64,000 nt of DNA from an uncultured Alphaproteobacteria bacterium. Lineage in GTDB: Bacteria > Pseudomonadota > Alphaproteobacteria > Caulobacterales > Parvularculaceae. This document shows positions 1 to 64,000 of this stretch, one piece after another (within the stretch, counting starts at the first letter, position 1; every line of letters starts with the position of its first letter). A model generated the notes under the pieces. It was not told where the DNA came from, did not search any database, and saw nothing but the letters and a program-made list of their open reading frames with translations. The position numbers were made by a program, and so were the translations under genes. The DNA lies in assembly GCA_902826095.1 (NCBI GenBank), contig CADEDN010000005.1:62001-126000 (forward strand), read 5' to 3'.

Positions 1-1
1 C

Positions 2-925
2 GTCGTCATCTCGAACCTGCTCCTCAATTCGAATGTTCCGGCGTTCATGAATCCGTCGCCCGCCTGCGACGTCCGCATCGCGGGCGACTGCACGGAAGAC
101 TTTGTCAGCAGCGACAGCTGGAACAATTTCACGCCGAAGGCCGGCTTCGAGTGGCGGGTCGTCGACTTCATGAATCTCTACGCCCACTGGACGCAGGGCG
201 TGCGCTCCGGCGGCTACAATTTCCGCAACACGTCGCTGGCGTTCGCGCCGGGCCCGTTCGACGAGGAAAAAGTCAACGCCTACGAACTCGGCTTCAAGGT
301 GCAGCCGGGCGACGGCAAGGCGACGATCAACGCCGCGTTCTTCGTCAACGACGTCAGCGACATGCAGCGCGAGATCAATCTCGCCGATCCGCTCGCCGGC
401 GTCGTGCAGGTCATCCGCAACACCGCGGACGCGACGATCTGGGGCGTCGAAATTGAAGCGCAGATCGCCTTCACCGACCACTTCGTCGTGCTCGGCAATG
501 TCGGCCACACCGAAGGCAATTACGACTCGGTGCTGTTCGACATTTCGAGCGACGGCGTCATCAACGACGCGGATCTGCGCCTCGATATTCCGCGCCTTGC
601 GCCATGGACCTATGGAATCGGCTTCGTCCATACGCTGCCGCTTTCGGACAGCGTCAATGTCGACACCAGGTTCAACTATTCGCACCGGGATCGCGCGTTC
701 TACACCGATAACAATCTCGGCTTCCTCAACGAGGTCGATCTGATCGACGCCGCGATCGCGCTGAATTTCGGTTCGGCGATCCTCTCGGTCTACGGCAAGA
801 ACCTCACCAACGAAGTGAACTTCGGCGGCGACACCCAGCTGCCGGTCGCCAATATCGGCGGCGGCACGTTCTCGCCGCTGCAAAAAGGCAGGCGCGTCGG
901 CGTCGAACTGCAGGTCGGCTTCTAG
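2..925 (+). CDS. TonB-dependent receptor, C-terminal part (5' end outside window)
   Basis: The frame is open from base 2 and runs to a stop at 923-925, so only about the last 307 residues of a much larger protein are seen. The sequence alternates short beta strands with Gly/Asn/Asp-rich loops (for example YAHWTQGVRSGGYNFRN, then VNAYELGFKV) and ends in a strand closing on Phe (GVELQVGF), the usual end of an outer-membrane barrel. The piece matches the TonB-dependent receptor barrel, which takes up siderophores, vitamins or glycans across the outer membrane using TonB energy. The plug and TonB box are outside the window, so the substrate cannot be inferred. A strong terminator follows 24 bases after the stop. 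Confidence 0.88.
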   Translation, partial: VVISNLLLNSNVPAFMNPSPACDVRIAGDCTEDFVSSDSWNNFTPKAGFEWRVVDFMNLYAHWTQGVRSGGYNFRNTSLAFAPGPFDEEKVNAYELGFKVQPGDGKATINAAFFVNDVSDMQREINLADPLAGVVQVIRNTADATIWGVEIEAQIAFTDHFVVLGNVGHTEGNYDSVLFDISSDGVINDADLRLDIPRLAPWTYGIGFVHTLPLSDSVNVDTRFNYSHRDRAFYTDNNLGFLNEVDLIDAAIALNFGSAILSVYGKNLTNEVNFGGDTQLPVANIGGGTFSPLQKGRRVGVELQVGF

Positions 926-948
926 GCCGGACCTCGCCGCAAGGATCG

Positions 949-977
949 AGCCCCCGCTTCGGCGGGGGCTTTTCTTT
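949..977 (+). terminator. Rho-independent terminator of the TonB receptor gene
   Basis: A perfect 9-bp stem (949-957 with 962-970) closed by a UUCG tetraloop is followed by a T-rich tract (TTTCTTTT). It lies 24 bases after the receptor stop and before the TusA-like gene, so the two genes are separate units. Confidence 0.9.
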
Positions 978-1004
978 TGGCGGGCGGGGTCCGAAAAGCC
1001 GGCG

Positions 1005-1241
1005 ATGGCGCAAGACCAGATGCTTGATGCGACCGGGCTTTCCTGCCCTTTGCCGGTGATCCGGATGGAGGCGATGCTGCGCCGGCTCGCCCCCGGGGAC
1101 CGGCTCCTTGTGATCGCCGACGATCCGGTCGCCGCGGTCGATATTCCGCATTTCGCGGCGGAAGGCGGCCATGGCTGCGCGCGGCGGGAGGGCCCGCCGG
1201 GGACTTGCGTCTTTCTGGTCACGCGCGGCGAAAAACCGTGA
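1005..1241 (+). CDS. TusA-family sulfur-carrier protein
   Basis: This 78-residue protein carries the family signature CPLP (CPxP) near the N-terminus (LSCPLPVI, Cys at about residue 14), whose cysteine carries persulfide sulfur in TusA proteins. The rest fits the small alpha/beta SirA/TusA fold, with a DDPVAAVDIPHF segment where the family has its second helix. TusA proteins relay sulfur for tRNA 2-thiouridine, molybdenum cofactor or other sulfur transfer; which of these applies cannot be read here. Start ATG at 1005; no strong ribosome site is visible. It is transcribed alone, after the receptor terminator. Confidence 0.85.
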   Translation: MAQDQMLDATGLSCPLPVIRMEAMLRRLAPGDRLLVIADDPVAAVDIPHFAAEGGHGCARREGPPGTCVFLVTRGEKP

Positions 1242-1459
1242 CTGGGCGGGGTTGACGGCTTGCCGCCGGCCGCCGGCCAGTCGCCAAATTGTCTTTGGCC
1301 ATGGTAAAGGTTAATGTGGCGCAAGAGGCCCGTGCGTGGTCTATTCAAGTCGGAAGGCGGCCCCGGCGGCCGGGTCCGGCCTGCTGGAGCAAGCGTTCGG
1401 GGGAGGAACGCCCGGTCAGTCAAGCGCGGTTGCGCCAAGGGTTGGGGAGTCGAGGGGTT

Positions 1460-2773
1460 ATGAGGAAATTCAAGCTTATGCACAAATCCGGACTGCGCCG
1501 GGCGCTTGTCAGCGTCGCGGCGGCCTCCGCCCTTGCGCTTGGCGCGAGCGGCGTCGCGCACGCCAATTACGATATCGGCCTTAAGGCCTATGAGCAGGGC
1601 CAGTATGATGTCGCGGTCGACATCTGGGCGCGCTTTTCCGTCGCCGGCGACGTCCGGTCGATGAAAGCGCTCGGCGACGTTTATTCCGGCGCCGTCCTTG
1701 AAGGGTCGAAAGGCGCGAAGATCCCGCTGGAGACCGGCCGCAAGATCAACAATGTCGAATCGCTGCGCTGGTACACGCTCGCCGCCTATCACCGCTTCAA
1801 TGAAGGCTTCCAGATGCCGTCGGCGGAAGAGCGCAATGCGCAGATCCTCGCCGAAGAGCGGCTCCCCGAAATCCGTTTCCGCATGAGCACCGCGGAAGTG
1901 ACGAAGGCGCAAAAGCTCGTCTCCGACACGTTCGAGCGCGGCAGCCCCTATGATCTCTACACGCTCGGCGACATGTACCGGCGCGGCACCGGCGTCGACA
2001 AGAACAACGCCAAGTCGCTGCAGATGTACGCCCTCGCCAAGGCGCGCGGCGTCGGCGCGGCGTCGATCGCTTACGAAGAGCTTGAGCCGCTGATGACGCC
2101 GGAGGAGAAAAAACTCGCCAGCGAATCCGTCGTCGGCTGGCAGCCGCCGCTCCCGGAAGAGCACACCGGCCAGACGCCGCAGCAAAAAGAACTCGAGCGC
2201 ACCAAGAAAGAGCTCGAAGAGCTTCGCCTCCAGCAGGCGCTGACCGCGATCGCCGACATCGATGTCGAACTGATCCAGCGCGCGCTGAAATCGCTCGGCA
2301 TGTATTACGGGACGATCGACAACGAGATGGGGCTTGAGACCCGCGAGGCGATCCGCCGCTTCCAATATTCGCGCGTAAGCGCCGACACCGAGCTGACCGA
2401 CGAGGAAAAGGAAGCGGTCCGGACCGGCGTTCTCACCGCGCGCCAATCCGTGCAGCTGTTCGAGGCGGCCGCCAAGGAAGGCCACCCGATGTCGCAATAT
2501 GTGCTCGGCGTCATGCATGTGCGCGGAATCGGCGTCGTGCAGGACGGCGACAAGGCGCTCGAATGGCTCGGCAAATCGGCGAAGGCCGATCTTGCGATCG
2601 CGCATTACGCGCTCGGCGTCGTCTATCGCGACTCAACGCCGGGGCTGAACCCGGTTCGGCCGGACAAGGCGAAGGCCGCGATCCATTTCGCGCGCGCGCA
2701 GTCGCTCGGCTATCGGCAGGCGGCGGAAGCGCTCCGCCAGCTTGAATTCGAAAAGCCGCGCAGCATCGAATAG
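1460..2773 (+). CDS. Secreted Sel1-repeat protein with a peptidoglycan-binding-like segment
   Basis: I chose ATG 1460 because a GGGGAG/GAGGGG ribosome site precedes it and a signal peptide follows at once (about residues 1-35, cleavage near VAHA-NYD). A TTG further upstream (1289) would put about 57 non-secretory residues in front. The mature protein has Sel1/TPR-like repeats near the N-terminus (YDIGLKAYEQGQYDVAVDIW), then a charged helix, then a segment like peptidoglycan-binding type 1 (IQRALKSLGMYYGTID ... TREAIRRFQ), then more Sel1 repeats (YVLGVMHVRGIGVVQDGDKA). Such periplasmic proteins act as scaffolds; the partner is unknown. The next gene starts 16 bases downstream, so they probably share an operon. 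Confidence 0.82.
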   Translation: MRKFKLMHKSGLRRALVSVAAASALALGASGVAHANYDIGLKAYEQGQYDVAVDIWARFSVAGDVRSMKALGDVYSGAVLEGSKGAKIPLETGRKINNVESLRWYTLAAYHRFNEGFQMPSAEERNAQILAEERLPEIRFRMSTAEVTKAQKLVSDTFERGSPYDLYTLGDMYRRGTGVDKNNAKSLQMYALAKARGVGAASIAYEELEPLMTPEEKKLASESVVGWQPPLPEEHTGQTPQQKELERTKKELEELRLQQALTAIADIDVELIQRALKSLGMYYGTIDNEMGLETREAIRRFQYSRVSADTELTDEEKEAVRTGVLTARQSVQLFEAAAKEGHPMSQYVLGVMHVRGIGVVQDGDKALEWLGKSAKADLAIAHYALGVVYRDSTPGLNPVRPDKAKAAIHFARAQSLGYRQAAEALRQLEFEKPRSIE

Positions 2774-2789
2774 TAGGAGAGCAAGTCCC

Positions 2790-4427
2790 ATGAAACGCGT
2801 ACTGACATTTCTGGCGGCGGCGAGCAGCGCCGCAATCGCGCTCTCCTCGGTCGCCGCGGCGCAGAGCCTCGGCGGCTTCCCGATCCGCGAGCCCGGCGCC
2901 TCGACGCCCGGCGGCGGCGCCGCGGCGGGGCCCGCGGCGTCCTCGCGCAACGAAGTCGTCGTCAGCCAGGACGGCAAAGGCGGGGTGCAGACGATCGCGC
3001 AGGCGATGAAGCTCGTCCGGCCGGGCGGGACCATTCTCGTCAAGGGCGGCGTTTATAACGAGAACGTCGTCGTGACGAAGCCGGTCGAGATCCGCGGCGT
3101 TCCCGGCGATTACGGCCGCAGCGCCGTCATCCGTCCGGCCCCGAACGCGCCATGCGTGTCGATCAGGCCGGACTCGGCGCTGGCGAGCGTCAGCCTCACC
3201 TCGCTGATCATCGAATTCGACGCCGCCGCCGTTTCGGGGAGCTGCGTCGACGTCCAGGGCGGCACCGTGTCGGTCACCGACAGCTATATCATCCCCTCTG
3301 ATTCCGACATTCCGCTGCGCGCCGCCTATGGCCCGATCAGCGGCCAGATGCGGCCGGAATATCTCGATCACGTCGCCCGCCCGGCGCGCGATCCAGGCCT
3401 TTACGAGCGCGTCGAGGACGCCTTCGGCAAGTGCAAGAACGACCGGCGCGAAGGCGTCTGGTGCAAGGCGACGTCGCGGATGTCGGTGTCGACCTGCGTC
3501 GAGCAGATGTCCGGGGCGCTGATCTGCCAGTCGTCTTTCGCGCTGCGCGGCTCGCTTGAGTGCAAGGAGAAGGGCCGCGACCTGTGGTGCCGCGGCGCCG
3601 ATCTCATCCCGATCGGCTCCGGCGACGATGCGGCGCGTCTTGAAGGTTATATTCAGCGCCATGCGCAGCCGGTGGGCGCGGAAAATCAGGGCTGGCAGGT
3701 CGCGGCCGGCGGCACGCGCATCGAGGAAATGTTCCACGCGCGCACGGCGCGCGGCGCGGGGCTTTTGACGGGTCCTGAATCCGGCGTCCGCGTCACCGCC
3801 GGCGACGTCCGCCTCGACGGCAACGTCATTGTCGGCGCGCGGACGGCCGTCAGCTTCACCAGCGACCGGAACGCCTTCATCAAGGGCTCGATGACCAACA
3901 ACGTCATCATCGGCAACGGCGTCGGCATCGCCGCCGCCGGCGGCGCGGCCGACCTTCTCTTGACGCGCAACACCATCCGCTACAACGCCGGCGACGGCGT
4001 CCGCGCGGATGTCTATGACGGCGTCAAGATCATCGCCAACGAGATCACCGGCAACCAGAACGGCATCTACCTTTCGGAGAAAGTCCGTATGGCGACGGTT
4101 TCCTCCAACCTCGTCGCCAAGAATTTCTCGGACGCGATGCGCGTGTCGAGCGGCTTCTTCGGCGCGGTCGGCGGCAACACTTTCGCCGAAAACGGCGGCT
4201 GCACGATCCAGTTCTTCTCGGCCGAGCAGAAAGTCCTCAACCGGGCCGACATCAAGGTGGTCGCCTTCCGCGACTTCATCCCGCAGGTCGTCTATGAGGG
4301 CACCAACAACGCCGTCAACAATTCCGGCGACGGCAAGATCGACAACAAGCGCAAGAAGAGCCGCCGCGATCGCGACGAGGATCGCAGGCCCGTGCCGCAA
4401 TTCGCCTCCTGCGAAGCGCCGCTCTAA
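2790..4427 (+). CDS. Secreted right-handed beta-helix (pectate-lyase-fold) protein
   Basis: Start ATG 2790 has a TAGGAGAG ribosome site and gives a clear signal peptide (MKRVLTFLAAASSAAIALSS..., cleavage near AAAQ). The 545-residue protein has a DUF1565-like opening (GGVQTIAQAMKLVRPGGTI) and a long stretch of parallel beta-helix repeats (NVIIGNGVGIAAAGG, NTIRYNAGDGVRADVYDG, NEITGNQNGIYLSE) like NosD/PbH1 proteins. In the middle is a Cys-containing insertion (residues about 225-290, with several CK, WC and SC pairs) that could hold disulfides. The tail is a basic stretch (KRKKSRRDRDEDRR). No catalytic residues are evident. It follows the Sel1 protein closely and ends at a terminator, so the two may work together at the cell envelope. 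Confidence 0.75.
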   Translation: MKRVLTFLAAASSAAIALSSVAAAQSLGGFPIREPGASTPGGGAAAGPAASSRNEVVVSQDGKGGVQTIAQAMKLVRPGGTILVKGGVYNENVVVTKPVEIRGVPGDYGRSAVIRPAPNAPCVSIRPDSALASVSLTSLIIEFDAAAVSGSCVDVQGGTVSVTDSYIIPSDSDIPLRAAYGPISGQMRPEYLDHVARPARDPGLYERVEDAFGKCKNDRREGVWCKATSRMSVSTCVEQMSGALICQSSFALRGSLECKEKGRDLWCRGADLIPIGSGDDAARLEGYIQRHAQPVGAENQGWQVAAGGTRIEEMFHARTARGAGLLTGPESGVRVTAGDVRLDGNVIVGARTAVSFTSDRNAFIKGSMTNNVIIGNGVGIAAAGGAADLLLTRNTIRYNAGDGVRADVYDGVKIIANEITGNQNGIYLSEKVRMATVSSNLVAKNFSDAMRVSSGFFGAVGGNTFAENGGCTIQFFSAEQKVLNRADIKVVAFRDFIPQVVYEGTNNAVNNSGDGKIDNKRKKSRRDRDEDRRPVPQFASCEAPL

Positions 4428-4453
4428 ACGCAGCATCGCTGAACGACTTGGAA

Positions 4454-4478
4454 GCGCCCCCGGAAACGGGGGCGTTTC
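4454..4478 (+). terminator. Rho-independent terminator after the beta-helix gene
   Basis: An 8-bp GC stem (4455-4462 with 4467-4474) with a GAAA loop is followed by TTT. It lies 27 bases after the stop of the beta-helix gene. Confidence 0.8.
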
Positions 4479-4499
4479 CATGTTCGGGCGCGCCGCCGC

Positions 4500-4631
4500 G
4501 TCATCCTGCGCGCGCGGCGGCATGCAATGCCGCTGCGCAGACGCGGGATCCCTTGCGGCGCAAGCACCTTCGCCGGACACGATCCCGCGTCTGCGCCGCA
4601 ACACGGCGCGTTGCGGCGCGCGCGGGATGAC
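4500..4631. repeat. Intergenic inverted repeat with GTCATCC/GGGATGAC ends
   Basis: The element begins GTCATCC and ends GGGATGAC. It contains inner inverted copies of GCAGACGCGGGATC and GATCCCGCGTCTGC, so the whole can fold into one long imperfect hairpin. The same GGGATGAC end and Cys/Gly-rich core occur at 36622-36727, 59706-59803, 59886-60085 and 61479-61590. It fills the gap between the terminator and tRNA-Leu. Confidence 0.7.
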
Positions 4632-4643
4632 AATTTCAGGGGC

Positions 4644-4728
4644 TGGTGCGGGCGGTCGGGGTCGAACCGACACTCCTCGCGGAACCAGATTTTGAGTCTG
4701 GCGCGTCTGCCAATTCCGCCACGCCCGC
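4644..4728 (-). tRNA. tRNA-Leu (anticodon CAA)
   Basis: Read on the minus strand, the acceptor stem GCGGGCG pairs with CGCCCGC followed by A and an encoded CCA (4644-4646 on the plus strand). The anticodon stem CCAGA/UCUGG encloses loop CUCAAAA, giving anticodon CAA. A long variable arm (UUCCGCGAGGAGU region) and a T-arm with GGUUCGA are present, as expected for a class II tRNA-Leu. Length is 85 nt with CCA. Confidence 0.95.
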
Positions 4729-4856
4729 ACAGGCGTTTGAACAAGAACCGCCAGCGCCCTCGCCGACGGCGCGCGGATCATAGGGGCGGTCCTCGCCCCG
4801 TCAAGGCGATGCGCAAGCTCGCAACAGCGTGACAGGCCGCGACGATCCGCCCGGCG

Positions 4857-5453
4857 ATGCGGCGCGCCGGCCTCGTTATGCTTTTGTCGATGCTCGCCGC
4901 CATCCGATCCCGGCCGTTGGTCGATCAGGCCCTGACCCTCGCCGCGCTGACCAGCGCGGCGCTGCTCGCCGGCGCGCATCTTTTCGAAAGGGTCGGCGGG
5001 CTCGCGCCTTGCGCGCTCTGTCTTGATCAGCGCGAGGCGCACTGGACCGCGCTGGCGCTGGCGCTCGCCGGCGTCACGATCGCGATCGCGCTCAAATGGC
5101 GCCGCGCCGCCGCCGCGACCGTCGGCGCCTGCGCGCTCGTCTATCTCGTCAGCGCCGGTCTCGCCTTCTATCATGCGGGCGTTGAAAATCATTTCTGGCC
5201 CGGCCCCGCGACCTGCTCGGGCGGCGGCCCGGTCGAGATTGGAAACGGATCGCTCGCCGACATCTTGAACCAGAAGCCCGACGCGCCGTCCTGTTCGGAA
5301 GCGGCCTGGCGGTTCCTTGGCGTTTCGATGGCGGGATACAATCTTCTCGCCTCCGCCGGGCTCTTCGCTGTCTGCCTGATCGCGGCCGCGCATGCGGCGC
5401 GCGACGCGCGGCGCGCTTCGCGCGCGGGCGCCGCCGGAAAGCCGCCAGCGTGA
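4857..5453 (+). CDS. DsbB-family disulfide bond formation protein
   Basis: The 198-residue membrane protein has four predicted hydrophobic segments and the family cysteine pairs: CALC (about residue 51) after the first helix and a second pair in the large periplasmic loop (ATCSGG and PSCSEAAW). DsbB reoxidises DsbA and passes electrons to quinone. The following gene overlaps it by four bases (GTGA) and makes ubiquinone, so the pairing makes functional sense. ATG codons at 4857, 4878 and 4890 are all possible starts. I kept the longest; the true N-terminus is uncertain. Confidence 0.85.
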   Translation: MRRAGLVMLLSMLAAIRSRPLVDQALTLAALTSAALLAGAHLFERVGGLAPCALCLDQREAHWTALALALAGVTIAIALKWRRAAAATVGACALVYLVSAGLAFYHAGVENHFWPGPATCSGGGPVEIGNGSLADILNQKPDAPSCSEAAWRFLGVSMAGYNLLASAGLFAVCLIAAAHAARDARRASRAGAAGKPPA

Positions 5454-6010
5454 CCGACGCGCCGATCCATCATCTGCGGCCGGGCCCGCGCGATCTTCGC
5501 CTCGCTGAAATGCTGCGCGTCGACCATGCGGGGGAATATGGCGCGGTCACGATCTATCGCGGCCAGCGCGCGGTCTTCGGCGCCGCCCTGCGCAAGCGCG
5601 ATGTCGCCGCGACGATCCGCGCGATGGAGGCGGGGGAGGCCGAGCACCTCAAGACCTTCGACCGCCTCCTCGCCGAGCGCGGGGTTCGGCCGACTTTGCT
5701 GTCGCCGCTGTGGTCCGTCGCCGGCTTCGGCCTTGGCGCCGTCACCGCCTTGATGGGCGAGAAGGCGGCGATGGCCGCGACCGCCGCCGTCGAGGACGTC
5801 ATCGAAAAGCATTATGCCGCCCAGGCCGAGGAGCTCGACGCGACCGAACCCGGGCTTGCCGCGCAATTGCGCGGCTTTCGCGACGACGAGCTCGCGCACA
5901 AATCGACGGCGCAAGCGCATGGCGCCGAGGATGCGCCGGGCTTTCCGCTGTTGAAGGCGGTCATCCAGGCCGGCTGCCGCGCGGCGATCCGCCTTTCGGA
6001 GAAGATCTGA
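5450..6010 (+). CDS. coq7: Coq7-type demethoxyubiquinone hydroxylase
   Basis: This 186-residue protein matches the Coq7/CAT5 di-iron hydroxylases that convert demethoxyubiquinone to the hydroxylated intermediate of ubiquinone synthesis. The ligand pattern is visible: RVDHAGEYGA (first Glu), EAEHLKTF (ExxH, near residue 63), a central VEDVIEKHY and a closing RDDELAHK (ExxH). The start is GTG 5450, overlapping the dsbB stop as GTGA, so the two are translationally coupled. Length is normal for bacterial Coq7. Confidence 0.93.
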   Translation: MTDAPIHHLRPGPRDLRLAEMLRVDHAGEYGAVTIYRGQRAVFGAALRKRDVAATIRAMEAGEAEHLKTFDRLLAERGVRPTLLSPLWSVAGFGLGAVTALMGEKAAMAATAAVEDVIEKHYAAQAEELDATEPGLAAQLRGFRDDELAHKSTAQAHGAEDAPGFPLLKAVIQAGCRAAIRLSEKI

Positions 6011-6020
6011 GCGCTCTTGT

Positions 6021-6083
6021 GCTGGCGCTTTGATTTGCCGCGTGACGCCGCAAAAACCGGTTTCCCCTTTTTTGCGCGGCGCT
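6021..6083. repeat. AACCGGTTTCC-type intergenic repeat
   Basis: The segment shares GCTTTGATTTG, a GCGC-rich stem and the core AACCGGTTTCC with the elements at 36588-36621, 55236-55293 and 56862-56923. The arms GCGC...GCAAAAA and TTTTTTGCGC can form a hairpin after coq7. Confidence 0.65.
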
Positions 6084-6121
6084 CTATGCTCGCGTGAGCA
6101 GTCAGCCAGCGGGAAGCTCCC

Positions 6122-8047
6122 ATGAAAAAATCCACCCGGCGCGGTCTTGTCCGCGTTCTCGGCGCCGTGTCGCTCATCGCGCTCGCGGCCGCCTGCGGCA
6201 AATCCGCAAAGAAGCATGACGCCGAACCCGATGCGCCGGCGCCGGCCGCGTCGGCGAGCGTTGAAGACGCCAAGGCCTTCGTCGACAAGGTCGAGACAAC
6301 CTATCGCGACGTCTTCGAGGAGGCGGGCCGCATCCAGTGGGTGAACGCCACCTACATCAATTACGACACCGACTGGCTCGCCGCGAAGAGCGCCGCCGAA
6401 CTGACGAAAATGTCGGTCGACTTCGCCAATGAGGCGGCGAAATTCGACGGCGCCGATCTTCCCGCCGACATCCGCCGCAAGCTCGATTTCATGAAGCTCG
6501 GCATCGTCTTGCCGGCGCCCTCGCGCGAGGGCGCGGCGAAGGAACTCGCCGACATCGCGACGCGGCTTGGCTCCACCTATTCGACCGGAACAATCAGCCT
6601 CGACAGCGCCGCCTATCGGCCGGCGCTGACCGCGATCCGCGATCAGGGGTCTGATCTTTCCGGCGCGAAAGTCCGCCAGGACGAAACCGAACTCCTGATG
6701 CGCCAGCTGCGCGATCCGGCAAAGCTCGCGGAAGTCTGGACCAAATGGAACGACTACGCCGCGGTGATGAAGGGCGATTATGCGCGCCTTGTTGAGATCG
6801 CCAATGAAGGCGCGAAGGAGCTCGGCTACAAGGACGCCGGCGCGCTCTGGCGATCGGGCTATGACATGAGCCCTGAAGCGTTCGAAGCCGAGACCGACCG
6901 CCTCTGGGGGCAGGTGAAGCCGCTCTACGACCAGCTTCATTGCTATGTGCGCGCGGAATTGAACGAGAAATACGGCGACGCCGTCGTCCCGCTCGACCAG
7001 CCGATCAGGGCCGATCTTCTCGGCAATATGTGGGCGCAGGAATGGGGATCGATCGGCGACATCGTCTCCGTCGGCCCGGCCAATAACAGCAATGGCGGCC
7101 CGTCGATCGATCTCGACAAGCTGCTCGTCGCCAAGGGCTATGACCCCGTCAAAATGGTGAAGACCGGCGAGAATTTCTTCACCTCGCTCGGCTTTGCGCC
7201 GCTCCCTCAAACCTTCTGGGAGCGCTCGCAGATCACCAAGCCGAAGGACCGCGAAGTCGTCTGCCACGCCTCGGCCTGGGACATTGATCTCAAAGACGAT
7301 CTCCGGATCAAGATGTGCACGACCGTCGGCGCGGAGGATTTCACGACGGTCCACCACGAGCTTGGCCACAATTTCTACCAGCGCGCCTACAAGGATCAGC
7401 CGGTCCTCTTCCAGAACGGCGCCAATGACGGCTTTCACGAAGCGATCGGCGACATGATCGCCTTGTCGATCACGCCGGAATATCTGAAACAGATCGGCCT
7501 CACCGACGCGGTTCCGCCGGCGTCGGAGGATTTGTCGCTGCTGATGCGTCAGGCGCTCGACAAGATCGCTTTCCTGCCCTTCGGCCTCATCGTCGACAAA
7601 TACCGCTGGAAGATCTTCTCGGGCGAGATCGCGCCGGCGACCTATAATGACGGCTGGTGGAAGCTGCGGACGCAATATCAGGGCATTCGCCCGCCCTCGG
7701 CGCGGCCGGCGGACGGCTTTGACGCCGGCGCCAAATATCATGTGCCGAACAGCGTTCCCTACACCCGTTATTTCCTCGCGCGCATCCTGCAGTTCCAGTT
7801 CTACAAGGCCGCCTGCGACCAGATCGGCTGGACGGGGCCGCTGCACCGATGCTCCTTCTACGGATCGAAGGACGTCGGCGCGAAATTCAACGCGATGATG
7901 GAAATGGGGGCGTCGAGGCCCTGGCCCGACGCGCTCGAAGCTTTCACCGGCTCGCGTCAAATGGACGGCTCGGCGATCGTCGCGTATTTCAGGCCGCTGA
8001 TGGAGCATCTCGAAAAGGAAAACGCCGGGCGCCAGTGCGGCTGGTGA
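6122..8047 (+). CDS. M2-family peptidyl-dipeptidase (ACE-like) lipoprotein
   Basis: The 641-residue protein starts with a lipoprotein signal (MKKSTRRGLVRVLGAVSLIALAAAC, lipobox LAAAC), so it is probably anchored in the envelope. The zinc motif HELGH lies at residues 412-416 (FTTVHHELGHNFYQ) and the third ligand Glu at about 440 (FHEAIGD). This arrangement is that of M2 peptidases related to angiotensin-converting enzyme, which remove C-terminal dipeptides. Other family blocks are visible, such as PYTRYFLARILQFQFYKA near the C-terminus. It is preceded by a repeat element and stands alone. Substrate unknown; periplasmic peptide degradation is the likely role. Confidence 0.92.
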   Translation: MKKSTRRGLVRVLGAVSLIALAAACGKSAKKHDAEPDAPAPAASASVEDAKAFVDKVETTYRDVFEEAGRIQWVNATYINYDTDWLAAKSAAELTKMSVDFANEAAKFDGADLPADIRRKLDFMKLGIVLPAPSREGAAKELADIATRLGSTYSTGTISLDSAAYRPALTAIRDQGSDLSGAKVRQDETELLMRQLRDPAKLAEVWTKWNDYAAVMKGDYARLVEIANEGAKELGYKDAGALWRSGYDMSPEAFEAETDRLWGQVKPLYDQLHCYVRAELNEKYGDAVVPLDQPIRADLLGNMWAQEWGSIGDIVSVGPANNSNGGPSIDLDKLLVAKGYDPVKMVKTGENFFTSLGFAPLPQTFWERSQITKPKDREVVCHASAWDIDLKDDLRIKMCTTVGAEDFTTVHHELGHNFYQRAYKDQPVLFQNGANDGFHEAIGDMIALSITPEYLKQIGLTDAVPPASEDLSLLMRQALDKIAFLPFGLIVDKYRWKIFSGEIAPATYNDGWWKLRTQYQGIRPPSARPADGFDAGAKYHVPNSVPYTRYFLARILQFQFYKAACDQIGWTGPLHRCSFYGSKDVGAKFNAMMEMGASRPWPDALEAFTGSRQMDGSAIVAYFRPLMEHLEKENAGRQCGW

Positions 8048-8200
8048 CGAAGGCTGCGCGCGCGGCCGATCGCTTCGTCGATCGTATCGCCGATCGGGCC
8101 GCGCCGCCGCCAATTCCTCGCCTCCCGCCTTCAACGCCGTGTCCTTGGGGTCGCCTGATGCGACGCCTGATGATGACGATAAGAAGCGCGCGGGGGTGTG

Positions 8201-8248
8201 GGATAAGGTGGGGGATAAGTAGGGGGATAAGGTGGGGGATAACTTCAG
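8201..8248 (+). repeat. Four 12-bp tandem units, G-quadruplex-prone
   Basis: GGATAAG recurs at 8201, 8213, 8225 and 8237 with an exact 12-base period; the units differ by two bases or a few at the end. Runs of G (3-5 each) from about 8192 to 8238 fit the G-quadruplex pattern on the plus strand. It lies in the 409-base gap between the M2 peptidase and the GNAT-like gene. I see no gene in the rest of that gap (8048-8456). Confidence 0.75.
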
Positions 8249-8456
8249 AACAGGGCCGGAACGAAATCGGATTTTGTCAGTAAAATCAGCGATCTAGAAT
8301 TCCGCATCCGAAACGATTTCACTCGACCGGGGGTTGCCGGGTTCTGGCGAAAAAGACAACCGGCGGGCGGCGTTGCTCGCAACCGCCGGCGGGTGATCCG
8401 TAGACGGATCGTCAATCGCCGGGCGAGCCCCGGCGCAAATTTGCAGGACCCTACGC

Positions 8457-9614
8457 ATGGCCGACGGCGCCGCCTTGTCCGATATCATCGTCGAACCGGT
8501 CTTGGGTCCCGCCGGGCGCAAGGCCTTCATCGCGGCGGGGAAGGCTCCCTATGCGGACGATCCCAATTACGTCGCGCCGCTCGAATTCGAGGTCGCCGCA
8601 CGGCTCGACCCGAAGGCGAACCCGGCGCTTTCCGGCGCCGAGGTTCAGCTCTTCATCGCGAAAAAGAACGGCGCCGTCGCCGGCCGCGTCTCCGCCTTCA
8701 TCAACCCGCTGCATCTTCAAACCTACAATGACGCGACCGGGCATTTCGGCTTTCTCGACGCGATCGACGACGCCGAGGTTTTCGCGGCGCTGCTCAAGAC
8801 GGCGGAAGACTGGATGCGCGCGAGGGGCATGAAGAAGATCGCCGGGCCGTTCTCGTTTTCGGTCAATGAAGAATGCGGGCTCTTGATCGACGGCTTTGAT
8901 GCGCCGCCCTATGTGATGATGCCGCACGGCCGCCCCTTCTATCGGCGCCATGTCGAGGCGGCGGGCTATTCAAAAGCGATGGACATGTACGCGCTGCGCT
9001 ATATTCCGCGCCGGCAGTTCATCCCCGAAAAGCGCATGAAGTTCATCGAACGCGCGCTCTCCTCGCCAAGGGTCAAGATCCGCAATATCGACTTCGCCCG
9101 CTTCAATGCGGAAATCGCGACCCTCGTCGACATCTACAAGGACGCGTGGAGCGACAATTGGGGCTTTGTCCCGATGACCGAAGCGCAGATCGCCCATATG
9201 GCGCGCGAGCTTCGCCCGATCATCGAAAAATACAACATCATTTTCTGCGAGCTTGACGGCGAACCCGTCGCCTTCGGCCTCGTCCTGCCGAACGTCATGG
9301 AGCTGATCCGCGATTTCGACGGCAAATTACTGCCGTTCAACTGGGCGAAATTGCTGTGGCGGCTGAAGGTCAAAAAACCGAGCCAGGCGCGCATGCCGCT
9401 GATGGGCGTCAGGAAGAAACTCCACGGCAAACCGATCGGCGCCGCTTTCGCCTACAAGATCATCGAGATGGTGAACTCGGCGAACATGGACAACGGGATC
9501 ACGTCCTCCGAACTGTCGTGGATTTTGGAAATCAACAAGGACATGCTGACCATGCTGACCGACATCGGCGCGGAGATTTACAAGACGTACCGGATTTACG
9601 AGCGGGGGCTCTGA
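8457..9614 (+). CDS. GNAT-like conserved protein, 385 aa
   Basis: The protein resembles a conserved alphaproteobacterial family of about 380 residues annotated as GNAT-type acyltransferases. It has a two-lobed look, with IAKKNGAVAGRVSAFINP in the N-terminal half and FCELDGEPVAFGLVLPN in the C-terminal half, both typical GNAT beta4-beta5 stretches. No substrate can be named. Start ATG 8457. The 3' end matters: the last 20 codons (ending KTYRIYERGL) are repeated in degraded form at 10329-10390, on the far side of a toxin-antitoxin module. Confidence 0.72.
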   Translation: MADGAALSDIIVEPVLGPAGRKAFIAAGKAPYADDPNYVAPLEFEVAARLDPKANPALSGAEVQLFIAKKNGAVAGRVSAFINPLHLQTYNDATGHFGFLDAIDDAEVFAALLKTAEDWMRARGMKKIAGPFSFSVNEECGLLIDGFDAPPYVMMPHGRPFYRRHVEAAGYSKAMDMYALRYIPRRQFIPEKRMKFIERALSSPRVKIRNIDFARFNAEIATLVDIYKDAWSDNWGFVPMTEAQIAHMARELRPIIEKYNIIFCELDGEPVAFGLVLPNVMELIRDFDGKLLPFNWAKLLWRLKVKKPSQARMPLMGVRKKLHGKPIGAAFAYKIIEMVNSANMDNGITSSELSWILEINKDMLTMLTDIGAEIYKTYRIYERGL

Positions 9615-9980
9615 GCTCGCCCGCCAATCGGAAAGCTTGCGCTGTCTCATCCGCCGCTCCTCGATGATTGTGATTGCGCCTTCGAATCTCATACGGCCGT
9701 CGGCGAGAGCCGCGATGAGCCGGGCGGCGCGCTGCGCGGGCCTCATCTCCGGCAAAAAGAGGATGATCGCGCCGATGGACGCCACTTTATCCCGGATCAA
9801 CAATTCGCCGAAATCGAAGTCTTCAGTGATGACGACCCGTTTCTCGGCGAGCGCGATTGACAAAAGCGCTCGGTCATCAGCGCTGTGATCGCTCTCCGCC
9901 GCATAGCGAACGTCATGGCCGGCGGCGCGAAGCCCGACGACGATCGCTCGCGGACAGCACTCATCGACGAGAAAGCGCAT
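9327..9980 (-). CDS. DUF5615 PIN-like toxin, C-terminus read through into the neighbour
   Basis: The first ~115 residues match the DUF5615/Mut7-C-like PIN family (VapC45 type): MRFLVDECCP with the first acidic residues, then a LRAAGHDV segment, then ITEDFDFGELLIRD. Such proteins are RNase toxins of DUF433/DUF5615 pairs. It begins with ATG 9980 directly after the TAA of its DUF433 partner. The family is normally about 110-125 residues. Here no stop follows the domain, and the frame runs a further ~100 residues antisense to the end of the GNAT-like gene, so the native end has apparently been lost at the cassette junction near 9617. Whether the 217-residue form is active is unknown. Confidence 0.7.
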   Translation of the reverse strand: MRFLVDECCPRAIVVGLRAAGHDVRYAAESDHSADDRALLSIALAEKRVVITEDFDFGELLIRDKVASIGAIILFLPEMRPAQRAARLIAALADGRMRFEGAITIIEERRMRQRKLSDWRASSEPPLVNPVRLVNLRADVGQHGQHVLVDFQNPRQFGGRDPVVHVRRVHHLDDLVGESGADRFAVEFLPDAHQRHARLARFFDLQPPQQFRPVERQ

Positions 9981-10205
9981 TTATTCGGCGGCGGTCGTGA
10001 TTTCGTCAGCGAGATAATCCGCCGCAAAAACGAGCGCCGCCAGCACGTCGTCAACCTTCAGCCGCGGATACTGGTCCGCGACCTCCGCAGGAGCGAGCCC
10101 ACGCGCGCACTCGCGAACGATCTGCTCGACGGTGACGCGCGTTCCGGCGATGACGGGCTTGCCGCCCATCACCTTTGCGTCGATCGAAATGCGCTGGTGG
10201 GCCAT
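9981..10205 (-). CDS. DUF433 antitoxin
   Basis: The 74-residue protein has the typical DUF433 pattern: RISIDAKVMGGKPVIAGTRV, then IVRECARGLAPAEVADQYPRL and LAALVFAADYLAD, a winged-helix-like DNA-binding fold. DUF433 genes are partners of DUF5615 toxins and probably repress their own operon. I chose ATG 10205; TTG codons at 10211 and 10208 are possible but weaker. Its TAA is immediately followed by the toxin ATG. Confidence 0.85.
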   Translation of the reverse strand: MAHQRISIDAKVMGGKPVIAGTRVTVEQIVRECARGLAPAEVADQYPRLKVDDVLAALVFAADYLADEITTAAE

Positions 10206-10328
10206 CAACAAATCATAGCACGCCGCCGATCGGCGTTCAAAGCCGGCAAAACCCGCGCATCATCGGGATTAACCGTCAACGCCGCCGCGCCCGTCGGCGC
10301 CGAGGCGGCCGCGATCGCCAAGGGCATG

Positions 10329-10390
10329 CTGACCGATATGGCGGGGAGATTCACAAGACCTATCGGATTTATGAGCGGGGGTTGTGAGCT
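10329..10390 (+). repeat. Degraded second copy of the GNAT-like gene's 3' end
   Basis: This aligns with 9555-9617, the end of the GNAT-like gene, with about eight mismatches and one single-base gap by my hand alignment. In its frame it still reads GEIHKTYRIYERGL and stop (TGA 10385-10387), against GAEIYKTYRIYERGL in the intact gene. Most differences are third-position changes. The match may extend a little upstream (CATGCTGACC). It lies in the same direction as the gene and beyond the DUF433/DUF5615 module. Confidence 0.85.
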
Positions 10391-10433
10391 GTAGTCACGT
10401 CGTGGTCTTGACTGAGACCACATAAGAGACTAC
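10391..10433. promoter_or_regulatory. Nested double inverted repeat, likely operator of the Phd/PIN module
   Basis: There are two concentric palindromes. The outer arms are GTAGTC (10391-10396) and GACTAC (10428-10433). The inner arms are GTGGTC (10402-10407) and GACCAC (10416-10421). The two arm types differ by one base, so this reads as four half-sites, as expected for cooperative binding by an antitoxin dimer pair. It covers the predicted promoter. Confidence 0.75.
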
Positions 10434-10436
10434 ATT
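10408..10436 (+). promoter_or_regulatory. Predicted promoter of phd-vapC, probably leaderless
   Basis: TTGACT (10408-10413), 17 bases, TACATT (10431-10436). With the usual 6-7 base spacing, transcription would start at about 10443-10444, which is the ATG of the antitoxin itself. No ribosome site precedes that ATG, so the mRNA may be leaderless. Confidence 0.6.
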
Positions 10437-10443
10437 TTCCGCA

Positions 10444-10698
10444 ATGGAAATCGCCGTTAGAGACGCCAAGGCCCGCCTTTCGGAACTGATCGCCGCCGCG
10501 CAGGCGGGCGAGCGTGTCGTCATCACCCGGAACGGAACGCCCGCCGCCGAGCTTGTGCGGGTTCAGCGGCGGGGCGGCGTCGACTTCGACCGGCTGAAGG
10601 CCGCGCGCGCACGGCTTGGCCTCAAGGGCGACGGCGCCGGCTGGCCGGCGGCCTTCGACGAGTCGGATTTGTCGCGCCGCGTTCTCGGGCTCGAATAA
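10444..10698 (+). CDS. Phd/YefM-type antitoxin
   Basis: The 84-residue protein begins MEIAVRDAKARLSELIAAAQ and continues GERVVITRNGTPAAELV, the standard Phd/YefM N-terminal fold that binds DNA and represses its operon. The C-terminal half (DFDRLKAARARLGL..., SDLSRRVLGLE) is the flexible toxin-binding part. The PIN toxin follows after 8 bases. The double palindrome upstream is the likely binding site. Confidence 0.9.
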   Translation: MEIAVRDAKARLSELIAAAQAGERVVITRNGTPAAELVRVQRRGGVDFDRLKAARARLGLKGDGAGWPAAFDESDLSRRVLGLE

Positions 10699-10706
10699 GC
10701 GCCCGC

Positions 10707-11102
10707 ATGCGCATTCTTCTTGATACGTCCTATCTCTATAATCTGGCGGATGCGCCCGGCCGCCTGTCGGAGGCGGAACGCCTCATCCTGTCGAACCCCG
10801 ACATAACGCTCTTTGTGAGCGCGGTATCAATCTGGGAGATGCGCCTCAAATTCGCGGCGCATCACTGTTCCGGCGCGCGCAAGAGCAAGTTTGATCCAAG
10901 GGACATCGTCGCCGTTCTTGAAGATCAGGATTTCACATTCCTGCCGATGACCGTGTCTCACGCCGCCGCAAAGCTCGACCCGCCGATCAAGCACAAGGAC
11001 CCGTTCGACGAGATGCTCCTCATGCAGGCGCAGGAAGAGGGGTTGAAACTGCTCACCGTCGATCGGCAGCTGATCGGCCACAAGCTGGCGATCGCGCCGT
11101 GA
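10707..11102 (+). CDS. VapC-type PIN-domain RNase toxin
   Basis: The 131-residue protein shows the PIN acidic residues: Asp6 in MRILLDTSYL, Glu in SIWEMRLK (about 43), Asp in HKDPFDEMLLMQA (about 98) and Asp in TVDRQL (about 119). PIN toxins of this kind cleave tRNA or rRNA. It pairs with the Phd-type antitoxin 8 bases upstream. All key residues are present, so the module looks intact. Confidence 0.9.
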   Translation: MRILLDTSYLYNLADAPGRLSEAERLILSNPDITLFVSAVSIWEMRLKFAAHHCSGARKSKFDPRDIVAVLEDQDFTFLPMTVSHAAAKLDPPIKHKDPFDEMLLMQAQEEGLKLLTVDRQLIGHKLAIAP

Positions 11103-11171
11103 GCCGCGCGTCAGCGACGTCCGCCGCCCGAGATTGTCGTAAGCGTAGGTCGCAAGGCTCGTCGTTCCGCC

Positions 11172-11347
11172 TCACCGTGAGGAGCCGCCGAAGGCGGCGT
11201 CTCGAACGGACGCGCCGGCGCGACATCGCCCCAGGATGCGCGAAAAGCCACGATCTCGTCCGTCAACAGGCGGCGGCGCCGGTCGCGCAAATTGTCCGTG
11301 AAGAAATACGTCGCCCCCGGAACAAAAAGCCGGCGGCAGTTCAGCAT
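11172..11347 (-). pseudogene. REP-associated (RAYT, Y1-type) transposase, N-terminal remnant
   Basis: On the minus strand from ATG 11347 the reading is CRRLFVPGATYFFTDNLRDR, then LLTDEIVAF and ARPFET. This resembles the N-terminus of REP-associated tyrosine transposases (typically RR.FVPG.TYFFTV.L.DR). The similarity stops at about residue 53, before the catalytic HUH motif (usually HLH), and the frame then gives unrelated residues to a stop at 11111. It is therefore a truncated copy without catalytic residues. I see nothing else in the gap 11103-11551. Confidence 0.65.
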
Positions 11348-11551
11348 GAACCATCAGATCAACCACGCCGCGTGATCTCAAGAGCGGCGGGCGTCGCTCC
11401 GCACAACCCGCCATTTCTTTCTTCCCCATCAAGGTTGTCGCGCCGCCTACCGCAAAAACGGCTCGTCGAAATTATCGGCTTTCCCTCTCTTGGAGAAGCG
11501 ATACGCTTTGCTTGCCTTTTCACGCCGCCCAACGCTTCTTACTAAACGAGC

Positions 11552-12208
11552 ATGACTTCAAGAAAACGACCTCGTAGGGCAACGCCGCGCCGCGGCAGAG
11601 ACGCGGACGCCACGAAGGCCGCCTTTGTCGCGGCGGGAGAAAAGGTGTTCGCGCGGCGCGGCTTCGACGGCGCGACGCTCAACATGCTGGCCGCGGCGGC
11701 GGGCGCCAACAAGGCGCTCGTTTCTTATTATTTCGGATCGAAGGAAGGGCTCTACGACGTCGTCATCGCCACGCTCGTCGGCGAAACTGTGGCGGCCGTC
11801 ACGCGCGGATTCGAACCGAAAGGCGACCCGGCGGCGGATTTCCAGAGATATGTGGCCGCGCTCGCGGCCGCGGTCGCCGCAAGACCGACATTCACCTCGA
11901 TCCTGATGCGGGAATATATCGCAGGCTCAATGCAGTCGCGACGGCGGCCCGCGCAGGAGATCCTGAAATTCTACCAGATGACGGCGGCGCGCTATGACTC
12001 CGGACGCCGCGCCAGGATTTTTCGCAAGATCGACCCGCATTTGCTGCATCTCTCGATCATCGGACCGATCATTCATTTCACGCTGACGGCGCGCTTTCGC
12101 GAAGAGACGTTCGGCAGGACGATCGACGGTCTTTCGAGCCCCGACGCGGAATCATTCGCGCGCCATTTGGCCGCCCTGACCCTCGACGGCCTGCGACGGA
12201 CGGACTGA
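11552..12208 (+). CDS. TetR/AcrR-family transcriptional regulator
   Basis: The 218-residue protein has an N-terminal TetR helix-turn-helix (KAAFVAAGEKVFARRGFDGA, then MLAAAAGANKALVSYYFGSKEGLY, residues about 20-70) and a longer ligand-binding part with a TetR_C-like end (IIGPIIHFTLTARF). The inducer is unknown. A 22-bp palindrome lies between this gene and the cupin gene 27 bases downstream, so the regulator probably controls that gene and perhaps itself. Confidence 0.88.
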   Translation: MTSRKRPRRATPRRGRDADATKAAFVAAGEKVFARRGFDGATLNMLAAAAGANKALVSYYFGSKEGLYDVVIATLVGETVAAVTRGFEPKGDPAADFQRYVAALAAAVAARPTFTSILMREYIAGSMQSRRRPAQEILKFYQMTAARYDSGRRARIFRKIDPHLLHLSIIGPIIHFTLTARFREETFGRTIDGLSSPDAESFARHLAALTLDGLRRTD

Positions 12209-12234
12209 CAGGGCGCGACGGGCCGACTTGAGTC

Positions 12235-12256
12235 TAATTAACTAATCGGTTAATTA
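12235..12256. promoter_or_regulatory. Palindromic operator (8-bp arms), likely TetR site
   Basis: TAATTAAC (12235-12242) and GTTAATTA (12249-12256) are perfect inverted arms around a 6-base spacer. This is an AT-rich island in GC-rich DNA, just after the TetR gene and about 50 bases before the cupin start. TetR proteins bind sites of this form. Confidence 0.75.
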
Positions 12257-12305
12257 CTTGCGGGCAGCTGGGCCGCCGACGCGGCGCCTGATGGAGGGAA
12301 AACCG

Positions 12306-13127
12306 ATGCAACCGACGCCGATCCTTGTTTCTCCGCGCCGCCGCCGGCCAGCCAGCGCGCTCGTCTCTTCCCTCGCTCTCGCCTTCATCGCCAGCGCCGC
12401 CGTCGCTAAAAAAGCTCCCGACGACCTCGCAATTCTGAAGGCCTACGCCGCTGATTTCGCGAAGGATCCGAGCCTGGACAAACCGGTCGTTTTCGGCGTC
12501 ACAGTCGGGGAGGCTTTTTTCACCATAGACGCGGCGCCCGCGACAAACGGGGCCGCTGCGCACGCTGAGGCGCGTTCTGGCGCGCCGGCGACCCCGTCAT
12601 TCTACTACAAGATCGAGAGCAGCGAGTGGCTCGGCAAGCTGCACCGGGGCGAGATCAACGCTTTGACCTCGATGGCGAAAGCATTCGAAACCGATTCCGC
12701 GCCGATGGACATCGACGTGATGGAGGGATTCGCGCCGCCCGAGAATTTCGGCGACGAGATCATTCCGTTCACGTTCCACTTCTGGACAAAGGGATCTCCG
12801 GAAATCGTGCCGTTCGGTGCGGAAATGACCCGTTTCACCCATGGCGCCAACGCGGGCGTTTTTTATTACCAACGCGGCCTTCGCAGCGCGTGGTTCGAAG
12901 TGAGGCCCGGACAGCACGTCAACGAAAATGAAAAGAGCCGTGAAAACCCGTTCCCGTCAATGTTCATCCTGATCGAGGGAGAATTGACCGCACTGGTCGG
13001 CGGTGTCGAAACAACGTTCAAGGCCGGGACCTTGATGTTCGTGCCGGCGGGCGTCTCGCATGAATTCATCAACAACACGAAAAAATCCGCGCTCGGATTC
13101 TTGTTCATGTTCGGCGAAGGGGCGTAA
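12306..13127 (+). CDS. Secreted cupin-domain protein
   Basis: Start ATG 12306 follows a GGAGGG site and opens a signal peptide (ALVSSLALAFIASAAVAKK). The 273-residue protein ends in a cupin beta-barrel (FILIEGELTALVGG, then AGTLMFVPAGVSHEF, residues about 215-262). The His of VSHEF is the expected metal ligand of cupin motif 2, while motif 1 lacks the usual HxH pair, so metal binding is uncertain. Its position behind the TetR gene and palindrome suggests inducible expression. Enzymatic role unknown. Confidence 0.75.
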   Translation: MQPTPILVSPRRRRPASALVSSLALAFIASAAVAKKAPDDLAILKAYAADFAKDPSLDKPVVFGVTVGEAFFTIDAAPATNGAAAHAEARSGAPATPSFYYKIESSEWLGKLHRGEINALTSMAKAFETDSAPMDIDVMEGFAPPENFGDEIIPFTFHFWTKGSPEIVPFGAEMTRFTHGANAGVFYYQRGLRSAWFEVRPGQHVNENEKSRENPFPSMFILIEGELTALVGGVETTFKAGTLMFVPAGVSHEFINNTKKSALGFLFMFGEGA

Positions 13128-13175
13128 CCGATCCGTAGCGGCAGTCTTATGTCGGCGCTCGCCGAGCTTTCGCGA

Positions 13176-13320
13176 TCACCGCAAAGGCGGCTCATCAAAA
13201 CTGCGCAATTTCCTTGAATGCAAGGTCCCGGCGTCCGCTTCCGCGCGCAACCGCTCGATCGCCCGCAGGCCGATCGCCAGACGCTGCGCGACGCGCGCCT
13301 GACAGAAAGTCTCGGCCCTT
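13176..13320 (-). repeat. Second copy of the amn 3' end (about 48 codons)
   Basis: This aligns without gaps with 13916-14060, the 3' end of amn, with 21 mismatches over the 140 bases I compared (13181-13320). It keeps the amn reading frame and a TGA at the same place. The translation ends LRSFDEPPLR against LRSFDEPFLR in amn, and further up QARVAQRLAIGLRAI against QARVAQHLAIGLRAI. Similarity fades near 13310. The region looks like an allele of the amn tail from a relative rather than a fresh duplicate. Confidence 0.9.
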
Positions 13321-13612
13321 ATTCGCTCCCCTGAAGGCTCTCGATTGCTGAGAAGCAGGCTCTGCGTAGCTCCGCCAGCTTTTCATCGACGACGCCCGCG
13401 ATGATCGCCCCATCGAGGTCGATCTTGTGCCTACGGATCGCCGCTTCGCTGATAATGAGAAGCCGGCGCTCGATGGCGCTCCGCGATTGAGTATTGGCGC
13501 GCAACGCCTTTGCCGACCCGCCCGCCTCCTTCACCCAGGCGTCAACCAGGTCGATGGCGCGGGCAATATCGTCAAACGCCGCAATCAGCCGTTCAGAAGA
13601 CATGCGCGGCAT
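13319..13612 (-). CDS. HepT-like (DUF86) protein, probably inactive
   Basis: The protein resembles HepT/DUF86 toxins of MNT/HEPN pairs: helix FDDIARAIDLVDAWVKEAGG, the block RSAIERRLLIISEAAI and the C-terminal KLAELRRACFSAIES. HepT toxins need an RN-x4-H motif, usually found after the EAA helix. Here the chain passes straight from EAAI to RRHKIDLDGAI, as if about 20 residues holding that motif were deleted. Start chosen ATG 13612 (ATG 13603 or TTG 13621 are possible). Its end abuts the second amn tail. The partner MNT gene is frameshifted, consistent with joint decay. Confidence 0.65.
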   Translation of the reverse strand: MPRMSSERLIAAFDDIARAIDLVDAWVKEAGGSAKALRANTQSRSAIERRLLIISEAAIRRHKIDLDGAIIAGVVDEKLAELRRACFSAIESLQGSE

Positions 13613-13890
13613 CTCGTTCAATGGACTGACGAAGCGCGGGCTTCTTCACCGGCGCGAGGACGATGTCGATGGCAAGGCCCGGAAAGGCTTCTTCAAGAAT
13701 CGTCTGCAGCGCGCCGTGGTCGAACAGGCTGAGGGCGACGTCCGCGGCCGGCGTCAGCAAAACGTCAATGTCGCTCGCCTTCGTCGCGCCCGCGCGCGAC
13801 CGAGCCGAACAGCGCCGCATGCGCGACGCCGCGCGCTTCCAGCTGCGGCCGGAGGCGGCTGAGAATCGCAGTTGCTGCTTGACGGTCCAT
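13593..13890 (-). pseudogene. MNT-type nucleotidyltransferase antitoxin, frameshifted
   Basis: From ATG 13890 the minus strand reads MDRQAATAILSRLRP ... ALFGSVARGRDE, containing the nucleotidyltransferase GS motif, then hits a stop at 13765-13767. A second frame continues KASDIDVLLTP (the DxD metal pair), GLAIDIVLAPVKKPALRQSI and stops at 13593. Joined, they give a normal ~98-residue MinD/Mnt-like antitoxin; a single-base frameshift lies between about 13768 and 13800. MNT antitoxins AMPylate and silence HepT. The ATG is 25 bases after the amn stop. A sequencing error cannot be excluded. Confidence 0.8.
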
Positions 13891-13915
13891 GCTTCTTTTT
13901 AGCGCGCCTTGGCTG

Positions 13916-15394
13916 TCAACGCAAAAACGGCTCATCAAAACTGCGCAATTTCCGCGAATGCAAGGTCCCCGCTTCCGCCTCCGCGCGGAGGAGCTCGATC
14001 GCCCGCAATCCGATCGCCAGATGCTGCGCGACGCGCGCCTGGTAGAAGGCGTCGGCCATGCCGGGGAGTTTGATCTCTCCGTGGAGCGGGCGGTCGGAGA
14101 CGCAAAGGAGCGTGCCGTAGGGGACGCGATAGCGAAAACCGTTCGCGGCGATGGTCGCTGATTCCATGTCGATCGCGATCGCGCGGCTCTGATTGAGGCG
14201 GACTGCGATCTTTTCGAAATCGAGCTCCCAATTGCGGTCGCCGGTGGTGACGACCGTGCCGGTCCGGAGCTGCTCTTTGAGCTGACCTTTCGGGATGCCG
14301 CCGACCTGTTCGACGGCGGCCGTCATCGCGAGCTGCACCTCGGCGATCGTCGGCAGGGGGATCGAGGGCGGGAGCGCGTCGTCGAGGACATTGTCTTCGC
14401 GGAGATAAGCGTGCGCGAGGACATAGTCGCCGAGGCGCTGCGTCCTTCGCAATCCGCCGCAATGGCCGATCATCAGCCAGACATGCGGGCGCAGGACGGC
14501 GAGGTGATCGGTGATCGTCTTGGCGTTCGACGGCCCGACGCCGATATTGACCAGCGTCACGCCCTCGTGTTTGCCCATTTGATAATGATAGGCGGGCATT
14601 TGCGGCTGTTTGGCGAGCGGCGGCCGGCTCGGCTCGGCGCCTTTTCGGGTGATGCGGTCGCCGGGTTCGATCAGGGCCTCGATCTCGCCCGTCTCGACTT
14701 TTTGCCGGCCAAGCTCGACGAACTCGTCGACATAGCGCTGATAGTTCGTGAACAGAATGAAGTTCTGATAATGCTCGGGCTTCGTCGCCGTATAGTGCTG
14801 GATGCGGTGCAGCGAATAATCGGTGCGCTCCGCCGTGAACAGCGACAGGGGAAGCGCGCCGCCGCGCTCCAAAATCATGCCGCCGTCGACGATGATGTCG
14901 TTCGTCGCGATAAGGTTCGGCATGTGGAAATAATGCTGCAGCTCTTCGCGCTGCTGCGGCGTGAGGTTGGCCGTCGCCTGTTCGAGCGCGAAGGTCAGCG
15001 GAATGGGCGTCCGCGATCTGCCGACGAAAAGTTTCGCCTCAAAGCTCTCGCAGACGCGCGTCAGCTGATCGAGGAGGTAGTTTGAAAACAGCCGCGGCGC
15101 GGTGATCGAGGCGCCGTGCAGGCTCGTCGCCGCGATGCGCCCGAGCGCGAGGCTCCCTGTCTGGATCGAGCGTTCGGCGGGGACTTCCGCGCAAAGATAA
15201 GGATAGGTCGGCGCGTCGACGGCGCCGATCTTCAGCTTGCCCGCCGCATAATCAAGAAACCGCTTTTCGACCGCGCCGACCGCCTCATCGTAAAGCGCCG
15301 TCAGCCGTTCGACCGCCGCCTGCGGCGTCGCGCAGAATTTGAGGTCGTCGGCGGGCGCGCCGGTCGGCGGGGATTTTGGCGGTTTTGGGCTCAT
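13916..15394 (-). CDS. amn: AMP nucleosidase
   Basis: The 492-residue protein matches AMP nucleosidase (AMP to adenine plus ribose 5-phosphate). It has the N-terminal AMN domain (KFCATPQAAVERLTALYDEA, then the YPYLCAEVP region) and a C-terminal nucleoside-phosphorylase domain with LVNIGVGPSNAKTITDHL, WLMIGHCGGLR, AIDMESATIAANGFRYRVPY and LLCVSDRPLHGEIKLPGMA. Length is that of the E. coli enzyme. The final ~48 codons are copied at 13176-13320 behind a decayed MNT/HepT module. Confidence 0.95.
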   Translation of the reverse strand: MSPKPPKSPPTGAPADDLKFCATPQAAVERLTALYDEAVGAVEKRFLDYAAGKLKIGAVDAPTYPYLCAEVPAERSIQTGSLALGRIAATSLHGASITAPRLFSNYLLDQLTRVCESFEAKLFVGRSRTPIPLTFALEQATANLTPQQREELQHYFHMPNLIATNDIIVDGGMILERGGALPLSLFTAERTDYSLHRIQHYTATKPEHYQNFILFTNYQRYVDEFVELGRQKVETGEIEALIEPGDRITRKGAEPSRPPLAKQPQMPAYHYQMGKHEGVTLVNIGVGPSNAKTITDHLAVLRPHVWLMIGHCGGLRRTQRLGDYVLAHAYLREDNVLDDALPPSIPLPTIAEVQLAMTAAVEQVGGIPKGQLKEQLRTGTVVTTGDRNWELDFEKIAVRLNQSRAIAIDMESATIAANGFRYRVPYGTLLCVSDRPLHGEIKLPGMADAFYQARVAQHLAIGLRAIELLRAEAEAGTLHSRKLRSFDEPFLR

Positions 15395-15522
15395 GTCTTT
15401 TCCAGGTTTTTAGGCGCTGGGAAGGACCATAGCGGAGTTCGCAAGCGCCGGAAGTCGGCGGGCAAAGCGCGTTCCCGGCTCGATGGACGACGTTGCAGCG
15501 CGTCCCTGATCCGTTCCCGGCG

Positions 15523-15789
15523 CTAGTCGGCTTTCCAGATACGCCGCTCCGGCGCGATGGTCGCCCGCCACGCCAGGATTTTTTCGGTCTGCTCAAGAAA
15601 GCGCGGCAAATCCGGGTCGTCGGGCATCGCCGCGATCGCCGGCAACAAGGTCTTGTCCCGAAACGCCCGCCAACGCGCGGTGCTGCTCAGCCTGCTGGGC
15701 GGGTCAATGAGATAGGGCAGGACGCCGACAATCTCCGGGGACTCGTCGGGATGTTCCAGCAAGACCTGAATCTTGTCCTCAGTGTTCAT
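15523..15789 (-). CDS. Small hypothetical protein, 88 aa
   Basis: An ATG at 15789 opens a soluble, acidic-to-neutral protein (MNTEDKIQVLLEHPDESPEI..., ending ILAWRATIAPERRIWKAD) with no motif I recognise. Amino acid composition looks like a real protein, with balanced charged residues and Trp. It lies between amn and the JmjC-like gene on the same strand. No strong ribosome site is visible. Function unknown. Confidence 0.5.
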   Translation of the reverse strand: MNTEDKIQVLLEHPDESPEIVGVLPYLIDPPSRLSSTARWRAFRDKTLLPAIAAMPDDPDLPRFLEQTEKILAWRATIAPERRIWKAD

Positions 15790-15924
15790 GACCCAACTTT
15801 GCGCAAAGCGTGTTTTTTGGAAAGCAGCATTTCCGGAAAAACCAGCCGCGCCGCTGCGCCAGCGGCCCAGCGCGGCGGCGATGCAGGCAAGAGGGCTGCA
15901 TGGCCAGCGCGGCGCAGCGGTGGA

Positions 15925-16764
15925 TCAGGCCCGCCGGCCGAGCTTTGTCGCCAGCTTGTGCGCGATGACGAGGGCGCCGTCGCGCAGCGGCGCGGCGCCT
16001 GGCGGCGGCGGGTCGCCGCCGCGCGCGCGGACAAGATGATTGGCGAGGCGCAGGCGCGCTTCATCAAGCGACCAGCGGCTCCGCCAGGTGATCGAGAACG
16101 AGACGGAAGGCTCCGGCCCGTTCTTCACCCAATGGGGCGCCTTCACCGGCACATAGAGCGCGTCGCCCGGATGCAGCTCATGCGCGACGGCGTGCGCGTC
16201 GAATTCCGGCCTGTGCTTCAAATTCCGGTGCGCGTCGCCCGAATGGTAAAGCTCATGCTGCTCGTCGGTGACGAGCCCTTTGTCGGCGGGGAAAATGTGG
16301 AAACGTTTCGAGCCTTCGATCTGCATCAGGATATTGTGCTCGGGGTCCATGTGAAAGGGCGTCACTGAGCCCGGCGAACTGATGAAGATGAAGGCGAGTT
16401 TTTTCTCCATCGGCCCGGTCGCGGCGCGCGCCGGACCGTCAATTTCGGCGAGGCAGCGCTCGAGCGCGCCCGCGTAGGCGGGGACCTGCTCGACGTTTTT
16501 CAGCGCCATCCAGGATTTGCACTCCTTGATGCGGCGCACGGTTTCCTCGATCGAAAGCCCGTTCGACGGGGTTTTCGCCGGGTCCTGATCGACCGGGATT
16601 TCGCCGGCGTTGTATTCGACCGAGGAGGGCGGGAGCTTGGCTGCGAGGTCGACGAGCGCTTCGAGCGAGAACAAGGGATCGCCCGCGAAATTGTGACGGA
16701 GCCTCGCCGGCTGATGCGGATAGGCGCCGTCGATGGCGGCGGCGGGATTTTCAAAGATCGCCAT
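15925..16764 (-). CDS. JmjC/cupin_8-like oxygenase
   Basis: The 279-residue protein has the metal-binding pattern of Fe(II)/2-oxoglutarate cupin-like proteins: SPGSVTPFHMDPEHNILMQI (HxD, about residues 139-141), then the strand block KRFHIFPADK and a distal His in ALYVPVKAPHWVKN (about 211). Relatives hydroxylate protein or small-molecule substrates. It overlaps the upstream acetyltransferase gene by 14 bases and is therefore in the same operon, which suggests both modify the same product. Substrate unknown. Confidence 0.75.
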   Translation of the reverse strand: MAIFENPAAAIDGAYPHQPARLRHNFAGDPLFSLEALVDLAAKLPPSSVEYNAGEIPVDQDPAKTPSNGLSIEETVRRIKECKSWMALKNVEQVPAYAGALERCLAEIDGPARAATGPMEKKLAFIFISSPGSVTPFHMDPEHNILMQIEGSKRFHIFPADKGLVTDEQHELYHSGDAHRNLKHRPEFDAHAVAHELHPGDALYVPVKAPHWVKNGPEPSVSFSITWRSRWSLDEARLRLANHLVRARGGDPPPPGAAPLRDGALVIAHKLATKLGRRA

Positions 16765-17956
16765 CGTCGGCTTCCTTTCTCACCGGCGGCGACAGGCGCG
16801 CGCGGCGGGCCTCGCCGGCTTTCTCAAGCCCCGTCAGCAGGCGGAATAACAGCTTCGACGGCGCGTCGCGACGGCTCACATTGAGCGCGGCGATCGTCCG
16901 CCGCTCGCGCCAGAGCGCATTGATCATCGGGTGGTCGCGCCTGGCGCAGGAATCGATGAAGGACAAACCGGACTCGCGCTCCAGCGTCTTCATCATCTCG
17001 ATCTCGAGCATGACGCCCGGCGAATAGCGCGCATAGGCCTCGTCATGGGCGATCTTGAAGGAATAGCCGGCGCCGCCTTCGATGAAATTGACGATCATCG
17101 CGATCGGCTTGCCGCCATGCGTCAGGCGATGAAAGCGCAGCGATCCGCGGTCAAAAGCGGCGATGAGCGCGTCCGCGAAGAAAGTCGCCGCGGCGGGGTC
17201 GCAGGCGAGGGCGGTTCCTTCGCGGCCTTTCCAGCCGGCGCTTTCGAGCGCCAGAAAATCGATCGTCCAGGCGGCGAGCGCCGCGCCGTCGGCGAGCGTT
17301 TCGAAGGCGACGGCGCCGTCCTCTTCAAGCCGGTTGCGCAGGCGGCGAAGCTCCTTGCGCTTCTTTCCGCGCAGCGCATTTTGAAGATAGGCCTCGGTCT
17401 CAAAGCCGCCCTTTAAAAGCGCGCGCTGATAAGGGTTTGAGTCGGCGGCGCGCCGGCCGGTCGCCGCGGCGACGTCGCGCGCGGCGGCGAAAATCGGCCC
17501 CGAAGCGTCGAGATGGGCGAGGCGGAAAAAGGCGCCGTCCTTCTCGACCAGATCGAACAGCGCGGCGAGCGCTTCCTTCTCGCAACCCTTGCGGATCAGC
17601 GGCGCCGCGAAAAAACAATGGGGATGCATCCATGTCGCGAGATAACGGACCGGAAGCCGCGAATAGCCGCGCAGCGGCGCGACGGGCGCCAGCGCGATGA
17701 GGCGCTCATTCTGGTCGCGAATGATTGCCAATCGCAGATCATCGGCGCCGAAGGCGACGAACGCGGGAAGCAGCAGCGCGGGCGCATAGAACGGATTGGG
17801 CTCGGCGGCGTCCGCCGCGAGGTCGCTCCATTGCGGGCCGAGCGCGGCGGCGGCGGCGATGTCGACGAACGAGGCGCGCGCCGCGATCGCCGCCGCGGTC
17901 GGCTTCCGCGGCGGCGCGGCGTCCGCCTGAAGTTTGAAGGCCCCCTGGCTGAGCAT
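16751..17956 (-). CDS. BioF2/CelD-like GNAT acetyltransferase
   Basis: The 401-residue protein fits the BioF2-like (CelD/FemAB-related) acetyltransferase family. It has a conserved central block RGKKRKELRRLRNRLEEDG followed by FLALESAGWKGREGTAL and a C-terminal GNAT core with FHRLTHGGKPIAMIVNF, YSFKIAHDEAYARYSPGVML and SFIDSCARRDHPMIN. Members modify exopolysaccharide or lipid precursors in the cytoplasm. It overlaps the JmjC-like gene by 14 bases. Start ATG 17956. Confidence 0.8.
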   Translation of the reverse strand: MLSQGAFKLQADAAPPRKPTAAAIAARASFVDIAAAAALGPQWSDLAADAAEPNPFYAPALLLPAFVAFGADDLRLAIIRDQNERLIALAPVAPLRGYSRLPVRYLATWMHPHCFFAAPLIRKGCEKEALAALFDLVEKDGAFFRLAHLDASGPIFAAARDVAAATGRRAADSNPYQRALLKGGFETEAYLQNALRGKKRKELRRLRNRLEEDGAVAFETLADGAALAAWTIDFLALESAGWKGREGTALACDPAAATFFADALIAAFDRGSLRFHRLTHGGKPIAMIVNFIEGGAGYSFKIAHDEAYARYSPGVMLEIEMMKTLERESGLSFIDSCARRDHPMINALWRERRTIAALNVSRRDAPSKLLFRLLTGLEKAGEARRARLSPPVRKEADDGDL

Positions 17957-18046
17957 TGACCGTCAGTCCCCCGCACCCGCATCAAAACGGCACGCCGGCC
18001 ACGTTAGCGCCGGACGCCAATTGCGTCGATGCAGTCTTTAGGCCTC

Positions 18047-18089
18047 TTACGCCGCATCCTCGCCAGCCAGAATGTCGCGCTTGCCGGCG
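18047..18089 (-). repeat. Second copy of the ftsK 3' end
   Basis: These 43 bases match 19288-19330, the last codons of ftsK, at 41 positions. Both differences are silent (an Ala and an Asp codon), so this copy still reads [13 protein letters not shown] and TAA. It lies in the same direction as ftsK, beyond the OPRT-like module, 7 bases from the stop of the module's second gene. Confidence 0.92.
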
Positions 18090-18096
18090 TCGGCGT

Positions 18097-18465
18097 TCAA
18101 CGGTTTTTATTCGACAGGTTTGCGCGAAGCTCAACCCACGTTCCAATGATTTTCCCGCAGCGGATTGCAATCTGGGCGGGCGAATGCGGGCGCTGAATCG
18201 CCTTCATTAGCTGCTCGACCTCACGAAACAAGCCGTCAAATTCTTCCCATGCGTCTGGGGTCGGCGGTCCCTCAGTGTCGATATTGGCGGCGATGTTCGT
18301 CGCGACGGCGTATGTCACGACCAGAGCGGTTCGAGCCGCATCCGTCGTCACGAACTCGGTCGCCGCGAAGCAACTGCGCGCAATTTTGTAAATCATCGAC
18401 GAATTAGGCGGGCAACCCGCTTCGACAAGCGATTTCGCCGCGGCGGCGCAGTCGTTCAAAGTCAC
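18097..18465 (-). CDS. Unknown helical protein coupled to the OPRT-like gene, 122 aa
   Basis: The start is GTG 18465, overlapping the stop of the upstream OPRT-like gene as GTGA, so translation is coupled. The protein is soluble and mostly helical by inspection (CAAAAKSLVEAG, YAVATNIAANI, FDGLFREVEQLMKAI, CGKIIGTWVELRANLSN) with three Cys. I recognise no family. It sits inside a cassette bounded by two copies of the ftsK tail, in the place where the other two cassettes carry toxin-antitoxin genes. A regulatory or effector partner of the phosphoribosyltransferase is possible but unproven. Confidence 0.7.
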   Translation of the reverse strand: MTLNDCAAAAKSLVEAGCPPNSSMIYKIARSCFAATEFVTTDAARTALVVTYAVATNIAANIDTEGPPTPDAWEEFDGLFREVEQLMKAIQRPHSPAQIAIRCGKIIGTWVELRANLSNKNR

Positions 18466-19133
18466 TTGACCGTCCGGAAATCCTCCGCAGTCAGCAGCGA
18501 TTTTAGCGTGACGCCGTGCTGCGCGAGATTCTCAACGGCGCCTTCAAGGCGGTCGACGACCGTTAAGGCCGTATCAATGATAACGCCATAACAGCGCGCC
18601 TCTTCAATGGCTTTTAGAACCGATCCGCCCGTCGTTGTGACGTCATCGACCATAATCGCGGTTTTTCCGCGCAACGCCTCAATCTGTTCGCCTTCCAACA
18701 GTTTCATTGTTCCGTGCTCTTTGGCCTTCTTGCGAATCCAAAATAGCGGAATCGGCTTGCCCCGCTCATAGCTCCGCAACGCGACGGCGTTCAAAACCGG
18801 CACCGCGCCCATTTCAAGCCCGCCGACATAGTCGCAATTCTCGCCATATATTTGGTCGAGCATCAACTCGGCGATCAGAAAGAGGCCTTCCGGTTGAGAA
18901 AGCGTCATCTTCATATCGAAGTAAAAATTGCTCGTTTGTCCGGAAGCGAGTTTGGATTCTCCTTCGCTAAAAGAGCGCGAACGGATAATTTCCTTCAATC
19001 TGTCGGACCGCCCATCGGTCGAATCCGGCCGCGCCTTCGCACGCATCGCTGTCGCCGCCATTTCAACGTCCCTATCAATTGATCTCAGCAACTCTCGGGT
19101 GCGCCTCAGCGCGTCCCCGACCCTTCCTCGCAC
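18462..19133 (-). CDS. Orotate phosphoribosyltransferase-like protein
   Basis: The core matches OPRT: KLASGQTSNFYFDMK (the LxSGxxSxxYxD motif), YVGGLEMGAVPVLNAVAL, the mobile loop WIRKKAKEHGTMKLLEG and the PRPP site IMVDDVTTTGGSVLKAI. OPRT makes orotidine monophosphate from orotate and PRPP. I placed the start at GTG 19133 because GGGAGG lies 6 bases before it; ATG 19061 (199 aa) is an alternative and would remove a 24-residue basic extension. It is coupled to an unknown gene and carried in an ftsK-tail cassette, so it may serve a module function other than housekeeping pyrimidine synthesis. A resident pyrE is not in this window. Confidence 0.82.
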   Translation of the reverse strand: MRGRVGDALRRTRELLRSIDRDVEMAATAMRAKARPDSTDGRSDRLKEIIRSRSFSEGESKLASGQTSNFYFDMKMTLSQPEGLFLIAELMLDQIYGENCDYVGGLEMGAVPVLNAVALRSYERGKPIPLFWIRKKAKEHGTMKLLEGEQIEALRGKTAIMVDDVTTTGGSVLKAIEEARCYGVIIDTALTVVDRLEGAVENLAQHGVTLKSLLTAEDFRTVK

Positions 19134-19158
19134 CGCCCGCCTCCCGACGAATGAGGCT

Positions 19159-19188
19159 AACTAACTGATTTGACTATGATTCGTCAAA
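19159..19188 (-). promoter_or_regulatory. Promoter with overlapping inverted repeat, OPRT-like module
   Basis: On the minus strand TTGACG (19187-19182), 17 bases, TTAGTT (19164-19159). The inverted arms TTTGAC (19169-19174) and GTCAAA (19183-19188) cover the -35 box. It would give a leader of about 20 bases before GTG 19133. The arrangement suggests the module has its own regulated promoter. Confidence 0.4.
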
Positions 19189-19287
19189 GAATTTGAAGGC
19201 GCGCCGATGCGGCGATCCTCTGAAGAAATAGTCAGCCGATGTCAAGGCGCTAGCCCGACGCCGATTGAATTCGCGACGAACCCCTGA

Positions 19288-21711
19288 TTACGCCGCGTCC
19301 TCGCCGGCCAGAATGTCGCGCTTGCCGGCGTGGTTGGGCTGGCCGACGACGCCTTCCTGCTCCATCCGCTCGATCAAGGTCGCGGCGCGGTTATAGCCGA
19401 TCTGAAGGCGGCGCTGGATATAGGAGGTCGAGGCCTTGCGGTCGCGCAGGACGATCGCCACCGCCTTGTCATAGAGCGCGTCGCCCGACGATGTGTTGCC
19501 GCCGATGTCGAGGCCGTCAAAGGCGCCGTCTTCGTCCTCGTCCCGAAGCTCGGTGACTTCCTGAACATAGGAAGGCGAGCCCTGGCTCTTCAGGAAATCG
19601 ACGACCTTTTGCACTTCCTCGTCGGAGACGAACGCGCCGTGGACGCGGCGAATGCGCCCGCCGCCCGCCATGTGCAGCATGTCGCCCATGCCGAGAAGTT
19701 GCTCCGCGCCTTGTTCGCCGAGGATCGTCCGGCTGTCGATTTTCGAGGTGACCTGGAACGAAACGCGGGTCGGGAAATTCGCCTTGATGGTGCCGGTGAT
19801 GACGTCGACCGACGGGCGCTGCGTCGCCATGATGAGATGGATGCCGGCCGCGCGCGCCATCTGGGCGAGGCGCTGCACCATCCCCTCGATGTCCTTCCCG
19901 GCGACCATCATCAAGTCGGCGACCTCGTCGATGACGACGACGATGAACGGCATCGGATCGTATTTGAGCTCCTCCGTCTCGTAGATCGGCTCGCCCGAAT
20001 CCTCGTCATAGCCGGTGTGAACGCGGCGCGTCAGCGTCTCGCCCGCTTCTTTCGCTTCGGCGAGGCGCTGGTTGAAGCCTTCGATATTGCGGACGCCGAG
20101 CTTCGACATCCGGCGATAGCGCTCCTCCATTTCGCGCACGGTCCATTTGAGCGCGACGACCGCCTTTTTCGGATCGGTGACGACCGGCGCCAGAAGATGC
20201 GGAATTCCTTCGTAGACGGAGAGTTCGAGCATCTTCGGGTCGATCATGATCAGCTTGGCGTCGTCCGGCGAGAGCCGATAGAGCAGCGACAAGATCATCG
20301 TGTTGATGCCGACGGATTTGCCCGAGCCCGTGGTGCCGGCGATCAGGAGATGCGGCATGCGCGCGAGATCGGCGTAGACCGGCTCGCCGCCGATCGACTT
20401 GCCGAGCGCGAGGGTCAGATCGCCGCGGCTGTTCTCGAATTCCTCGGCGCCGAGAAGCTCGCGGATATAGACCGTTTCGCGGTCGATATTGGGGAGTTCG
20501 ATGCCGATGACGTTCCTGCCCGGCACCACGGCGACGCGCGCGGCGACCGCGCTCATCGAGCGCGCGATGTCGTCCGAAAGCCCGATGACGCGCGAGGATT
20601 TGACGCCGGCCGCCGGCTCCAATTCGTACAGCGTGACGACGGGACCAGGGCGGACATTGATGATCTCGCCCTTGACGCCGAAATCCGCGAGGACGTTTTC
20701 AAGCATGCGCGCATTCTGTTCGAGCGCCTCGTCGGAGACGACTTTCGTTGCTTTCTGGACGGGTTTGGCGAGCAGGCTCAAGGCCGGCAACTCATAGGAG
20801 CCGGGCTTGAAGACGGGAAGTTCGGGCTGCGCCTCGCGCGCTTCGCGCTTGCCTTGCTTTTTCTTTTCGTCCTTGCGGATGATGTTGCGCTTTCGCGACG
20901 GCGCGACGAGCGGCGGCTCGCCGTCTTCGTCCTCTTCGTCGCCGTCTTCGGAATGATCCTCGGCGTCGTAGTCTTCTTCCCGGTCGACGAGATCGCCGGG
21001 CCTGTCGGCGGCGTCCTGGCGCGAGATCGCGTCAAACCGCGCCGCCGCGAAATCGCGGATCGCCGCGCCCTGCGCTTCAAGTTCGATGATCGCCGCCTCG
21101 ATGCGCCGCAAGGTGAGGCCGCAGGCGTAGAGATACGCGGCGATCCCGGCGGTGAACAAAAGCGCGCCGGCGAAAACGCCCGGCGCCTGCAGCTTCGCCA
21201 GTGAAAACACAAAGACGCCGAAATGCGCGACAGCGTCGCCGATCATGCCGCCGAGATTCGCCGCGAAGGGCCAGCCGGCGGGCGTCGGCGCCAGCGACAG
21301 CGCGCCGGCGAGGATGACGAAAGACGCCGGCCCCAGAATGAAGCGAATGACGACGTCGCGCGGCGTCCGCTCCTTCGGCAGATCGTCGGCCCCGCGCATC
21401 ACCGCATGCGCGCCCCAGATGACGAGCGGGGGGACCGCGAGCAGGCAAGCGGCGCCGAAAATCTGCAGCAGCAGATCGGCGGTCAGGGCGCCGAGCCCGC
21501 CCATCAGGTTTGAGGCGGCGCGCGGGGTTGCGTTGTTAAGGCTTGGATCGCTGATCGAAAACGACATCAGCGCGAGCGTCAGCCACAGGCCGAGCGCGAT
21601 CATCGCCGCGCCGCCCGAGCGGGCGATCGCCTGCCGGCGCCAGCGGTCAAGCCGTTCAAGCATCGTCAGGCGGTGACGCGAGGATTTTGCGCGCGAGGAG
21701 CGAGAGATCAT
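19288..21711 (-). CDS. ftsK: DNA translocase FtsK
   Basis: The 807-residue protein has about four N-terminal membrane helices (within residues 30-200), a charged linker rich in Asp/Glu and Lys (about 230-310), the motor domain with Walker [13 protein letters not shown] (about 457-468) and Walker [13 protein letters not shown] (about 590), and a C-terminal gamma domain ([20 protein letters not shown]) that reads KOPS-type sequences. FtsK couples septation to chromosome dimer resolution at the divisome. ATG 21711 and ATG 21663 are both possible. The extreme C-terminus ends [12 protein letters not shown], and its coding sequence is repeated at 18047-18089. Confidence 0.96.
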
Positions 21712-21795
21712 GGATCCGGAACTGCTGACAATCGACGGGCGCGATCATGCCATGGGGCGCCCGGGAAAGGGTTAACGCGCGTTAACCCCTTCGTT

Positions 21796-23088
21796 TCAGG
21801 CGCGGGTGAATTCGGGATAGGCCTCAAGGCCGAGCGTCGACTTGTCGAGCCCCGCATATTCCTGGTCGGAGTTGACGCGCGCGCCGATCGAATATTTGAC
21901 GGCGATCCAGACGAGCGCGCTCATCGCGAAGGCGAATGCGCCGATCATCGCGGCGCCGACCAGCTGGCCGAGGATCGACGCGTCGGCATTGGTCCAGGGA
22001 ACGACGAGCGTGCCCCAGATTCCGCAGAAGAGATGCGCCGGGATCGCGCCGACGACATCGTCGATCCGCAGCCGGTCGAGCGCGGGAACGCCCGCGGTCA
22101 CGATGACCCCGCCAAAGGCGCCGATCAGCACCGCCTGCCAGATCGCCGGCGACAAGGGATCGGCGGTGATCGAAACGAGCCCGCCGATCGCGCCGTTGAT
22201 GACGATGGTGAGGTCGATGCGCTTGTAGATCATCGACGTCATGATGATCGCCGCGATGACCCCGCCGGACGCCGCCATATTGGTGTTGACGATGACATTG
22301 GCGACGGCGATCGCATCGCCGATCGACCCGAAGGCGAGCTGTGCGCCGCCATTGAAGGCGAACCAGGAGATCCAGAGGATGAAGGCGCCGAGCGCCGACA
22401 GCGGCAGGTTTGAGCCCGGCATCGGCGTCGCGCGCTTTCCCTGAAAGCGCCCGCGCCGCGCGCCGACGATCAGCGCGCCGGCGAGCGCGGCCCATCCGCC
22501 GACGCTGTGAATAATGGTCGATCCGGCGAAGTCGTAAAATTTCCAGTCGGCTTCAAGATAGCCCTTGCCCCAGTCCCAGGACGCGGCGATCGGATAGATG
22601 AGCCCCGCCAGCGCCGCGCTGAAGATCATGAAGGCGGAAAGCCTCACCCGCTCGGCGAGCGCGCCCGACACGATCGACGCGACGATCGCGACAGACGCCG
22701 TCTGGAAGATGAAGTCGGCGGCGGACGCGCGCCCCCTGCCGACCGGGTCGAGGTCGGTCGGCGCAAACAACCCGGCGGTTCCGAGAAATCCGCCCGGTTC
22801 GACGCCGTGGAGGAGATTGTAGCCGACAAGCCAGACCATCATCGCGGCGACGGCGACGGCGGCGATGATCTTCAGCCCGGCCGAGGCGGCGTTCCTGGCG
22901 CGCGCCAGCCCCGCCTCGATCATGCAAAAGCCCGCCGACATCAACAGCACGATCGCGCCGCAAGAAAGGAGGAACAGCGTGTTGAAGAGATAGACCGACG
23001 TCTCGCTCGCCGGCGCCGCTTCCTGCGCGAGCGCGGCGGAAGGGAGGAGCAAGGCGACGGCGATGGCGAGGCGGCGGCGCAATTTCAT
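21796..23088 (-). CDS. amtB: Ammonium transporter (Amt/Rh family)
   Basis: The 430-residue protein begins with a signal-like segment (ATG 23088, AVALLLPSAALAQEA) as in many Amt proteins, followed by about eleven membrane helices. Family marks are FLLSCGAIVLLMSAGFCMIE, SWDWGKGYLE, IIHSVGGWAALAGALIVGAR with the first pore His region, and DDVVGAIPAHLFCGIWGTL with the second pore His. It conducts ammonium across the inner membrane. An upstream GTG/ATG extension to 23160 lacks family similarity. No adjacent glnK gene is present, which is unusual, since amtB is mostly paired with glnK. Confidence 0.93.
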   Translation of the reverse strand: MKLRRRLAIAVALLLPSAALAQEAAPASETSVYLFNTLFLLSCGAIVLLMSAGFCMIEAGLARARNAASAGLKIIAAVAVAAMMVWLVGYNLLHGVEPGGFLGTAGLFAPTDLDPVGRGRASAADFIFQTASVAIVASIVSGALAERVRLSAFMIFSAALAGLIYPIAASWDWGKGYLEADWKFYDFAGSTIIHSVGGWAALAGALIVGARRGRFQGKRATPMPGSNLPLSALGAFILWISWFAFNGGAQLAFGSIGDAIAVANVIVNTNMAASGGVIAAIIMTSMIYKRIDLTIVINGAIGGLVSITADPLSPAIWQAVLIGAFGGVIVTAGVPALDRLRIDDVVGAIPAHLFCGIWGTLVVPWTNADASILGQLVGAAMIGAFAFAMSALVWIAVKYSIGARVNSDQEYAGLDKSTLGLEAYPEFTRA

Positions 23089-23270
23089 CGCGAGGCGGAA
23101 AGATCCGTTAGGGCGTTTGCTCCTTACGCTGCTTCGCCGCCGACAAAAGAGAGCGCCCACAGGCTTTTGGCGGGGGATCGGCCTGTCGACTCGCTTTTGA
23201 GCAGGGGCTGATCGTCGCGGATCGCCGGCGCGGGATGGACGGCGGAGGCCGGCGCCGCGACAATCGCCGG

Positions 23271-24518
23271 ATGATCGACGCCCATTACGACGCCCAGGAC
23301 ATCGTCATCATCGGCGGCGGGCTCTCCGGCGGGCTTGCGGCGCTCGCGCTCGCGCGTGAGGGTTTCGCCGTCGCGCTCGTCGACGAACAATCCCCCGCCG
23401 CGATGCAGGCAGAAGCGTTCGACGGCCGCACGACGGCGCTTGCCTACGCGGCGGCGCGCATGTTCCGCCGGCTCGGCCTTTGGGCGGCGCTTGGGGCCGA
23501 CGCCGAACCGATCCGCGATATTCTGGTGACCGACGGCCGGCGCGCCGCGCCGGGGCGCAAGGGATTTGTCTCGTCCTTCCACCTCCATTTCGACAGCAGG
23601 GAGCTCGAAAACGGCGAGCCATTGGGGTTCATTCTCGAGAACCGCCATTTAAGGCGCGCGATCTATGACGCGCTGGCGGATGAAAAGGGCGTCGCGCTTC
23701 TTGCGCCGGCGCGCCGCATGCGGACGGATTTCGGCAAGGCCGCCGCCTTCGTCGATCTCGCCGATGGGCGGTCGCTGTCGGCGCCGCTCGTGATCGCCGC
23801 CGACGGGCGCCATTCGCCGCTTCGCGCAGAAGCGGCGATCAAGGTCAACCAATGGTCCTATGATCAGATCGGGATTGTCGCGACCGTCGCGCATGAACGC
23901 GGCCATCAAGGCGTCGCGCAGGAATTGTTCCTTCCGACCGGCCCGTTTGCGATCCTGCCGATGACGGAGAACAGATCGAACCTCGTCTGGACCGAGGCGA
24001 AGGCGGCGGCGCCCGCTTATCTGGCGCTCAGGGACGATGATTTCCTGGCGGCGGTCCGCGCGCGCTTTGGCGATTATCTCGGCGCGATCCGCCTTGCCGG
24101 CCCGCGCTGGTCCTATCCGCTCGCCTTCCATCTCGCCCAGTCCTACATCGCCCCGCGCCTCGCGCTCATCGGCGACGCGGCGCATGCGATCCATCCGATC
24201 GCGGGGCAGGGCTATAATCTCGGCGTCAAGGACATCGCCGCGCTGGTCGAAATTCTGGTCGACGCGCGCGGCGTCGGGCTCGACACCGGGTCGCTTTCAA
24301 CGCTTGAGACCTATCAACGCTGGCGGCGCTTCGATTCCGCTTCGCTCGCCTTCGGCACGGACGCCCTCAACCGTCTCTTCTCCAACGATTTTGCGCCGCT
24401 TCGCTTCGCGCGCGATCTCGGCATGGGCGCCGTCAACGCCGCGCCGCCGCTCCGGCGAATGTTCATGAAACAGGCGGGCGCGGATTTGGGGCGGCTGCCG
24501 TCGCTGATGGCGCCGTAG
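23271..24518 (+). CDS. UbiH/UbiF-type FAD-dependent monooxygenase
   Basis: The 415-residue protein carries the FAD fingerprint DIVIIGGGLSGGLAALALAREG (about 8-29), the middle motif PLVIAADGRHSPLR (about 183) and the second FAD motif LALIGDAAHAIHPIAGQGYN (about 300), exactly the pattern of ubiquinone ring hydroxylases UbiH/UbiF/Coq6. It would hydroxylate an octaprenyl- or decaprenyl-phenol in ubiquinone synthesis. The start was placed at ATG 23271, next to the FAD motif. Which ring position it acts on cannot be read from sequence. Confidence 0.9.
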   Translation: MIDAHYDAQDIVIIGGGLSGGLAALALAREGFAVALVDEQSPAAMQAEAFDGRTTALAYAAARMFRRLGLWAALGADAEPIRDILVTDGRRAAPGRKGFVSSFHLHFDSRELENGEPLGFILENRHLRRAIYDALADEKGVALLAPARRMRTDFGKAAAFVDLADGRSLSAPLVIAADGRHSPLRAEAAIKVNQWSYDQIGIVATVAHERGHQGVAQELFLPTGPFAILPMTENRSNLVWTEAKAAAPAYLALRDDDFLAAVRARFGDYLGAIRLAGPRWSYPLAFHLAQSYIAPRLALIGDAAHAIHPIAGQGYNLGVKDIAALVEILVDARGVGLDTGSLSTLETYQRWRRFDSASLAFGTDALNRLFSNDFAPLRFARDLGMGAVNAAPPLRRMFMKQAGADLGRLPSLMAP

Positions 24519-24542
24519 GGCGACAAGCGATGATAGGGCGCG

Positions 24543-24661
24543 CCATCCTTCGCGACGCGCATCTTCGATGCGCTCCTCAGGATGAGGCGGAGTTTGATTC
24601 TATAGAGAAAAACAGGCCTCATCCTGAGGAGCGCGCGGAACGCGCGCGTCGCGAAGGATGG
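24543..24661. repeat. Long inverted repeat (45-base arms) after the ubiH-type gene
   Basis: Left arm 24543-24588 (starts CCATCCTTCGCGACGCGC, ends CTCCTCAGGATGAGG) and right arm 24617-24661 (starts CCTCATCCTGAGGAG, ends GCGAAGGATGG) are near-perfect complements around an AT-richer 28-base centre. This CATCCTTCG/CTCAGGATGAGG form is a common intergenic element in alphaproteobacteria. It may also act as a terminator for the convergent genes. Confidence 0.85.
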
Positions 24662-24729
24662 CCGCGCGCCGCTTGCGGCGATTTGTCGTCCGTAAACGGA
24701 TTAAGGCGGGGAACGTCTTTGCGAGCCGC

Positions 24730-26288
<1,559 letters not shown>

Positions 26289-26369
26289 CCCGGACCTCGT
26301 AGACGCAGCGCAGCAAAAGGGTCAATGCGGCCCTATTGCGCGGCGATAAGGCGCGCCTATTTTCTCGCA

Positions 26370-26825
26370 ATGGTGGAATTTACCCTTGCGCTGGGCGACC
26401 CTGCGGCGACCGCGCAGTTCGGCCGCGCGCTGGCGGCGCGCCTTCGCGCCGGCGATGTGGTGGCGCTGTCGGGGCCGCTCGGCGCCGGCAAGACGACGCT
26501 GGCGCGGGCGATCATCGGCGAACTGACGACGGCGAGCGAGGCGCCGAGCCCGACCTTCACCCTTGTCGAGACCTATGAGGCGAAGGATTTCGCGCTCCAT
26601 CATTTCGACCTTTACCGCCTTGAAAAGGCCGATGATGTCTTCGAGCTTGGCTACGAGGACGCGCTTGACGGGGTTTGCCTCATCGAATGGCCGGAGCGGA
26701 TCGAACGGCTGTTGCCCGCCGACACGCTGGTCATTCGCCTCGCCATGGACGGCGCCGCCCGGCGCGCCCTAGTCCGGGGCGCCGGCGATTGGCGGCAAAG
26801 GCTCGCCGGTCTTAACCCCGCCTAA
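26370..26825 (+). CDS. tsaE: TsaE, tRNA threonylcarbamoyladenosine ATPase
   Basis: The 151-residue protein has Walker A GPLGAGKTTLARAI (about 36-49), the TsaE block SPTFTLVETYEA and HHFDLYRLEKADDVFELGYED, and the closing CLIEWPERI. TsaE is the ATPase of the TsaBD(E) complex that makes t6A37 in tRNA. I start at ATG 26370; longer readings upstream run antisense through the reductase gene. It leads the run tsaE-amgK-murU-addB-addA. Confidence 0.95.
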   Translation: MVEFTLALGDPAATAQFGRALAARLRAGDVVALSGPLGAGKTTLARAIIGELTTASEAPSPTFTLVETYEAKDFALHHFDLYRLEKADDVFELGYEDALDGVCLIEWPERIERLLPADTLVIRLAMDGAARRALVRGAGDWRQRLAGLNPA

Positions 26826-26850
26826 GGACGCCGCCGCGTAGTTTCGACCG

Positions 26851-27957
26851 ATGTCATTGAGCATGAAGCAACAGGATTTCGCCCGCCCGCGCGCTGAAGA
26901 ACGGCATGACTTTCTCGCCCGCGCCGGCTTTGCCGCCGCGATCGCGACGCCGATGACGGGCGACGCTTCGACGCGGAGCTATGAGCGCCTCAATCTTCAC
27001 GGCCGCAAGGCGATCTTGATGAACGCGCCGCCGGCGGCCGAGGGCGCCGCCTGTCCGCCGGAGGCGACCCCCGAAGAGCGCCGCCGGCTCGGCTATAATG
27101 CGATGGCGCGCCTCGCCGGTCCCAATCTCAACGCTTTTATCGCGATCGCCGACGCGGCGCGGGCGGCCGGATTGTCCGCACCCGGCATCATCGCCGCGGA
27201 CCCGGCGACGGGCTTTGCGATCATCGAGGACCTCGGCGATGATCTATACGCGCGCGCGGTTCCCGCGGGCGCGCCGGAGGGCGAACTTTACGGCGCCGCG
27301 ATTGACGCGCTGATCGCGCTGCGCGCCGCGTCAGCGCCCGCGCCGAAATGCGCCGGCTACGAGATGCTGACCTATGACGCGACCGCGATGGAAGCCGAGG
27401 TGATGCTCGTCCCCGACTGGTACTGGCCGCACCTTAAAGGCGCGCCGGCCGGCGACGACGCAAGGGCCGAATATCGCGCCGCCTGGGCCCCGGTTCTGGC
27501 GCTGTTGCCGGCGCCCTCGACGATCGTGCTGCGCGACTATCACGCGGAGAACCTGCTCTGGCTGCCGGATCGCGAAGGGTTCCGGCGCGCCGGCATCATT
27601 GATTTCCAGGACGGGCTCGTCGGCAATCCCGCCTATGATCTTGTCTCGCTTCTCGAAGACGCAAGGCGCGACGTCGCGGGCGACCTCGCGGCGGCGATGA
27701 TCGGCCGCTACGCGGCGCGCGCCGCGTCATTTGGGGATTTTGACGAAGAAAGCTTCCGCCGCGACTATGCGATCCTCGGCGCGCAGCGCAACGCCAAGAT
27801 CCTCGGCGTCTTCGCGCGCCTCATCAATCGCGACCGGAAGCCGCGCTATGCGGAATTCTTCCCGCGCGTCGAGGCCCATTTCCGGCGCGACCTCGCGCAT
27901 CCAGATCTCGCGCCGGTCGCCGCGTTCTTCCGCCGTCATTTCGGAGACCGCTTCTGA
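26851..27957 (+). CDS. amgK: AmgK, N-acetylmuramate/N-acetylglucosamine anomeric kinase
   Basis: The 368-residue protein belongs to the aminoglycoside-phosphotransferase fold: MTGDASTRSYERLNL, the catalytic loop IVLRDYHAENLLWL (about 229-242) and the Mg motif IIDFQDGLVGNPAYDL (about 250). Its next neighbour is a nucleotidyltransferase of MurU type, the partner in the anabolic peptidoglycan-recycling route MurNAc to UDP-MurNAc, which bypasses de novo synthesis. ATG 26851 and ATG 26863 are both possible. Confidence 0.9.
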   Translation: MSLSMKQQDFARPRAEERHDFLARAGFAAAIATPMTGDASTRSYERLNLHGRKAILMNAPPAAEGAACPPEATPEERRRLGYNAMARLAGPNLNAFIAIADAARAAGLSAPGIIAADPATGFAIIEDLGDDLYARAVPAGAPEGELYGAAIDALIALRAASAPAPKCAGYEMLTYDATAMEAEVMLVPDWYWPHLKGAPAGDDARAEYRAAWAPVLALLPAPSTIVLRDYHAENLLWLPDREGFRRAGIIDFQDGLVGNPAYDLVSLLEDARRDVAGDLAAAMIGRYAARAASFGDFDEESFRRDYAILGAQRNAKILGVFARLINRDRKPRYAEFFPRVEAHFRRDLAHPDLAPVAAFFRRHFGDRF

Positions 27958-27977
27958 CCCCTGTCCCTTCCGCCGCG

Positions 27978-28703
27978 ATGGTGCTCGCCGCCGGCCTCGG
28001 AACGCGGATGCGTCCGTTGACGGATGATATGCCAAAGCCGTTGATCCCCGTCGCCGGCAAGGCGCTGATCGACTGGACGCTCGATCGCTTCGCCGCGGCG
28101 GGCGTCAGCCGCGCCGTCGTCAACGTGCATTATCGCGCCGACCAGATGGAAGCCCATCTCGCCGCGCGCCTTCGCCCCGAGATCGCGATCTCCGACGAGC
28201 GCGCGCTTCTCCTCGAGACCGGCGGCGGCCTCAAGAAAGCGCGCGCGATTCTCGGCGAGGCGCCGGTCTATTGCACCAACACGGATGCGATCCTCGTCGA
28301 CGAGGGCGAGGAGGCCTGCGCGGCGCTCGCTGATGCGTGGCGCGATCGCGACATGGACGCGCTCCTTCTGCTGGTCCCGAAAGAGAGCGCCAGCGGCTAT
28401 GACGGCGCCGGCGATTTCGATCTTGACGGCGCCGGACGGCCCGCCTGGCGGCGCTTCGCGTCGGCCCCCTTCGTCTTTACAGGGCTGCAGATCATTCGCC
28501 CGGCGCTGCTCGACGGCGCGCCGGAGGGTCCCTTCTCGATGCGCCTTCTCTGGGAGCGCGCGATGGCGACGGGCCGCCTCTTCGCGATCGCTCATACCGG
28601 CCCCTGGATGCATGTCGGCGACCCGCAAGGGCTTGCGCTCGCCGAGGCTTTTTTCGACAAGATGATCGATGTCGAGAAAAGAATGGCCGACCGGTCCCTT
28701 TGA
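27978..28703 (+). CDS. murU: MurU, N-acetylmuramate-1-phosphate uridylyltransferase
   Basis: The 241-residue protein opens with the nucleotidyltransferase signature MVLAAGLGTRMRPLTDDMPKP and has ETGGGLKKA and CTNTDAILVDEG, as in MurU. It makes UDP-MurNAc from MurNAc-1-phosphate supplied by AmgK. ATG 27978 sits unusually close to the signature. In-frame codons upstream give an N-terminal TPVPSAA preceded by CTG 27954, which overlaps the amgK stop as CTGA. Given the GTGA overlaps elsewhere in this genome, CTG could be the real start. The gene overlaps addB by 35 bases. Confidence 0.88.
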   Translation: MVLAAGLGTRMRPLTDDMPKPLIPVAGKALIDWTLDRFAAAGVSRAVVNVHYRADQMEAHLAARLRPEIAISDERALLLETGGGLKKARAILGEAPVYCTNTDAILVDEGEEACAALADAWRDRDMDALLLLVPKESASGYDGAGDFDLDGAGRPAWRRFASAPFVFTGLQIIRPALLDGAPEGPFSMRLLWERAMATGRLFAIAHTGPWMHVGDPQGLALAEAFFDKMIDVEKRMADRSL

Positions 28704-31647
28704 CGCCGCCGCGCCGCGCGTCTTTTCAATCGACGCCGGCCGGCCTTTTCTCGATGATCTCGCCGCAGGGCTGACGGCGGCGCTCGGCGACGATCTCCCG
28801 CAGGCGGAAATATTTCTGCCGACGCGCCGCGCCGTGCGCGCCGCCGCCGACGCCGTCCTCGACGCCTATGCGCGGAGCGGCCGCCGCGCCGCGCTCCTGC
28901 CGCGCCTTCGCGCGATCGGCGATATCGACGAAGACGAACTGTTCGCCTTCTCCGGCGACGCCGCCGACGAGATCGCGCTCGCGCCGGCGCTTTCTCCGGC
29001 CGAGCGCCTGGCGACTTTGGCGCGCTTTGTCGCCGAGCATGAGCGCCGTTTCGCCGGACAGGAGAACTGGCCGGCCGCGATCGCCGCCGCCCGCGAACTC
29101 GGCAGGCTGCTCGACGCTTTCTATACGGAGGAAATTGATCCCAAAGCGCTGAAGGCCCTCGACGTCGGCGACAGCGCCGGCCATTGGGCGAAGTCGCTCG
29201 ACTTCCTCCGGGTCATCACCGACATCTGGCCGGATTATCTCGCAAGGATCGGCCGCACGGACCCGGCCGATCGCCGCGCCAGACTAATCGCCGCGACGGC
29301 GGCGCGCATCCTTGAAAAACCGCCGGCGCATCCGCTCGTCATCGCCGGCTCGACCGCGAGCGCGCCGGCCGTCGCGCGCCTCGCCCGCGCGATCGCGCAG
29401 GCGCCAAGGGGCGCCGTCATTCTTCCAGGCCTTGACCGCGCGATGGACGCGCGCGCCTTCGAGGAGATCGACGATGCGCATCCCCAGTCAGGGCTGAAGG
29501 CGCTGCTCGCCGCCATGGCGCTGGCGCCGGCTGATGTCCGGCCATGGGCGGGGTCGGGCGCTGAAAGTCCGCGTACGGCGTTATTGACCCTGGCGCTCCG
29601 GCCCGCCGAGACGACCGACGACTGGCTGTCGCTCGTCGCCGCCATGACCTTGCGCGACCGCGGCCTTGAGGCCTCGACCGCCGGCCTCACGCTGATCGAG
29701 GCGGAAAACGAGGACGGCGAAGCGACGGCGATCGCCGCGCTCTTCCGCCAGACGCTCGAGGCGCCGGAAAAGACCGCAATCCTGGTGACGCCCGACCGGA
29801 CCTTGTCGCGCCGCGTCGCGCTCAAAATGCGGCGCTGGGGCGTCATCGTCGACGACAGCGCCGGCGTTCCTTTCGCCAACACGTCCTGCGGCATGTTCCT
29901 GCGGCTGGTCGCGCTTTTTCTGGAGGACCCGGGCGATCCGGCGCGCATTCTCGCGCTGGCGCGCCATCCGCTGGCGCATTTTGGGCTTGGGCGTCACGAA
30001 CGGCGCCGCGCGCTCGATGCGGTCGATCGCGCGCTTCGCGGCGTTCGCCCCGCGAAGGGCCTCTTCAGCGTTGAAGAGTCGCTTCGTAACAGGGGCGCGC
30101 TGTCGCCGGAAGCGCAAGCGCTTCTCGCCGCGCTCGCTGGCGCCGCCGCGGATTTCCCGCGCGACGCCGACGCGGCCTTCGCCGCGCTGTTCGCCGGCCA
30201 TATCGCCGCGGCGGAACGGCTCAGCGGCGCCGAACTTCTCTGGTCGGGCGACGACGGCGAGAAAGGCGCGATGCTGCTCGCCGATCTCAGCGGCGCCGCC
30301 GACGACATCAACGCGGTCGGCGGCCGGCGCTATTGCGACGTGTTCGACGCGCTGATCGCCGGGGAAGCCGTCCGGGCGCGGTCGAATGCGCATCCAAGAC
30401 TTTCCATTCTCGGCCCGCTTGAGGCCCGCATGCAGCGCGCCGACCATATGATTCTCGGCGGCCTCAACGAGGGCGTGTGGCCGTCCGTCGCGGCGGGCGA
30501 CCCGTTTTTGTCGCGCGCCATGCGCGAAAAGCTCGGCCTTTCCTCGCCGGAGCGCAAGATCGGCCTTTCCGCCCATGATTTCGCGGGCCTTGCCGCGCAG
30601 CCCGTCGTCACCTTGACGCGGGCCAAGCGCGCCGGGGGAAGGCCGGCGGACGCCGCGCGCTGGATCATCCGTCTCAAGAATATCCTGACCGGCGCCGACG
30701 CGCTCGCCGCCGTCGACCGGTCCGAGCGATGGACGGCGCTCGTCCGGCGCCTCGACGCGCCCCAAAACGTCAACCCGGCGCAGCGGCCGCGCCCGAAGGG
30801 AGGACCCGGCCGGCGGCCGGCGCGCGTTTCGGTGACGCGAATCGAGAAATGGCTGCGCGATCCCTACAGCATTTACGCGATGCATCTCCTTGGCCTGCGC
30901 AAGCTCGAAGAGCCGGGCGCCGAATTCGGCAGGCGCGAGATGGGGATGCTTCTCCACAAGGTCTTTGAGCGCGCTTCCCTGTCGCCCGCGGCGCCGACAC
31001 CGCAATCCCTGCAGGCGCTCTATGACGCCGCCGCCGCCGAATTCGCGCTCGGCGACGCCGATCGCCGCTTCTGGTCGGCGGCGATCGCCGACTCCTTCGA
31101 CTGGTTCGTCGCCTTCGACGCCGAACGCCGAGCCGAGGGGCGCGTCGCCGCCGTCGAAAGCGACGGCGCCTGGACGCTCGCCGGGATCGATCCGCCCTTC
31201 ACCTTGACCGCGAAAGCCGACCGGATCGACATCTTGAATGACGGGCGCGCGGCGATTTTCGACTACAAGAGCGGGCGCGTGCCGACCGAAAAGCAGGACG
31301 CGACGTTTTCGCCGCAGCTCGCGCTGACCGCGGCGATGGTCGAGGCGGGCGCCTTCGCCGATCTCGGCGCGGTGCGCGTCGCCCGTTACGACTATCTGAA
31401 GATCGCCAATCGCGCCGATGAGGAAAAGGCCAACCGCTGGGGCCGCGCCGACGAGGCGGCGGCGTCGGCGATCATCCTTGCCGAGGAAAAACTGCGCGCG
31501 CTTGTCGCCGCCTATGACAGCCCCGACGCGATCTATCATTCGCAGCCGCGTCCGGAATTCACCGACGATTATGGCGATTATGACCAGCTCGCCCGCCGCA
31601 AGGAATGGGCGGCCGCCGAAGACGGCGACAATGGAGGCGGCGAATGA
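28669..31647 (+). CDS. addB: AddB, double-strand break repair nuclease subunit
   Basis: The 992-residue protein matches the alphaproteobacterial AddB family: EIFLPTRRAVRAAADA near the N-terminus, LGPLEARMQRADHMILGGLNEGVWPS in the middle (starting near residue 580, here in two parts) and a C-terminal RecB-type nuclease with RREMGMLLHKVFERA and AIFDYKSGRVP (about 860). With AddA it resects DNA breaks for RecA loading. It overlaps murU at its 5' end and addA by ATGA at its 3' end. Confidence 0.93.
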   Translation: MSRKEWPTGPFDAAAPRVFSIDAGRPFLDDLAAGLTAALGDDLPQAEIFLPTRRAVRAAADAVLDAYARSGRRAALLPRLRAIGDIDEDELFAFSGDAADEIALAPALSPAERLATLARFVAEHERRFAGQENWPAAIAAARELGRLLDAFYTEEIDPKALKALDVGDSAGHWAKSLDFLRVITDIWPDYLARIGRTDPADRRARLIAATAARILEKPPAHPLVIAGSTASAPAVARLARAIAQAPRGAVILPGLDRAMDARAFEEIDDAHPQSGLKALLAAMALAPADVRPWAGSGAESPRTALLTLALRPAETTDDWLSLVAAMTLRDRGLEASTAGLTLIEAENEDGEATAIAALFRQTLEAPEKTAILVTPDRTLSRRVALKMRRWGVIVDDSAGVPFANTSCGMFLRLVALFLEDPGDPARILALARHPLAHFGLGRHERRRALDAVDRALRGVRPAKGLFSVEESLRNRGALSPEAQALLAALAGAAADFPRDADAAFAALFAGHIAAAERLSGAELLWSGDDGEKGAMLLADLSGAADDINAVGGRRYCDVFDALIAGEAVRARSNAHPRLSILGPLEARMQRADHMILGGLNEGVWPSVAAGDPFLSRAMREKLGLSSPERKIGLSAHDFAGLAAQPVVTLTRAKRAGGRPADAARWIIRLKNILTGADALAAVDRSERWTALVRRLDAPQNVNPAQRPRPKGGPGRRPARVSVTRIEKWLRDPYSIYAMHLLGLRKLEEPGAEFGRREMGMLLHKVFERASLSPAAPTPQSLQALYDAAAAEFALGDADRRFWSAAIADSFDWFVAFDAERRAEGRVAAVESDGAWTLAGIDPPFTLTAKADRIDILNDGRAAIFDYKSGRVPTEKQDATFSPQLALTAAMVEAGAFADLGAVRVARYDYLKIANRADEEKANRWGRADEAAASAIILAEEKLRALVAAYDSPDAIYHSQPRPEFTDDYGDYDQLARRKEWAAAEDGDNGGGE

Positions 31648-34600
31648 AGGCGGCCGCCGCCATCAACGAGACGACGCAAAATCAGCGCCTCGCGGCCGAT
31701 CCGTCGCTCTCGGCTTTCGTCTCGGCCAACGCCGGCTCCGGCAAGACGCGCGTCTTGACGAACCGGGTCGCGCGGCTGCTCCTTGAAGACGCCGATCCGT
31801 CGACGATCCTTTGCATCACTTTCACCAAGGCGGCGGCGGCGGAAATGGCCGACCGGCTGTTCAAGCTTTTGGGCGCGTGGGCGCTCGCGGATGATGCGCG
31901 CCTTGGGGCGGCGCTCGCCGATCTTGACGGCGACCGTCGCGCGCGCGGCGAGGACGAATTGAAGCGGGCGCGCCGCCTCTTCGCGCGCGCGCTCGAAACG
32001 CCGGGCGGCCTTAAAATCCAGACCATCCACTCCTTTTGCGAAAGCGTGCTGAAGCGCTTTCCGCTCGAAGCCGGCGTCGCGCCGGGCTTTGCCGTCATTG
32101 CGGAAGTCGAAGCGGCGGCGCTCGCCAGAGCCAGCGTCGCGCGCGTCGCGGCCGGAGCCGGCAGCCAATCCGAGGAGGCTTTCGCCCGCCTGCTCTCGCG
32201 CAAGAAGGGAGAGGAGTTGCGCGCGCTGCTCGAAGCGTCGGTGACAACGGCTCGCCGCAAGTTCGCGCGGGCCGAGACAGTCGGCTGGGACGGGCTTGGC
32301 GACGAGATCGCGGCGCGGCTCGGGGTTTCAGGCGGCGCCGACGCAAATGCGCTCGCGGATGAGCTCTTCGACCTTCTGCCGCGCGAGCGCCTTGAGGACG
32401 CGCATGGCGCGCTCGACGCGAGCGGCGGCAATCCGCAAAAGCTCTGCGCAAAACCGCTGCGTCTCTTTCTTTCGGCCGTCACGCGCGAAGCGCGGCTTGA
32501 CGCGCTCCGGGCGCTGTTTCTTGACTCAAAAGGCGAGCCGCGAAACGCCTTCGGCACGAAGGCGACCGAGAAAATCGACCGTTCCGTCGAAGCTTTTCTC
32601 AAGGACGCGCAGCAGATCTTCCTCGACTATCTGGACAGGCTTCGCGCCGCCGACGCGGTCGCCGACACGCGCGCGCTGCTGGCGATCCTTGAGCGCTGCC
32701 ATGCCGAATACGCCGCGATGAAAGCGGCGCAGGCGGCGCTCGATTTCGACGATCTGATCGCCGCGACAGGCCGGCTGCTGCGATCGGACGGCGGCGCGCA
32801 CTGGGTGCTCTACAAGCTTGACATGGGGCTTGCGCATATCCTTCTCGACGAAGCGCAGGATACGGGCCCTGACGCCTGGAACGTCATCGAAGCCCCGCTC
32901 GCCGAGTTCTTCTCCGGCGCGGGCGTCAAGGAGCGCCTCCGGACGTTTTTCGCGGTCGGCGACCAGAAACAGTCGATCTATTCCTTTCAGGGCGCCGACG
33001 CCGCGCTCTTCAACGAGAAGGAAGCGGACCTCGGCAAGAAAATCGCGGCGGTCCAGCGCTATGAAAACCTGCCGCTGCGCGCCTCATTCCGCACGACCGC
33101 GCCGATTCTCGAATTCGTCGACGCGCTTTTTGCGCATGATGACGTCATTGAAAATGTCAGCGCCGACAGGCCGCTGCGTCACCTCTGCACGCGGGAGGGC
33201 GCCGCCGGCCTTGTCGAACTCTGGCCGCTCGTTCCGATGCCGGAAAAATGCGACATCAATCCCTGGGACGCGCCGCTCGACGCGACATCGCCGCAAAGCC
33301 GGCCCCGCATTCTCGCGGAGGCGGCGGCGAATATGATTGCGCAATGGCTGAACGACAAGGAAATCCTTGAATCACAGGGACGCCCGATCGAAGCGGGCGA
33401 CATTCTCATTCTCGTGCAGAGCCGCGGCGCGCTCTTCACCGAGGCGATTCGCGCGCTTGGCGCGGCGGGCGTTCCGGTCGCCGGCGCCGACAAGATCAAG
33501 CTGATGGAGGATCAAGGCGTCCTCGATCTCGTCTCTTATGCGCGCGCGGCGCTCTATGAGGGCGATGATCTGTCGCTCGCCGAAACGCTGAAGAGCCCGT
33601 TCTTCGAGATCGATGAGGACAGCCTTTACGATCTCGCCGCCGGGCGACAGACGGCCCGGCTTTGGGACGCCCTCGAAGCGCGCTGCGACGAGCGCGAGGA
33701 ATGGCGGCGCGCTTTCGACGACATCGCCGCCGCACGCGCGATCGCGCTGGGCGAGGGGGCTGTCGCTTTCTTCACGCATCTGTTGGAAGCCGGCGCGCCC
33801 TCAGGCTGGCGGCGGCTCGCCGCGCGGCTCGGCGCGCCCTGCCGCGAGCCGATCGAGGAGTTCTTGCGTCAGGCGCATGAATTCGAACGCCGCCGCCCGC
33901 GCAGCCTGCGCCTCTTCCTCGACGCCATCGGGAAATCAGGGGCGGAAGTCTCGCGCGAGGCGTCCGAGGCGGGCGAGACCGTGCGCGTGATGACCGCGCA
34001 CAAGGCGAAGGGGCTTGAGGCCAATATCGTCCTTCTCCTCGACGCGCATCGCCATCCGCCGACGAACCAGATCGGCGACATCGTGATGATTGAAGGGCCG
34101 CATGGCGATCCCTCGCCGGTGCTGGCGGCGGGCGACGCGCGCGAAAACTCAATTCTCGCCGCCGCCAGGGATCGCGCGAAGCGGCTGATGCGCGACGAAT
34201 ATCGCCGCCTTCTTTACGTCGCGGCGACGCGCGCGCGCGACCGCCTCTATATTTGCGGGCATGCGCAGGGGAAAAACGCCGATCCGCACAAGAAGCCGCT
34301 CGCGGAAAAGAGCTGGCACGCGCTCGCTGAAGACGCTTTCGCTGCGCTTGGCGACAGGACCGTCAGCGCCGGCCCGCGCTTCGGCGGCGAGGCGCGGCGC
34401 CTCTTTGCGCCGCAAACCGCGCCGGCGAAGGACGAAAGGCGCGTCGCCGGCCTCGCGCCTGCCGATCATCCGCTGCCGGATTATCTCTTCCGCGCGGCGG
34501 CGCCCGAAGGCCGCGCGCGCCGCCTCTCGCCGTCCGACCTCGGGCCGGCGGAGGCCGGACCGGCTTTTTCGCCATTGCGCGGGGCCGATCCTTATCTGCG

Positions 34601-35105
34601 CGGCCGCATCCTGCATCGGCTTTTGGAGCTGTTGCCGTCGGTCGCGCCCGACAATCGCCGCGCCGCCGCCGATCGTCTGCTGGCGCATCATGGCGGCGCA
34701 TTCGGCGATCAAGATCGCAGGACCCTGCGCGAGGAAGCGATGCGCGTCCTTGAAGATCCGCAATTCGCCGAAATCTTCGCGCCCGGCAGTCTCGCCGAGG
34801 TCGCGATCGGCGGCCGGCCGAAAGGCGCGCGCGCGGAACTTCTCCTGTCGGGCCAGATCGACCGTCTCGCCATCCTCGGCGACCGTATCCTGATTGTCGA
34901 TTACAAGACCAATCGCCCGCCGCCGGCGCGGGTCGAAGACGCGCCCGCCGCCTATCTCGCGCAGATGGCCGCCTATCGCGGGCTGCTTCAGGAAATCTAT
35001 CCGGGCCGTAAGATCGAGGCCGCCCTGCTGTGGACATTCGACGCGCGGCTGATGGCGCTGCCGGACGCGTTGCTTGATCGGGCGTTCGCCATGACGCTTG
35101 CGTGA
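31644..35105 (+). CDS. addA: AddA, double-strand break repair helicase-nuclease
   Basis: The start is ATG 31644, overlapping the addB stop as ATGA. The 1153-residue UvrD-type protein shows Walker A SANAGSGKTRVLTNRVA (about 27-43), motif II ILLDEAQDTGPDAW, motif III VGDQKQSIYSFQGA, motif V VRVMTAHKAKGLEANIVLLL and motif VI LLYVAATRARDRLYICG. It closes with a RecB nuclease domain (RILIVDYKTNRPPP, then YLAQMAAYRGLLQ). AddAB unwinds and cuts DNA ends. All key motifs are present. Confidence 0.96.
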   Translation: MKAAAAINETTQNQRLAADPSLSAFVSANAGSGKTRVLTNRVARLLLEDADPSTILCITFTKAAAAEMADRLFKLLGAWALADDARLGAALADLDGDRRARGEDELKRARRLFARALETPGGLKIQTIHSFCESVLKRFPLEAGVAPGFAVIAEVEAAALARASVARVAAGAGSQSEEAFARLLSRKKGEELRALLEASVTTARRKFARAETVGWDGLGDEIAARLGVSGGADANALADELFDLLPRERLEDAHGALDASGGNPQKLCAKPLRLFLSAVTREARLDALRALFLDSKGEPRNAFGTKATEKIDRSVEAFLKDAQQIFLDYLDRLRAADAVADTRALLAILERCHAEYAAMKAAQAALDFDDLIAATGRLLRSDGGAHWVLYKLDMGLAHILLDEAQDTGPDAWNVIEAPLAEFFSGAGVKERLRTFFAVGDQKQSIYSFQGADAALFNEKEADLGKKIAAVQRYENLPLRASFRTTAPILEFVDALFAHDDVIENVSADRPLRHLCTREGAAGLVELWPLVPMPEKCDINPWDAPLDATSPQSRPRILAEAAANMIAQWLNDKEILESQGRPIEAGDILILVQSRGALFTEAIRALGAAGVPVAGADKIKLMEDQGVLDLVSYARAALYEGDDLSLAETLKSPFFEIDEDSLYDLAAGRQTARLWDALEARCDEREEWRRAFDDIAAARAIALGEGAVAFFTHLLEAGAPSGWRRLAARLGAPCREPIEEFLRQAHEFERRRPRSLRLFLDAIGKSGAEVSREASEAGETVRVMTAHKAKGLEANIVLLLDAHRHPPTNQIGDIVMIEGPHGDPSPVLAAGDARENSILAAARDRAKRLMRDEYRRLLYVAATRARDRLYICGHAQGKNADPHKKPLAEKSWHALAEDAFAALGDRTVSAGPRFGGEARRLFAPQTAPAKDERRVAGLAPADHPLPDYLFRAAAPEGRARRLSPSDLGPAEAGPAFSPLRGADPYLRGRILHRLLELLPSVAPDNRRAAADRLLAHHGGAFGDQDRRTLREEAMRVLEDPQFAEIFAPGSLAEVAIGGRPKGARAELLLSGQIDRLAILGDRILIVDYKTNRPPPARVEDAPAAYLAQMAAYRGLLQEIYPGRKIEAALLWTFDARLMALPDALLDRAFAMTLA

Positions 35106-35112
35106 GACCCGG

Positions 35113-35140
35113 TTGATCTTCGCCCGGCGGGCCCTATCTT
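35113..35140 (+). promoter_or_regulatory. Predicted promoter of trxA
   Basis: TTGATC (35113-35118), 16 bases, TATCTT (35135-35140), about 44 bases before the trxA start. Judged by eye only. Confidence 0.35.
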
Positions 35141-35183
35141 CACTGATCAGTCGAATCGGCCGCGCTCGCGGCGAAGGAAAATC

Positions 35184-35522
35184 ATGGCGACCAAACCAGT
35201 CACTGACGCATCGTTCCAGGCGGATGTTCTCGGCGCGGAAAAACCCGTGCTTGTCGATTTCTGGGCGGAGTGGTGCGGGCCCTGCAAGCAGATCGGGCCG
35301 GCGCTTGAAGAACTGTCGGCGGAATTTGCGGGGCAACTGACGATCGCCAAGGTCAATATCGACGACAATCCGGAAACGCCCGGCAAATACGGCGTCCGCG
35401 GCATTCCAACGCTGATGATCTTCAAGGGCGGCAAGCTCACCGCGACCAAGGTCGGGGCGGCGCCGAAATCCACGCTCGCGGCGTGGATCAAAAGCGAGAT
35501 CGGCGCGCCGAAGACGGCGTGA
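35184..35522 (+). CDS. trxA: Thioredoxin
   Basis: The 112-residue protein has the active site [17 protein letters not shown] (Cys at about 32 and 35), the cis-Pro loop [12 protein letters not shown] and normal length. It reduces protein disulfides in the cytoplasm. A GAAGGAAAATC ribosome site precedes ATG 35184. It lies after addA and has its own probable promoter. The 213 bases after it (35523-35735) hold no gene I can see. Confidence 0.96.
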
Positions 35523-35735
35523 CGAATTCGCGCATCGCGAGAAAACGCGCGCTCCGTTCAACGATAGACGCCGTGCCGGGTCCGCTAATCTGGCGCTTTG
35601 CGGCGGGGAGCCTCGCCCCGCGGTCTTGACCGCCGCCCGGGACGCAAAAATTGATCCGGCGGCCCTGTGAGGATAACATCCGGACGGCCTATCAATGCGC
35701 GGCGCCGTCCGCGCCATTGTGGAGGGGAGGCGACC

Positions 35736-36575
35736 ATGAGCATCCGAAACATCTCCGCCCTGCTGATCGCCGCCGCGGCGCTTGCCGCTTGCGGCGGCGG
35801 GTCGAAGAAGAATGACGAAAGCGCCGATGATGGAACGCGGATCATCGAAGGCAAGGGGGCGACCTTCGACGAAGCGGCCGACGACGTCATCCGAAAGCTG
35901 GACGAAGCGCGCGCCGACGGAGCCGGCGAGGGATGGGTTGAACTCGAGGGCGACGCGGCTGACGTCGTGCGCGACGATCTCCGCGCGCTCGATGCGGCAG
36001 CCGATGCGCGCTCCGGCGCTGAAATCGCCGCCGCGATCGACGCCTATCGCCATGGCGCCGGCGCAAGCGGCTATTTTGACGCCGCTGATTTTCCCTACCG
36101 TCCGTCCGAATACGGACAGATCACAGACCTTCCGGCGAACGCCGCCGCCGACGGGATCGCCGGCGCCGCCGGCCTCGTCCTTGACGCGCCGGACGGTCCT
36201 TTCAAAACGGTGCTCGTTTCCTATCTGGTCTTCGACGAACAAGCGAACGCCGTCGCCTATCGCGGCAAGCTCGACCGCAACTTCACCCAAACGATGGTCG
36301 AGCCCGTCTCGTTCGATCTCACGGGCAGCGATCACCGTCCGATCGAGGTGCGCTGCGTCTACGTCCCCGACTCGGAAAATAGCGTCAATTGCCACCATCT
36401 GGGGCCGAGCGGCCGCATCGTCTCGTCGGCGCTGTTCGCCGGCGGCCCGGCGCTCGATTTCTCGGGCGATGAAACGGCGATCGAACTGGTTTTCAACGAC
36501 GCCGAATCGGAGCGCCGCATCATGGACGCGGTCGCTGAGACCGCCGCCTATCTTTACGACGCGGCGCGACCCTGA
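35736..36575 (+). CDS. Hypothetical lipoprotein, 279 aa
   Basis: The start is ATG 35736, after GGAGGGGAGG. The N-terminus MSIRNISALLIAAAALAAC is a lipoprotein signal with lipobox LAAC followed by GGGSKKN. The rest is an acidic-to-neutral soluble domain with motifs EGWVELEGDAADVVRDDL and SYLVFDEQANAVAYRGKL and a Cys pair (RCVYVPDSENSVNCHHLG). I do not recognise the family. It stands alone between trxA and a repeat cluster. Confidence 0.7.
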   Translation: MSIRNISALLIAAAALAACGGGSKKNDESADDGTRIIEGKGATFDEAADDVIRKLDEARADGAGEGWVELEGDAADVVRDDLRALDAAADARSGAEIAAAIDAYRHGAGASGYFDAADFPYRPSEYGQITDLPANAAADGIAGAAGLVLDAPDGPFKTVLVSYLVFDEQANAVAYRGKLDRNFTQTMVEPVSFDLTGSDHRPIEVRCVYVPDSENSVNCHHLGPSGRIVSSALFAGGPALDFSGDETAIELVFNDAESERRIMDAVAETAAYLYDAARP

Positions 36576-36587
36576 CTGCTGGACCGC

Positions 36588-36727
36588 CGGGCGCGAAACC
36601 GGTTTCCACTTTCACGCCCGGCGCGCTGCAACACGTAGTGTTGCGGCGCGGACCCGGGATGACACGGTTTTCTCTCTTGAAGAGGTCCCGGAAACCGGAA
36701 CATCATGAGTCTTCTTCAACGCAACTT
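36588..36727. repeat. Composite intergenic repeat: AACCGGTTTCC unit plus GGGATGAC unit
   Basis: The left part (36588-36621) has GCGCGAAACCGGTTTCCACT as in the elements near 55.2 and 56.9 kb. The right part has a 7-bp hairpin (GCAACAC 36628-36634 with GTGTTGC 36638-36644), then CCCGGGATGACACGG, CTTGAAGAGGTCCCGGAAAC and TCATGAGTCTT. The right part recurs at 59886-60085. The element lies between the lipoprotein gene and the convergent folC. Confidence 0.8.
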
Positions 36728-36734
36728 GTTATAA

Positions 36735-38036
36735 TCAGGCGTGCGTCCTCAAGATCTCGCCGGCGAGATAGAGCGATCCGCAAAGGAGGACGCGCAAGGG
36801 ACCGCGCCCCGTCCCGCGCGCAAGGGCGGCGGCTTCCTCAAGCGACGCGCAAGGATGCGCCGGAAGGCCGGCGCGCTCGACGGCTTCGGCGAGGCTCTCA
36901 GGGGACCGCGCGCCGGAATGATCCGCCTTCGTCGTAAAGACGGCGGCGGCAAGGCCTGCGAACGCCGCGAAAAAGCCTTCCGCGTCCTTGTTCTCCTGCA
37001 TGCCGGCGATCAGAATGAGCGGCTTGGCGCTCTTTTCCTCAAAGTCCGCCATGGTTTGCGCGAGCGCGCGCGCGGCGTGCGGATTATGGCCGCCGTCGAG
37101 CCAGATTTCGGTCTCCTCGTCGCCCGCCAGCAGCGCGACCAGCGGCCCTGATTTGAGGCGCTGCAGCCGCGCCGGCCAACGCGCCGCCCGCAGGCCCGCC
37201 GAAAGGATTTCATCCGAGAACGGAAGATCAGCCGCCCGGATCGCGGCGACAGCGAGGCCGGCGTTCTCGAACTGGTGCGCGCCGACAAGGCGCGGCGCGG
37301 CGAGATCGGAGAGCCCGTTCTCGTCCTGATAGATGAGCCGCCCGTTCTCGACCCAGCTCGTCCACTCGCGCCCGAAGGCGAACAGCCGGGCGTTTTGGGC
37401 ATCCGCCGCGGCCTCGAGGACCGCCATCGCTTCGGCGGTCTGCCGGCCGACGACCGCGGGCGCGCCGGCGCGAAAGACGCCGGCCTTTTCGCCGGCGATC
37501 GCCGCCAAGGTCTCTCCGAGGAAATTCTGGTGGTCGAGGGCGATCGGCGTCACCAATGCGGCGAGCGGCCGCGCCAGCACGTTGGTCGCATCGAGGCGTC
37601 CGCCAAGGCCGACTTCAAGCACGAGAAAATCGGCGGGCGTTTCCGCGAAAACGAGAAACCCGGCGCAGGCGATCGTCTCGAAGAAGGTGAGATCGTCGTC
37701 GCCGGCGGCGGCGTCGACGCGCGCGATGGCGTTGAGGAAAGCCTCGTCCGAGATTTCGGCGCCGGCGAGAATGATCCGCTCATTGTAGCGGACGAGATGG
37801 GGCGAAATGAACGCGTGCGCGCTCTTGCCCGCCGCCTCGATGATCGCGCGGAGGTAAGCGACGGTCGAACCCTTGCCGTTGGTGCCGGCGACATGAAAGG
37901 TCGGCGGCGATTTGCGATGGGGATCGCCGAGGCGCGCAAGCGTCCGCAAAACGCGATCGAGCCCGAGGTCGATGATGATGGGCCTGCGGCGCGCGACTTT
38001 TTCAAGGGCCGCTTCGACGGCGCTCTGGGGCGTCAT
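36735..38036 (-). CDS. folC: Folylpolyglutamate synthase / dihydrofolate synthase
   Basis: The 433-residue protein shows the Mur-ligase-like P-loop FHVAGTNGKGSTVAYLRAI (about 46-64), the folate motif ISPHLVRYNERIILAG, LEVGLGGRLDATNV and ITPIALDHQNFLGET with WLDGGHNPHAA in the C-terminal domain. It adds glutamate to dihydropteroate and folates. It is the last gene of the trpA-accD-folC run, 10 bases after accD. Confidence 0.95.
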   Translation of the reverse strand: MTPQSAVEAALEKVARRRPIIIDLGLDRVLRTLARLGDPHRKSPPTFHVAGTNGKGSTVAYLRAIIEAAGKSAHAFISPHLVRYNERIILAGAEISDEAFLNAIARVDAAAGDDDLTFFETIACAGFLVFAETPADFLVLEVGLGGRLDATNVLARPLAALVTPIALDHQNFLGETLAAIAGEKAGVFRAGAPAVVGRQTAEAMAVLEAAADAQNARLFAFGREWTSWVENGRLIYQDENGLSDLAAPRLVGAHQFENAGLAVAAIRAADLPFSDEILSAGLRAARWPARLQRLKSGPLVALLAGDEETEIWLDGGHNPHAARALAQTMADFEEKSAKPLILIAGMQENKDAEGFFAAFAGLAAAVFTTKADHSGARSPESLAEAVERAGLPAHPCASLEEAAALARGTGRGPLRVLLCGSLYLAGEILRTHA

Positions 38037-38046
38037 GCCGGGCGGG

Positions 38047-38946
38047 CTATTCGGCGGCCTGCTCGGCGTAGACGCCGGGGCTTTCCGCGCGCACGCCGCG
38101 CTTCATCAGGACACGGATCAAGGATCCGAGCGTCTTTTTCAACTCGCCGCGCGGCGTGACGCGGTCGACCATTCCCTTTTCCTTCAGGAATTCCGAGCGC
38201 TGGAAGCCTTCGGGCAGCTTTTCGCGAATCGTCTGCTCGATGACGCGCGGGCCCGCGAACCCGATCAGCGCGCCCGGTTCGGCGAGATGAACATCGCCGA
38301 GCATGGCGTAGGAGGCGGTGACGCCGCCGGTCGTCGGATGGGTGATGACGACGATATAGGGAAGGCGCGCCTCGCGCATCATCTGCACCGCGATCGTCGT
38401 TCGCGGCATCTGCATCAAGGACAAGATGCCTTCCTGCATGCGCGCGCCGCCCGAGGCGGTGAAGACGATCAACGGCGCATTGGCGCCGACGGCGGTTTCG
38501 GCGGCGCGGATCAGCGCTTCGCCGAGCGCCATGCCCATCGAGCCGCCCATGAATTCGAAATCCTGCACGGCGACGACGGCGGTCGAGCCTTCAATGCGGC
38601 CGACGCCGACCAGCATCGCGTCCTGGCGGCCGGTCTTGCGGCGGGCGTCCTTCAGCCGATCCGCATATTTTTTTTCGTCCTTGAACCCGAGCGGGTCGAA
38701 TGGCGGCTCGGGCAGCGCGACTTCGTTGTAGCGGCCCTCGTCGAAAACCGATTTCAGCCGGTCCGGCGCCGCCATCTTCATATGGAAGCCGCAGCTCTTG
38801 CAGACATAGAGCGAAGCTTCGAGATCCTTGCCGAACTGCATCTCGCCGCAGCCGCCGCATTTGATCCAGAGCGCGTCTGATCCGTCGTCCGTTCGCTTGA
38901 ACAGGTTCTTGATGCCGGGCGGCGTCAGATTGGACAGCCAGCTCAT
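38047..38946 (-). CDS. accD: Acetyl-CoA carboxylase carboxyltransferase subunit beta
   Basis: The 299-residue protein has the N-terminal zinc finger (IKCGGCGEM and [10 protein letters not shown]), the carboxyltransferase core [38 protein letters not shown] and [31 protein letters not shown] (given in parts here). With AccA it makes malonyl-CoA for fatty acid synthesis. The order trpA-accD-folC is standard in alphaproteobacteria. The gap to trpA is 2 bases. Confidence 0.97.
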
Positions 38947-38948
38947 TT

Positions 38949-39809
38949 CTACTCTCCAGCCCCCGGCGGTCTCCGGCGGGCAAGGCGGACCGCGTCGGCA
39001 AGCGCTCGCGAAAGGTCCAGAACCGCTTCCACCGCAATATCGGCCTCGCCGGCCCGATCCTCAAGGGCGCCGCCCTTCAAATTGGCGGCCAATCGCTCGA
39101 CAAGCGCCGACCCGACGACGACCGCGTCGGCGAAACGGGCGGTTTCCGCCGCCGCTTTCGCCGTTTTGATCCCGAAACCGACGGCGATTGGCAAGGGCGA
39201 TGAAGCCCGGATAGCGGCGACGGCCTGATCGACCGCGCCAGCGGCCCCGGTCTTCGCGCCGGTGACGCCGGCGACAGAAACATAATAGAGAAATCCGGAC
39301 GTATTTTTCAAAACCGCCGGAAGCCGCCTCTGGTCGGTCGTCGGCGTCGCCAGGCGAATGAAATCAAGGCCGGCGGCGCGCGCCGGCAGGCAAAGCTCGG
39401 CGTCTTCCTCAGGCGGCAGGTCGACGATGATCAGCCCGTCGACGCCGGCGTTCTTTGCGTCCTTCAGGAAGCGGTCGACGCCATAGACATAAAAGGGATT
39501 GTAATACCCCATCAGGATCAAGGGCGTTCTGGCGTCGTCCTGCCGGAACGCGGCGACGAGATCGAGGGTCTTTCGAAGCGTCTGGCCGGCGCCAAGTGCG
39601 CGAAGCCCGGCCGCCTGGATTGCCGGCCCGTCCGCCATCGGATCGGTGAAGGCGACGCCGATCTCAATGAGATCGGCGCCGGCGGCGGGGAGCGCTTTGA
39701 GGAGTTTCAGCGACGCCTCAAAACTCGGATCGCCGCCCATGATGAATGGAATGAAGGCGGCCCGGCCTTCGGCCTTCAGCGCAGCGAAAGTTTCGGCGAT
39801 GCGGGACAC
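38949..39809 (-). CDS. trpA: Tryptophan synthase alpha chain
   Basis: The 286-residue protein has [20 protein letters not shown], the catalytic-Glu segment [21 protein letters not shown] and [14 protein letters not shown], with phosphate-binding GFGIKTA and [10 protein letters not shown] near the C-terminus. One oddity is [10 protein letters not shown] where most TrpA have IELGVPFSDP. The catalytic Glu and Asp remain. It cleaves indole-glycerol phosphate. Unlike most genomes, it is separated from trpB by four unrelated genes. Confidence 0.96.
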
Positions 39810-39964
39810 GGGCGCCTCATCAGGAAGCCGCGCGCGCCCGATCCGCGTTCAGGGGCTTTGCACTGGCGGCGCGACTAAATTGGTCAAGGCGCCCTCCCTA
39901 CATCGCCCGCCGCGCATTGCAAGCGCGGCGCGAACCGGAGATGGCCCGCGCCGCGCCGCCGCGA

Positions 39965-40390
39965 TCAGCCGCGAATGTAGATCTTGCGGCCATGATCAAA
40001 AGTGTAACGCATGCGAAGTCGGCGGTCATAGCTGAGCTTCAATTCCGGGGTCCGGTCATTGTCGCGGCCATAGCGATGCTCGCCGCGCCGATCGCCGTCT
40101 CTCCAGTCGCGATCGCTGTCGCGCCAGTCGCTTCGCGCATAGTAAAAGGCGCTGCGCGGGCAGACAGTGATCGCCCGGTCGCGGCGGCTCTCCCGCCGGT
40201 CGTAACGATCCTCGGCGCGGTCGCGGCGGCCATGATCATAGCGCTCGTCGCGGCGGCTTTCGCGCGCGTCCCGCCAGTCCTCGCGGATGTCGGCGCAGCG
40301 GCGCGCGTCGAGCCGCCATTCTCCGGCGAAAGCGGGCGCCGCGCCAAGCGCGAACCCTGTCCCAATCAATGCGGCGATCAATTTTCTCAT
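39965..40390 (-). CDS. Secreted Arg/Asp-rich protein, 141 aa
   Basis: A signal peptide (MRKLIAALIGTGFALGAAPAFAG) precedes a low-complexity region dominated by Arg and Asp (RDARESRRDERYDHGRRDR, about residues 40-70, and DWRDSDRDWRDGDRRGEHR, about 88-106) and a short ordered tail ending RGKIYIRG-like (HGRKIYIRG). It has two Cys. No enzyme motif is present. Such Arg/Asp repeats are found in small envelope proteins of unknown role. It is one of the genes that separate trpB from trpA. Confidence 0.7.
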   Translation of the reverse strand: MRKLIAALIGTGFALGAAPAFAGEWRLDARRCADIREDWRDARESRRDERYDHGRRDRAEDRYDRRESRRDRAITVCPRSAFYYARSDWRDSDRDWRDGDRRGEHRYGRDNDRTPELKLSYDRRLRMRYTFDHGRKIYIRG

Positions 40391-40515
40391 TGGATGTTTC
40401 CTTGTGCTCTCGGCCCCTTAAGCCCGACATGCAAGGAAACGCGGCGCGGCGGCGAAATCCGTCGGCGCCGGCGGCGGTCTTTTCAGGGTTTTGTTGCGGC
40501 GAAAATGCGGCGCCG

Positions 40516-42213
40516 TCAGCGCCCCGCCGCCGCCAGGAAATCCGTCCTGCGCGCCGGGAGCCAGAGCCCGAGCGCTTCCGCGACGATCGCCTTCTCTTTC
40601 GGCGAAAGAGCCTTGTCGGCGCCGAGATCGGCGACAAGCGCGTCGACGCTGTCGGCGCCGGTGAGCAGCTCGGTTGCGCCATCATCGAGGCGCAACAGCG
40701 TGCCGCCGCCTGTCCGCCAGCGCGGCCATTGCGGGAGGGCCGCATCGCCGCCGGTTCCCGGATCGCCGCTGCGCGCGAACTCGGCCCAATAGGCGCCGAT
40801 AGCGCGCGAGAGCCTGTCGCGCTCGGCGGCGTCCTTTTCCTGAAACATCACCCTATCGAGGCGGCCCAGAAGCTGAAACCGGTTGAACACGAACGGGATC
40901 TCGATCGTATGCGCGGCGCCGAGCAGTTTCTTCAGATCCGTCAGCAGAAATCGTCCGCCCTCGTCCCAATCAAACCGGTAGGCGTAGACGTCGAGATGGC
41001 CGGCCGCCGTCATCGCGGATGCGGGCTCGTCGACCGAACGGATGCGCCAGAGCCGGCTTTGATAGGCGGCGAGAAGGTCATAGAATTTCTGGTTCTTCGC
41101 CGTCAGCAGGACGCCGAACCAGCGATTGACGAGCCTTGGATCGACGAGTTGAAAGAGTTTCATCTCGTCGCGATTGGTTCCGGTGATGACGGGAACGGCG
41201 TTAAAGCCGTCCTTCGTCGCAATCGCCGCGCGCAGGCCCGCCGCCGGCAGGGCGACGCCGTCGTCGATGACGAGCGGCAAGGTCAGATAGCCCTGCGCGT
41301 CGAGTTCATAGGCGCCGTAGAGCGCCTCAAGGCTCAAGGCGCGCAGCGCGTCGGCGTCCTTCGCGCCGAGCCGTTCAGCGATCTTCGCCGCCGCGTTCGG
41401 CTCCTCGGCGCCGTTCTCCGCGCGCGCGGCCGGCGTTGAATCAAAAAGCCCCGACTGGATGATCGCGCGGTGGAAGAGGCCCTTGGCGAGCGGCGAGGCG
41501 ACAAGGCTCGCCGCATTCTGGCCGCCGGCGCTTTCCCCGAAAATCGTGACCAGCGCGGGATCGCCGCCGAATGTCTCGATATTTCCCTGCACCCATTGCA
41601 GCGCGGCGATGAGATCAAGCGTGCCGAAATTCGCGCCGGCGTCGAGCGGGGTCTTGGCGGACCCTCGAATTCCTTCGTGGGCGAACCATCCAAGCGGCCC
41701 GAGGCGGTACTGGACCGTGACGACGACGACATTTTCGTTGGCGACGAGATTGGACGGATCATATTGGTCGGCCGATCCCCAGACATTGCCGCCGCCGTGA
41801 ATCCAGACCATCACCGGCAGCTTTGACGATCCGGTCGATTTCGGCGGCGCGTAGACATTGAGGGTGAGGCAGTCTTCAGCGCCCTGCAGCGCGCCGGGTT
41901 TGACGCCGTCGGCGGCGTTGAAGACATTGGTGAGCTGCGGGCATTTGGCGGAATAATCGAGCGCCTCGCGCCAGCCCTTCCAGGCGGCCGGCGGGCGCGG
42001 CGCGCGCCAGCGCAAATCGCCGACCGGGGGCGCCGCGAACGGAACGCCGCGCCAGATCTGGACGCCATCGTCATTGAGAAAACCGACGACATCGCCCTCC
42101 GCCGTCGTCCGCAATGTCTCCGGCGCGGGCTTTGGCGGCGCGGCTGGTTCCGGCGCCGGCGCGCCGCAGGCGGCGAGACACAAGGCAAGGGCGAAGGCGA
42201 ATCGTCGAAACAT
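40516..42213 (-). CDS. Type B carboxylesterase lipoprotein
   Basis: The 565-residue protein starts at ATG 42213 with a lipoprotein signal (FAFALALCLAACGAP; GTG 42225 is also possible). The carboxylesterase marks are GVPFAAPPVGDLRWRAP, EDCLTLNVYAP, MVWIHGGGNVWGSA (oxyanion hole) and the nucleophile elbow TIFGESAGGQNAA (Ser about 222). An HTIEIPFVF segment lies near the expected catalytic His. It probably hydrolyses esters in the periplasm. It lies inside the trp block and has no obvious link to tryptophan. Confidence 0.9.
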   Translation of the reverse strand: MFRRFAFALALCLAACGAPAPEPAAPPKPAPETLRTTAEGDVVGFLNDDGVQIWRGVPFAAPPVGDLRWRAPRPPAAWKGWREALDYSAKCPQLTNVFNAADGVKPGALQGAEDCLTLNVYAPPKSTGSSKLPVMVWIHGGGNVWGSADQYDPSNLVANENVVVVTVQYRLGPLGWFAHEGIRGSAKTPLDAGANFGTLDLIAALQWVQGNIETFGGDPALVTIFGESAGGQNAASLVASPLAKGLFHRAIIQSGLFDSTPAARAENGAEEPNAAAKIAERLGAKDADALRALSLEALYGAYELDAQGYLTLPLVIDDGVALPAAGLRAAIATKDGFNAVPVITGTNRDEMKLFQLVDPRLVNRWFGVLLTAKNQKFYDLLAAYQSRLWRIRSVDEPASAMTAAGHLDVYAYRFDWDEGGRFLLTDLKKLLGAAHTIEIPFVFNRFQLLGRLDRVMFQEKDAAERDRLSRAIGAYWAEFARSGDPGTGGDAALPQWPRWRTGGGTLLRLDDGATELLTGADSVDALVADLGADKALSPKEKAIVAEALGLWLPARRTDFLAAAGR

Positions 42214-42278
42214 GGAAAAGCGCACCCCTTAAAAGCGGCGCGCTTTCCTTACTCACTCAGATCGAAGATTGGAACCGG

Positions 42279-43403
42279 TCAGGCCGCGGCCTTCAGCGCG
42301 CTGAACGAAATCATCCGCCGCTGCGCCTCATCCCAAAGCGCGAGGCGCGCGCTCTTGAAGCTCTCGCGGATCGTCATTTTGGGCAGCGCGAGAAGATCCC
42401 GGCTCGCCCGGTAACATTCCGGAAGGCGGTAATTCGGAATGCCGCTCGCCAGATGGTGGATGTGATGCAGGCCGATATTGCCGGTCAGCCAGCGCAGCGG
42501 CTTTGGCATATGAAAATGCGACGAGCCGTAGATCGCCGCTTCCGCATAGGTCCATTCGGGCTTTCTCGCCCAATAGGCGTTTTCATATTGATGCTGGACG
42601 AAAAACAGCCAGGTCCCGACCCAGGCCGCAATCGTCACCGATGGAATGATCGCGAGCGCGACCGGTCCCGCGCCCAAAGCGAGGGCGAGCCCGCCATAGA
42701 CGGCGACCAGCGCCAGATTGAGCGCCGTAACGCTCTTCCAGATCTGCGACATGCGAAGGCCCGTATAGGTCTTGGCGAAGACGGGCGCGTCGGCGAGCGG
42801 TAGGCGCTGCAGGACAAAGAAGTAAAAAGGCGCGCCGATCAGGATCATCACGACCGGGTGGCGATAGGCGCGATAGACGATGCGCTCCCATTTCGGCAGC
42901 GCTCGATATTCATCGACCGTCAACGTGTCGACCGCGCCGATGCCTCGCCGGTCGAGATCGCCGGAGCCGGCGTGATGGCGGTTATGCGCGTCGCGCCAGA
43001 AGCCATAGGGCGTGAAAGTCAGTATGCTGAGGGCGAATCCGAGCGCGTCGTTGGCGCGACGGCTCTTGAAATAGCTGCCATGGCCGCAATCATGCTGGAT
43101 GGTGAAGATCTTGACGAGGAGCCCGCCGGCGAGCGGCGCGAGGAGCAGCGCCGCGCCGAAGGCGCCGGCGCGCGCGAACGCGATCATCGCGCCGACCAGG
43201 GCGACATAGATCGCAAGCGACATCGCCGCCTGCGCGAGCGAGCGTTTCAAATCGGCGCCCTGAAACAGCTTGCAATGGTCGACGATCCGCCGGAGCGCGG
43301 CGAGACGGTCATCGGCGGCGGGGTGAGGTTTGGCGATGGTCGCGGCGATCGCCGCGGCTTTTACTGACTGAGACAAAGGGGCCCCTGTGGCTGCGGCGCG
43401 CAT
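42279..43403 (-). CDS. Fatty acid desaturase (membrane di-iron)
   Basis: The protein has hydrophobic segments and the three His boxes of acyl-lipid desaturases: IQHDCGHGSYF, AHNRHHAGSGD and GLHHIHHLASGIPNYRL, with a further SSHFHMPKPLRWLTGN. It would introduce double bases in membrane lipids or hydroxylate a carotenoid-like substrate; DesA-type glycerolipid desaturase is the closest fit I recognise. ATG 43403 (374 aa) and 43430 are both possible starts. It lies inside the trp block. Confidence 0.9.
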   Translation of the reverse strand: MRAAATGAPLSQSVKAAAIAATIAKPHPAADDRLAALRRIVDHCKLFQGADLKRSLAQAAMSLAIYVALVGAMIAFARAGAFGAALLLAPLAGGLLVKIFTIQHDCGHGSYFKSRRANDALGFALSILTFTPYGFWRDAHNRHHAGSGDLDRRGIGAVDTLTVDEYRALPKWERIVYRAYRHPVVMILIGAPFYFFVLQRLPLADAPVFAKTYTGLRMSQIWKSVTALNLALVAVYGGLALALGAGPVALAIIPSVTIAAWVGTWLFFVQHQYENAYWARKPEWTYAEAAIYGSSHFHMPKPLRWLTGNIGLHHIHHLASGIPNYRLPECYRASRDLLALPKMTIRESFKSARLALWDEAQRRMISFSALKAAA

Positions 43404-43548
43404 ATTCGACGGTCGCGCGAGGGCGCGCACGCCTTTGGTTCAATTCACCGCTGATTCTTTAATGAAAATTGAAGCGCCGCCGCAAGCGGCGGCGCTCACA
43501 TCTGCTTGTAAATTCTTCAAAAGGTTTGCTGCGGCGCCGAAGGCGGAC

Positions 43549-44124
43549 CTACCGGCGCGCCATTTTGCGGCTGAACAAAAGCCCAAGACCGGCCGCGAAC
43601 AGGTAAATCGCGCCGGGGACGGGGATGACGGTCAGGTCCGCCCTGATTTCGCCCGCCGGGAACGACTTGGTGTGGATGTTGGCGTAGGCAAGGCCGCTGT
43701 TGAGGCCGGCGAGGAAGGCCGTCAACGCGCCGGACAAGGTTCCGCCATTGGCGGCGACGAAAGCCGGATTCCAGGTCGCCGCATCATTAAGGTCGAAGGT
43801 GCGGTCGAATATTCCGAAATTCACGCCGACCGGAAAACCCGCGAACGAAGGAACGCCGGTCGCTGGGCTCGCCGTCGGGGCGGCGCAGCAATGGATGTGG
43901 GCGACGGTCGTGTCGGCGATCAGATTCTGGAAATCGAATTGCACCCGCATGGTCTTTGCCGTCGTATCGATGGTGACGGCCGCCTCGCCATTGCCGGGCG
44001 ATGCGACAGGCGGGACTTCAGCGCCGCCCGAGAACAGGCCGACATAGGTAAGTATAGCCGCCGCCGCCGAAGTCGGCAGGGCGATGGCCAAAAGGCACGC
44101 GGTGAAAACGGCCAGAAACTTCAT
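43549..44124 (-). CDS. Secreted CHRD-domain protein with PEP-CTERM-like sorting tail
   Basis: ATG 44124 gives a signal peptide (MKFLAVFTACLLAIALPTSAAAA) and a 191-residue protein. The CHRD domain is visible from SGGAEVPPVASPGNGEAAVT through AHIHCCAAPT to AYANIHTKSFPAGEIRADL. The end, VIPVPGAIYLFAAGLGLL then FSRKMARR, has the VPxP, membrane helix and basic tail layout of exosortase/archaeosortase sorting signals. The protein is thus probably displayed or exported through an exosortase system that is not in this window. Confidence 0.82.
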   Translation of the reverse strand: MKFLAVFTACLLAIALPTSAAAAILTYVGLFSGGAEVPPVASPGNGEAAVTIDTTAKTMRVQFDFQNLIADTTVAHIHCCAAPTASPATGVPSFAGFPVGVNFGIFDRTFDLNDAATWNPAFVAANGGTLSGALTAFLAGLNSGLAYANIHTKSFPAGEIRADLTVIPVPGAIYLFAAGLGLLFSRKMARR

Positions 44125-44211
44125 GGCTCTCCTCCATGTCCGCCCCACCTTCGACAAGGCTAGCACCGCCGTTAACGATTGCTTCATTAAGAATCGGCGA
44201 GCCGCGCCGGC

Positions 44212-45462
44212 TTATTTTCCGGCGTCGATCCCGGCGTCGATCAATGGCATCACGCTGAAAATGTCCTTGTCGCCGCGCCCGCACAGATTGACCAGCACGA
44301 TGCGGCCCTGATCGAGGGTCGCCGCCTTGTCGACCGCGCGGGCGAGCGCGTGGGCGGGCTCAAGCGCTGGAATGATCCCTTCAAGGCGCGCGCAAAGCTG
44401 GAACATCGAAAGCGCCTCGGCGTCGGTCGCCGACTGATACTGGGCGCGGCCGATATCGTGCAGCCAGGCGTGCTCGGGCCCGATCCCCGGATAATCGAGC
44501 CCGGCCGAGATCGAATGGCCTTCGAGAATCTGCCCGTCATCGTCCTGCAGCAGATAGGTGCGGTTGCCGTGGAGAACGCCGGGCCGCCCGCCCGACAGCG
44601 ATGCGGCGTGATCTGGCGTGTCGAGGCCCTTGCCGCCGGCTTCAACGCCGATGATTTCGACGTCCGGATCGTCGAGAAACGGATGGAAAAGGCCGATCGC
44701 GTTCGATCCCCCGCCGATGCAGGCCATGACGACGTCGGGCAAGCGGCCTTCGGCGTCGAGCATCTGCGCGCGCGCTTCGGTTCCGATCACCGACTGAAAG
44801 TCCCGCACCAGCATCGGATAGGGGTGCGGTCCCGCCGCCGTGCCGATCAGATAATAGGTGTCGTCGACATTGGTGACCCAGTCGCGCAGGGCCTCGTTCA
44901 TCGCGTCTTTCAAGGTCGCCCTGCCCGATGTGACGGGCCGCACCTCGGCGCCGAGCAGTTTCATCCGGAAGACGTTCGGCATCTGCCGCTCGACATCGGT
45001 CGCGCCCATATAGACGACGCAGGGCAAGCCAAAGCGCGCGCAAACCGTCGCCGTCGCGACGCCGTGCTGGCCGGCGCCCGTCTCGGCGATGATGCGCGTC
45101 TTGCCCATGCGCCGCGCCAGCAGGATCTGGCCCATGCAATTGTTGATCTTGTGCGCGCCGGTGTGGTTGAGCTCGTCGCGCTTGAAGTAGATCTTTGCGC
45201 CTTTGGCTTTGCCGGCCTTTTTCCGCACATGTTCGGTCAGCCGTTCGGCGTAGTAGAGCGGCGACGGGCGCCCGACATAATGGGTGAGGTAGTGCTGAAG
45301 TTCCTCGTTGAACTTCGGATCCTTCTTCGCGCGGTCATACTCTTCCGCGAGATCGAGAACGAGCGGCGTCAAGGTCTCGGCGACAAAGCGCCCGCCGAAA
45401 ATGCCGAACCGCCCTTCGGAATCGGGTCCGCTGCGGAAGGAATTGGATCTCGCGGTCGTCAT
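44212..45462 (-). CDS. trpB: Tryptophan synthase beta chain
   Basis: The 416-residue PLP enzyme has [14 protein letters not shown], the PLP lysine in [16 protein letters not shown] (about 105), [13 protein letters not shown] and [14 protein letters not shown]-like [18 protein letters not shown] for phosphate binding, and [16 protein letters not shown]. It condenses indole and serine to tryptophan. It is separated from trpF by two genes and from trpA by four, all on the same strand. Confidence 0.97.
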
Positions 45463-45503
45463 GGCGAAAGAGCACTAGCGGTTCGCGCGGGCGCCGCAAA
45501 GCG

Positions 45504-46691
45504 CTAACGCCGACCAAAAAACCTAAACGTCAACATCGCGGCTGCCAGCGCGAAACCGGCGCCGGCGAGAAATGTCGCCGACGGCCCGCGCCAGTCCCAG
45601 AGCAGCCCGGCGAGAACGCTCGCGGCGAGAAGCGAAAGGCCGGTGACAAGATTGAAGACGCCGAAGGCCGACGCGCGCAGCGATGGCGGCGCCGCGTCCG
45701 CTGTCATTTTTGCGAGCAATCCCTGCGTCAGCGCCATATGCGCGCCCCAGAGGGCGATTCCGGCGAATACGCCTGGAAGTCCGGGCGCGACAACGAGCGT
45801 CAGATCGGCGGCGATCAGCATGGCGAGCCCCCAGAGCAGAAGGCGCGCCGGCGATGCGCGATCAGCAAGCGCGCCGGCAGGGTAGGCGCCCAGCATATAG
45901 ACGAGGTTCAACACGATAAGGGCGACAGGCGTCAAAGTGAGCGGCAGTCCTTCGCTATTGGCCTTCAAGACGAGAAACGCTTCGCTGAAGCGGGCGAGGG
46001 TGAAAGCGGCGCCGATCGCGACGACCGTCCAGAAGGCGCGATCAAGGCCCGCGAGATCTGTCAGACGCACCGGCGGCGTCGCAGGATCGACGCCGCCCGC
46101 CGTCTCCTGTCGCTCGTCAACGCCGAACACGACGCACAGAACCGCGATGGCGGCGGGGATTGCGGCGGCCCAAAAGACTGCGCGCATATTGTTAGCGAAT
46201 AGCGCCATCAGCGCGATCGCCATCAGCGGACCGGCAAAGGCGCCCGCCGTGTCGAGCGCCTGACGCAAACCATAAGCGCGGCCGCGAATCGCCGGCGGCG
46301 TCACATCGGCGACAAGCGCGTCGCGCGGCGCGCCCCTGATCCCCTTGCCGACACGGTCGGCGAACCGCGCGGCGAATACCATGAAGGGCGATCCGGCGAG
46401 CGCGAAGAACGGTTTGCTCAAGGCGCCGAGGCCATAGCCGATGAGAATAAGCGGCTTTCGCCGCCTGAACCGATCGGAAAGATGTCCTGAAAACACTTTT
46501 GAGACTGACGCGGCTGACTCGGCGATTCCGTCGATGAGGCCGACTAGCGCGACGCTGGCGCCGAGCGTCGCCGTCAAAAACAGCGGCAATAGCGCGTGAA
46601 TGGATTCAGACGACACATCCATGAAAAAGGAAACAAGACCAAGCGCCCATACCGTTCGGGGAATGACGGGGCGGGAAGAAGGGACGGTCAT
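45504..46691 (-). CDS. MFS transporter
   Basis: The 395-residue protein has about twelve membrane segments and the MFS loop motif GHLSDRFRRRKPLILIGYGL after helix 2 (about 70-90), plus DRVGKGIRGAPRDALVAD, a motif seen in the bacterial MFS group related to drug/peptide efflux (MFS_1, YnfM/Bcr-like). Substrate unknown. It lies between trpB and a histidine phosphatase gene, and is one of the genes inserted between trpF and trpB. Confidence 0.85.
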   Translation of the reverse strand: MTVPSSRPVIPRTVWALGLVSFFMDVSSESIHALLPLFLTATLGASVALVGLIDGIAESAASVSKVFSGHLSDRFRRRKPLILIGYGLGALSKPFFALAGSPFMVFAARFADRVGKGIRGAPRDALVADVTPPAIRGRAYGLRQALDTAGAFAGPLMAIALMALFANNMRAVFWAAAIPAAIAVLCVVFGVDERQETAGGVDPATPPVRLTDLAGLDRAFWTVVAIGAAFTLARFSEAFLVLKANSEGLPLTLTPVALIVLNLVYMLGAYPAGALADRASPARLLLWGLAMLIAADLTLVVAPGLPGVFAGIALWGAHMALTQGLLAKMTADAAPPSLRASAFGVFNLVTGLSLLAASVLAGLLWDWRGPSATFLAGAGFALAAAMLTFRFFGRR

Positions 46692-46743
46692 CCGGCGATC
46701 GATAGCCGGGAACCGGGACGCCGCAAGCGGAATGCGGTCAAAA

Positions 46744-47358
46744 TCACTGCCGCGTCGGCGTCGCTGAAACGCGCGGATTGACGTCGATCCGGATCACCGT
46801 CCCGTCCTTGACGATATGAACGCGCCCCGACGGCGTTTCCTCTTCGCCTTCGAGCGGACCGGACCAGTAAAGCGGCGCGATGTTTGAATGATTGACGAGG
46901 AGGATGTTCGCGGTCGGCGCAGCGGCAAGCTCGGCGGCGAGTTCCGTCTTGAACATTTCGGCGACGCCGGCGTCGTCCGATTTCATCTCCGGGCGCGGTA
47001 TGACCGGGCCGTTGCCGGCGGCGGCGACGAGCCGCGCGGTGTCGTAGGACCGGCACATGTCGCTGCTGTAGGTCTTGTCGATCTTGACGCCGTTTTCGGC
47101 GAACCATTCGCCAATGTAGCGCGCCTCGTAAAACCCCTGGGCGCTGAGGCCGCGACCCGGCGCGAGCGTGCAACCGTCAGTCATCCCGACCGCCGCTTTC
47201 TGGCCTGACGGCGAAGTCGCATGGCGCAGGACGATGATATTGCCGCCGCCGCGCAATTGCTCGATCGCGGCGGCGAGCGACGCCGCGTCGCCCGCATGCG
47301 CGCATCCCGCCGCGGCCATACCGATGGCGAACGCGGCGAATATGGCTTTGATTTTCAA
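46744..47358 (-). CDS. Exported histidine-phosphatase-superfamily protein
   Basis: The 204-residue protein starts with a signal sequence (MKIKAIFAAFAIGMAAAGCAHA, possibly a lipobox AAGC) and has the catalytic IIVLRHATSP motif (RHA, about 44-46), YSSDMCRSYDTARL and the second His in ILLVNHSNIAPL (about 155). It would remove phosphate from a periplasmic substrate. It is placed between trpF and the MFS gene, 16 bases after trpF. Confidence 0.85.
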   Translation of the reverse strand: MKIKAIFAAFAIGMAAAGCAHAGDAASLAAAIEQLRGGGNIIVLRHATSPSGQKAAVGMTDGCTLAPGRGLSAQGFYEARYIGEWFAENGVKIDKTYSSDMCRSYDTARLVAAAGNGPVIPRPEMKSDDAGVAEMFKTELAAELAAAPTANILLVNHSNIAPLYWSGPLEGEEETPSGRVHIVKDGTVIRIDVNPRVSATPTRQ

Positions 47359-47374
47359 CGGATTGCCTCGCTGC

Positions 47375-48052
47375 TCAGAACGCGGCCTTCGCCGCTTTGA
47401 CGAACGCTTCGATCAGCGCTTCGTCTTTTTCGCCGGGTCTCACCTCTACGCCCGAGGACACATCGACCCCGCCAAAAGCGGTATGGCTTTTTGCAGCGCC
47501 GATCGCGGCCCCGACATTGTCGGGGGTGAGGCCGCCGGCCAGCAGGAAGGGCGTTTGCTCGCGGTAGTGCGAGAGGATCGACCAGTCGAACGCCGCGCCA
47601 TTGCCGCCGGGAAGCGCGGCCCCCTTTGGCGGGCGCGAATCGAAGAGAAGGATGTCCGCCGCCTCGGCAAGCGCGCCGAGGTTGGTAAAATCCGACGGCG
47701 CGCCAACGCCGACCGCCTTGATGATCTCGACGCCGAACGCGCGGCGGATCTCATCGATGCGTTCGGCGTCTTCATGGCCGTGAAACTGAAAATGCGTCAG
47801 AAAGGGCGCGGCTTCCCCCAGCAATCTCTCACCCGCATCGACATAAAGGCCGCAGAATTTCGGGCACTCGAAACCCTCGTCGTAGGAGAGCTGTTTCAGT
47901 TCTGTAACGATTTCGGACGCATCGTCGGCCGCAATCGCCCGCGGACTTTTCGGCACGAACACAAATCCGATGAAGCTCGCGCCCGCGCGCGCCGCGGCGA
48001 CCGCCTGATCAGCCGTTTTGACGCCGCAGATTTTGACCAGACCTGTCGCCAT
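47375..48052 (-). CDS. trpF: Phosphoribosylanthranilate isomerase
   Basis: The 225-residue TIM barrel has VKICGVKTADQAVAAARAGASFIGFVF in parts, with the catalytic Cys in KICGVK (about 9), VDAGERLL, LLFDSR (Asp) and FLLAGGLTPDNV and GVDVSSGVE for phosphate binding. It performs the third step of tryptophan synthesis after anthranilate. It follows lapA with a one-base overlap, as in other alphaproteobacteria. Confidence 0.95.
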   Translation of the reverse strand: MATGLVKICGVKTADQAVAAARAGASFIGFVFVPKSPRAIAADDASEIVTELKQLSYDEGFECPKFCGLYVDAGERLLGEAAPFLTHFQFHGHEDAERIDEIRRAFGVEIIKAVGVGAPSDFTNLGALAEAADILLFDSRPPKGAALPGGNGAAFDWSILSHYREQTPFLLAGGLTPDNVGAAIGAAKSHTAFGGVDVSSGVEVRPGEKDEALIEAFVKAAKAAF

Positions 48053-48384
48053 CAGGGCGTCGCCATTGTCGAATCGTCCGGTTGCGTCGGCGCCGGTTTG
48101 GCGGCCGCCGCCTTTTTCATCTCGCGAAGCTCAAGGCGATCGGCCTTGGCGCGAATGCGCAACTCGCGGTCGGAAACCCACATGCCGGCGGCGCCGAGCA
48201 GGAAACCCGTGAGCAAGGCGAGCATCAGCCAGAACCACAAGGGTAGCGCCGGCGTCGCGATCGCCGGCGCCGTCGTCGACAGGGGATCAAGGCTCAGCGC
48301 GATCGGCGTGCGGTTGGCGATCAGAAAAAGAACGAGGATCGCGCCGACCGGAAAGACGATCAACCAGCGCAGGATCTTCTTCAT
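48052..48384 (-). CDS. lapA: LapA-domain membrane protein
   Basis: The 110-residue protein has two membrane segments (KILRWLIVFPVGAILVLFLI and PLWFWLMLALLTGFLLGAA) separated by a short periplasmic stretch with ANRTPIALSLDP, and a cytoplasmic helix with DRELRIRAKADRLELREMKK. This is the LapA/YciS pattern, a partner in LPS assembly control in E. coli. The order ihfB-lapA-trpF is typical of this class. Confidence 0.88.
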   Translation of the reverse strand: MKKILRWLIVFPVGAILVLFLIANRTPIALSLDPLSTTAPAIATPALPLWFWLMLALLTGFLLGAAGMWVSDRELRIRAKADRLELREMKKAAAAKPAPTQPDDSTMATP

Positions 48385-48431
48385 TTACGCCCTGACGCGC
48401 CGTCGCGCCGATATGCCGGCAAGGTCCAACA

Positions 48432-48719
48432 TCATCCCTTTTCGCCGTTCAGCCGGTCCCGCAATTCCTTGCCGGGTTTGAAAAATGGAGAAAACTTTTC
48501 GTCGATCGGCACCGGCTCGCCGGTGCGCGGATTGCGGCCGACGCGCGAGGGCCGCCGCTTCACCGAAAAAGCGCCAAAGCCGCGCAACTCGACGCGCTCG
48601 CCCTTGACCAGCGCGGTCGCGATTTGATCGAACACGATCGACACCAGCCGTTCGATGTCGCGATGAAAGAGATTTGGATTTTCATCGGCAAGTTTTTGCA
48701 CAAGTTCCGACTTGATCAT
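48432..48719 (-). CDS. ihfB: Integration host factor subunit beta
   Basis: The 95-residue DNA-bending protein starts at ATG 48719 ([15 protein letters not shown]) and has [25 protein letters not shown] with the DNA-intercalating Pro arm (RNPRTGE) and [14 protein letters not shown] bends DNA in replication, recombination and transcription. A 5' extension to 48752 lacks family similarity. It begins the minus-strand block and is divergent from ubiE. Confidence 0.96.
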
Positions 48720-48895
48720 CTGGTCACCCGCCCCTCGGCCGTCCCGCGCCATGCGTCCGACGACCTCCCCCGAAGTCCGGACTGCAGGCGGCCGATTGAT
48801 GAAAGCCGCCTGAATTCAGGGGGTTGACCCTCTCAAACCATTCCTGCGGCGTCAAGGCGCTTCTCGCCGCCCCAGGCAGAAGATAAGCCCCTTTG

Positions 48896-49675
48896 ATGCG
48901 CGAAAATGATCCCGGCAAGGCGTCTTTCGGCTATCGCGAGGTTCGGGCGGACGACAAGGCCGGCCTCGTCCGGGATGTTTTCGACAAGGTCGCCCCGAAA
49001 TATGACCTGATGAACGATTTGATGTCGGCGGGCGTCCACCGGCTGTGGAAACAGGTCCTCATCGACCGGACGAACCCGCGCCCTGGCGAACTCCTGCTCG
49101 ACGTCGCGGGCGGCACCGGCGACATCGCCGCCGCCTTCCTGGCGCGCGCCGACCGCGGGCCGCGCGCCAGCGAGCGAGCGCCCGCCCGCGCGATTGTCGC
49201 CGACATCAACGCCGAAATGCTCGCCGCCGGAAGGGGACGCAAACGCCCCGAAGGCGTCGCCGGGCGGTTGGCGCTCGTTTGCGCCGATGCTGAAAATCTT
49301 CCGATCCCGGATCAATCTGTCGACGCCTATTCGATCGCCTTCGGCGTCCGCAACGTCACGCATGTCGATCGGGCGCTCGTCGAAGCGCGGCGCGTCTTGA
49401 AGATCGGCGGCCGCTTCTTCTGTCTTGAGTTTTCGCACCTTGCGACCGAAGGCCTGCAAAAACTCTACGACGCCTATTCATTCAGCGTCATTCCCTGGCT
49501 CGGCGAAAAAGTCGCCGGCGACCGGGCGAGCTATCAATATCTCGTCGAGTCAATCCGACGCTTTCCCGCCCAGGAGAATTTCGCCGCGATGATCCGCGCC
49601 GCGGGCTTTTCGCGCGTCAAATATGAAAACCTCTCGGCGGGCGTCGTCGCCATTCATTCCGGCTGGCGGATTTAG
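48896..49675 (+). CDS. ubiE: UbiE, C-methyltransferase of ubiquinone/menaquinone synthesis
   Basis: The 259-residue protein carries the UbiE signatures [25 protein letters not shown] in parts, [16 protein letters not shown] (SAM site, about 68-83) and [30 protein letters not shown] in parts. A stretch [16 protein letters not shown] in the middle is a small insertion relative to E. coli UbiE. Start ATG 48896 (TTG 48893 is adjacent). UbiB follows 11 bases later. Confidence 0.96.
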
Positions 49676-49686
49676 GGGGCGCGCGG

Positions 49687-51264
49687 GTGCTCGAAGCGAT
49701 CGCCGATTTCGCGCGCCTCATCGCCGCCGGGGCGCGGCTGTCGCGCCATGACGCGCTTGTGCCGCGCGAGGTCGCGCATCATCTGCCGGCGCCGGCGCGT
49801 CTGATCGGCGCGCTGTCGCGCATCGGCGCCAGGACAAAAGCGGCGGACGGGACGCATTTGAGGCCCGGCGAGCGGCTCGCCGCCGCGTTTGAGGGCATGA
49901 GCCCCGCTTATGTGAAGCTCGGCCAGTTCATGGCGACGCGGCCCGACATCATCGGCTTTGACATGGCGAAGGATCTCGGCCGGCTTCAGGACCGGATGAA
50001 GGCGTTCCCGCGCGCCGAGGCGGTCGACGAGATCGAGCGCGCCTTCGGCAAGCGGCTTGACGACATTTTTGACGATTTTTCCGAACCGATCGCCGCCGCC
50101 TCGATCGCGCAGGTTCACCGCGCGACGTTGAAGGACGGCCGCCAGGTCGCCGTCAAAGTGCTCCGCCCACGGATCGAGCCGCAGGTCGCGGCGGAATTTC
50201 GCGCCTTCGCGCGCGCCGCGCGCCTCATCGAAGGGCTCTCCGCGACGACGAAGCGCATGGAGCCGGTGAAATTCATCGATACGCTGAAAGCGGCCGCGGC
50301 CGTCGAACTTGACCTCAGGATGGAGGCCGCGGCCGCCTCGGCGCTGAAGGCGGACCTGAAGGCGACGCCGGGCGTTTTCATTCCCGACATTGTATGGAAT
50401 CTGACCGCGCGGCGCGTCTTGACGCTTGAATGGATCGACGCGACGCCGGTCAGCGACGTCGCCGCGCTCGCCGCCAAAGGCGTCGACAAGAAGCGCCTCG
50501 CCCGGACGATCATCAGCGTTTTCCTGACACAGGCGCTGGTGAAAGGCTTCTTCCACGCCGACATGCATCAGGGAAATCTGATGATCGACGGCGAAGGGCG
50601 CCTCGCGCTCGTCGATTTCGGCATCATGGGCCGGCTTGACGAACCGACAAGGCGGACTTTCGCCGAGATCATCCACGGCTTCATCACCCGCGACTATCAT
50701 CGCGCCGCGAAAGTGCATTTTGACGCCGGCTACGTGCCGAAAACGCATTCCGTCGACGCCTTCGCGCAGGCGCTTCGCGCCGTCGGCGAGCCGCAATTCG
50801 GGCGGAGCGCCGACAATGTCGATATGAGCCGCGTCCTGCAGCAGCTGTTCGACGTGACGGCCCTCTTCGACATGCATCTGCGGCCGGAGCTTGTCCTGCT
50901 GCAGCGGACGATGGTCACGGTCGAAGGCGTCGCGCGCGCGCTCGACCCCGAAATCAACATGTGGGAGGCGGCGGCGCCGGTCGTCAGCGCCGCGATCGCC
51001 GACGCCATCGGCCCGCGCCGCCAGTTCGAGCGGCTGAAGGGCGCGGCGCAAAAGGCGCTCGACATCGCGCCCGACCTGCCGCGCTATGTCGAACTCATCG
51101 CCGCGGCGTCGCAAAGGGTTTCCGATCCGGCGTTCAGCGCCTCGCAGCAGGCGACGGAAAATCTCGCGCGCGCGATCGCCGGCCAGAACCGGCTGACGCG
51201 CGCCGCGCTGTGGTTCGCCGGGCTTGCCGCGCTCATTCTCGCGGCCGTCCTCGTCTTTCGATAA
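49687..51264 (+). CDS. ubiB: UbiB, ubiquinone synthesis accessory kinase-like ATPase
   Basis: The 525-residue protein starts at GTG 49687. It has the UbiB/COQ8 KxGQ motif YVKLGQFMATRPD, the Ala-rich loop AAASIAQVHRATLKDGRQVAVKVL, TLEWIDATP, FFHADMHQGNLMI (catalytic loop) and LVDFGIMGRLD (metal Asp), and ends in a hydrophobic helix (LWFAGLAALILAAVLVF) that anchors it to the membrane. It supports assembly of the ubiquinone-synthesising complex. Confidence 0.96.
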   Translation: MLEAIADFARLIAAGARLSRHDALVPREVAHHLPAPARLIGALSRIGARTKAADGTHLRPGERLAAAFEGMSPAYVKLGQFMATRPDIIGFDMAKDLGRLQDRMKAFPRAEAVDEIERAFGKRLDDIFDDFSEPIAAASIAQVHRATLKDGRQVAVKVLRPRIEPQVAAEFRAFARAARLIEGLSATTKRMEPVKFIDTLKAAAAVELDLRMEAAAASALKADLKATPGVFIPDIVWNLTARRVLTLEWIDATPVSDVAALAAKGVDKKRLARTIISVFLTQALVKGFFHADMHQGNLMIDGEGRLALVDFGIMGRLDEPTRRTFAEIIHGFITRDYHRAAKVHFDAGYVPKTHSVDAFAQALRAVGEPQFGRSADNVDMSRVLQQLFDVTALFDMHLRPELVLLQRTMVTVEGVARALDPEINMWEAAAPVVSAAIADAIGPRRQFERLKGAAQKALDIAPDLPRYVELIAAASQRVSDPAFSASQQATENLARAIAGQNRLTRAALWFAGLAALILAAVLVFR

Positions 51265-51341
51265 AATTTTAAGGGTCTCCGCCACCCTATTTTCGCGCCC
51301 TTGCGCGAGATTTTCGAGGGAAAAAACCGGGAGGCGAGATC

Positions 51342-51938
51342 ATGTTCGGACTGAAATTCGGCGCGAAGAAGAAAGCGGTCGAAGGCGAATTCATCACCGC
51401 GCGCCTTAATGCGCGCGTGCAGCCGATCGATCGCGGCGAATATTTCGAGGACCCGCTCGACGAGGCGCTGAAGGAGCTTGGTCTCGGCGCCGTCACCGGC
51501 GGCGGCACCCAGCTCACGGAAGAACCCGCCGGCATCGCCTATTGCGATCTCGAAATCCTCGTCGCCGATTCGGGGGAGACGACCTTGCAGTCGATCATCG
51601 CGAGGCTTGAACAGCTTGGCGCGCCGAAGGGATCAAAACTCATCGTCGAGTCGACCGGCGCCGAAATTCCGTTCGGAACGCATGAAGGCCTCGCCCTTTA
51701 CATGAACGGCGCGGATTTGCCGGACGACGTGTACGCGTCCTGCGACATCAACCATGTCATTGAAGAGCTTGATCGCCTGATGGGCGACAAGGGCAAGTTC
51801 AAGGGCTTTTGGGAAGGCTCGCGCGACACCGCGCTTTATTGCTACGGAACGTCATTCGCCGCGATGAAGGATGCGATCGAGCCGCTGCTCTCTTCCTATC
51901 CGCTCTGCCAAAAGGCGCGAATCGAGCAGATCGCCTAG
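51342..51938 (+). CDS. Conserved hypothetical protein, 198 aa
   Basis: ATG 51342 has a GGAGGC site. The soluble acidic protein begins MFGLKFGAKKKAVEGEFI and continues with ILVADSGETTLQSIIARLEQ, then DDVYASCDINHVIEELDRLM, and ends LCQKARIEQIA. I recognise the general pattern (a small protein with two alpha/beta halves) but no named family. It sits between ubiB and the vapBC pair, in the gap where coaBC normally follows ubiB closely. Confidence 0.65.
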   Translation: MFGLKFGAKKKAVEGEFITARLNARVQPIDRGEYFEDPLDEALKELGLGAVTGGGTQLTEEPAGIAYCDLEILVADSGETTLQSIIARLEQLGAPKGSKLIVESTGAEIPFGTHEGLALYMNGADLPDDVYASCDINHVIEELDRLMGDKGKFKGFWEGSRDTALYCYGTSFAAMKDAIEPLLSSYPLCQKARIEQIA

Positions 51939-51973
51939 CGGCGCCGGCTTGAAAGAGCGGCGGTCGCCGGCTA

Positions 51974-51992
51974 TGATATCATTGCGATATCA
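51974..51992. promoter_or_regulatory. Palindromic operator of vapBC
   Basis: The perfect arms TGATATC (51974-51980) and GATATCA (51986-51992) surround a 5-base spacer, 11 bases before the vapB ATG. This is the expected place for autoregulation by a ribbon-helix-helix antitoxin dimer. Confidence 0.8.
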
Positions 51993-52003
51993 AGGAATGG
52001 CGC

Positions 52004-52231
52004 ATGGGCCAGGTGATCATCCGGAATCTCGACGATTCCGTCATTGAGACGCTGCGCGCTTCGGCCGATCGCGCCAACAAGCCGCTCGAGCAAATGCTGC
52101 GTGAAATTCTCGCCGAGGCCGCTCGCGCTGACAAGGTGAGCGCCATCGCAAGACTGAAGAAAATCGCCTCGATGAGTCCGCCGACCGACCTCGATGCGAC
52201 TGACCTGATCCGCGAGGATCGGGACCGGTGA
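52004..52231 (+). CDS. VapB/FitA-type ribbon-helix-helix antitoxin
   Basis: The 75-residue protein starts MGQVIIRNLDDSVIETLRAS, then ANKPLEQMLREILAEAA, the FitA-like Arc/MetJ ribbon-helix-helix fold that binds DNA palindromes. The rest (TDLDATDLIREDRDR) is the toxin-binding tail. It overlaps the toxin gene by GTGA. Confidence 0.88.
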   Translation: MGQVIIRNLDDSVIETLRASADRANKPLEQMLREILAEAARADKVSAIARLKKIASMSPPTDLDATDLIREDRDR

Positions 52232-52662
52232 AAACCGCGGTTGTCGATGCGAGCGTTGCAGTCAAATGGCTCTTGCGCCAACCCAAAAGCGACCGCGCTT
52301 ATGCTGCGATCAAGCGATTCAAACTGATCGCGCCAAGCCTCATATTGGCCGAGGTGGGGAATGCGCTTTGGAAGTATCGACGCGCTGATATGATGCCTGT
52401 CGAGGCGGTTGACGCGGCGCTTGACGGATTTGAGTCCAGTTTCTTCGAGTCGGTGCCGATCGACGAGGCGACGACGGCGCACGCGCTAAAGATCGCAATG
52501 GACCTCGACCACCCTATTTATGATTGTTACTACCTGTCTCTTTCAAAGAGATACGATATTCCGCTAATCACCGACGATTCCAAACTCGCGAGAAGAGCGA
52601 GCGATGCGGGCTTTCATATCATCGAGCTTGCCTTGTCGAATGAGCTCGATGGGGATCATTGA
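52228..52662 (+). CDS. VapC PIN-domain RNase toxin
   Basis: The 144-residue PIN protein starts at GTG 52228 and keeps the acidic residues: Asp in VVDASVAVKWL (about 7), Glu in LILAEVGNALWK (about 42), Asp in HPIYDCYYLSLS (about 99) and Asp in PLITDDSKLARRA (about 117). Its partner antitoxin is directly upstream. coaBC starts only 3 bases after its stop, so the module lies tightly inside the ubiE-ubiB-coaBC run. Confidence 0.92.
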   Translation: MKTAVVDASVAVKWLLRQPKSDRAYAAIKRFKLIAPSLILAEVGNALWKYRRADMMPVEAVDAALDGFESSFFESVPIDEATTAHALKIAMDLDHPIYDCYYLSLSKRYDIPLITDDSKLARRASDAGFHIIELALSNELDGDH

Positions 52663-52665
52663 AAC

Positions 52666-53901
52666 ATGACTGCGCGTTCCATCCTTCTCATCATCGGCGG
52701 CGGGATCGCCGCCTACAAATCGCTTGAACTCATCCGCGAGCTGGCGCGCCGGGGAATCGGAACGCGCGCCATCCTGACAAAGGCGGGCGCCGAATTCGTG
52801 ACGCCGCTCTCCGTCGCGTCGCTCTCCGGCGACAAGGTCTATTCCGATCTCTTCAGCCTCACCGATGAGGCGGAGATGGGCCATATCGAGCTGTCGCGGT
52901 CGGCGGATCTCGTCGTCGTCGCGCCGGCGACGGCGGATCTCATGGCGAAGGCCGCGGCCGGCCTTGCGAACGATCTCGCCTCGACGGCGCTTCTCGCGAC
53001 CGACAAGCCCGTTCTTTATGCGCCGGCGATGAATGTCAGGATGTTCGAGCATCCCGCGACGACGCGAAACCTCCGCACCCTGATTGATGACGGCGCGATG
53101 ATCGTCGGCCCGAACGAGGGCGAAATGGCGTGCGGCGAGTTCGGACCCGGGCGGATGGCGGAGCCGGCCGAGATCGCCGACGCGATCGACGCCTATTTCT
53201 CGACAATATCGACCGGCCCCTTAAAAGGGCGCCGCATTCTCGTCACCGCCGGGCCGACGCATGAGGCGCTCGATCCCGTCCGCTATATCGCGAACCGTTC
53301 CTCCGGCAAGCAGGGCTATGCGATCGCCGAGGCGCTGGCGCGCCTCGGCGCGGACGTGACCCTGGTCTCTGGGCCGACGGATCTGCGCGCGCCCGCCGGC
53401 CTTAAAGCGGTGCGCGTCGAATCGGCGCGCCAGATGCTCGCCGCCGTCGAAGCCGCGCTTCCCGCCGATTGCGCGATCATGTGCGCGGCGGTCGCCGATT
53501 ATCGCCCTGAAATCGAGACCGACCACAAGATCAAGAAAGAGCGCGGCGGCCTCAGGAACATTCCGCTGACGGAGAATCCGGACATCTTGAAGACCGTCGC
53601 CGCGCTGAAAGCCGGGCGCCCGCGGCTGGTCATCGGTTTCGCCGCCGAGACCGACGACGTCGTCAATCACGCGCGCGCCAAGCGGCTGCGCAAGGGCTGC
53701 GACTGGATCATCGCCAATGACGTGTCGGCCGGCGCGCATTGCGCGATGGGCGGCGACATCAACGCGGTCACCCTGATCACGCCGGAGCGCGAAGAGCGCT
53801 GGCCCGAACTCGACAAGCACGAGGTCGCGCGCCGCCTCGCCGCGCGCATCGCCGACGCGCTGAAGGAGCCCCCGACCGCGCCGGCGCGCGCGGCGGAATG
53901 A
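52666..53901 (+). CDS. coaBC: CoaBC, phosphopantothenoylcysteine synthetase/decarboxylase
   Basis: The 411-residue bifunctional protein has the flavin decarboxylase half (IIGGGIAAYKSLELIREL, IELSRSADLVVVAPATADLM, APAMNVRMFEHPAT) and the synthetase half (ILVTAGPTHEALDPVRYIAN and RSSGKQGYAIAEA, then DIIAND-like WIIANDVSAG). It makes 4'-phosphopantetheine for coenzyme A. In many relatives dut follows; here a minus-strand SDR gene follows instead. Confidence 0.96.
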   Translation: MTARSILLIIGGGIAAYKSLELIRELARRGIGTRAILTKAGAEFVTPLSVASLSGDKVYSDLFSLTDEAEMGHIELSRSADLVVVAPATADLMAKAAAGLANDLASTALLATDKPVLYAPAMNVRMFEHPATTRNLRTLIDDGAMIVGPNEGEMACGEFGPGRMAEPAEIADAIDAYFSTISTGPLKGRRILVTAGPTHEALDPVRYIANRSSGKQGYAIAEALARLGADVTLVSGPTDLRAPAGLKAVRVESARQMLAAVEAALPADCAIMCAAVADYRPEIETDHKIKKERGGLRNIPLTENPDILKTVAALKAGRPRLVIGFAAETDDVVNHARAKRLRKGCDWIIANDVSAGAHCAMGGDINAVTLITPEREERWPELDKHEVARRLAARIADALKEPPTAPARAAE

Positions 53902-53904
53902 CGG

Positions 53905-54717
53905 TCAATCGGCCTGCGCGAGCCTGACGCGTCTGGATTGCGCGGCGACGACCATTGAAGCGATCCGCCGCGGCAGCGCTTTCATCGTCCAGGCGACGAA
54001 CTTGTTCCAGAGCCCCGGCACATAGACGACATGGCGCCGCTCGACGGCGGCGAGCGCGCCTTTGACGACCGGCGCCGCCGGCATAACCCAGAATTTCGGC
54101 AGCGCGTCGATCAGATGGCGCGTGTTGTTGACGTCGTGAAATTCCGAATAGGTGAAGCCGGGGCAGAGCGCGGAGATGCGGACGTCCCGATCCTTGTTCT
54201 CGGCGGCGAGCGATTGCGAGAAGCAGACGAGAAACGCTTTTGATGCGCCGTACATCGTATGGCCCGCCGATCCCGGCATCAGGCCGGCAAGCGAGGCGAC
54301 GTTGATGATCCGCCCAAAGCCTTGCGCCTGCATGCCCGGCAGGAACAGGCGGACGAGATGCGCGTAGGAGGTCACCATCAGCGCGATGAAATCGCGGTGC
54401 GCCGGCCATTCGGACTGCTCGAAACGGCCTGGATGGCCATAGCCCGCATTGTTGATGAGGATGTCGACGCGCGCGCCCGAAGCGTTGATCGCCGCCGCGA
54501 TTTTTTCGGGCGCCGCGGGGTCGGCGAGATCGGCGGCGACGGCGATCGCTTCAATCTTGTATTTTTCTTTCAGATTTGCGGCGAGCTGATTGAGGCGATC
54601 GGCCCGCCGCGCTGTCAAAACAAGATTGGCGCCGCTTTCGGCGAGCGCCTCCGCGAAGGCTTTGCCGATGCCGGCCGATGCGCCGGTGACGAGCGCCCAT
54701 TTGCCGCGATAAATCAT
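53905..54717 (-). CDS. Short-chain dehydrogenase/reductase
   Basis: The 270-residue SDR has the classical Rossmann motif WALVTGASAGIGKAFAEAL (about 7-25), NAG in DILINNAGYG (about 91), the catalytic Ser/Tyr/Lys with MYGASKAFLVCF (about 155-166) and a C-terminal basic stretch (LPRRIASMVVAAQSRR). The substrate cannot be named. It is convergent with coaBC (3-base gap). Confidence 0.9.
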   Translation of the reverse strand: MIYRGKWALVTGASAGIGKAFAEALAESGANLVLTARRADRLNQLAANLKEKYKIEAIAVAADLADPAAPEKIAAAINASGARVDILINNAGYGHPGRFEQSEWPAHRDFIALMVTSYAHLVRLFLPGMQAQGFGRIINVASLAGLMPGSAGHTMYGASKAFLVCFSQSLAAENKDRDVRISALCPGFTYSEFHDVNNTRHLIDALPKFWVMPAAPVVKGALAAVERRHVVYVPGLWNKFVAWTMKALPRRIASMVVAAQSRRVRLAQAD

Positions 54718-54905
54718 CCGTAGACCTCATAATGAGCCGGCTCACGCAAGCGTGAGCGCGAATGCGCCAAAGCGCGGCTCAAGCGCGCCGGAGCGGATCG
54801 CCGGGCGCGGCTCGATGCGCGATAGTCGCGTCATCGGCCGATCCGCTTCACCGCGCAATCGGCCGGATCAGGGGGCGACTTGGTCTTTTCATCGAGGAGA
54901 GAAAC

Positions 54906-55235
54906 ATGAAGACCTTCGCCAAACGCTTCTTAACCGCCGCCGCCCTCGCTTCAGCGACGCTCGCTGGCGCGCCCGCTTTCGCCGGCGACGTCGACTTCGC
55001 CTATTCGGCGTCGGAAATGCGCAATTCCGCGGCGATTTCGGACCTTTATGAGCGCATCGAGGAGAAAGCCTGGCGCGCCTGCGCCGTTTACGAGAATTCC
55101 GGCCTTTTGGGGATCGCCTATCAGCGCGCCTGCGCCGCCGACCTCATGGCCGACTTTGTCGACGGGATCGACAATGCGAAACTGACGGCGCTTCACGAAG
55201 AGCGCCATGGCGCGCGTCTGGCCGAAAGCTTTTAG
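54906..55235 (+). CDS. UrcA-family secreted protein
   Basis: ATG 54906 follows GAGGAGAGAAAC. The 109-residue protein has a signal peptide (MKTFAKRFLTAAALASATLA, then GAPAFAG) and two pairs of Cys (WRACAVYEN and QRACAADLM). The arrangement VDFAYSASEMRNSAAISDLY then ERIEEKAWRAC is that of UrcA proteins, small exported proteins known from Caulobacter relatives, function unknown. An intergenic repeat begins at the base after its stop. Confidence 0.8.
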   Translation: MKTFAKRFLTAAALASATLAGAPAFAGDVDFAYSASEMRNSAAISDLYERIEEKAWRACAVYENSGLLGIAYQRACAADLMADFVDGIDNAKLTALHEERHGARLAESF

Positions 55236-55293
55236 CGCGCCGGGCGCGAAAGTGGGAACCGGTTTCGCGCGCAAAGGCGCGCCAAATCAAAAG
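55236..55293 (-). repeat. AACCGGTTTCC-type repeat, left copy (contains the ligase stop codon)
   Basis: This is a near-identical inverted copy of 56862-56923; one base differs in the core (GGGAACC against GGAAACC on the same strand). It overlaps the end of the O-antigen-ligase-type gene; the TGA stop (55287-55289) lies within the repeat. The two copies thus bracket that gene in inverted orientation. Confidence 0.85.
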
Positions 55294-56798
55294 ACCCGGT
55301 TTCGCCCGCGCCGGCGCGAGAAGGTGACGCTCGCGCCGGCGAAGGCCGCCAGCATGAAATAGACGATCGAGAGATTGTTCGTCTGCGACGCGATCGACCG
55401 GCTGATCATCAGCGAAATCGCCGCCGCGAAACAGGCGACGTAAACGACGCCGAGCGACGGGTGCGAAAGGCGCGAGCGCTTGACCGCGGCGAGGCCCCAG
55501 GCGGTGAGCATTGCGAAAAACGTCAGCGGTCCCGGCAGGCCGAGATCAAGCGCCAGCGACAGATAGTAATTGTCGAGCGTCAAGGACTTGCCGAAATAGC
55601 CAAGGACGCGCGCCGACCGCCCGGACCCGTAGCCGAGCACCGGGCGCTTGAGGATCTTCGGCCAGGCCATCTCCATTTGCACGATGCGCGACTGGGTCGA
55701 ATTCGCCGCGCTCTGCCCCGCCTTGCCGGTGACGACCCCGTGCGCGCCGATGAAAGCGACCGGCGAGACGGCGATCGCGGCGAGAATGATGAGGCCGGCG
55801 ATCGGGCGCCAGCGCGACGCCGCGGCGCGCTGCAAGAAGCGATAGCCGAAGAGCCCCGCCATCGCAGCGACGGAGATCGCCATCACCATGATCGCGCCGC
55901 GCGAATTCGAGGCGACGGCGCCGGCGGCGATCACAAAGAACGCCGCCGCCCAGAAGATTCGTTCCGGGAATTTCCGCGCGGCGAGGAAGAAGGCGGCGGC
56001 GAAAGGGAGGGCGAAGCCCAGATGCTCGCCGAGCGACAAGGGGTGAGAGTGAGAAGACTGCGCGCGAAAGACGCCGTCGCGGACTTTCTCCGTCTGCACA
56101 TTTTGCAGCCATGCCGCGTTGTCGGCGATGAACGGCGACAGGAGATCGGCGAGAAGGCGGTGCGTGGCGGCCTCGCCGACGGCGATCGCGGCGACGATCG
56201 CCGCGCCGACCGCCAGCGCTTTCATCAGCCGCGCGAAATCGCGCTGGCGGCGGCAATAGGTGAGAATGGCGCAATAGGGGACAAGCCAGATGACGGCCTG
56301 ACGGACGAATTCCGGAATCGCGATCGATCGCCCCTGCGCGAGCGGCAGGCTCAATAGGCCAAGCAGGAAGAGAAGGAAGACAAGCGCGGTCACCGCCCGG
56401 CTCTTGCGGACCGCATAAGCGAACTGCGCGCGGCGGTGCGGCGAGACCGTCATGTCATAGGCCCACATCGCGCTCACCGCGTAGAGGAGGAGGCGCGGCG
56501 GCGTCAGGATCGGCAAAGGCCCGAGTTTCACGAACAGATAGACCGGCCAGACGGGGAAAAGCAGCGCGACGAGCAGCAGCAGCGTCATCGCGAGGCGCCG
56601 CGGCGCCGCTCTGGCGCGGGGGGCGACGGCGATGATGGCGACGGCGACCGGCAGCAGGAAAGCAGCGCCGATCGGCGGATAGATGATCGTCGCCGCCGAC
56701 GCGAGCGCTGCGTAAAGGGTCAGCGCGCCGGCGAATCCGGCGATCCCCGCCGCGCGCGCGAGGGAGAGGGGCGGGGCGTCGTCAATGGCCTCGGACAT
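55287..56798 (-). CDS. O-antigen ligase/polymerase-type (Wzy/WaaL) membrane protein
   Basis: The 503-residue protein has about twelve membrane segments and, in the large periplasmic loop region, HSHPLSLGEHLGFALPFAAA followed downstream by LGYGSGRSARVLGYFGK and LDNYYLSLALDLGLPG. This is the usual layout of the Wzy_C/O-antigen ligase superfamily, which joins or polymerises surface glycans. No other glycan genes are nearby. It is flanked by inverted 58-base repeats, which suggests it could have moved or been inverted as a unit, but no transposase is present. Confidence 0.82.
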   Translation of the reverse strand: MSEAIDDAPPLSLARAAGIAGFAGALTLYAALASAATIIYPPIGAAFLLPVAVAIIAVAPRARAAPRRLAMTLLLLVALLFPVWPVYLFVKLGPLPILTPPRLLLYAVSAMWAYDMTVSPHRRAQFAYAVRKSRAVTALVFLLFLLGLLSLPLAQGRSIAIPEFVRQAVIWLVPYCAILTYCRRQRDFARLMKALAVGAAIVAAIAVGEAATHRLLADLLSPFIADNAAWLQNVQTEKVRDGVFRAQSSHSHPLSLGEHLGFALPFAAAFFLAARKFPERIFWAAAFFVIAAGAVASNSRGAIMVMAISVAAMAGLFGYRFLQRAAASRWRPIAGLIILAAIAVSPVAFIGAHGVVTGKAGQSAANSTQSRIVQMEMAWPKILKRPVLGYGSGRSARVLGYFGKSLTLDNYYLSLALDLGLPGPLTFFAMLTAWGLAAVKRSRLSHPSLGVVYVACFAAAISLMISRSIASQTNNLSIVYFMLAAFAGASVTFSRRRGRNRVF

Positions 56799-56861
56799 GC
56801 CCTTTCATAGGGGCCCGACCGGCGCCATCTGGTTAACAGGCGCGGGCAATTTCTGTGGTGC

Positions 56862-56923
56862 GCTTTTGATTTGGCGCGCCTTTGCGCGCGAAACCGGTTT
56901 CCACTTTCGCGCCCGGCGCGCTA
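56862..56923 (+). repeat. AACCGGTTTCC-type repeat, right copy
   Basis: Inverted partner of 55236-55293. Hairpin arms GCGCGAAA/TTTCGCGC are visible around the core. It is located between the O-antigen-ligase-type gene and the next plus-strand gene. Confidence 0.85.
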
Positions 56924-56972
56924 GCATGAGCCTTGCAGCAAAGGGTCCGTTAAGGTCGTCGCCCCGGAGATC

Positions 56973-57281
56973 ATGGACACAATCGCCTTCATCGTCGGCC
57001 TCTTCGTCGCGATCCTCGTCATCGCCTGGTACGCCTTTAACGAAGAGCGGGCGGGCGCGGGCGGCATCGGGCTCTTCGCGATCCGCAGCGACGCCGGCGG
57101 CGGCGACGAAACCGCGCCGCCGGAAGCCGTCCGGTACCGGCCGCGCGAGCGCGTTTCGCCGGCAAGCGGGGCGGGGCTGCGCACGGCGACCCCGACGACG
57201 ACCTATCGGGTGAAGCCCGCCAAACGCGCGCCGCTTGCGGTCGACGAAGACGGGACCGCCGAGGCCGACAAGGAATATTGA
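56973..57281 (+). CDS. Small single-pass membrane protein, 102 aa
   Basis: The N-terminal helix IAFIVGLFVAILVIAWYAF (about 4-22) is followed by a Gly/Ala/Pro-rich, charged cytoplasmic or periplasmic tail (EERAGAGG..., RYRPRERVSP, TTTYRVKPAKR). No domain is recognised. Its stop directly abuts the stop of the convergent gene at 57282. Function unknown. Confidence 0.6.
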   Translation: MDTIAFIVGLFVAILVIAWYAFNEERAGAGGIGLFAIRSDAGGGDETAPPEAVRYRPRERVSPASGAGLRTATPTTTYRVKPAKRAPLAVDEDGTAEADKEY

Positions 57282-57623
57282 TCAGCGCAGGCCCGTCAGG
57301 CGGCGGGCGTTGGCGCGCGCCTTTTGATAGCCGGGCCTCAGCGACGCCGACGCGACGCGCTCTGACGCGCTCAAAATCGACGGCGTCCGCGCCGGCGGCG
57401 ACAAAAGGATCGCCGTTATCGCCGTGATCCCTCGCCAATAGCCCTGCTGCGCCGCGATGGTTTTCTCCGTCACCATGCGTCGCGCCTCCGCGCCGCCCGT
57501 GATGTCGCCCATCAGCATCGCCTGCTGAATTTTGATCGTTCGCATGGCGATCGTGACCGCGGCGGCGTTCATGGCGGCCGCCGTGTCGAACCAGAGCGTC
57601 AATGGATTTCGCCGCGCCGCCAT
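57282..57623 (-). CDS. Small hypothetical protein, 113 aa (phasin-like composition)
   Basis: The start is ATG 57623, one base after the TGA of the DUF3088-like gene, so it is coupled. The protein is Ala/Met-rich and amphipathic (FDTAAAMNAAAVTIAMRTIK, then AEARRMVTEKTIAAQQGYWR), somewhat like phasins or other small granule-associated proteins. I cannot assign a family. It is the last gene of a three-gene run after the sulfotransferase. Confidence 0.55.
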   Translation of the reverse strand: MAARRNPLTLWFDTAAAMNAAAVTIAMRTIKIQQAMLMGDITGGAEARRMVTEKTIAAQQGYWRGITAITAILLSPPARTPSILSASERVASASLRPGYQKARANARRLTGLR

Positions 57624-57624
57624 T

Positions 57625-57975
57625 TCACGCGCTCCCGCGGGGAACCGGCGTTCCATAAAGCGCCGCGAAATAGCCGGCGATCCCGCGCGCGCTGTCGATG
57701 TAAAAACGATCGTTCGCCGCCTTCACGGCCTGATGATCCGTATACGGCGCATCAGCGGCGAGAACGAGCGTCGGGCAGTTCCAGCGCCCTTCGCCCAAGG
57801 CCGCGGCAAGGCCGGCGCGCGGCTGCGCGATCGCTTCATAGCGGATGTCGAGCGCTTCCTTGATCGCCGGGAAATAATGGAGAAATCCCCAGATCTCCGC
57901 GCATTCGGGGCAGAATTCGCGGCGGCCGTCAGCCTTAAAGCCGGGCGGGAGGAGGAAGAGGATCGAGCGCGACAT
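57625..57975 (-). CDS. DUF3088-like (thioredoxin-fold) protein
   Basis: ATG 57975 is 7 bases after the sulfotransferase stop. The 116-residue protein has a thioredoxin-like start (ILFLLPPGFKADGRREFCPE with a Cys-x2-Cys, CPEC) and LVLAADAPYTDHQAVKAAND, matching DUF3088, a family distantly like glutathione transferase N-termini. Function unknown; its position suggests a link to sulfur-group transfer. Confidence 0.72.
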   Translation of the reverse strand: MSRSILFLLPPGFKADGRREFCPECAEIWGFLHYFPAIKEALDIRYEAIAQPRAGLAAALGEGRWNCPTLVLAADAPYTDHQAVKAANDRFYIDSARGIAGYFAALYGTPVPRGSA

Positions 57976-57982
57976 CGCGCGC

Positions 57983-58678
57983 TTACGGCTTCTTGCCGTG
58001 GATGGCAGCGCGTACTTCGGCGCTCGCCGTTTCGATCTCTTCGCGGGAAAGGCCGGCCGCGAATTTCGACGCCATCGCTTCCAGCATCGGCCGCATCTCC
58101 TCCTTTGAATTGACGCGCGGGAAGGGTTCCGCCGGGACCTTTTTGCCGAGGAACGCGCAGAGCGGCTCCCAGCCTTGCTTCGCGTCGAAAACAAGGAGGC
58201 GGTCTTTGGCGATTTCGCGCTTCACGGCCGCATTGTGCCGGTTGAACGTCGCGATCATGTGATCGTGGTCGTGTATGCGATCGTCGAAAAACCGCCAGAC
58301 GATGTTCTTGATGACCGGCGCGAAAGGCATTTGGGGCATCGATTTGGCGGCGAGCGGACTTAGAATTGTCTCCTGCGTCGACTCGAACCATTTCTCCGGA
58401 TCGCGCAGGGAGAGGATGATCTTCGCCTCCGGATAAAACGCGGCAAGCTCGCGCCAGAACGCCGCCGTCGGAAAATCGACCGCCGCGCCATAGCCCTTGA
58501 AGATCGCCGGCCAGTCAGGCTTTCCCGCCGCCGCTTTCGTCCACAGATCGACCTGCTCGGGCGAGCCGAAGACCTCGCTCATGTGATGGCATTTGCCAAG
58601 GCCGAGCATTTCCAGCGCGACTTTCAGCGAAGCCGTGCCGGTGCGGCCGAGGCCCGCGCCGATGACGGATAGGGTCAT
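57983..58678 (-). CDS. Sulfotransferase-family protein
   Basis: ATG 58678 follows AAAAGGAGCGAACA. The 231-residue protein has the PAPS loop GAGLGRTGTASLKVALEMLG (about 6-25), DFPTAAFWRELAAFYPEAKI and the 3'-phosphate motif LSLRDPEKWFESTQETIL (about 89-106), with a later LLVFDAKQGWEPLCAFLGK. This is a sulfotransferase of the P-loop type found in bacteria and protists; the acceptor is unknown. Two small genes follow in the same operon. Confidence 0.82.
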   Translation of the reverse strand: MTLSVIGAGLGRTGTASLKVALEMLGLGKCHHMSEVFGSPEQVDLWTKAAAGKPDWPAIFKGYGAAVDFPTAAFWRELAAFYPEAKIILSLRDPEKWFESTQETILSPLAAKSMPQMPFAPVIKNIVWRFFDDRIHDHDHMIATFNRHNAAVKREIAKDRLLVFDAKQGWEPLCAFLGKKVPAEPFPRVNSKEEMRPMLEAMASKFAAGLSREEIETASAEVRAAIHGKKP

Positions 58679-58751
58679 TGTTCGCTCCTTTTCTCGCAAG
58701 CTAGACCGGCCGACGAACGTCCGGAAGCGCCCCTGCAATGAGGCGCGGGGC

Positions 58752-58779
58752 TTGACAAAATGCAAATTATACGTATTTT
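58752..58779 (+). promoter_or_regulatory. Promoter and palindrome of the Phd/PemK-type module
   Basis: TTGACA (58752-58757), 16 bases, TATTTT (58774-58779), 21 bases before the antitoxin ATG. The palindrome ATACGTAT (58769-58776) overlaps the -10 box and is a plausible antitoxin site. The AT-rich stretch stands out from its surroundings. Confidence 0.65.
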
Positions 58780-58800
58780 ACGCAAAACGAGCGAACGTCA

Positions 58801-59055
58801 ATGCCCAGAATTTCGTCGACCGATTTCGTCCGCACGCCCGGCCTTTATCAGGACCAGGCGCAGCGCGAGCCCGTCATCATCGTCAAGCACAACCGAGAGC
58901 ACGCCGTAATCGTTTCGGCGGAAGAATATCGCCGGCTGAAGCGCCGCGACAGGCTGGTTTTCCGGGCGGGAGAATTATCGAACGCCGACATCGCGGCGAT
59001 CCGCGCGGCGAGACCTGCGCCTGAGGCGGCGGCCTTCGACGACGAAATCGCGTGA
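58801..59055 (+). CDS. Phd/YefM-type antitoxin (second module)
   Basis: The 84-residue protein begins ISSTDFVRTPGLYQDQAQRE and continues PVIIVKHNREHAVIVSAEEY, the Phd/YefM fold (N-terminal DNA-binding half) with a C-terminal tail LSNADIAAIRAARPAPE. It overlaps the toxin gene by GTGA. Confidence 0.85.
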   Translation: MPRISSTDFVRTPGLYQDQAQREPVIIVKHNREHAVIVSAEEYRRLKRRDRLVFRAGELSNADIAAIRAARPAPEAAAFDDEIA

Positions 59056-59489
59056 GCCTGCCGGCGCCGACGCCCGGGCTCGTCATCCGCTACGCCTATC
59101 TCTGGGCGCGCGAGCATGACGAGGGGCGCGAGGAAGGCGTCAAGGATCGTCCGTGTGCGGTGCTTCTGGCGACGCGCGACGACGAGGGCGATCTGCGCGT
59201 CGTCGTCCTGCCGGTCACCCATTCGCGCCCTTTCGATCCGGCGACGGCGGTCGAAATCCCGCCCGCGACCAAGCGCCGCCTCGGCCTCGACGACGACCCG
59301 TCGTGGATCGTCGTCACGGAAGGGAACGTCTTCGCATGGCCGGGGCCAGACGTCCGCTTCGCGCCGGACAAGGGACCGGAAAGCGTCGCCTACGGACTAT
59401 TGCCGGCGAAGCTCTTTGAGATCGTCCGGGACCGGTTCGTCGAGATGCACGAAAAGGCGAAGGCGCGATTCGTGAGGCGGGAGGAGTAG
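59052..59489 (+). CDS. PemK/MazF-like toxin
   Basis: The start is GTG 59052. The 145-residue protein has the PemK/MazF opening PGLVIRYAYLWAREHDEG, then KDRPCAVLLATRDDEGDL, VLPVTHSRPFDPATA and WIVVTEGNVFAWPG. The usual Arg and Thr/Ser of MazF active sites fit DRP and THS. It probably cleaves mRNA. The unusual pairing is a Phd-type antitoxin with a PemK-like toxin, a known mixed arrangement. Confidence 0.82.
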   Translation: MSLPAPTPGLVIRYAYLWAREHDEGREEGVKDRPCAVLLATRDDEGDLRVVVLPVTHSRPFDPATAVEIPPATKRRLGLDDDPSWIVVTEGNVFAWPGPDVRFAPDKGPESVAYGLLPAKLFEIVRDRFVEMHEKAKARFVRREE

Positions 59490-59563
59490 GGCTGATGCAA
59501 TCCGCCGTCCGCCATCGCGGATAGAGCGTTGGCAGATTACATCCGGCCCACAGCCTCTACAGC

Positions 59564-59689
59564 CTATTCATTTTGATGCGAGATCTTGGCGGCAAATCCA
59601 GCCCTACGCTTTTGCGTTTCGAGGCGGCGTTCGTGTTCCGGCAAGAGCCGCGCATCGTCACGGAACCAGGCAGTCATATCGGCTTGCAT
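59564..59689 (-). CDS. Possible 41-aa small protein
   Basis: ATG 59689 opens a 41-codon frame (MQADMTAWFRDDARLLPEHE..., ending AGFAAKISHQNE) with a balanced, charged composition and stop TAG. There is no strong ribosome site and no family. It lies in the 827-base gap after the PemK-type module (59490-60316), which is otherwise filled with repeats and the fragment at 60095-60313. Confidence 0.3.
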   Translation of the reverse strand: MQADMTAWFRDDARLLPEHERRLETQKRRAGFAAKISHQNE

Positions 59690-59705
59690 TGATCAGGACC
59701 GATAG

Positions 59706-59803
59706 TGTCCTCCCGGACGGCGCGAAGCGCCGATCCGGGATCTCATCAGTCTGTCGCCGGAGGTCCCGGATATTCGCCTTCGGCGATTTCCGGGATGACA
59801 GGA
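59706..59803. repeat. GGTCCCGG/GGGATGAC intergenic repeat
   Basis: The segment begins TCCTCCCGGACGGCGC and contains CGCGAAGCGCCG, then AGGTCCCGGATATTCGCC, CGGCGATTTCCGGGATGACA. It has the same end sequence as the elements at 4500-4631, 36622-36727 and 61479-61590. Confidence 0.65.
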
Positions 59804-59816
59804 GTTCAGCCCTCAT

Positions 59817-59844
59817 CAGCGCAAATTGGTACCAAGTTGCGCTG
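59817..59844. repeat. 28-bp palindrome centred on GGTACC
   Basis: CAGCGCAA at the left, TTGCGCTG at the right and TTGGTACCAA in the middle make 26 of 28 positions symmetric. Related half-sequences occur at the ends of the repeat units at about 36716 and 60071 (CAACGCAACTTG, CAATGCGATTTG), so this may be two such ends head to head. Confidence 0.8.
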
Positions 59845-59885
59845 AGTCCAACTCATTCGGCGAGGACCCCTTTTGCTGATGAAAG

Positions 59886-60085
59886 TGTCATCCCGGGCGC
59901 GCTGCAACACGTAGTGTTGCGGCGCAGACCCGGGACGGCGTGCAGCCGAGGGCCCGAAACTGCGCGGGATCCCGGGTTTGCGCAGCGGCATTGTCATGCC
60001 GCGGCGCGCCCGGGATGACACGGTCTTCTCTTTTGAAGAGGTCCCGGAAACAGGAACGTCATGAGTCTTTTTCAATGCGATTTGG
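59886..60085. repeat. Large composite GGGATGAC repeat
   Basis: It contains TCATCCCGGGCGCGCTGCAA, the hairpin GCAACACGTAGTGTTGC, CCCGGGATGACACGG, TTTTGAAGAGGTCCCGG and TCATGAGTCTTTTTCAA. Most of this matches 36622-36720 with few changes. The inverted ends TCATCCCGGGCGCGC and GCGCGCCCGGGATGA would fold the unit into a hairpin. Confidence 0.8.
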
Positions 60086-60094
60086 CATCACTCG

Positions 60095-60313
60095 CTATGG
60101 AGCAAAGCAGTCAAGTTGGACCTGATAATATTGGTCACGAATGCTAGCAAATTGCTCGCGCCGACTTCCTATTTCCAGATTATTATGCGGCGGCGATTTT
60201 ATGGAATCGGTCTTTCTCGCGAATGCTTCCAGATCAGGGCAATTCTTCTGAAATCTGTTTCGTATTTCCTCGATCGCTCCCGCTACGTCATTTCCTCCAA
60301 AGTTCTTCCCAAT
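60095..60313 (-). other. Open frame after dnaJ without a normal start codon
   Basis: Directly after the dnaJ TAA, in the same frame on the minus strand, 72 codons are open (GKNFGGNDVAGAIEEIRNRF, then QKNCPDLEAFARKTDSIKSP ... YQVQLDCFAP) to TAG at 60095-60097. Composition and codon use look protein-like and the DNA is AT-richer than its surroundings. There is no ATG, GTG or TTG; only an ATT at 60313 could start it. This may be the tail of a gene whose 5' part was lost. Confidence 0.35.
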
Positions 60314-60316
60314 ATC

Positions 60317-61447
60317 TTACAACCCCTCCCAAAACTTCTTCGCTTTCTTGAAAAAGCCTGACGAGGACGGGCTGCAATCCTCCCCGCCGGCTTCGCAGAA
60401 CTCGCGCAGCAGCTCTTTCTGGCGGGCGTTGAGATTGACCGGCGTTTCGACGCTGATCTCGATGAAGAGGTCGCCCCGGCCTTTCTGGTTGAGCTTGGTC
60501 ATGCCTTTGCCTTTGACGCGGAAGCGGCGGCCGGTCTGGGTGCCGTCCGGCACCGAAATCGAAACGCGCCCGCCTTCGATCGTCGGCGACTCGACCTCGC
60601 CGCCGAGCGCCGCCGTCGTCATCGGCACGGGCAGCGCGCAATAAAGATCGGCGCCGTCGCGCTCGAAAAGCTCGTGCGCTTTCAACTCGACGAAGATGTA
60701 AAGATCGCCCTCGGGCCCGCCGCGGGGGCCCGCCTCGCCCTCGCCGGCGAGGCGGATGCGCGTGCCGTTCTCAATGCCGGCGGGGACGTCGACGACGAGC
60801 GTCCGCTCGCGCTTGACGCGCCCCTGGCCGCCGCAATCCGTACACGGATCAGTAATGACGCGGCCCTCGCCGCCGCATTGCGGGCAGGTGCGCTCCAGCG
60901 TGAAAAAGCCCTGCTGCACGCGCACGCGCCCGGCGCCGCGGCAGGTCCCGCAGGTCGAGGGGCCCGACCCCTTCTTGGCGCCAGACCCCTCGCAGGCCTC
61001 GCAGCCGACCGAGCCCGGCACCGAGATTGAGGCCTTCTTGCCGGCGAAGGCTTCCTCCAGCGTGATGTCGAGCGCGTATTTGAGATCGGCGCCGCGCCCC
61101 GGCGCGCGCGAGCGCTGTCCGCGCGCGCCCATGAGGTCGCTGAAAAGATCTTCAAAGACGTCGGAAAAGGCGCCGGCGTCAAACCCGCCGGCAAAACCGT
61201 TCGGGCCGCCCGGGCCGCCGCCGTTCCTGAAGGCGGCGTGGCCGAAACGGTCATAGGCCGCGCGCTTTTGCGGGTCGGAGAGGATCTCGTAGGCCTCGTT
61301 CACTTCCTTGAATTTGCGCTCGGCTTCCGGGTCGCCCTGATTTCGGTCCGGGTGATGGCGCATCGCCGCCTTGCGAAAGGCGGATTTGATCGCCGCGTCG
61401 TCGGCGGCGCGGTCCAGTCCGAGTAGCGAATAAAAATCCTGCGCCAT
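60317..61447 (-). CDS. dnaJ: DnaJ co-chaperone
   Basis: The start is ATG 61447. The 376-residue protein has the J domain with HHPDRNQGD (HPD, about 31-33), a Gly/Phe-rich segment ([20 protein letters not shown]), four zinc-binding CxxCxGxG repeats ([32 protein letters not shown], about 133-200) and the C-terminal substrate domain. It stimulates DnaK. A repeat element separates it from dnaK upstream, which may act as an attenuating hairpin in the dnaKJ transcript. Confidence 0.97.
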
Positions 61448-61478
61448 TGCGTATAGTCGCCCCGTCCACTCAATTGTC

Positions 61479-61590
61479 ATCCCGGAAACCGCCGCAGGCG
61501 ATTATCCGGGACCCCCGGCGGCGTCGCGCTCCAACCTCACGGGGTCCCGGCTCTCCGCGATGCTTGGCATCGCTGCGGCCGGGATGACAT
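61479..61590. repeat. TGTCATCCCGG/CCGGGATGACA element between dnaK and dnaJ
   Basis: The inverted ends TGTCATCCCGG and CCGGGATGACA bound the element; inner pairs include GGGACCCC/GGGGTCCC. It is the same family as the other GGGATGAC repeats. It lies in the dnaK-dnaJ intergenic space and would form a large stem-loop in the mRNA. Confidence 0.75.
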
Positions 61591-61593
61591 GCG

Positions 61594-63501
61594 CTAATCC
61601 TTCTTGTCGCCGTCGACTTCTTCGAAATCGGCGTCGACGACCTTGTCGTCGCCGGCGGCGCTTTCATCGGCGGCGTCCGCCGCGGAAGCGGCCTGCGCCT
61701 TGTACATCGCCTCGCCGAGCTTCATCGACGCGGTCAGCATCGTCTGCGTTTCGGCGGCGATTTTCTCGGCGTCGGAATTTTCATCGTCGAGCGTCGCGCG
61801 AAGCGCGGCGATCGCCTCTTCGATCGCCTTCTTCTCGTCCGCGGAAATTCTGTCGCCATATTCCTTCAGCGCCTTGTCAGTCTGATGGAGGGCGCTTTCG
61901 CCATGGTTCTTCGCCTCGACCCGCGCGCGCCGCTGCTTGTCTTCGTCGGCGTGGGCTTCGGCGTCCTTGACCATCTTTTCGATGTCCTTGTCGGAAAGGC
62001 CGCCCGACGCCTGGATGCGGATCGACTGTTCCTTCGACGTCGCCTTGTCCTTCGCCGAGACGTGGACGATGCCGTTGGCGTCGATGTCGAACGTGACCTC
62101 GATCTGCGGCACGCCGCGCGGCGCCGGCGGAATGCCGACAAGATCGAACTGGCCGAGCATCTTGTTGTCCGCCGCCATTTCGCGCTCGCCCTGGAAGACG
62201 CGGATCGTCACCGCCGACTGATTGTCTTCAGCCGTCGAGAAAGTCTGCGACTTCTTGGTCGGGATCGTGGTGTTGCGCTCGATGAGGCGGGTGAAGACGC
62301 CGCCGAGGGTTTCGATGCCGAGCGACAGGGGCGTCACGTCGAGGAGGAGGACGTCCTTGACGTCGCCCTGCAGGACGCCCGCCTGAATGGCGGCGCCGAG
62401 CGCGACGACTTCATCCGGATTGACGCCCTTGTGCGGCTCCTTGCCGAAGAAGGCTTTGACCGTTTCCTGCACCTTCGGCATGCGCGTCATGCCGCCGACG
62501 AGGATCACTTCTTCAATGTCGCCCGCCGAAAGCCCGGCGTCCTTCAAGGCCGCCTTGCAGGGATCGACCGTCTTTTTGATCAGATCGTCGACAAGGCTTT
62601 CGAGCTTGGCGCGCGACAGCTTCATGGTGAGGTGCTTGGGGCCCGTCGCGTCGGCGGTGATGAAGGGGAGGTTCACTTCATACTGCGCGGTCGTCGACAG
62701 TTCCTTCTTCGCCTTTTCGGCTTCTTCCTTCAGGCGCTGCAGGGCGAGCTTGTCTTTCCTGAGATCAATGCCCTGATCCTTTTTGAATTCGTCGGCGAGG
62801 TAATCGACGATCCGCATGTCGAAATCTTCGCCGCCGAGGAAGGTGTCGCCGTTCGTCGCCAGCACTTCGAAAACGCCGTCGCCGATCTCAAGAACCGAGA
62901 TGTCGAACGTGCCGCCGCCAAGGTCGTAGACGGCGATCTTCTTGCCTTCCTTCTTTTCTAGACCATAGGCGAGCGCGGCGGCGGTCGGCTCGTTGATGAT
63001 GCGAAGGACTTCAAGGCCGGCGATCTTGCCGGCGTCTTTCGTCGCCTGGCGCTGGGCGTCGTTGAAATAGGCGGGCACGGTGATGACCGCCTGGTCGACC
63101 TTCTCGCCGAGATAGGCTTCCGCCGTCTCTTTCATCTTCTGGAGGATGAACGCTGAAATCTGCGAGGGCGCGTATTTCTCGCCGCGGCTCTCGACCCAGG
63201 CGTCGCCATTCGCGCCCTTCATGATCTTGTAGGGGACCATGCCGATGTCTTTTTTCACCATCGGGTCTTCGAAATTGCGGCCGATGAGGCGCTTGATCGC
63301 GAAGAAGGTGTTTTCAGGGTTGGTGACCGCCTGGCGTTTCGCCGGCTGGCCGACGATGCGCTCGCCGTCCGGGGTGAAGGCGACGACCGACGGGGTCGTC
63401 CGCGCGCCTTCCGAATTCTCGATCACTTTGGGCGTTTTGCCTTCCATGACCGCGACGCAGGAATTGGTGGTTCCAAGGTCGATGCCGATGACTTTCGCCA
63501 T
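61594..63501 (-). CDS. dnaK: DnaK (Hsp70) chaperone
   Basis: ATG 63501 follows AAGGAGACTTTGAAT, an excellent ribosome site; a TTG 6 bases upstream is less likely. The 635-residue protein has the ATPase signatures [35 protein letters not shown] and [14 protein letters not shown] and the substrate domain with [19 protein letters not shown] in parts. It is the central heat-shock folding machine. A sigma-32-like promoter is seen about 150 bases upstream. Confidence 0.98.
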
Positions 63502-63653
63502 ATTCAAAGTCTCCTTGCAGCGGACAGTTCCTCATTCGGGCCTTCATGAAAGCAGGCGTCCCCGCCGCTTCCGCCAAGCGCCCTTTATGGACCGCCCCTC
63601 TATCCGTTTGGTTGACAGGCGGGAAACAGCCGCCCCCGCCGGGTTCGTGCGGG

Positions 63654-63682
63654 ATATAGGGAGGGCCTTTCCCCCCTGCAAC
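63654..63682 (-). promoter_or_regulatory. Predicted heat-shock (RpoH) promoter of dnaK
   Basis: On the minus strand: GTTG (63682-63679), 18 bases, CCTATAT (63660-63654), then CCCG. This fits the alphaproteobacterial RpoH pattern CTTG-N17/18-CYTATNT except for the first base. It would give a leader of about 150 bases. I see no gene in the 306 bases between dnaK and the next start. Confidence 0.5.
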
Positions 63683-63807
63683 CCGCTGGACGTCAGCGCC
63701 GGAAACTCCGCGCGGTTCATGGCCGATCTCGGCGCGCCGAGCGTCCTCGGACGGTAGAAACTCCCTTGCGGCTGGCGCATAACGCCCCGCCGCAAGGGAG
63801 AATGCAC

Positions 63808-64000
63808 ATGGCGACCAAACCGAAAAAATCCGCCGCGAAAGCGCCGGCAAAAAAAGCGCCCGCCAAAAAGGCCGCAAAGAAGAAACCCGCGCCGAAAATG
63901 CCGACCAAACGCGCGAGGCTCGCCGCCAATGAATATGCGCCGCTCGCGCCCTATCTTCGGGTCAAGGGCGCAAGGCAGGCGATCGAATTCTACAAGAACG
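63808..64000 (+). CDS. PhnB/glyoxalase-like protein with a Lys/Ala/Pro-rich N-terminal tail (3' end outside window)
   Basis: ATG 63808 has GGGAG upstream (ATG 63802 is adjacent but too close to it). The first ~40 residues are repeats of Lys, Ala and Pro (KKSAAKAPAKKAPAKKAAKK), as in histone-H1-like bacterial tails. Then ANEYAPLAPYLRVKGARQAI and EFYKN begin a PhnB/VOC fold. The rest is outside the window. It is divergent from dnaK. The basic tail suggests the enzyme binds nucleic acid or was fused to such a tail. Confidence 0.7.
   Translation, partial: MATKPKKSAAKAPAKKAPAKKAAKKKPAPKMPTKRARLAANEYAPLAPYLRVKGARQAIEFYKN

Follow-up and report, generated by a model that had tools for sequence, protein, structure and literature searches.

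The OPRT-partner operon

The window, the 64,000-nucleotide stretch of DNA analysed here, has on its minus strand an operon of two genes, in which a gene for orotate phosphoribosyltransferase (OPRT) is followed by one for a small partner protein. The OPRT gene (18462..19061, 199 aa from an ATG at 19061) encodes an enzyme of the TIGR00336 type with intact catalytic residues, and the partner gene (18097..18465, also on the minus strand) encodes 122 aa predicted to form a five-helix bundle. The stop codon of the first overlaps the GTG start of the second in the sequence GTGA. A sequence-only reading had proposed a candidate two-gene module joined by this overlap, and both open reading frames lie where it placed them. 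The stretch it gave runs to 19133; the OPRT frame (18462-19133) is indeed open on this strand up to a GTG at 19133 (223 aa), but that codon is probably not the start, as the alignment of relatives begins at ATG 19061. Since the proteins at the related loci L027, L026, L016 and L044 begin near the same point, the ATG is probably the true start. By GC3 the pair is compositionally foreign, with values of 0.65 and 0.67 against 0.77-0.87 in its neighbours and the housekeeping pyrE.

Against TIGR00336 the window OPRT scores 127.3 bits, over the curated cut-off of 106.8. The PRPP motif IMVDDVTTTGGS and the SGQTSNFYFD motif are intact, as had been read from the letters, and RKKAKEHG is kept as well. 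Columns conserved in OPRTs that have no partner are likewise retained in the paired ones; the exceptions are few and minor and belong to the window and L027 proteins. On these conserved catalytic residues, the enzyme looks catalytically competent.

Upstream of the OPRT gene lies a conserved block resembling a promoter or operator, TTTGACGAATCATAGTCAAATCAGTTAGTTAGCC (19155..19188, minus strand). At L027 a block about as far upstream of the OPRT gene is identical to it at 29 of 34 positions, where the best of 40 shuffles reached 21, and this identity exceeds that of the coding DNA of the same two loci (64%). The block contains the direct repeat CRAATCA-N4-CRAATCA with an 11-bp period, occurs once in the source genome (G000), and 199 further genomes of the order do not have it. 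This suggests a promoter-operator travelling with the module, and a block so private to it hints at possible self-regulation. The promoter with an inverted repeat over its -35 box that had been proposed here stands in part: the repeat TTTGAC-N8-GTCAAA is real, although its right arm is not preserved in L027, and the promoter itself was not reported by a strict sigma-70 scan. That scan, which also covered terminators, found nothing convincing at the module; Rfam gave no match to an RNA leader, and the leader folds no better than shuffled sequences.

The partner has no significant match in Pfam, NCBIfam, PADLOC or PHROGs. Its AlphaFold model is a five-helix bundle (pLDDT 83.9, pTM 0.78), and the order of the five helices is shared by the model of the L049 partner, which is not a fully independent prediction because its alignment included the window protein. 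A Foldseek search with the fold returned nothing at E <= 0.001. The top second-look match was CheA P1 (HPt), with two models at Z 10.8 and 9.9, values too low to be trusted for helical bundles; together with the MLKL and NRG1 bundles it was judged to reflect a common helical arrangement. Helix 2 of the partner contains no histidine, and the one histidine common to the window and L027 partners is in a loop; an HPt function was rejected because the phosphorylatable histidine is missing. The HEPN/HepT-like family is matched by the L049 partner alone, at E 0.12, below the cut-off.

Recurrence of the pair and the second pyrE

The sequence-only reading had looked to three things in support of a module, namely recurrence of the pairing, patchy distribution and a second, housekeeping pyrE, and all three are found. 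A scan with the OPRT alignment yielded 80 related loci. Among them L027, from a genome of the same family and another genus (G679), has a 119-aa partner homologue directly downstream of its OPRT; the two partners are 30% identical (phmmer, four sequences compared, E 5e-18) and the two OPRTs 64%. A profile of just these two partners, run against the 5864 ORFs of these loci, had among its top three hits the ORF that immediately follows the OPRT gene at L049 (E 0.37). With L049 added, the profile retrieved a single further ORF, the one immediately after the OPRT gene at L044 (E 8e-5); compared with each other, the partners at L049 and L044 give E 7e-6. Both loci come from further alphaproteobacterial genomes, probably MAGs. 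In a Mesorhizobium plasmid (L016, 5013-5931) the OPRT gene is overlapped by a downstream ORF of 125 aa that is not in the record's gene table; it agrees with the partner in size, place and overlap and has no significant sequence match, so that L016 is a pair by position only. The examples are thus few: one clear homologue pair, two weaker ones and one positional. The start codon is ATG in L027 and L049; L044 offers no more than a CTG that overlaps the stop of its OPRT gene, which is a weakness of that case. A small overlapping operon with conserved pairing, as expected of a type II toxin-antitoxin (TA) module, is present in four genomes and, by position, in L016.

The distribution of the OPRT is patchy. 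At E <= 1e-30 it occurs in 2 of 62 genomes of the family (G000 and G679), both times with the partner. OPRTs of this clade occur alone in many genomes, and no partner without an OPRT was found in about 385 genomes of the class, 398 of the order and 299 of the phylum, which are overlapping samples; weak single-sequence matches in the class search (E ~0.006-0.009) were dismissed, most of them containing stops. Beside one of the unpaired OPRTs, at L087, a HigB-like toxin gene (5590-5874) lies directly downstream. Neither the partner nor a close relative of the OPRT was found in viral contigs, and the partner was likewise absent from the phages and plasmids searched, on which ground a phage or plasmid origin of the module was rejected. 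The paired OPRTs form no single clade in the tree and fall in two separate groups, each of which also holds unpaired members; there were therefore either several gains or repeated losses of the partner.

One account of the locus is a plain imported pyrE with an unrelated passenger gene behind it. It draws on two of the nearest OPRTs, L026 and L028, which have no partner. It is quite improbable, as OPRTs from separate subclades and in separate genomic settings have the partner behind them, each time in that position and orientation, and both family genomes with an OPRT of this type carry it. Simple import of a pyrE, which had been offered as the plain alternative, does not by itself explain the gene that travels with it.

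The source genome also has a separate PyrE of another type (TIGR01367, 225 bits, at G000:C20), whose gene sits between rsh, a RelA/SpoT-type gene, and pdxJ. Because of this copy the window gene is neither the sole nor the housekeeping pyrE; it does not occupy the place of a core gene and lies inside an inserted cassette. The contrast extends beyond this genome. A TIGR01367 PyrE over the cut-off is present in all four paired genomes supported by the profile (G000, G679, G1049 with L044 and G1050 with L049), whereas it is present in none of the 38 tested genomes in which the clade OPRT has no partner. Six of the weaker extra matches in the unpaired genomes were read, and all six proved by sequence to be adenine phosphoribosyltransferase (APRT); these 38 genomes seem to have one OPRT each. 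From this split it follows that the partnered OPRT is an extra enzyme and the unpartnered one the ordinary pyrE of its genome. The chance of such a 4-of-42 split would be about 1 in 112,000 if the genomes were independent, which they are not, and mis-binned contigs could inflate the correlation, since MAGs probably make up three of the four paired genomes and contamination in G679 is 6%.

The same split could be read as an OPRT replacement under way, in which one pyrE type is giving way to the other in the paired genomes and the second copy is transient. The TIGR00336-type gene does appear to be the sole OPRT of the partner-less genomes. A replacement is nevertheless highly improbable, because it leaves both the conserved partner and the conserved upstream block unexplained, and because the second gene has reached so few genomes of the family.

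Cassettes at gene 3' ends

The operon is carried by a 1.24-kb cassette that is inserted at the 3' end of ftsK and has a copy of the ftsK terminus on each side. The inserted segment (18091..19287) separates ftsK from a GNAT-like gene. At one edge is the 44-nt ftsK 3' end fused to the ftsK gene (19288..19331), and at the other a second copy (18047..18090) followed by the native ftsK-GNAT intergenic sequence. The two copies are identical at 42 of 44 positions, and none would be expected by chance. The cassette is missing from a genome of the same genus (G003, L111), where the GNAT-like gene directly follows ftsK at an empty site; the intergenic sequence of G003 is similar to that after the 18047-18090 copy, which marks the cassette as an insertion. 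Another genome of the genus (G004, L113 347-1400) has a different cassette at the same ftsK 3' end, again with a duplicated ftsK terminus, and its gene is AraC/GyrI-like by a name read from the sequence rather than from a family search.

The position of the pair had been likened to two other cassettes in the window that hold TA genes, and the likeness is borne out: both are flanked by repeated gene ends and enclose TA-like genes. On the minus strand at 8457-10390, DUF433 and DUF5615 (PIN-like) genes lie within a repeated gene end (9551-10390), the flank being an 87% copy of the 3' end of a 385-aa gene at 8457-9614. At 13163-14057 the 3' end of an AMP nucleosidase gene is duplicated (155 nt, 84%) around a HepT-like gene, matched at E 0.003, which is below the cut-off, and a nucleotidyltransferase-like (MNT-like) gene that looks split into two frames. 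Across the 864 kb of the G000 genome that were scanned, five gene-end cassettes suggest a recurrent insertion route.

Two of these five lie outside the window, as gene-end or terminator duplications around small insertions: one is at G000:C1:67044-68947 (in L129), the other at G000:C4:78871-80063 (L149 to L150), where an NYN-domain gene is inserted between dnaN and dnaA. Farther along the window, 61-nt inverted repeats at 55233-55293 and 56863-56923 are 98% complementary and separated by 1.57 kb; related copies lie at 36591, and the repeats are possibly a small mobile element.

Interpretation and known systems

That the OPRT and its partner form a mobile accessory module and not an ordinary pyrimidine gene is well supported. 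As it recurs in a few bacteria that also have a normal OPRT copy, the pair is probably mobile and accessory. For its function, a TA or anti-phage role is plausible and is the leading reading. Stated in full, the pair would be a horizontally moving accessory operon of a TA- or defence-like kind, with the downstream helical protein as effector and the OPRT as its restraint, to which we give a probability of about 0.45. In such a module the two proteins would bind each other, the helical protein would be the potentially harmful part, and the upstream OPRT would hold it in check while sensing the status of PRPP, orotate or UMP. The roles are assigned in this order because the OPRT is tolerated alone, whereas the partner was not found alone, is always downstream and diverges faster. 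The most specific version, in which a full, active OPRT restrains a helical-bundle effector in a new kind of nucleotide-linked TA or anti-phage module that has spread in gene-3'-end cassettes, is unlikely as a whole.

A metabolic enzyme with a regulatory subunit fits the pattern of OPRT and partner nearly as well. Here the second OPRT would be an accessory enzyme with a small regulatory or stabilising subunit, lending extra capacity (e.g., in orotate salvage or under stress), and there would be no toxin. The fully conserved catalytic residues, which count against the TA reading, suit an ordinary enzyme too, as does the retention in paired OPRTs of the columns conserved in unpaired ones; the partner depends on the OPRT and not vice versa, and the L016 pair lies inside a nif gene region, outside any defence island. 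Such an enzyme would hardly be expected to show so patchy and cassette-borne a distribution beside TA-type neighbours, nor a partner that has diverged so much faster than the OPRT, and we regard it as possible with the odds against it. The TA-like reading is favoured over it because of the company kept by the cassettes, which carry DUF5615/DUF433 and HepT/nucleotidyltransferase-like genes, and because Xre/RES TA genes follow the pair at L044. The module matches no known toxin, antitoxin or defence family, PADLOC giving just weak, partial matches, and in the literature searched no OPRT was found as a TA or defence component.

Were the TA-like reading true, a core enzyme of pyrimidine synthesis would have been reused as one half of a mobile accessory module, linking nucleotide pools to the logic of TA or phage defence in a form absent from the family libraries and papers searched. 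The presence of the partner only where another pyrE exists is a simple rule by which more members could be sought in genomes, and the recurring gene-3'-end cassettes offer a possible way for small two-gene modules to spread in this lineage.

As a protein the window OPRT belongs with the bacterial OPRT/PyrE enzymes (TIGR00336; solved relative 5hkf), having the PRPP motif, the flexible-loop RK..K.HG and SG..S.FYF. Unlike an ordinary PyrE it is a second copy beside a TIGR01367 PyrE, is borne on a cassette and has its gene overlapping that of a small helical protein in one operon. With the type II TA cassettes (DUF433/DUF5615 and HepT/MNT) the pair has in common a short two-gene operon, the same kind of gene-3'-end cassette and the same genome, but it contains no known toxin or antitoxin family. 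ShosTA and RqlHI-type systems combine a PRTase-domain protein with a DprA-like antitoxin and show that PRTases are usable in such modules (PMC9122126, PMC4670107). The window pair resembles them as a patchily distributed two-gene module built on a phosphoribosyltransferase-fold protein. It is set apart from the ShosT family, whose model the OPRT matches over 21 residues only (E 0.025), and the partner has no match to DprA and is predicted to be all-helical. The PRTase of the window pair is a full OPRT, accompanied by a predicted five-helix bundle rather than a DprA-like protein.
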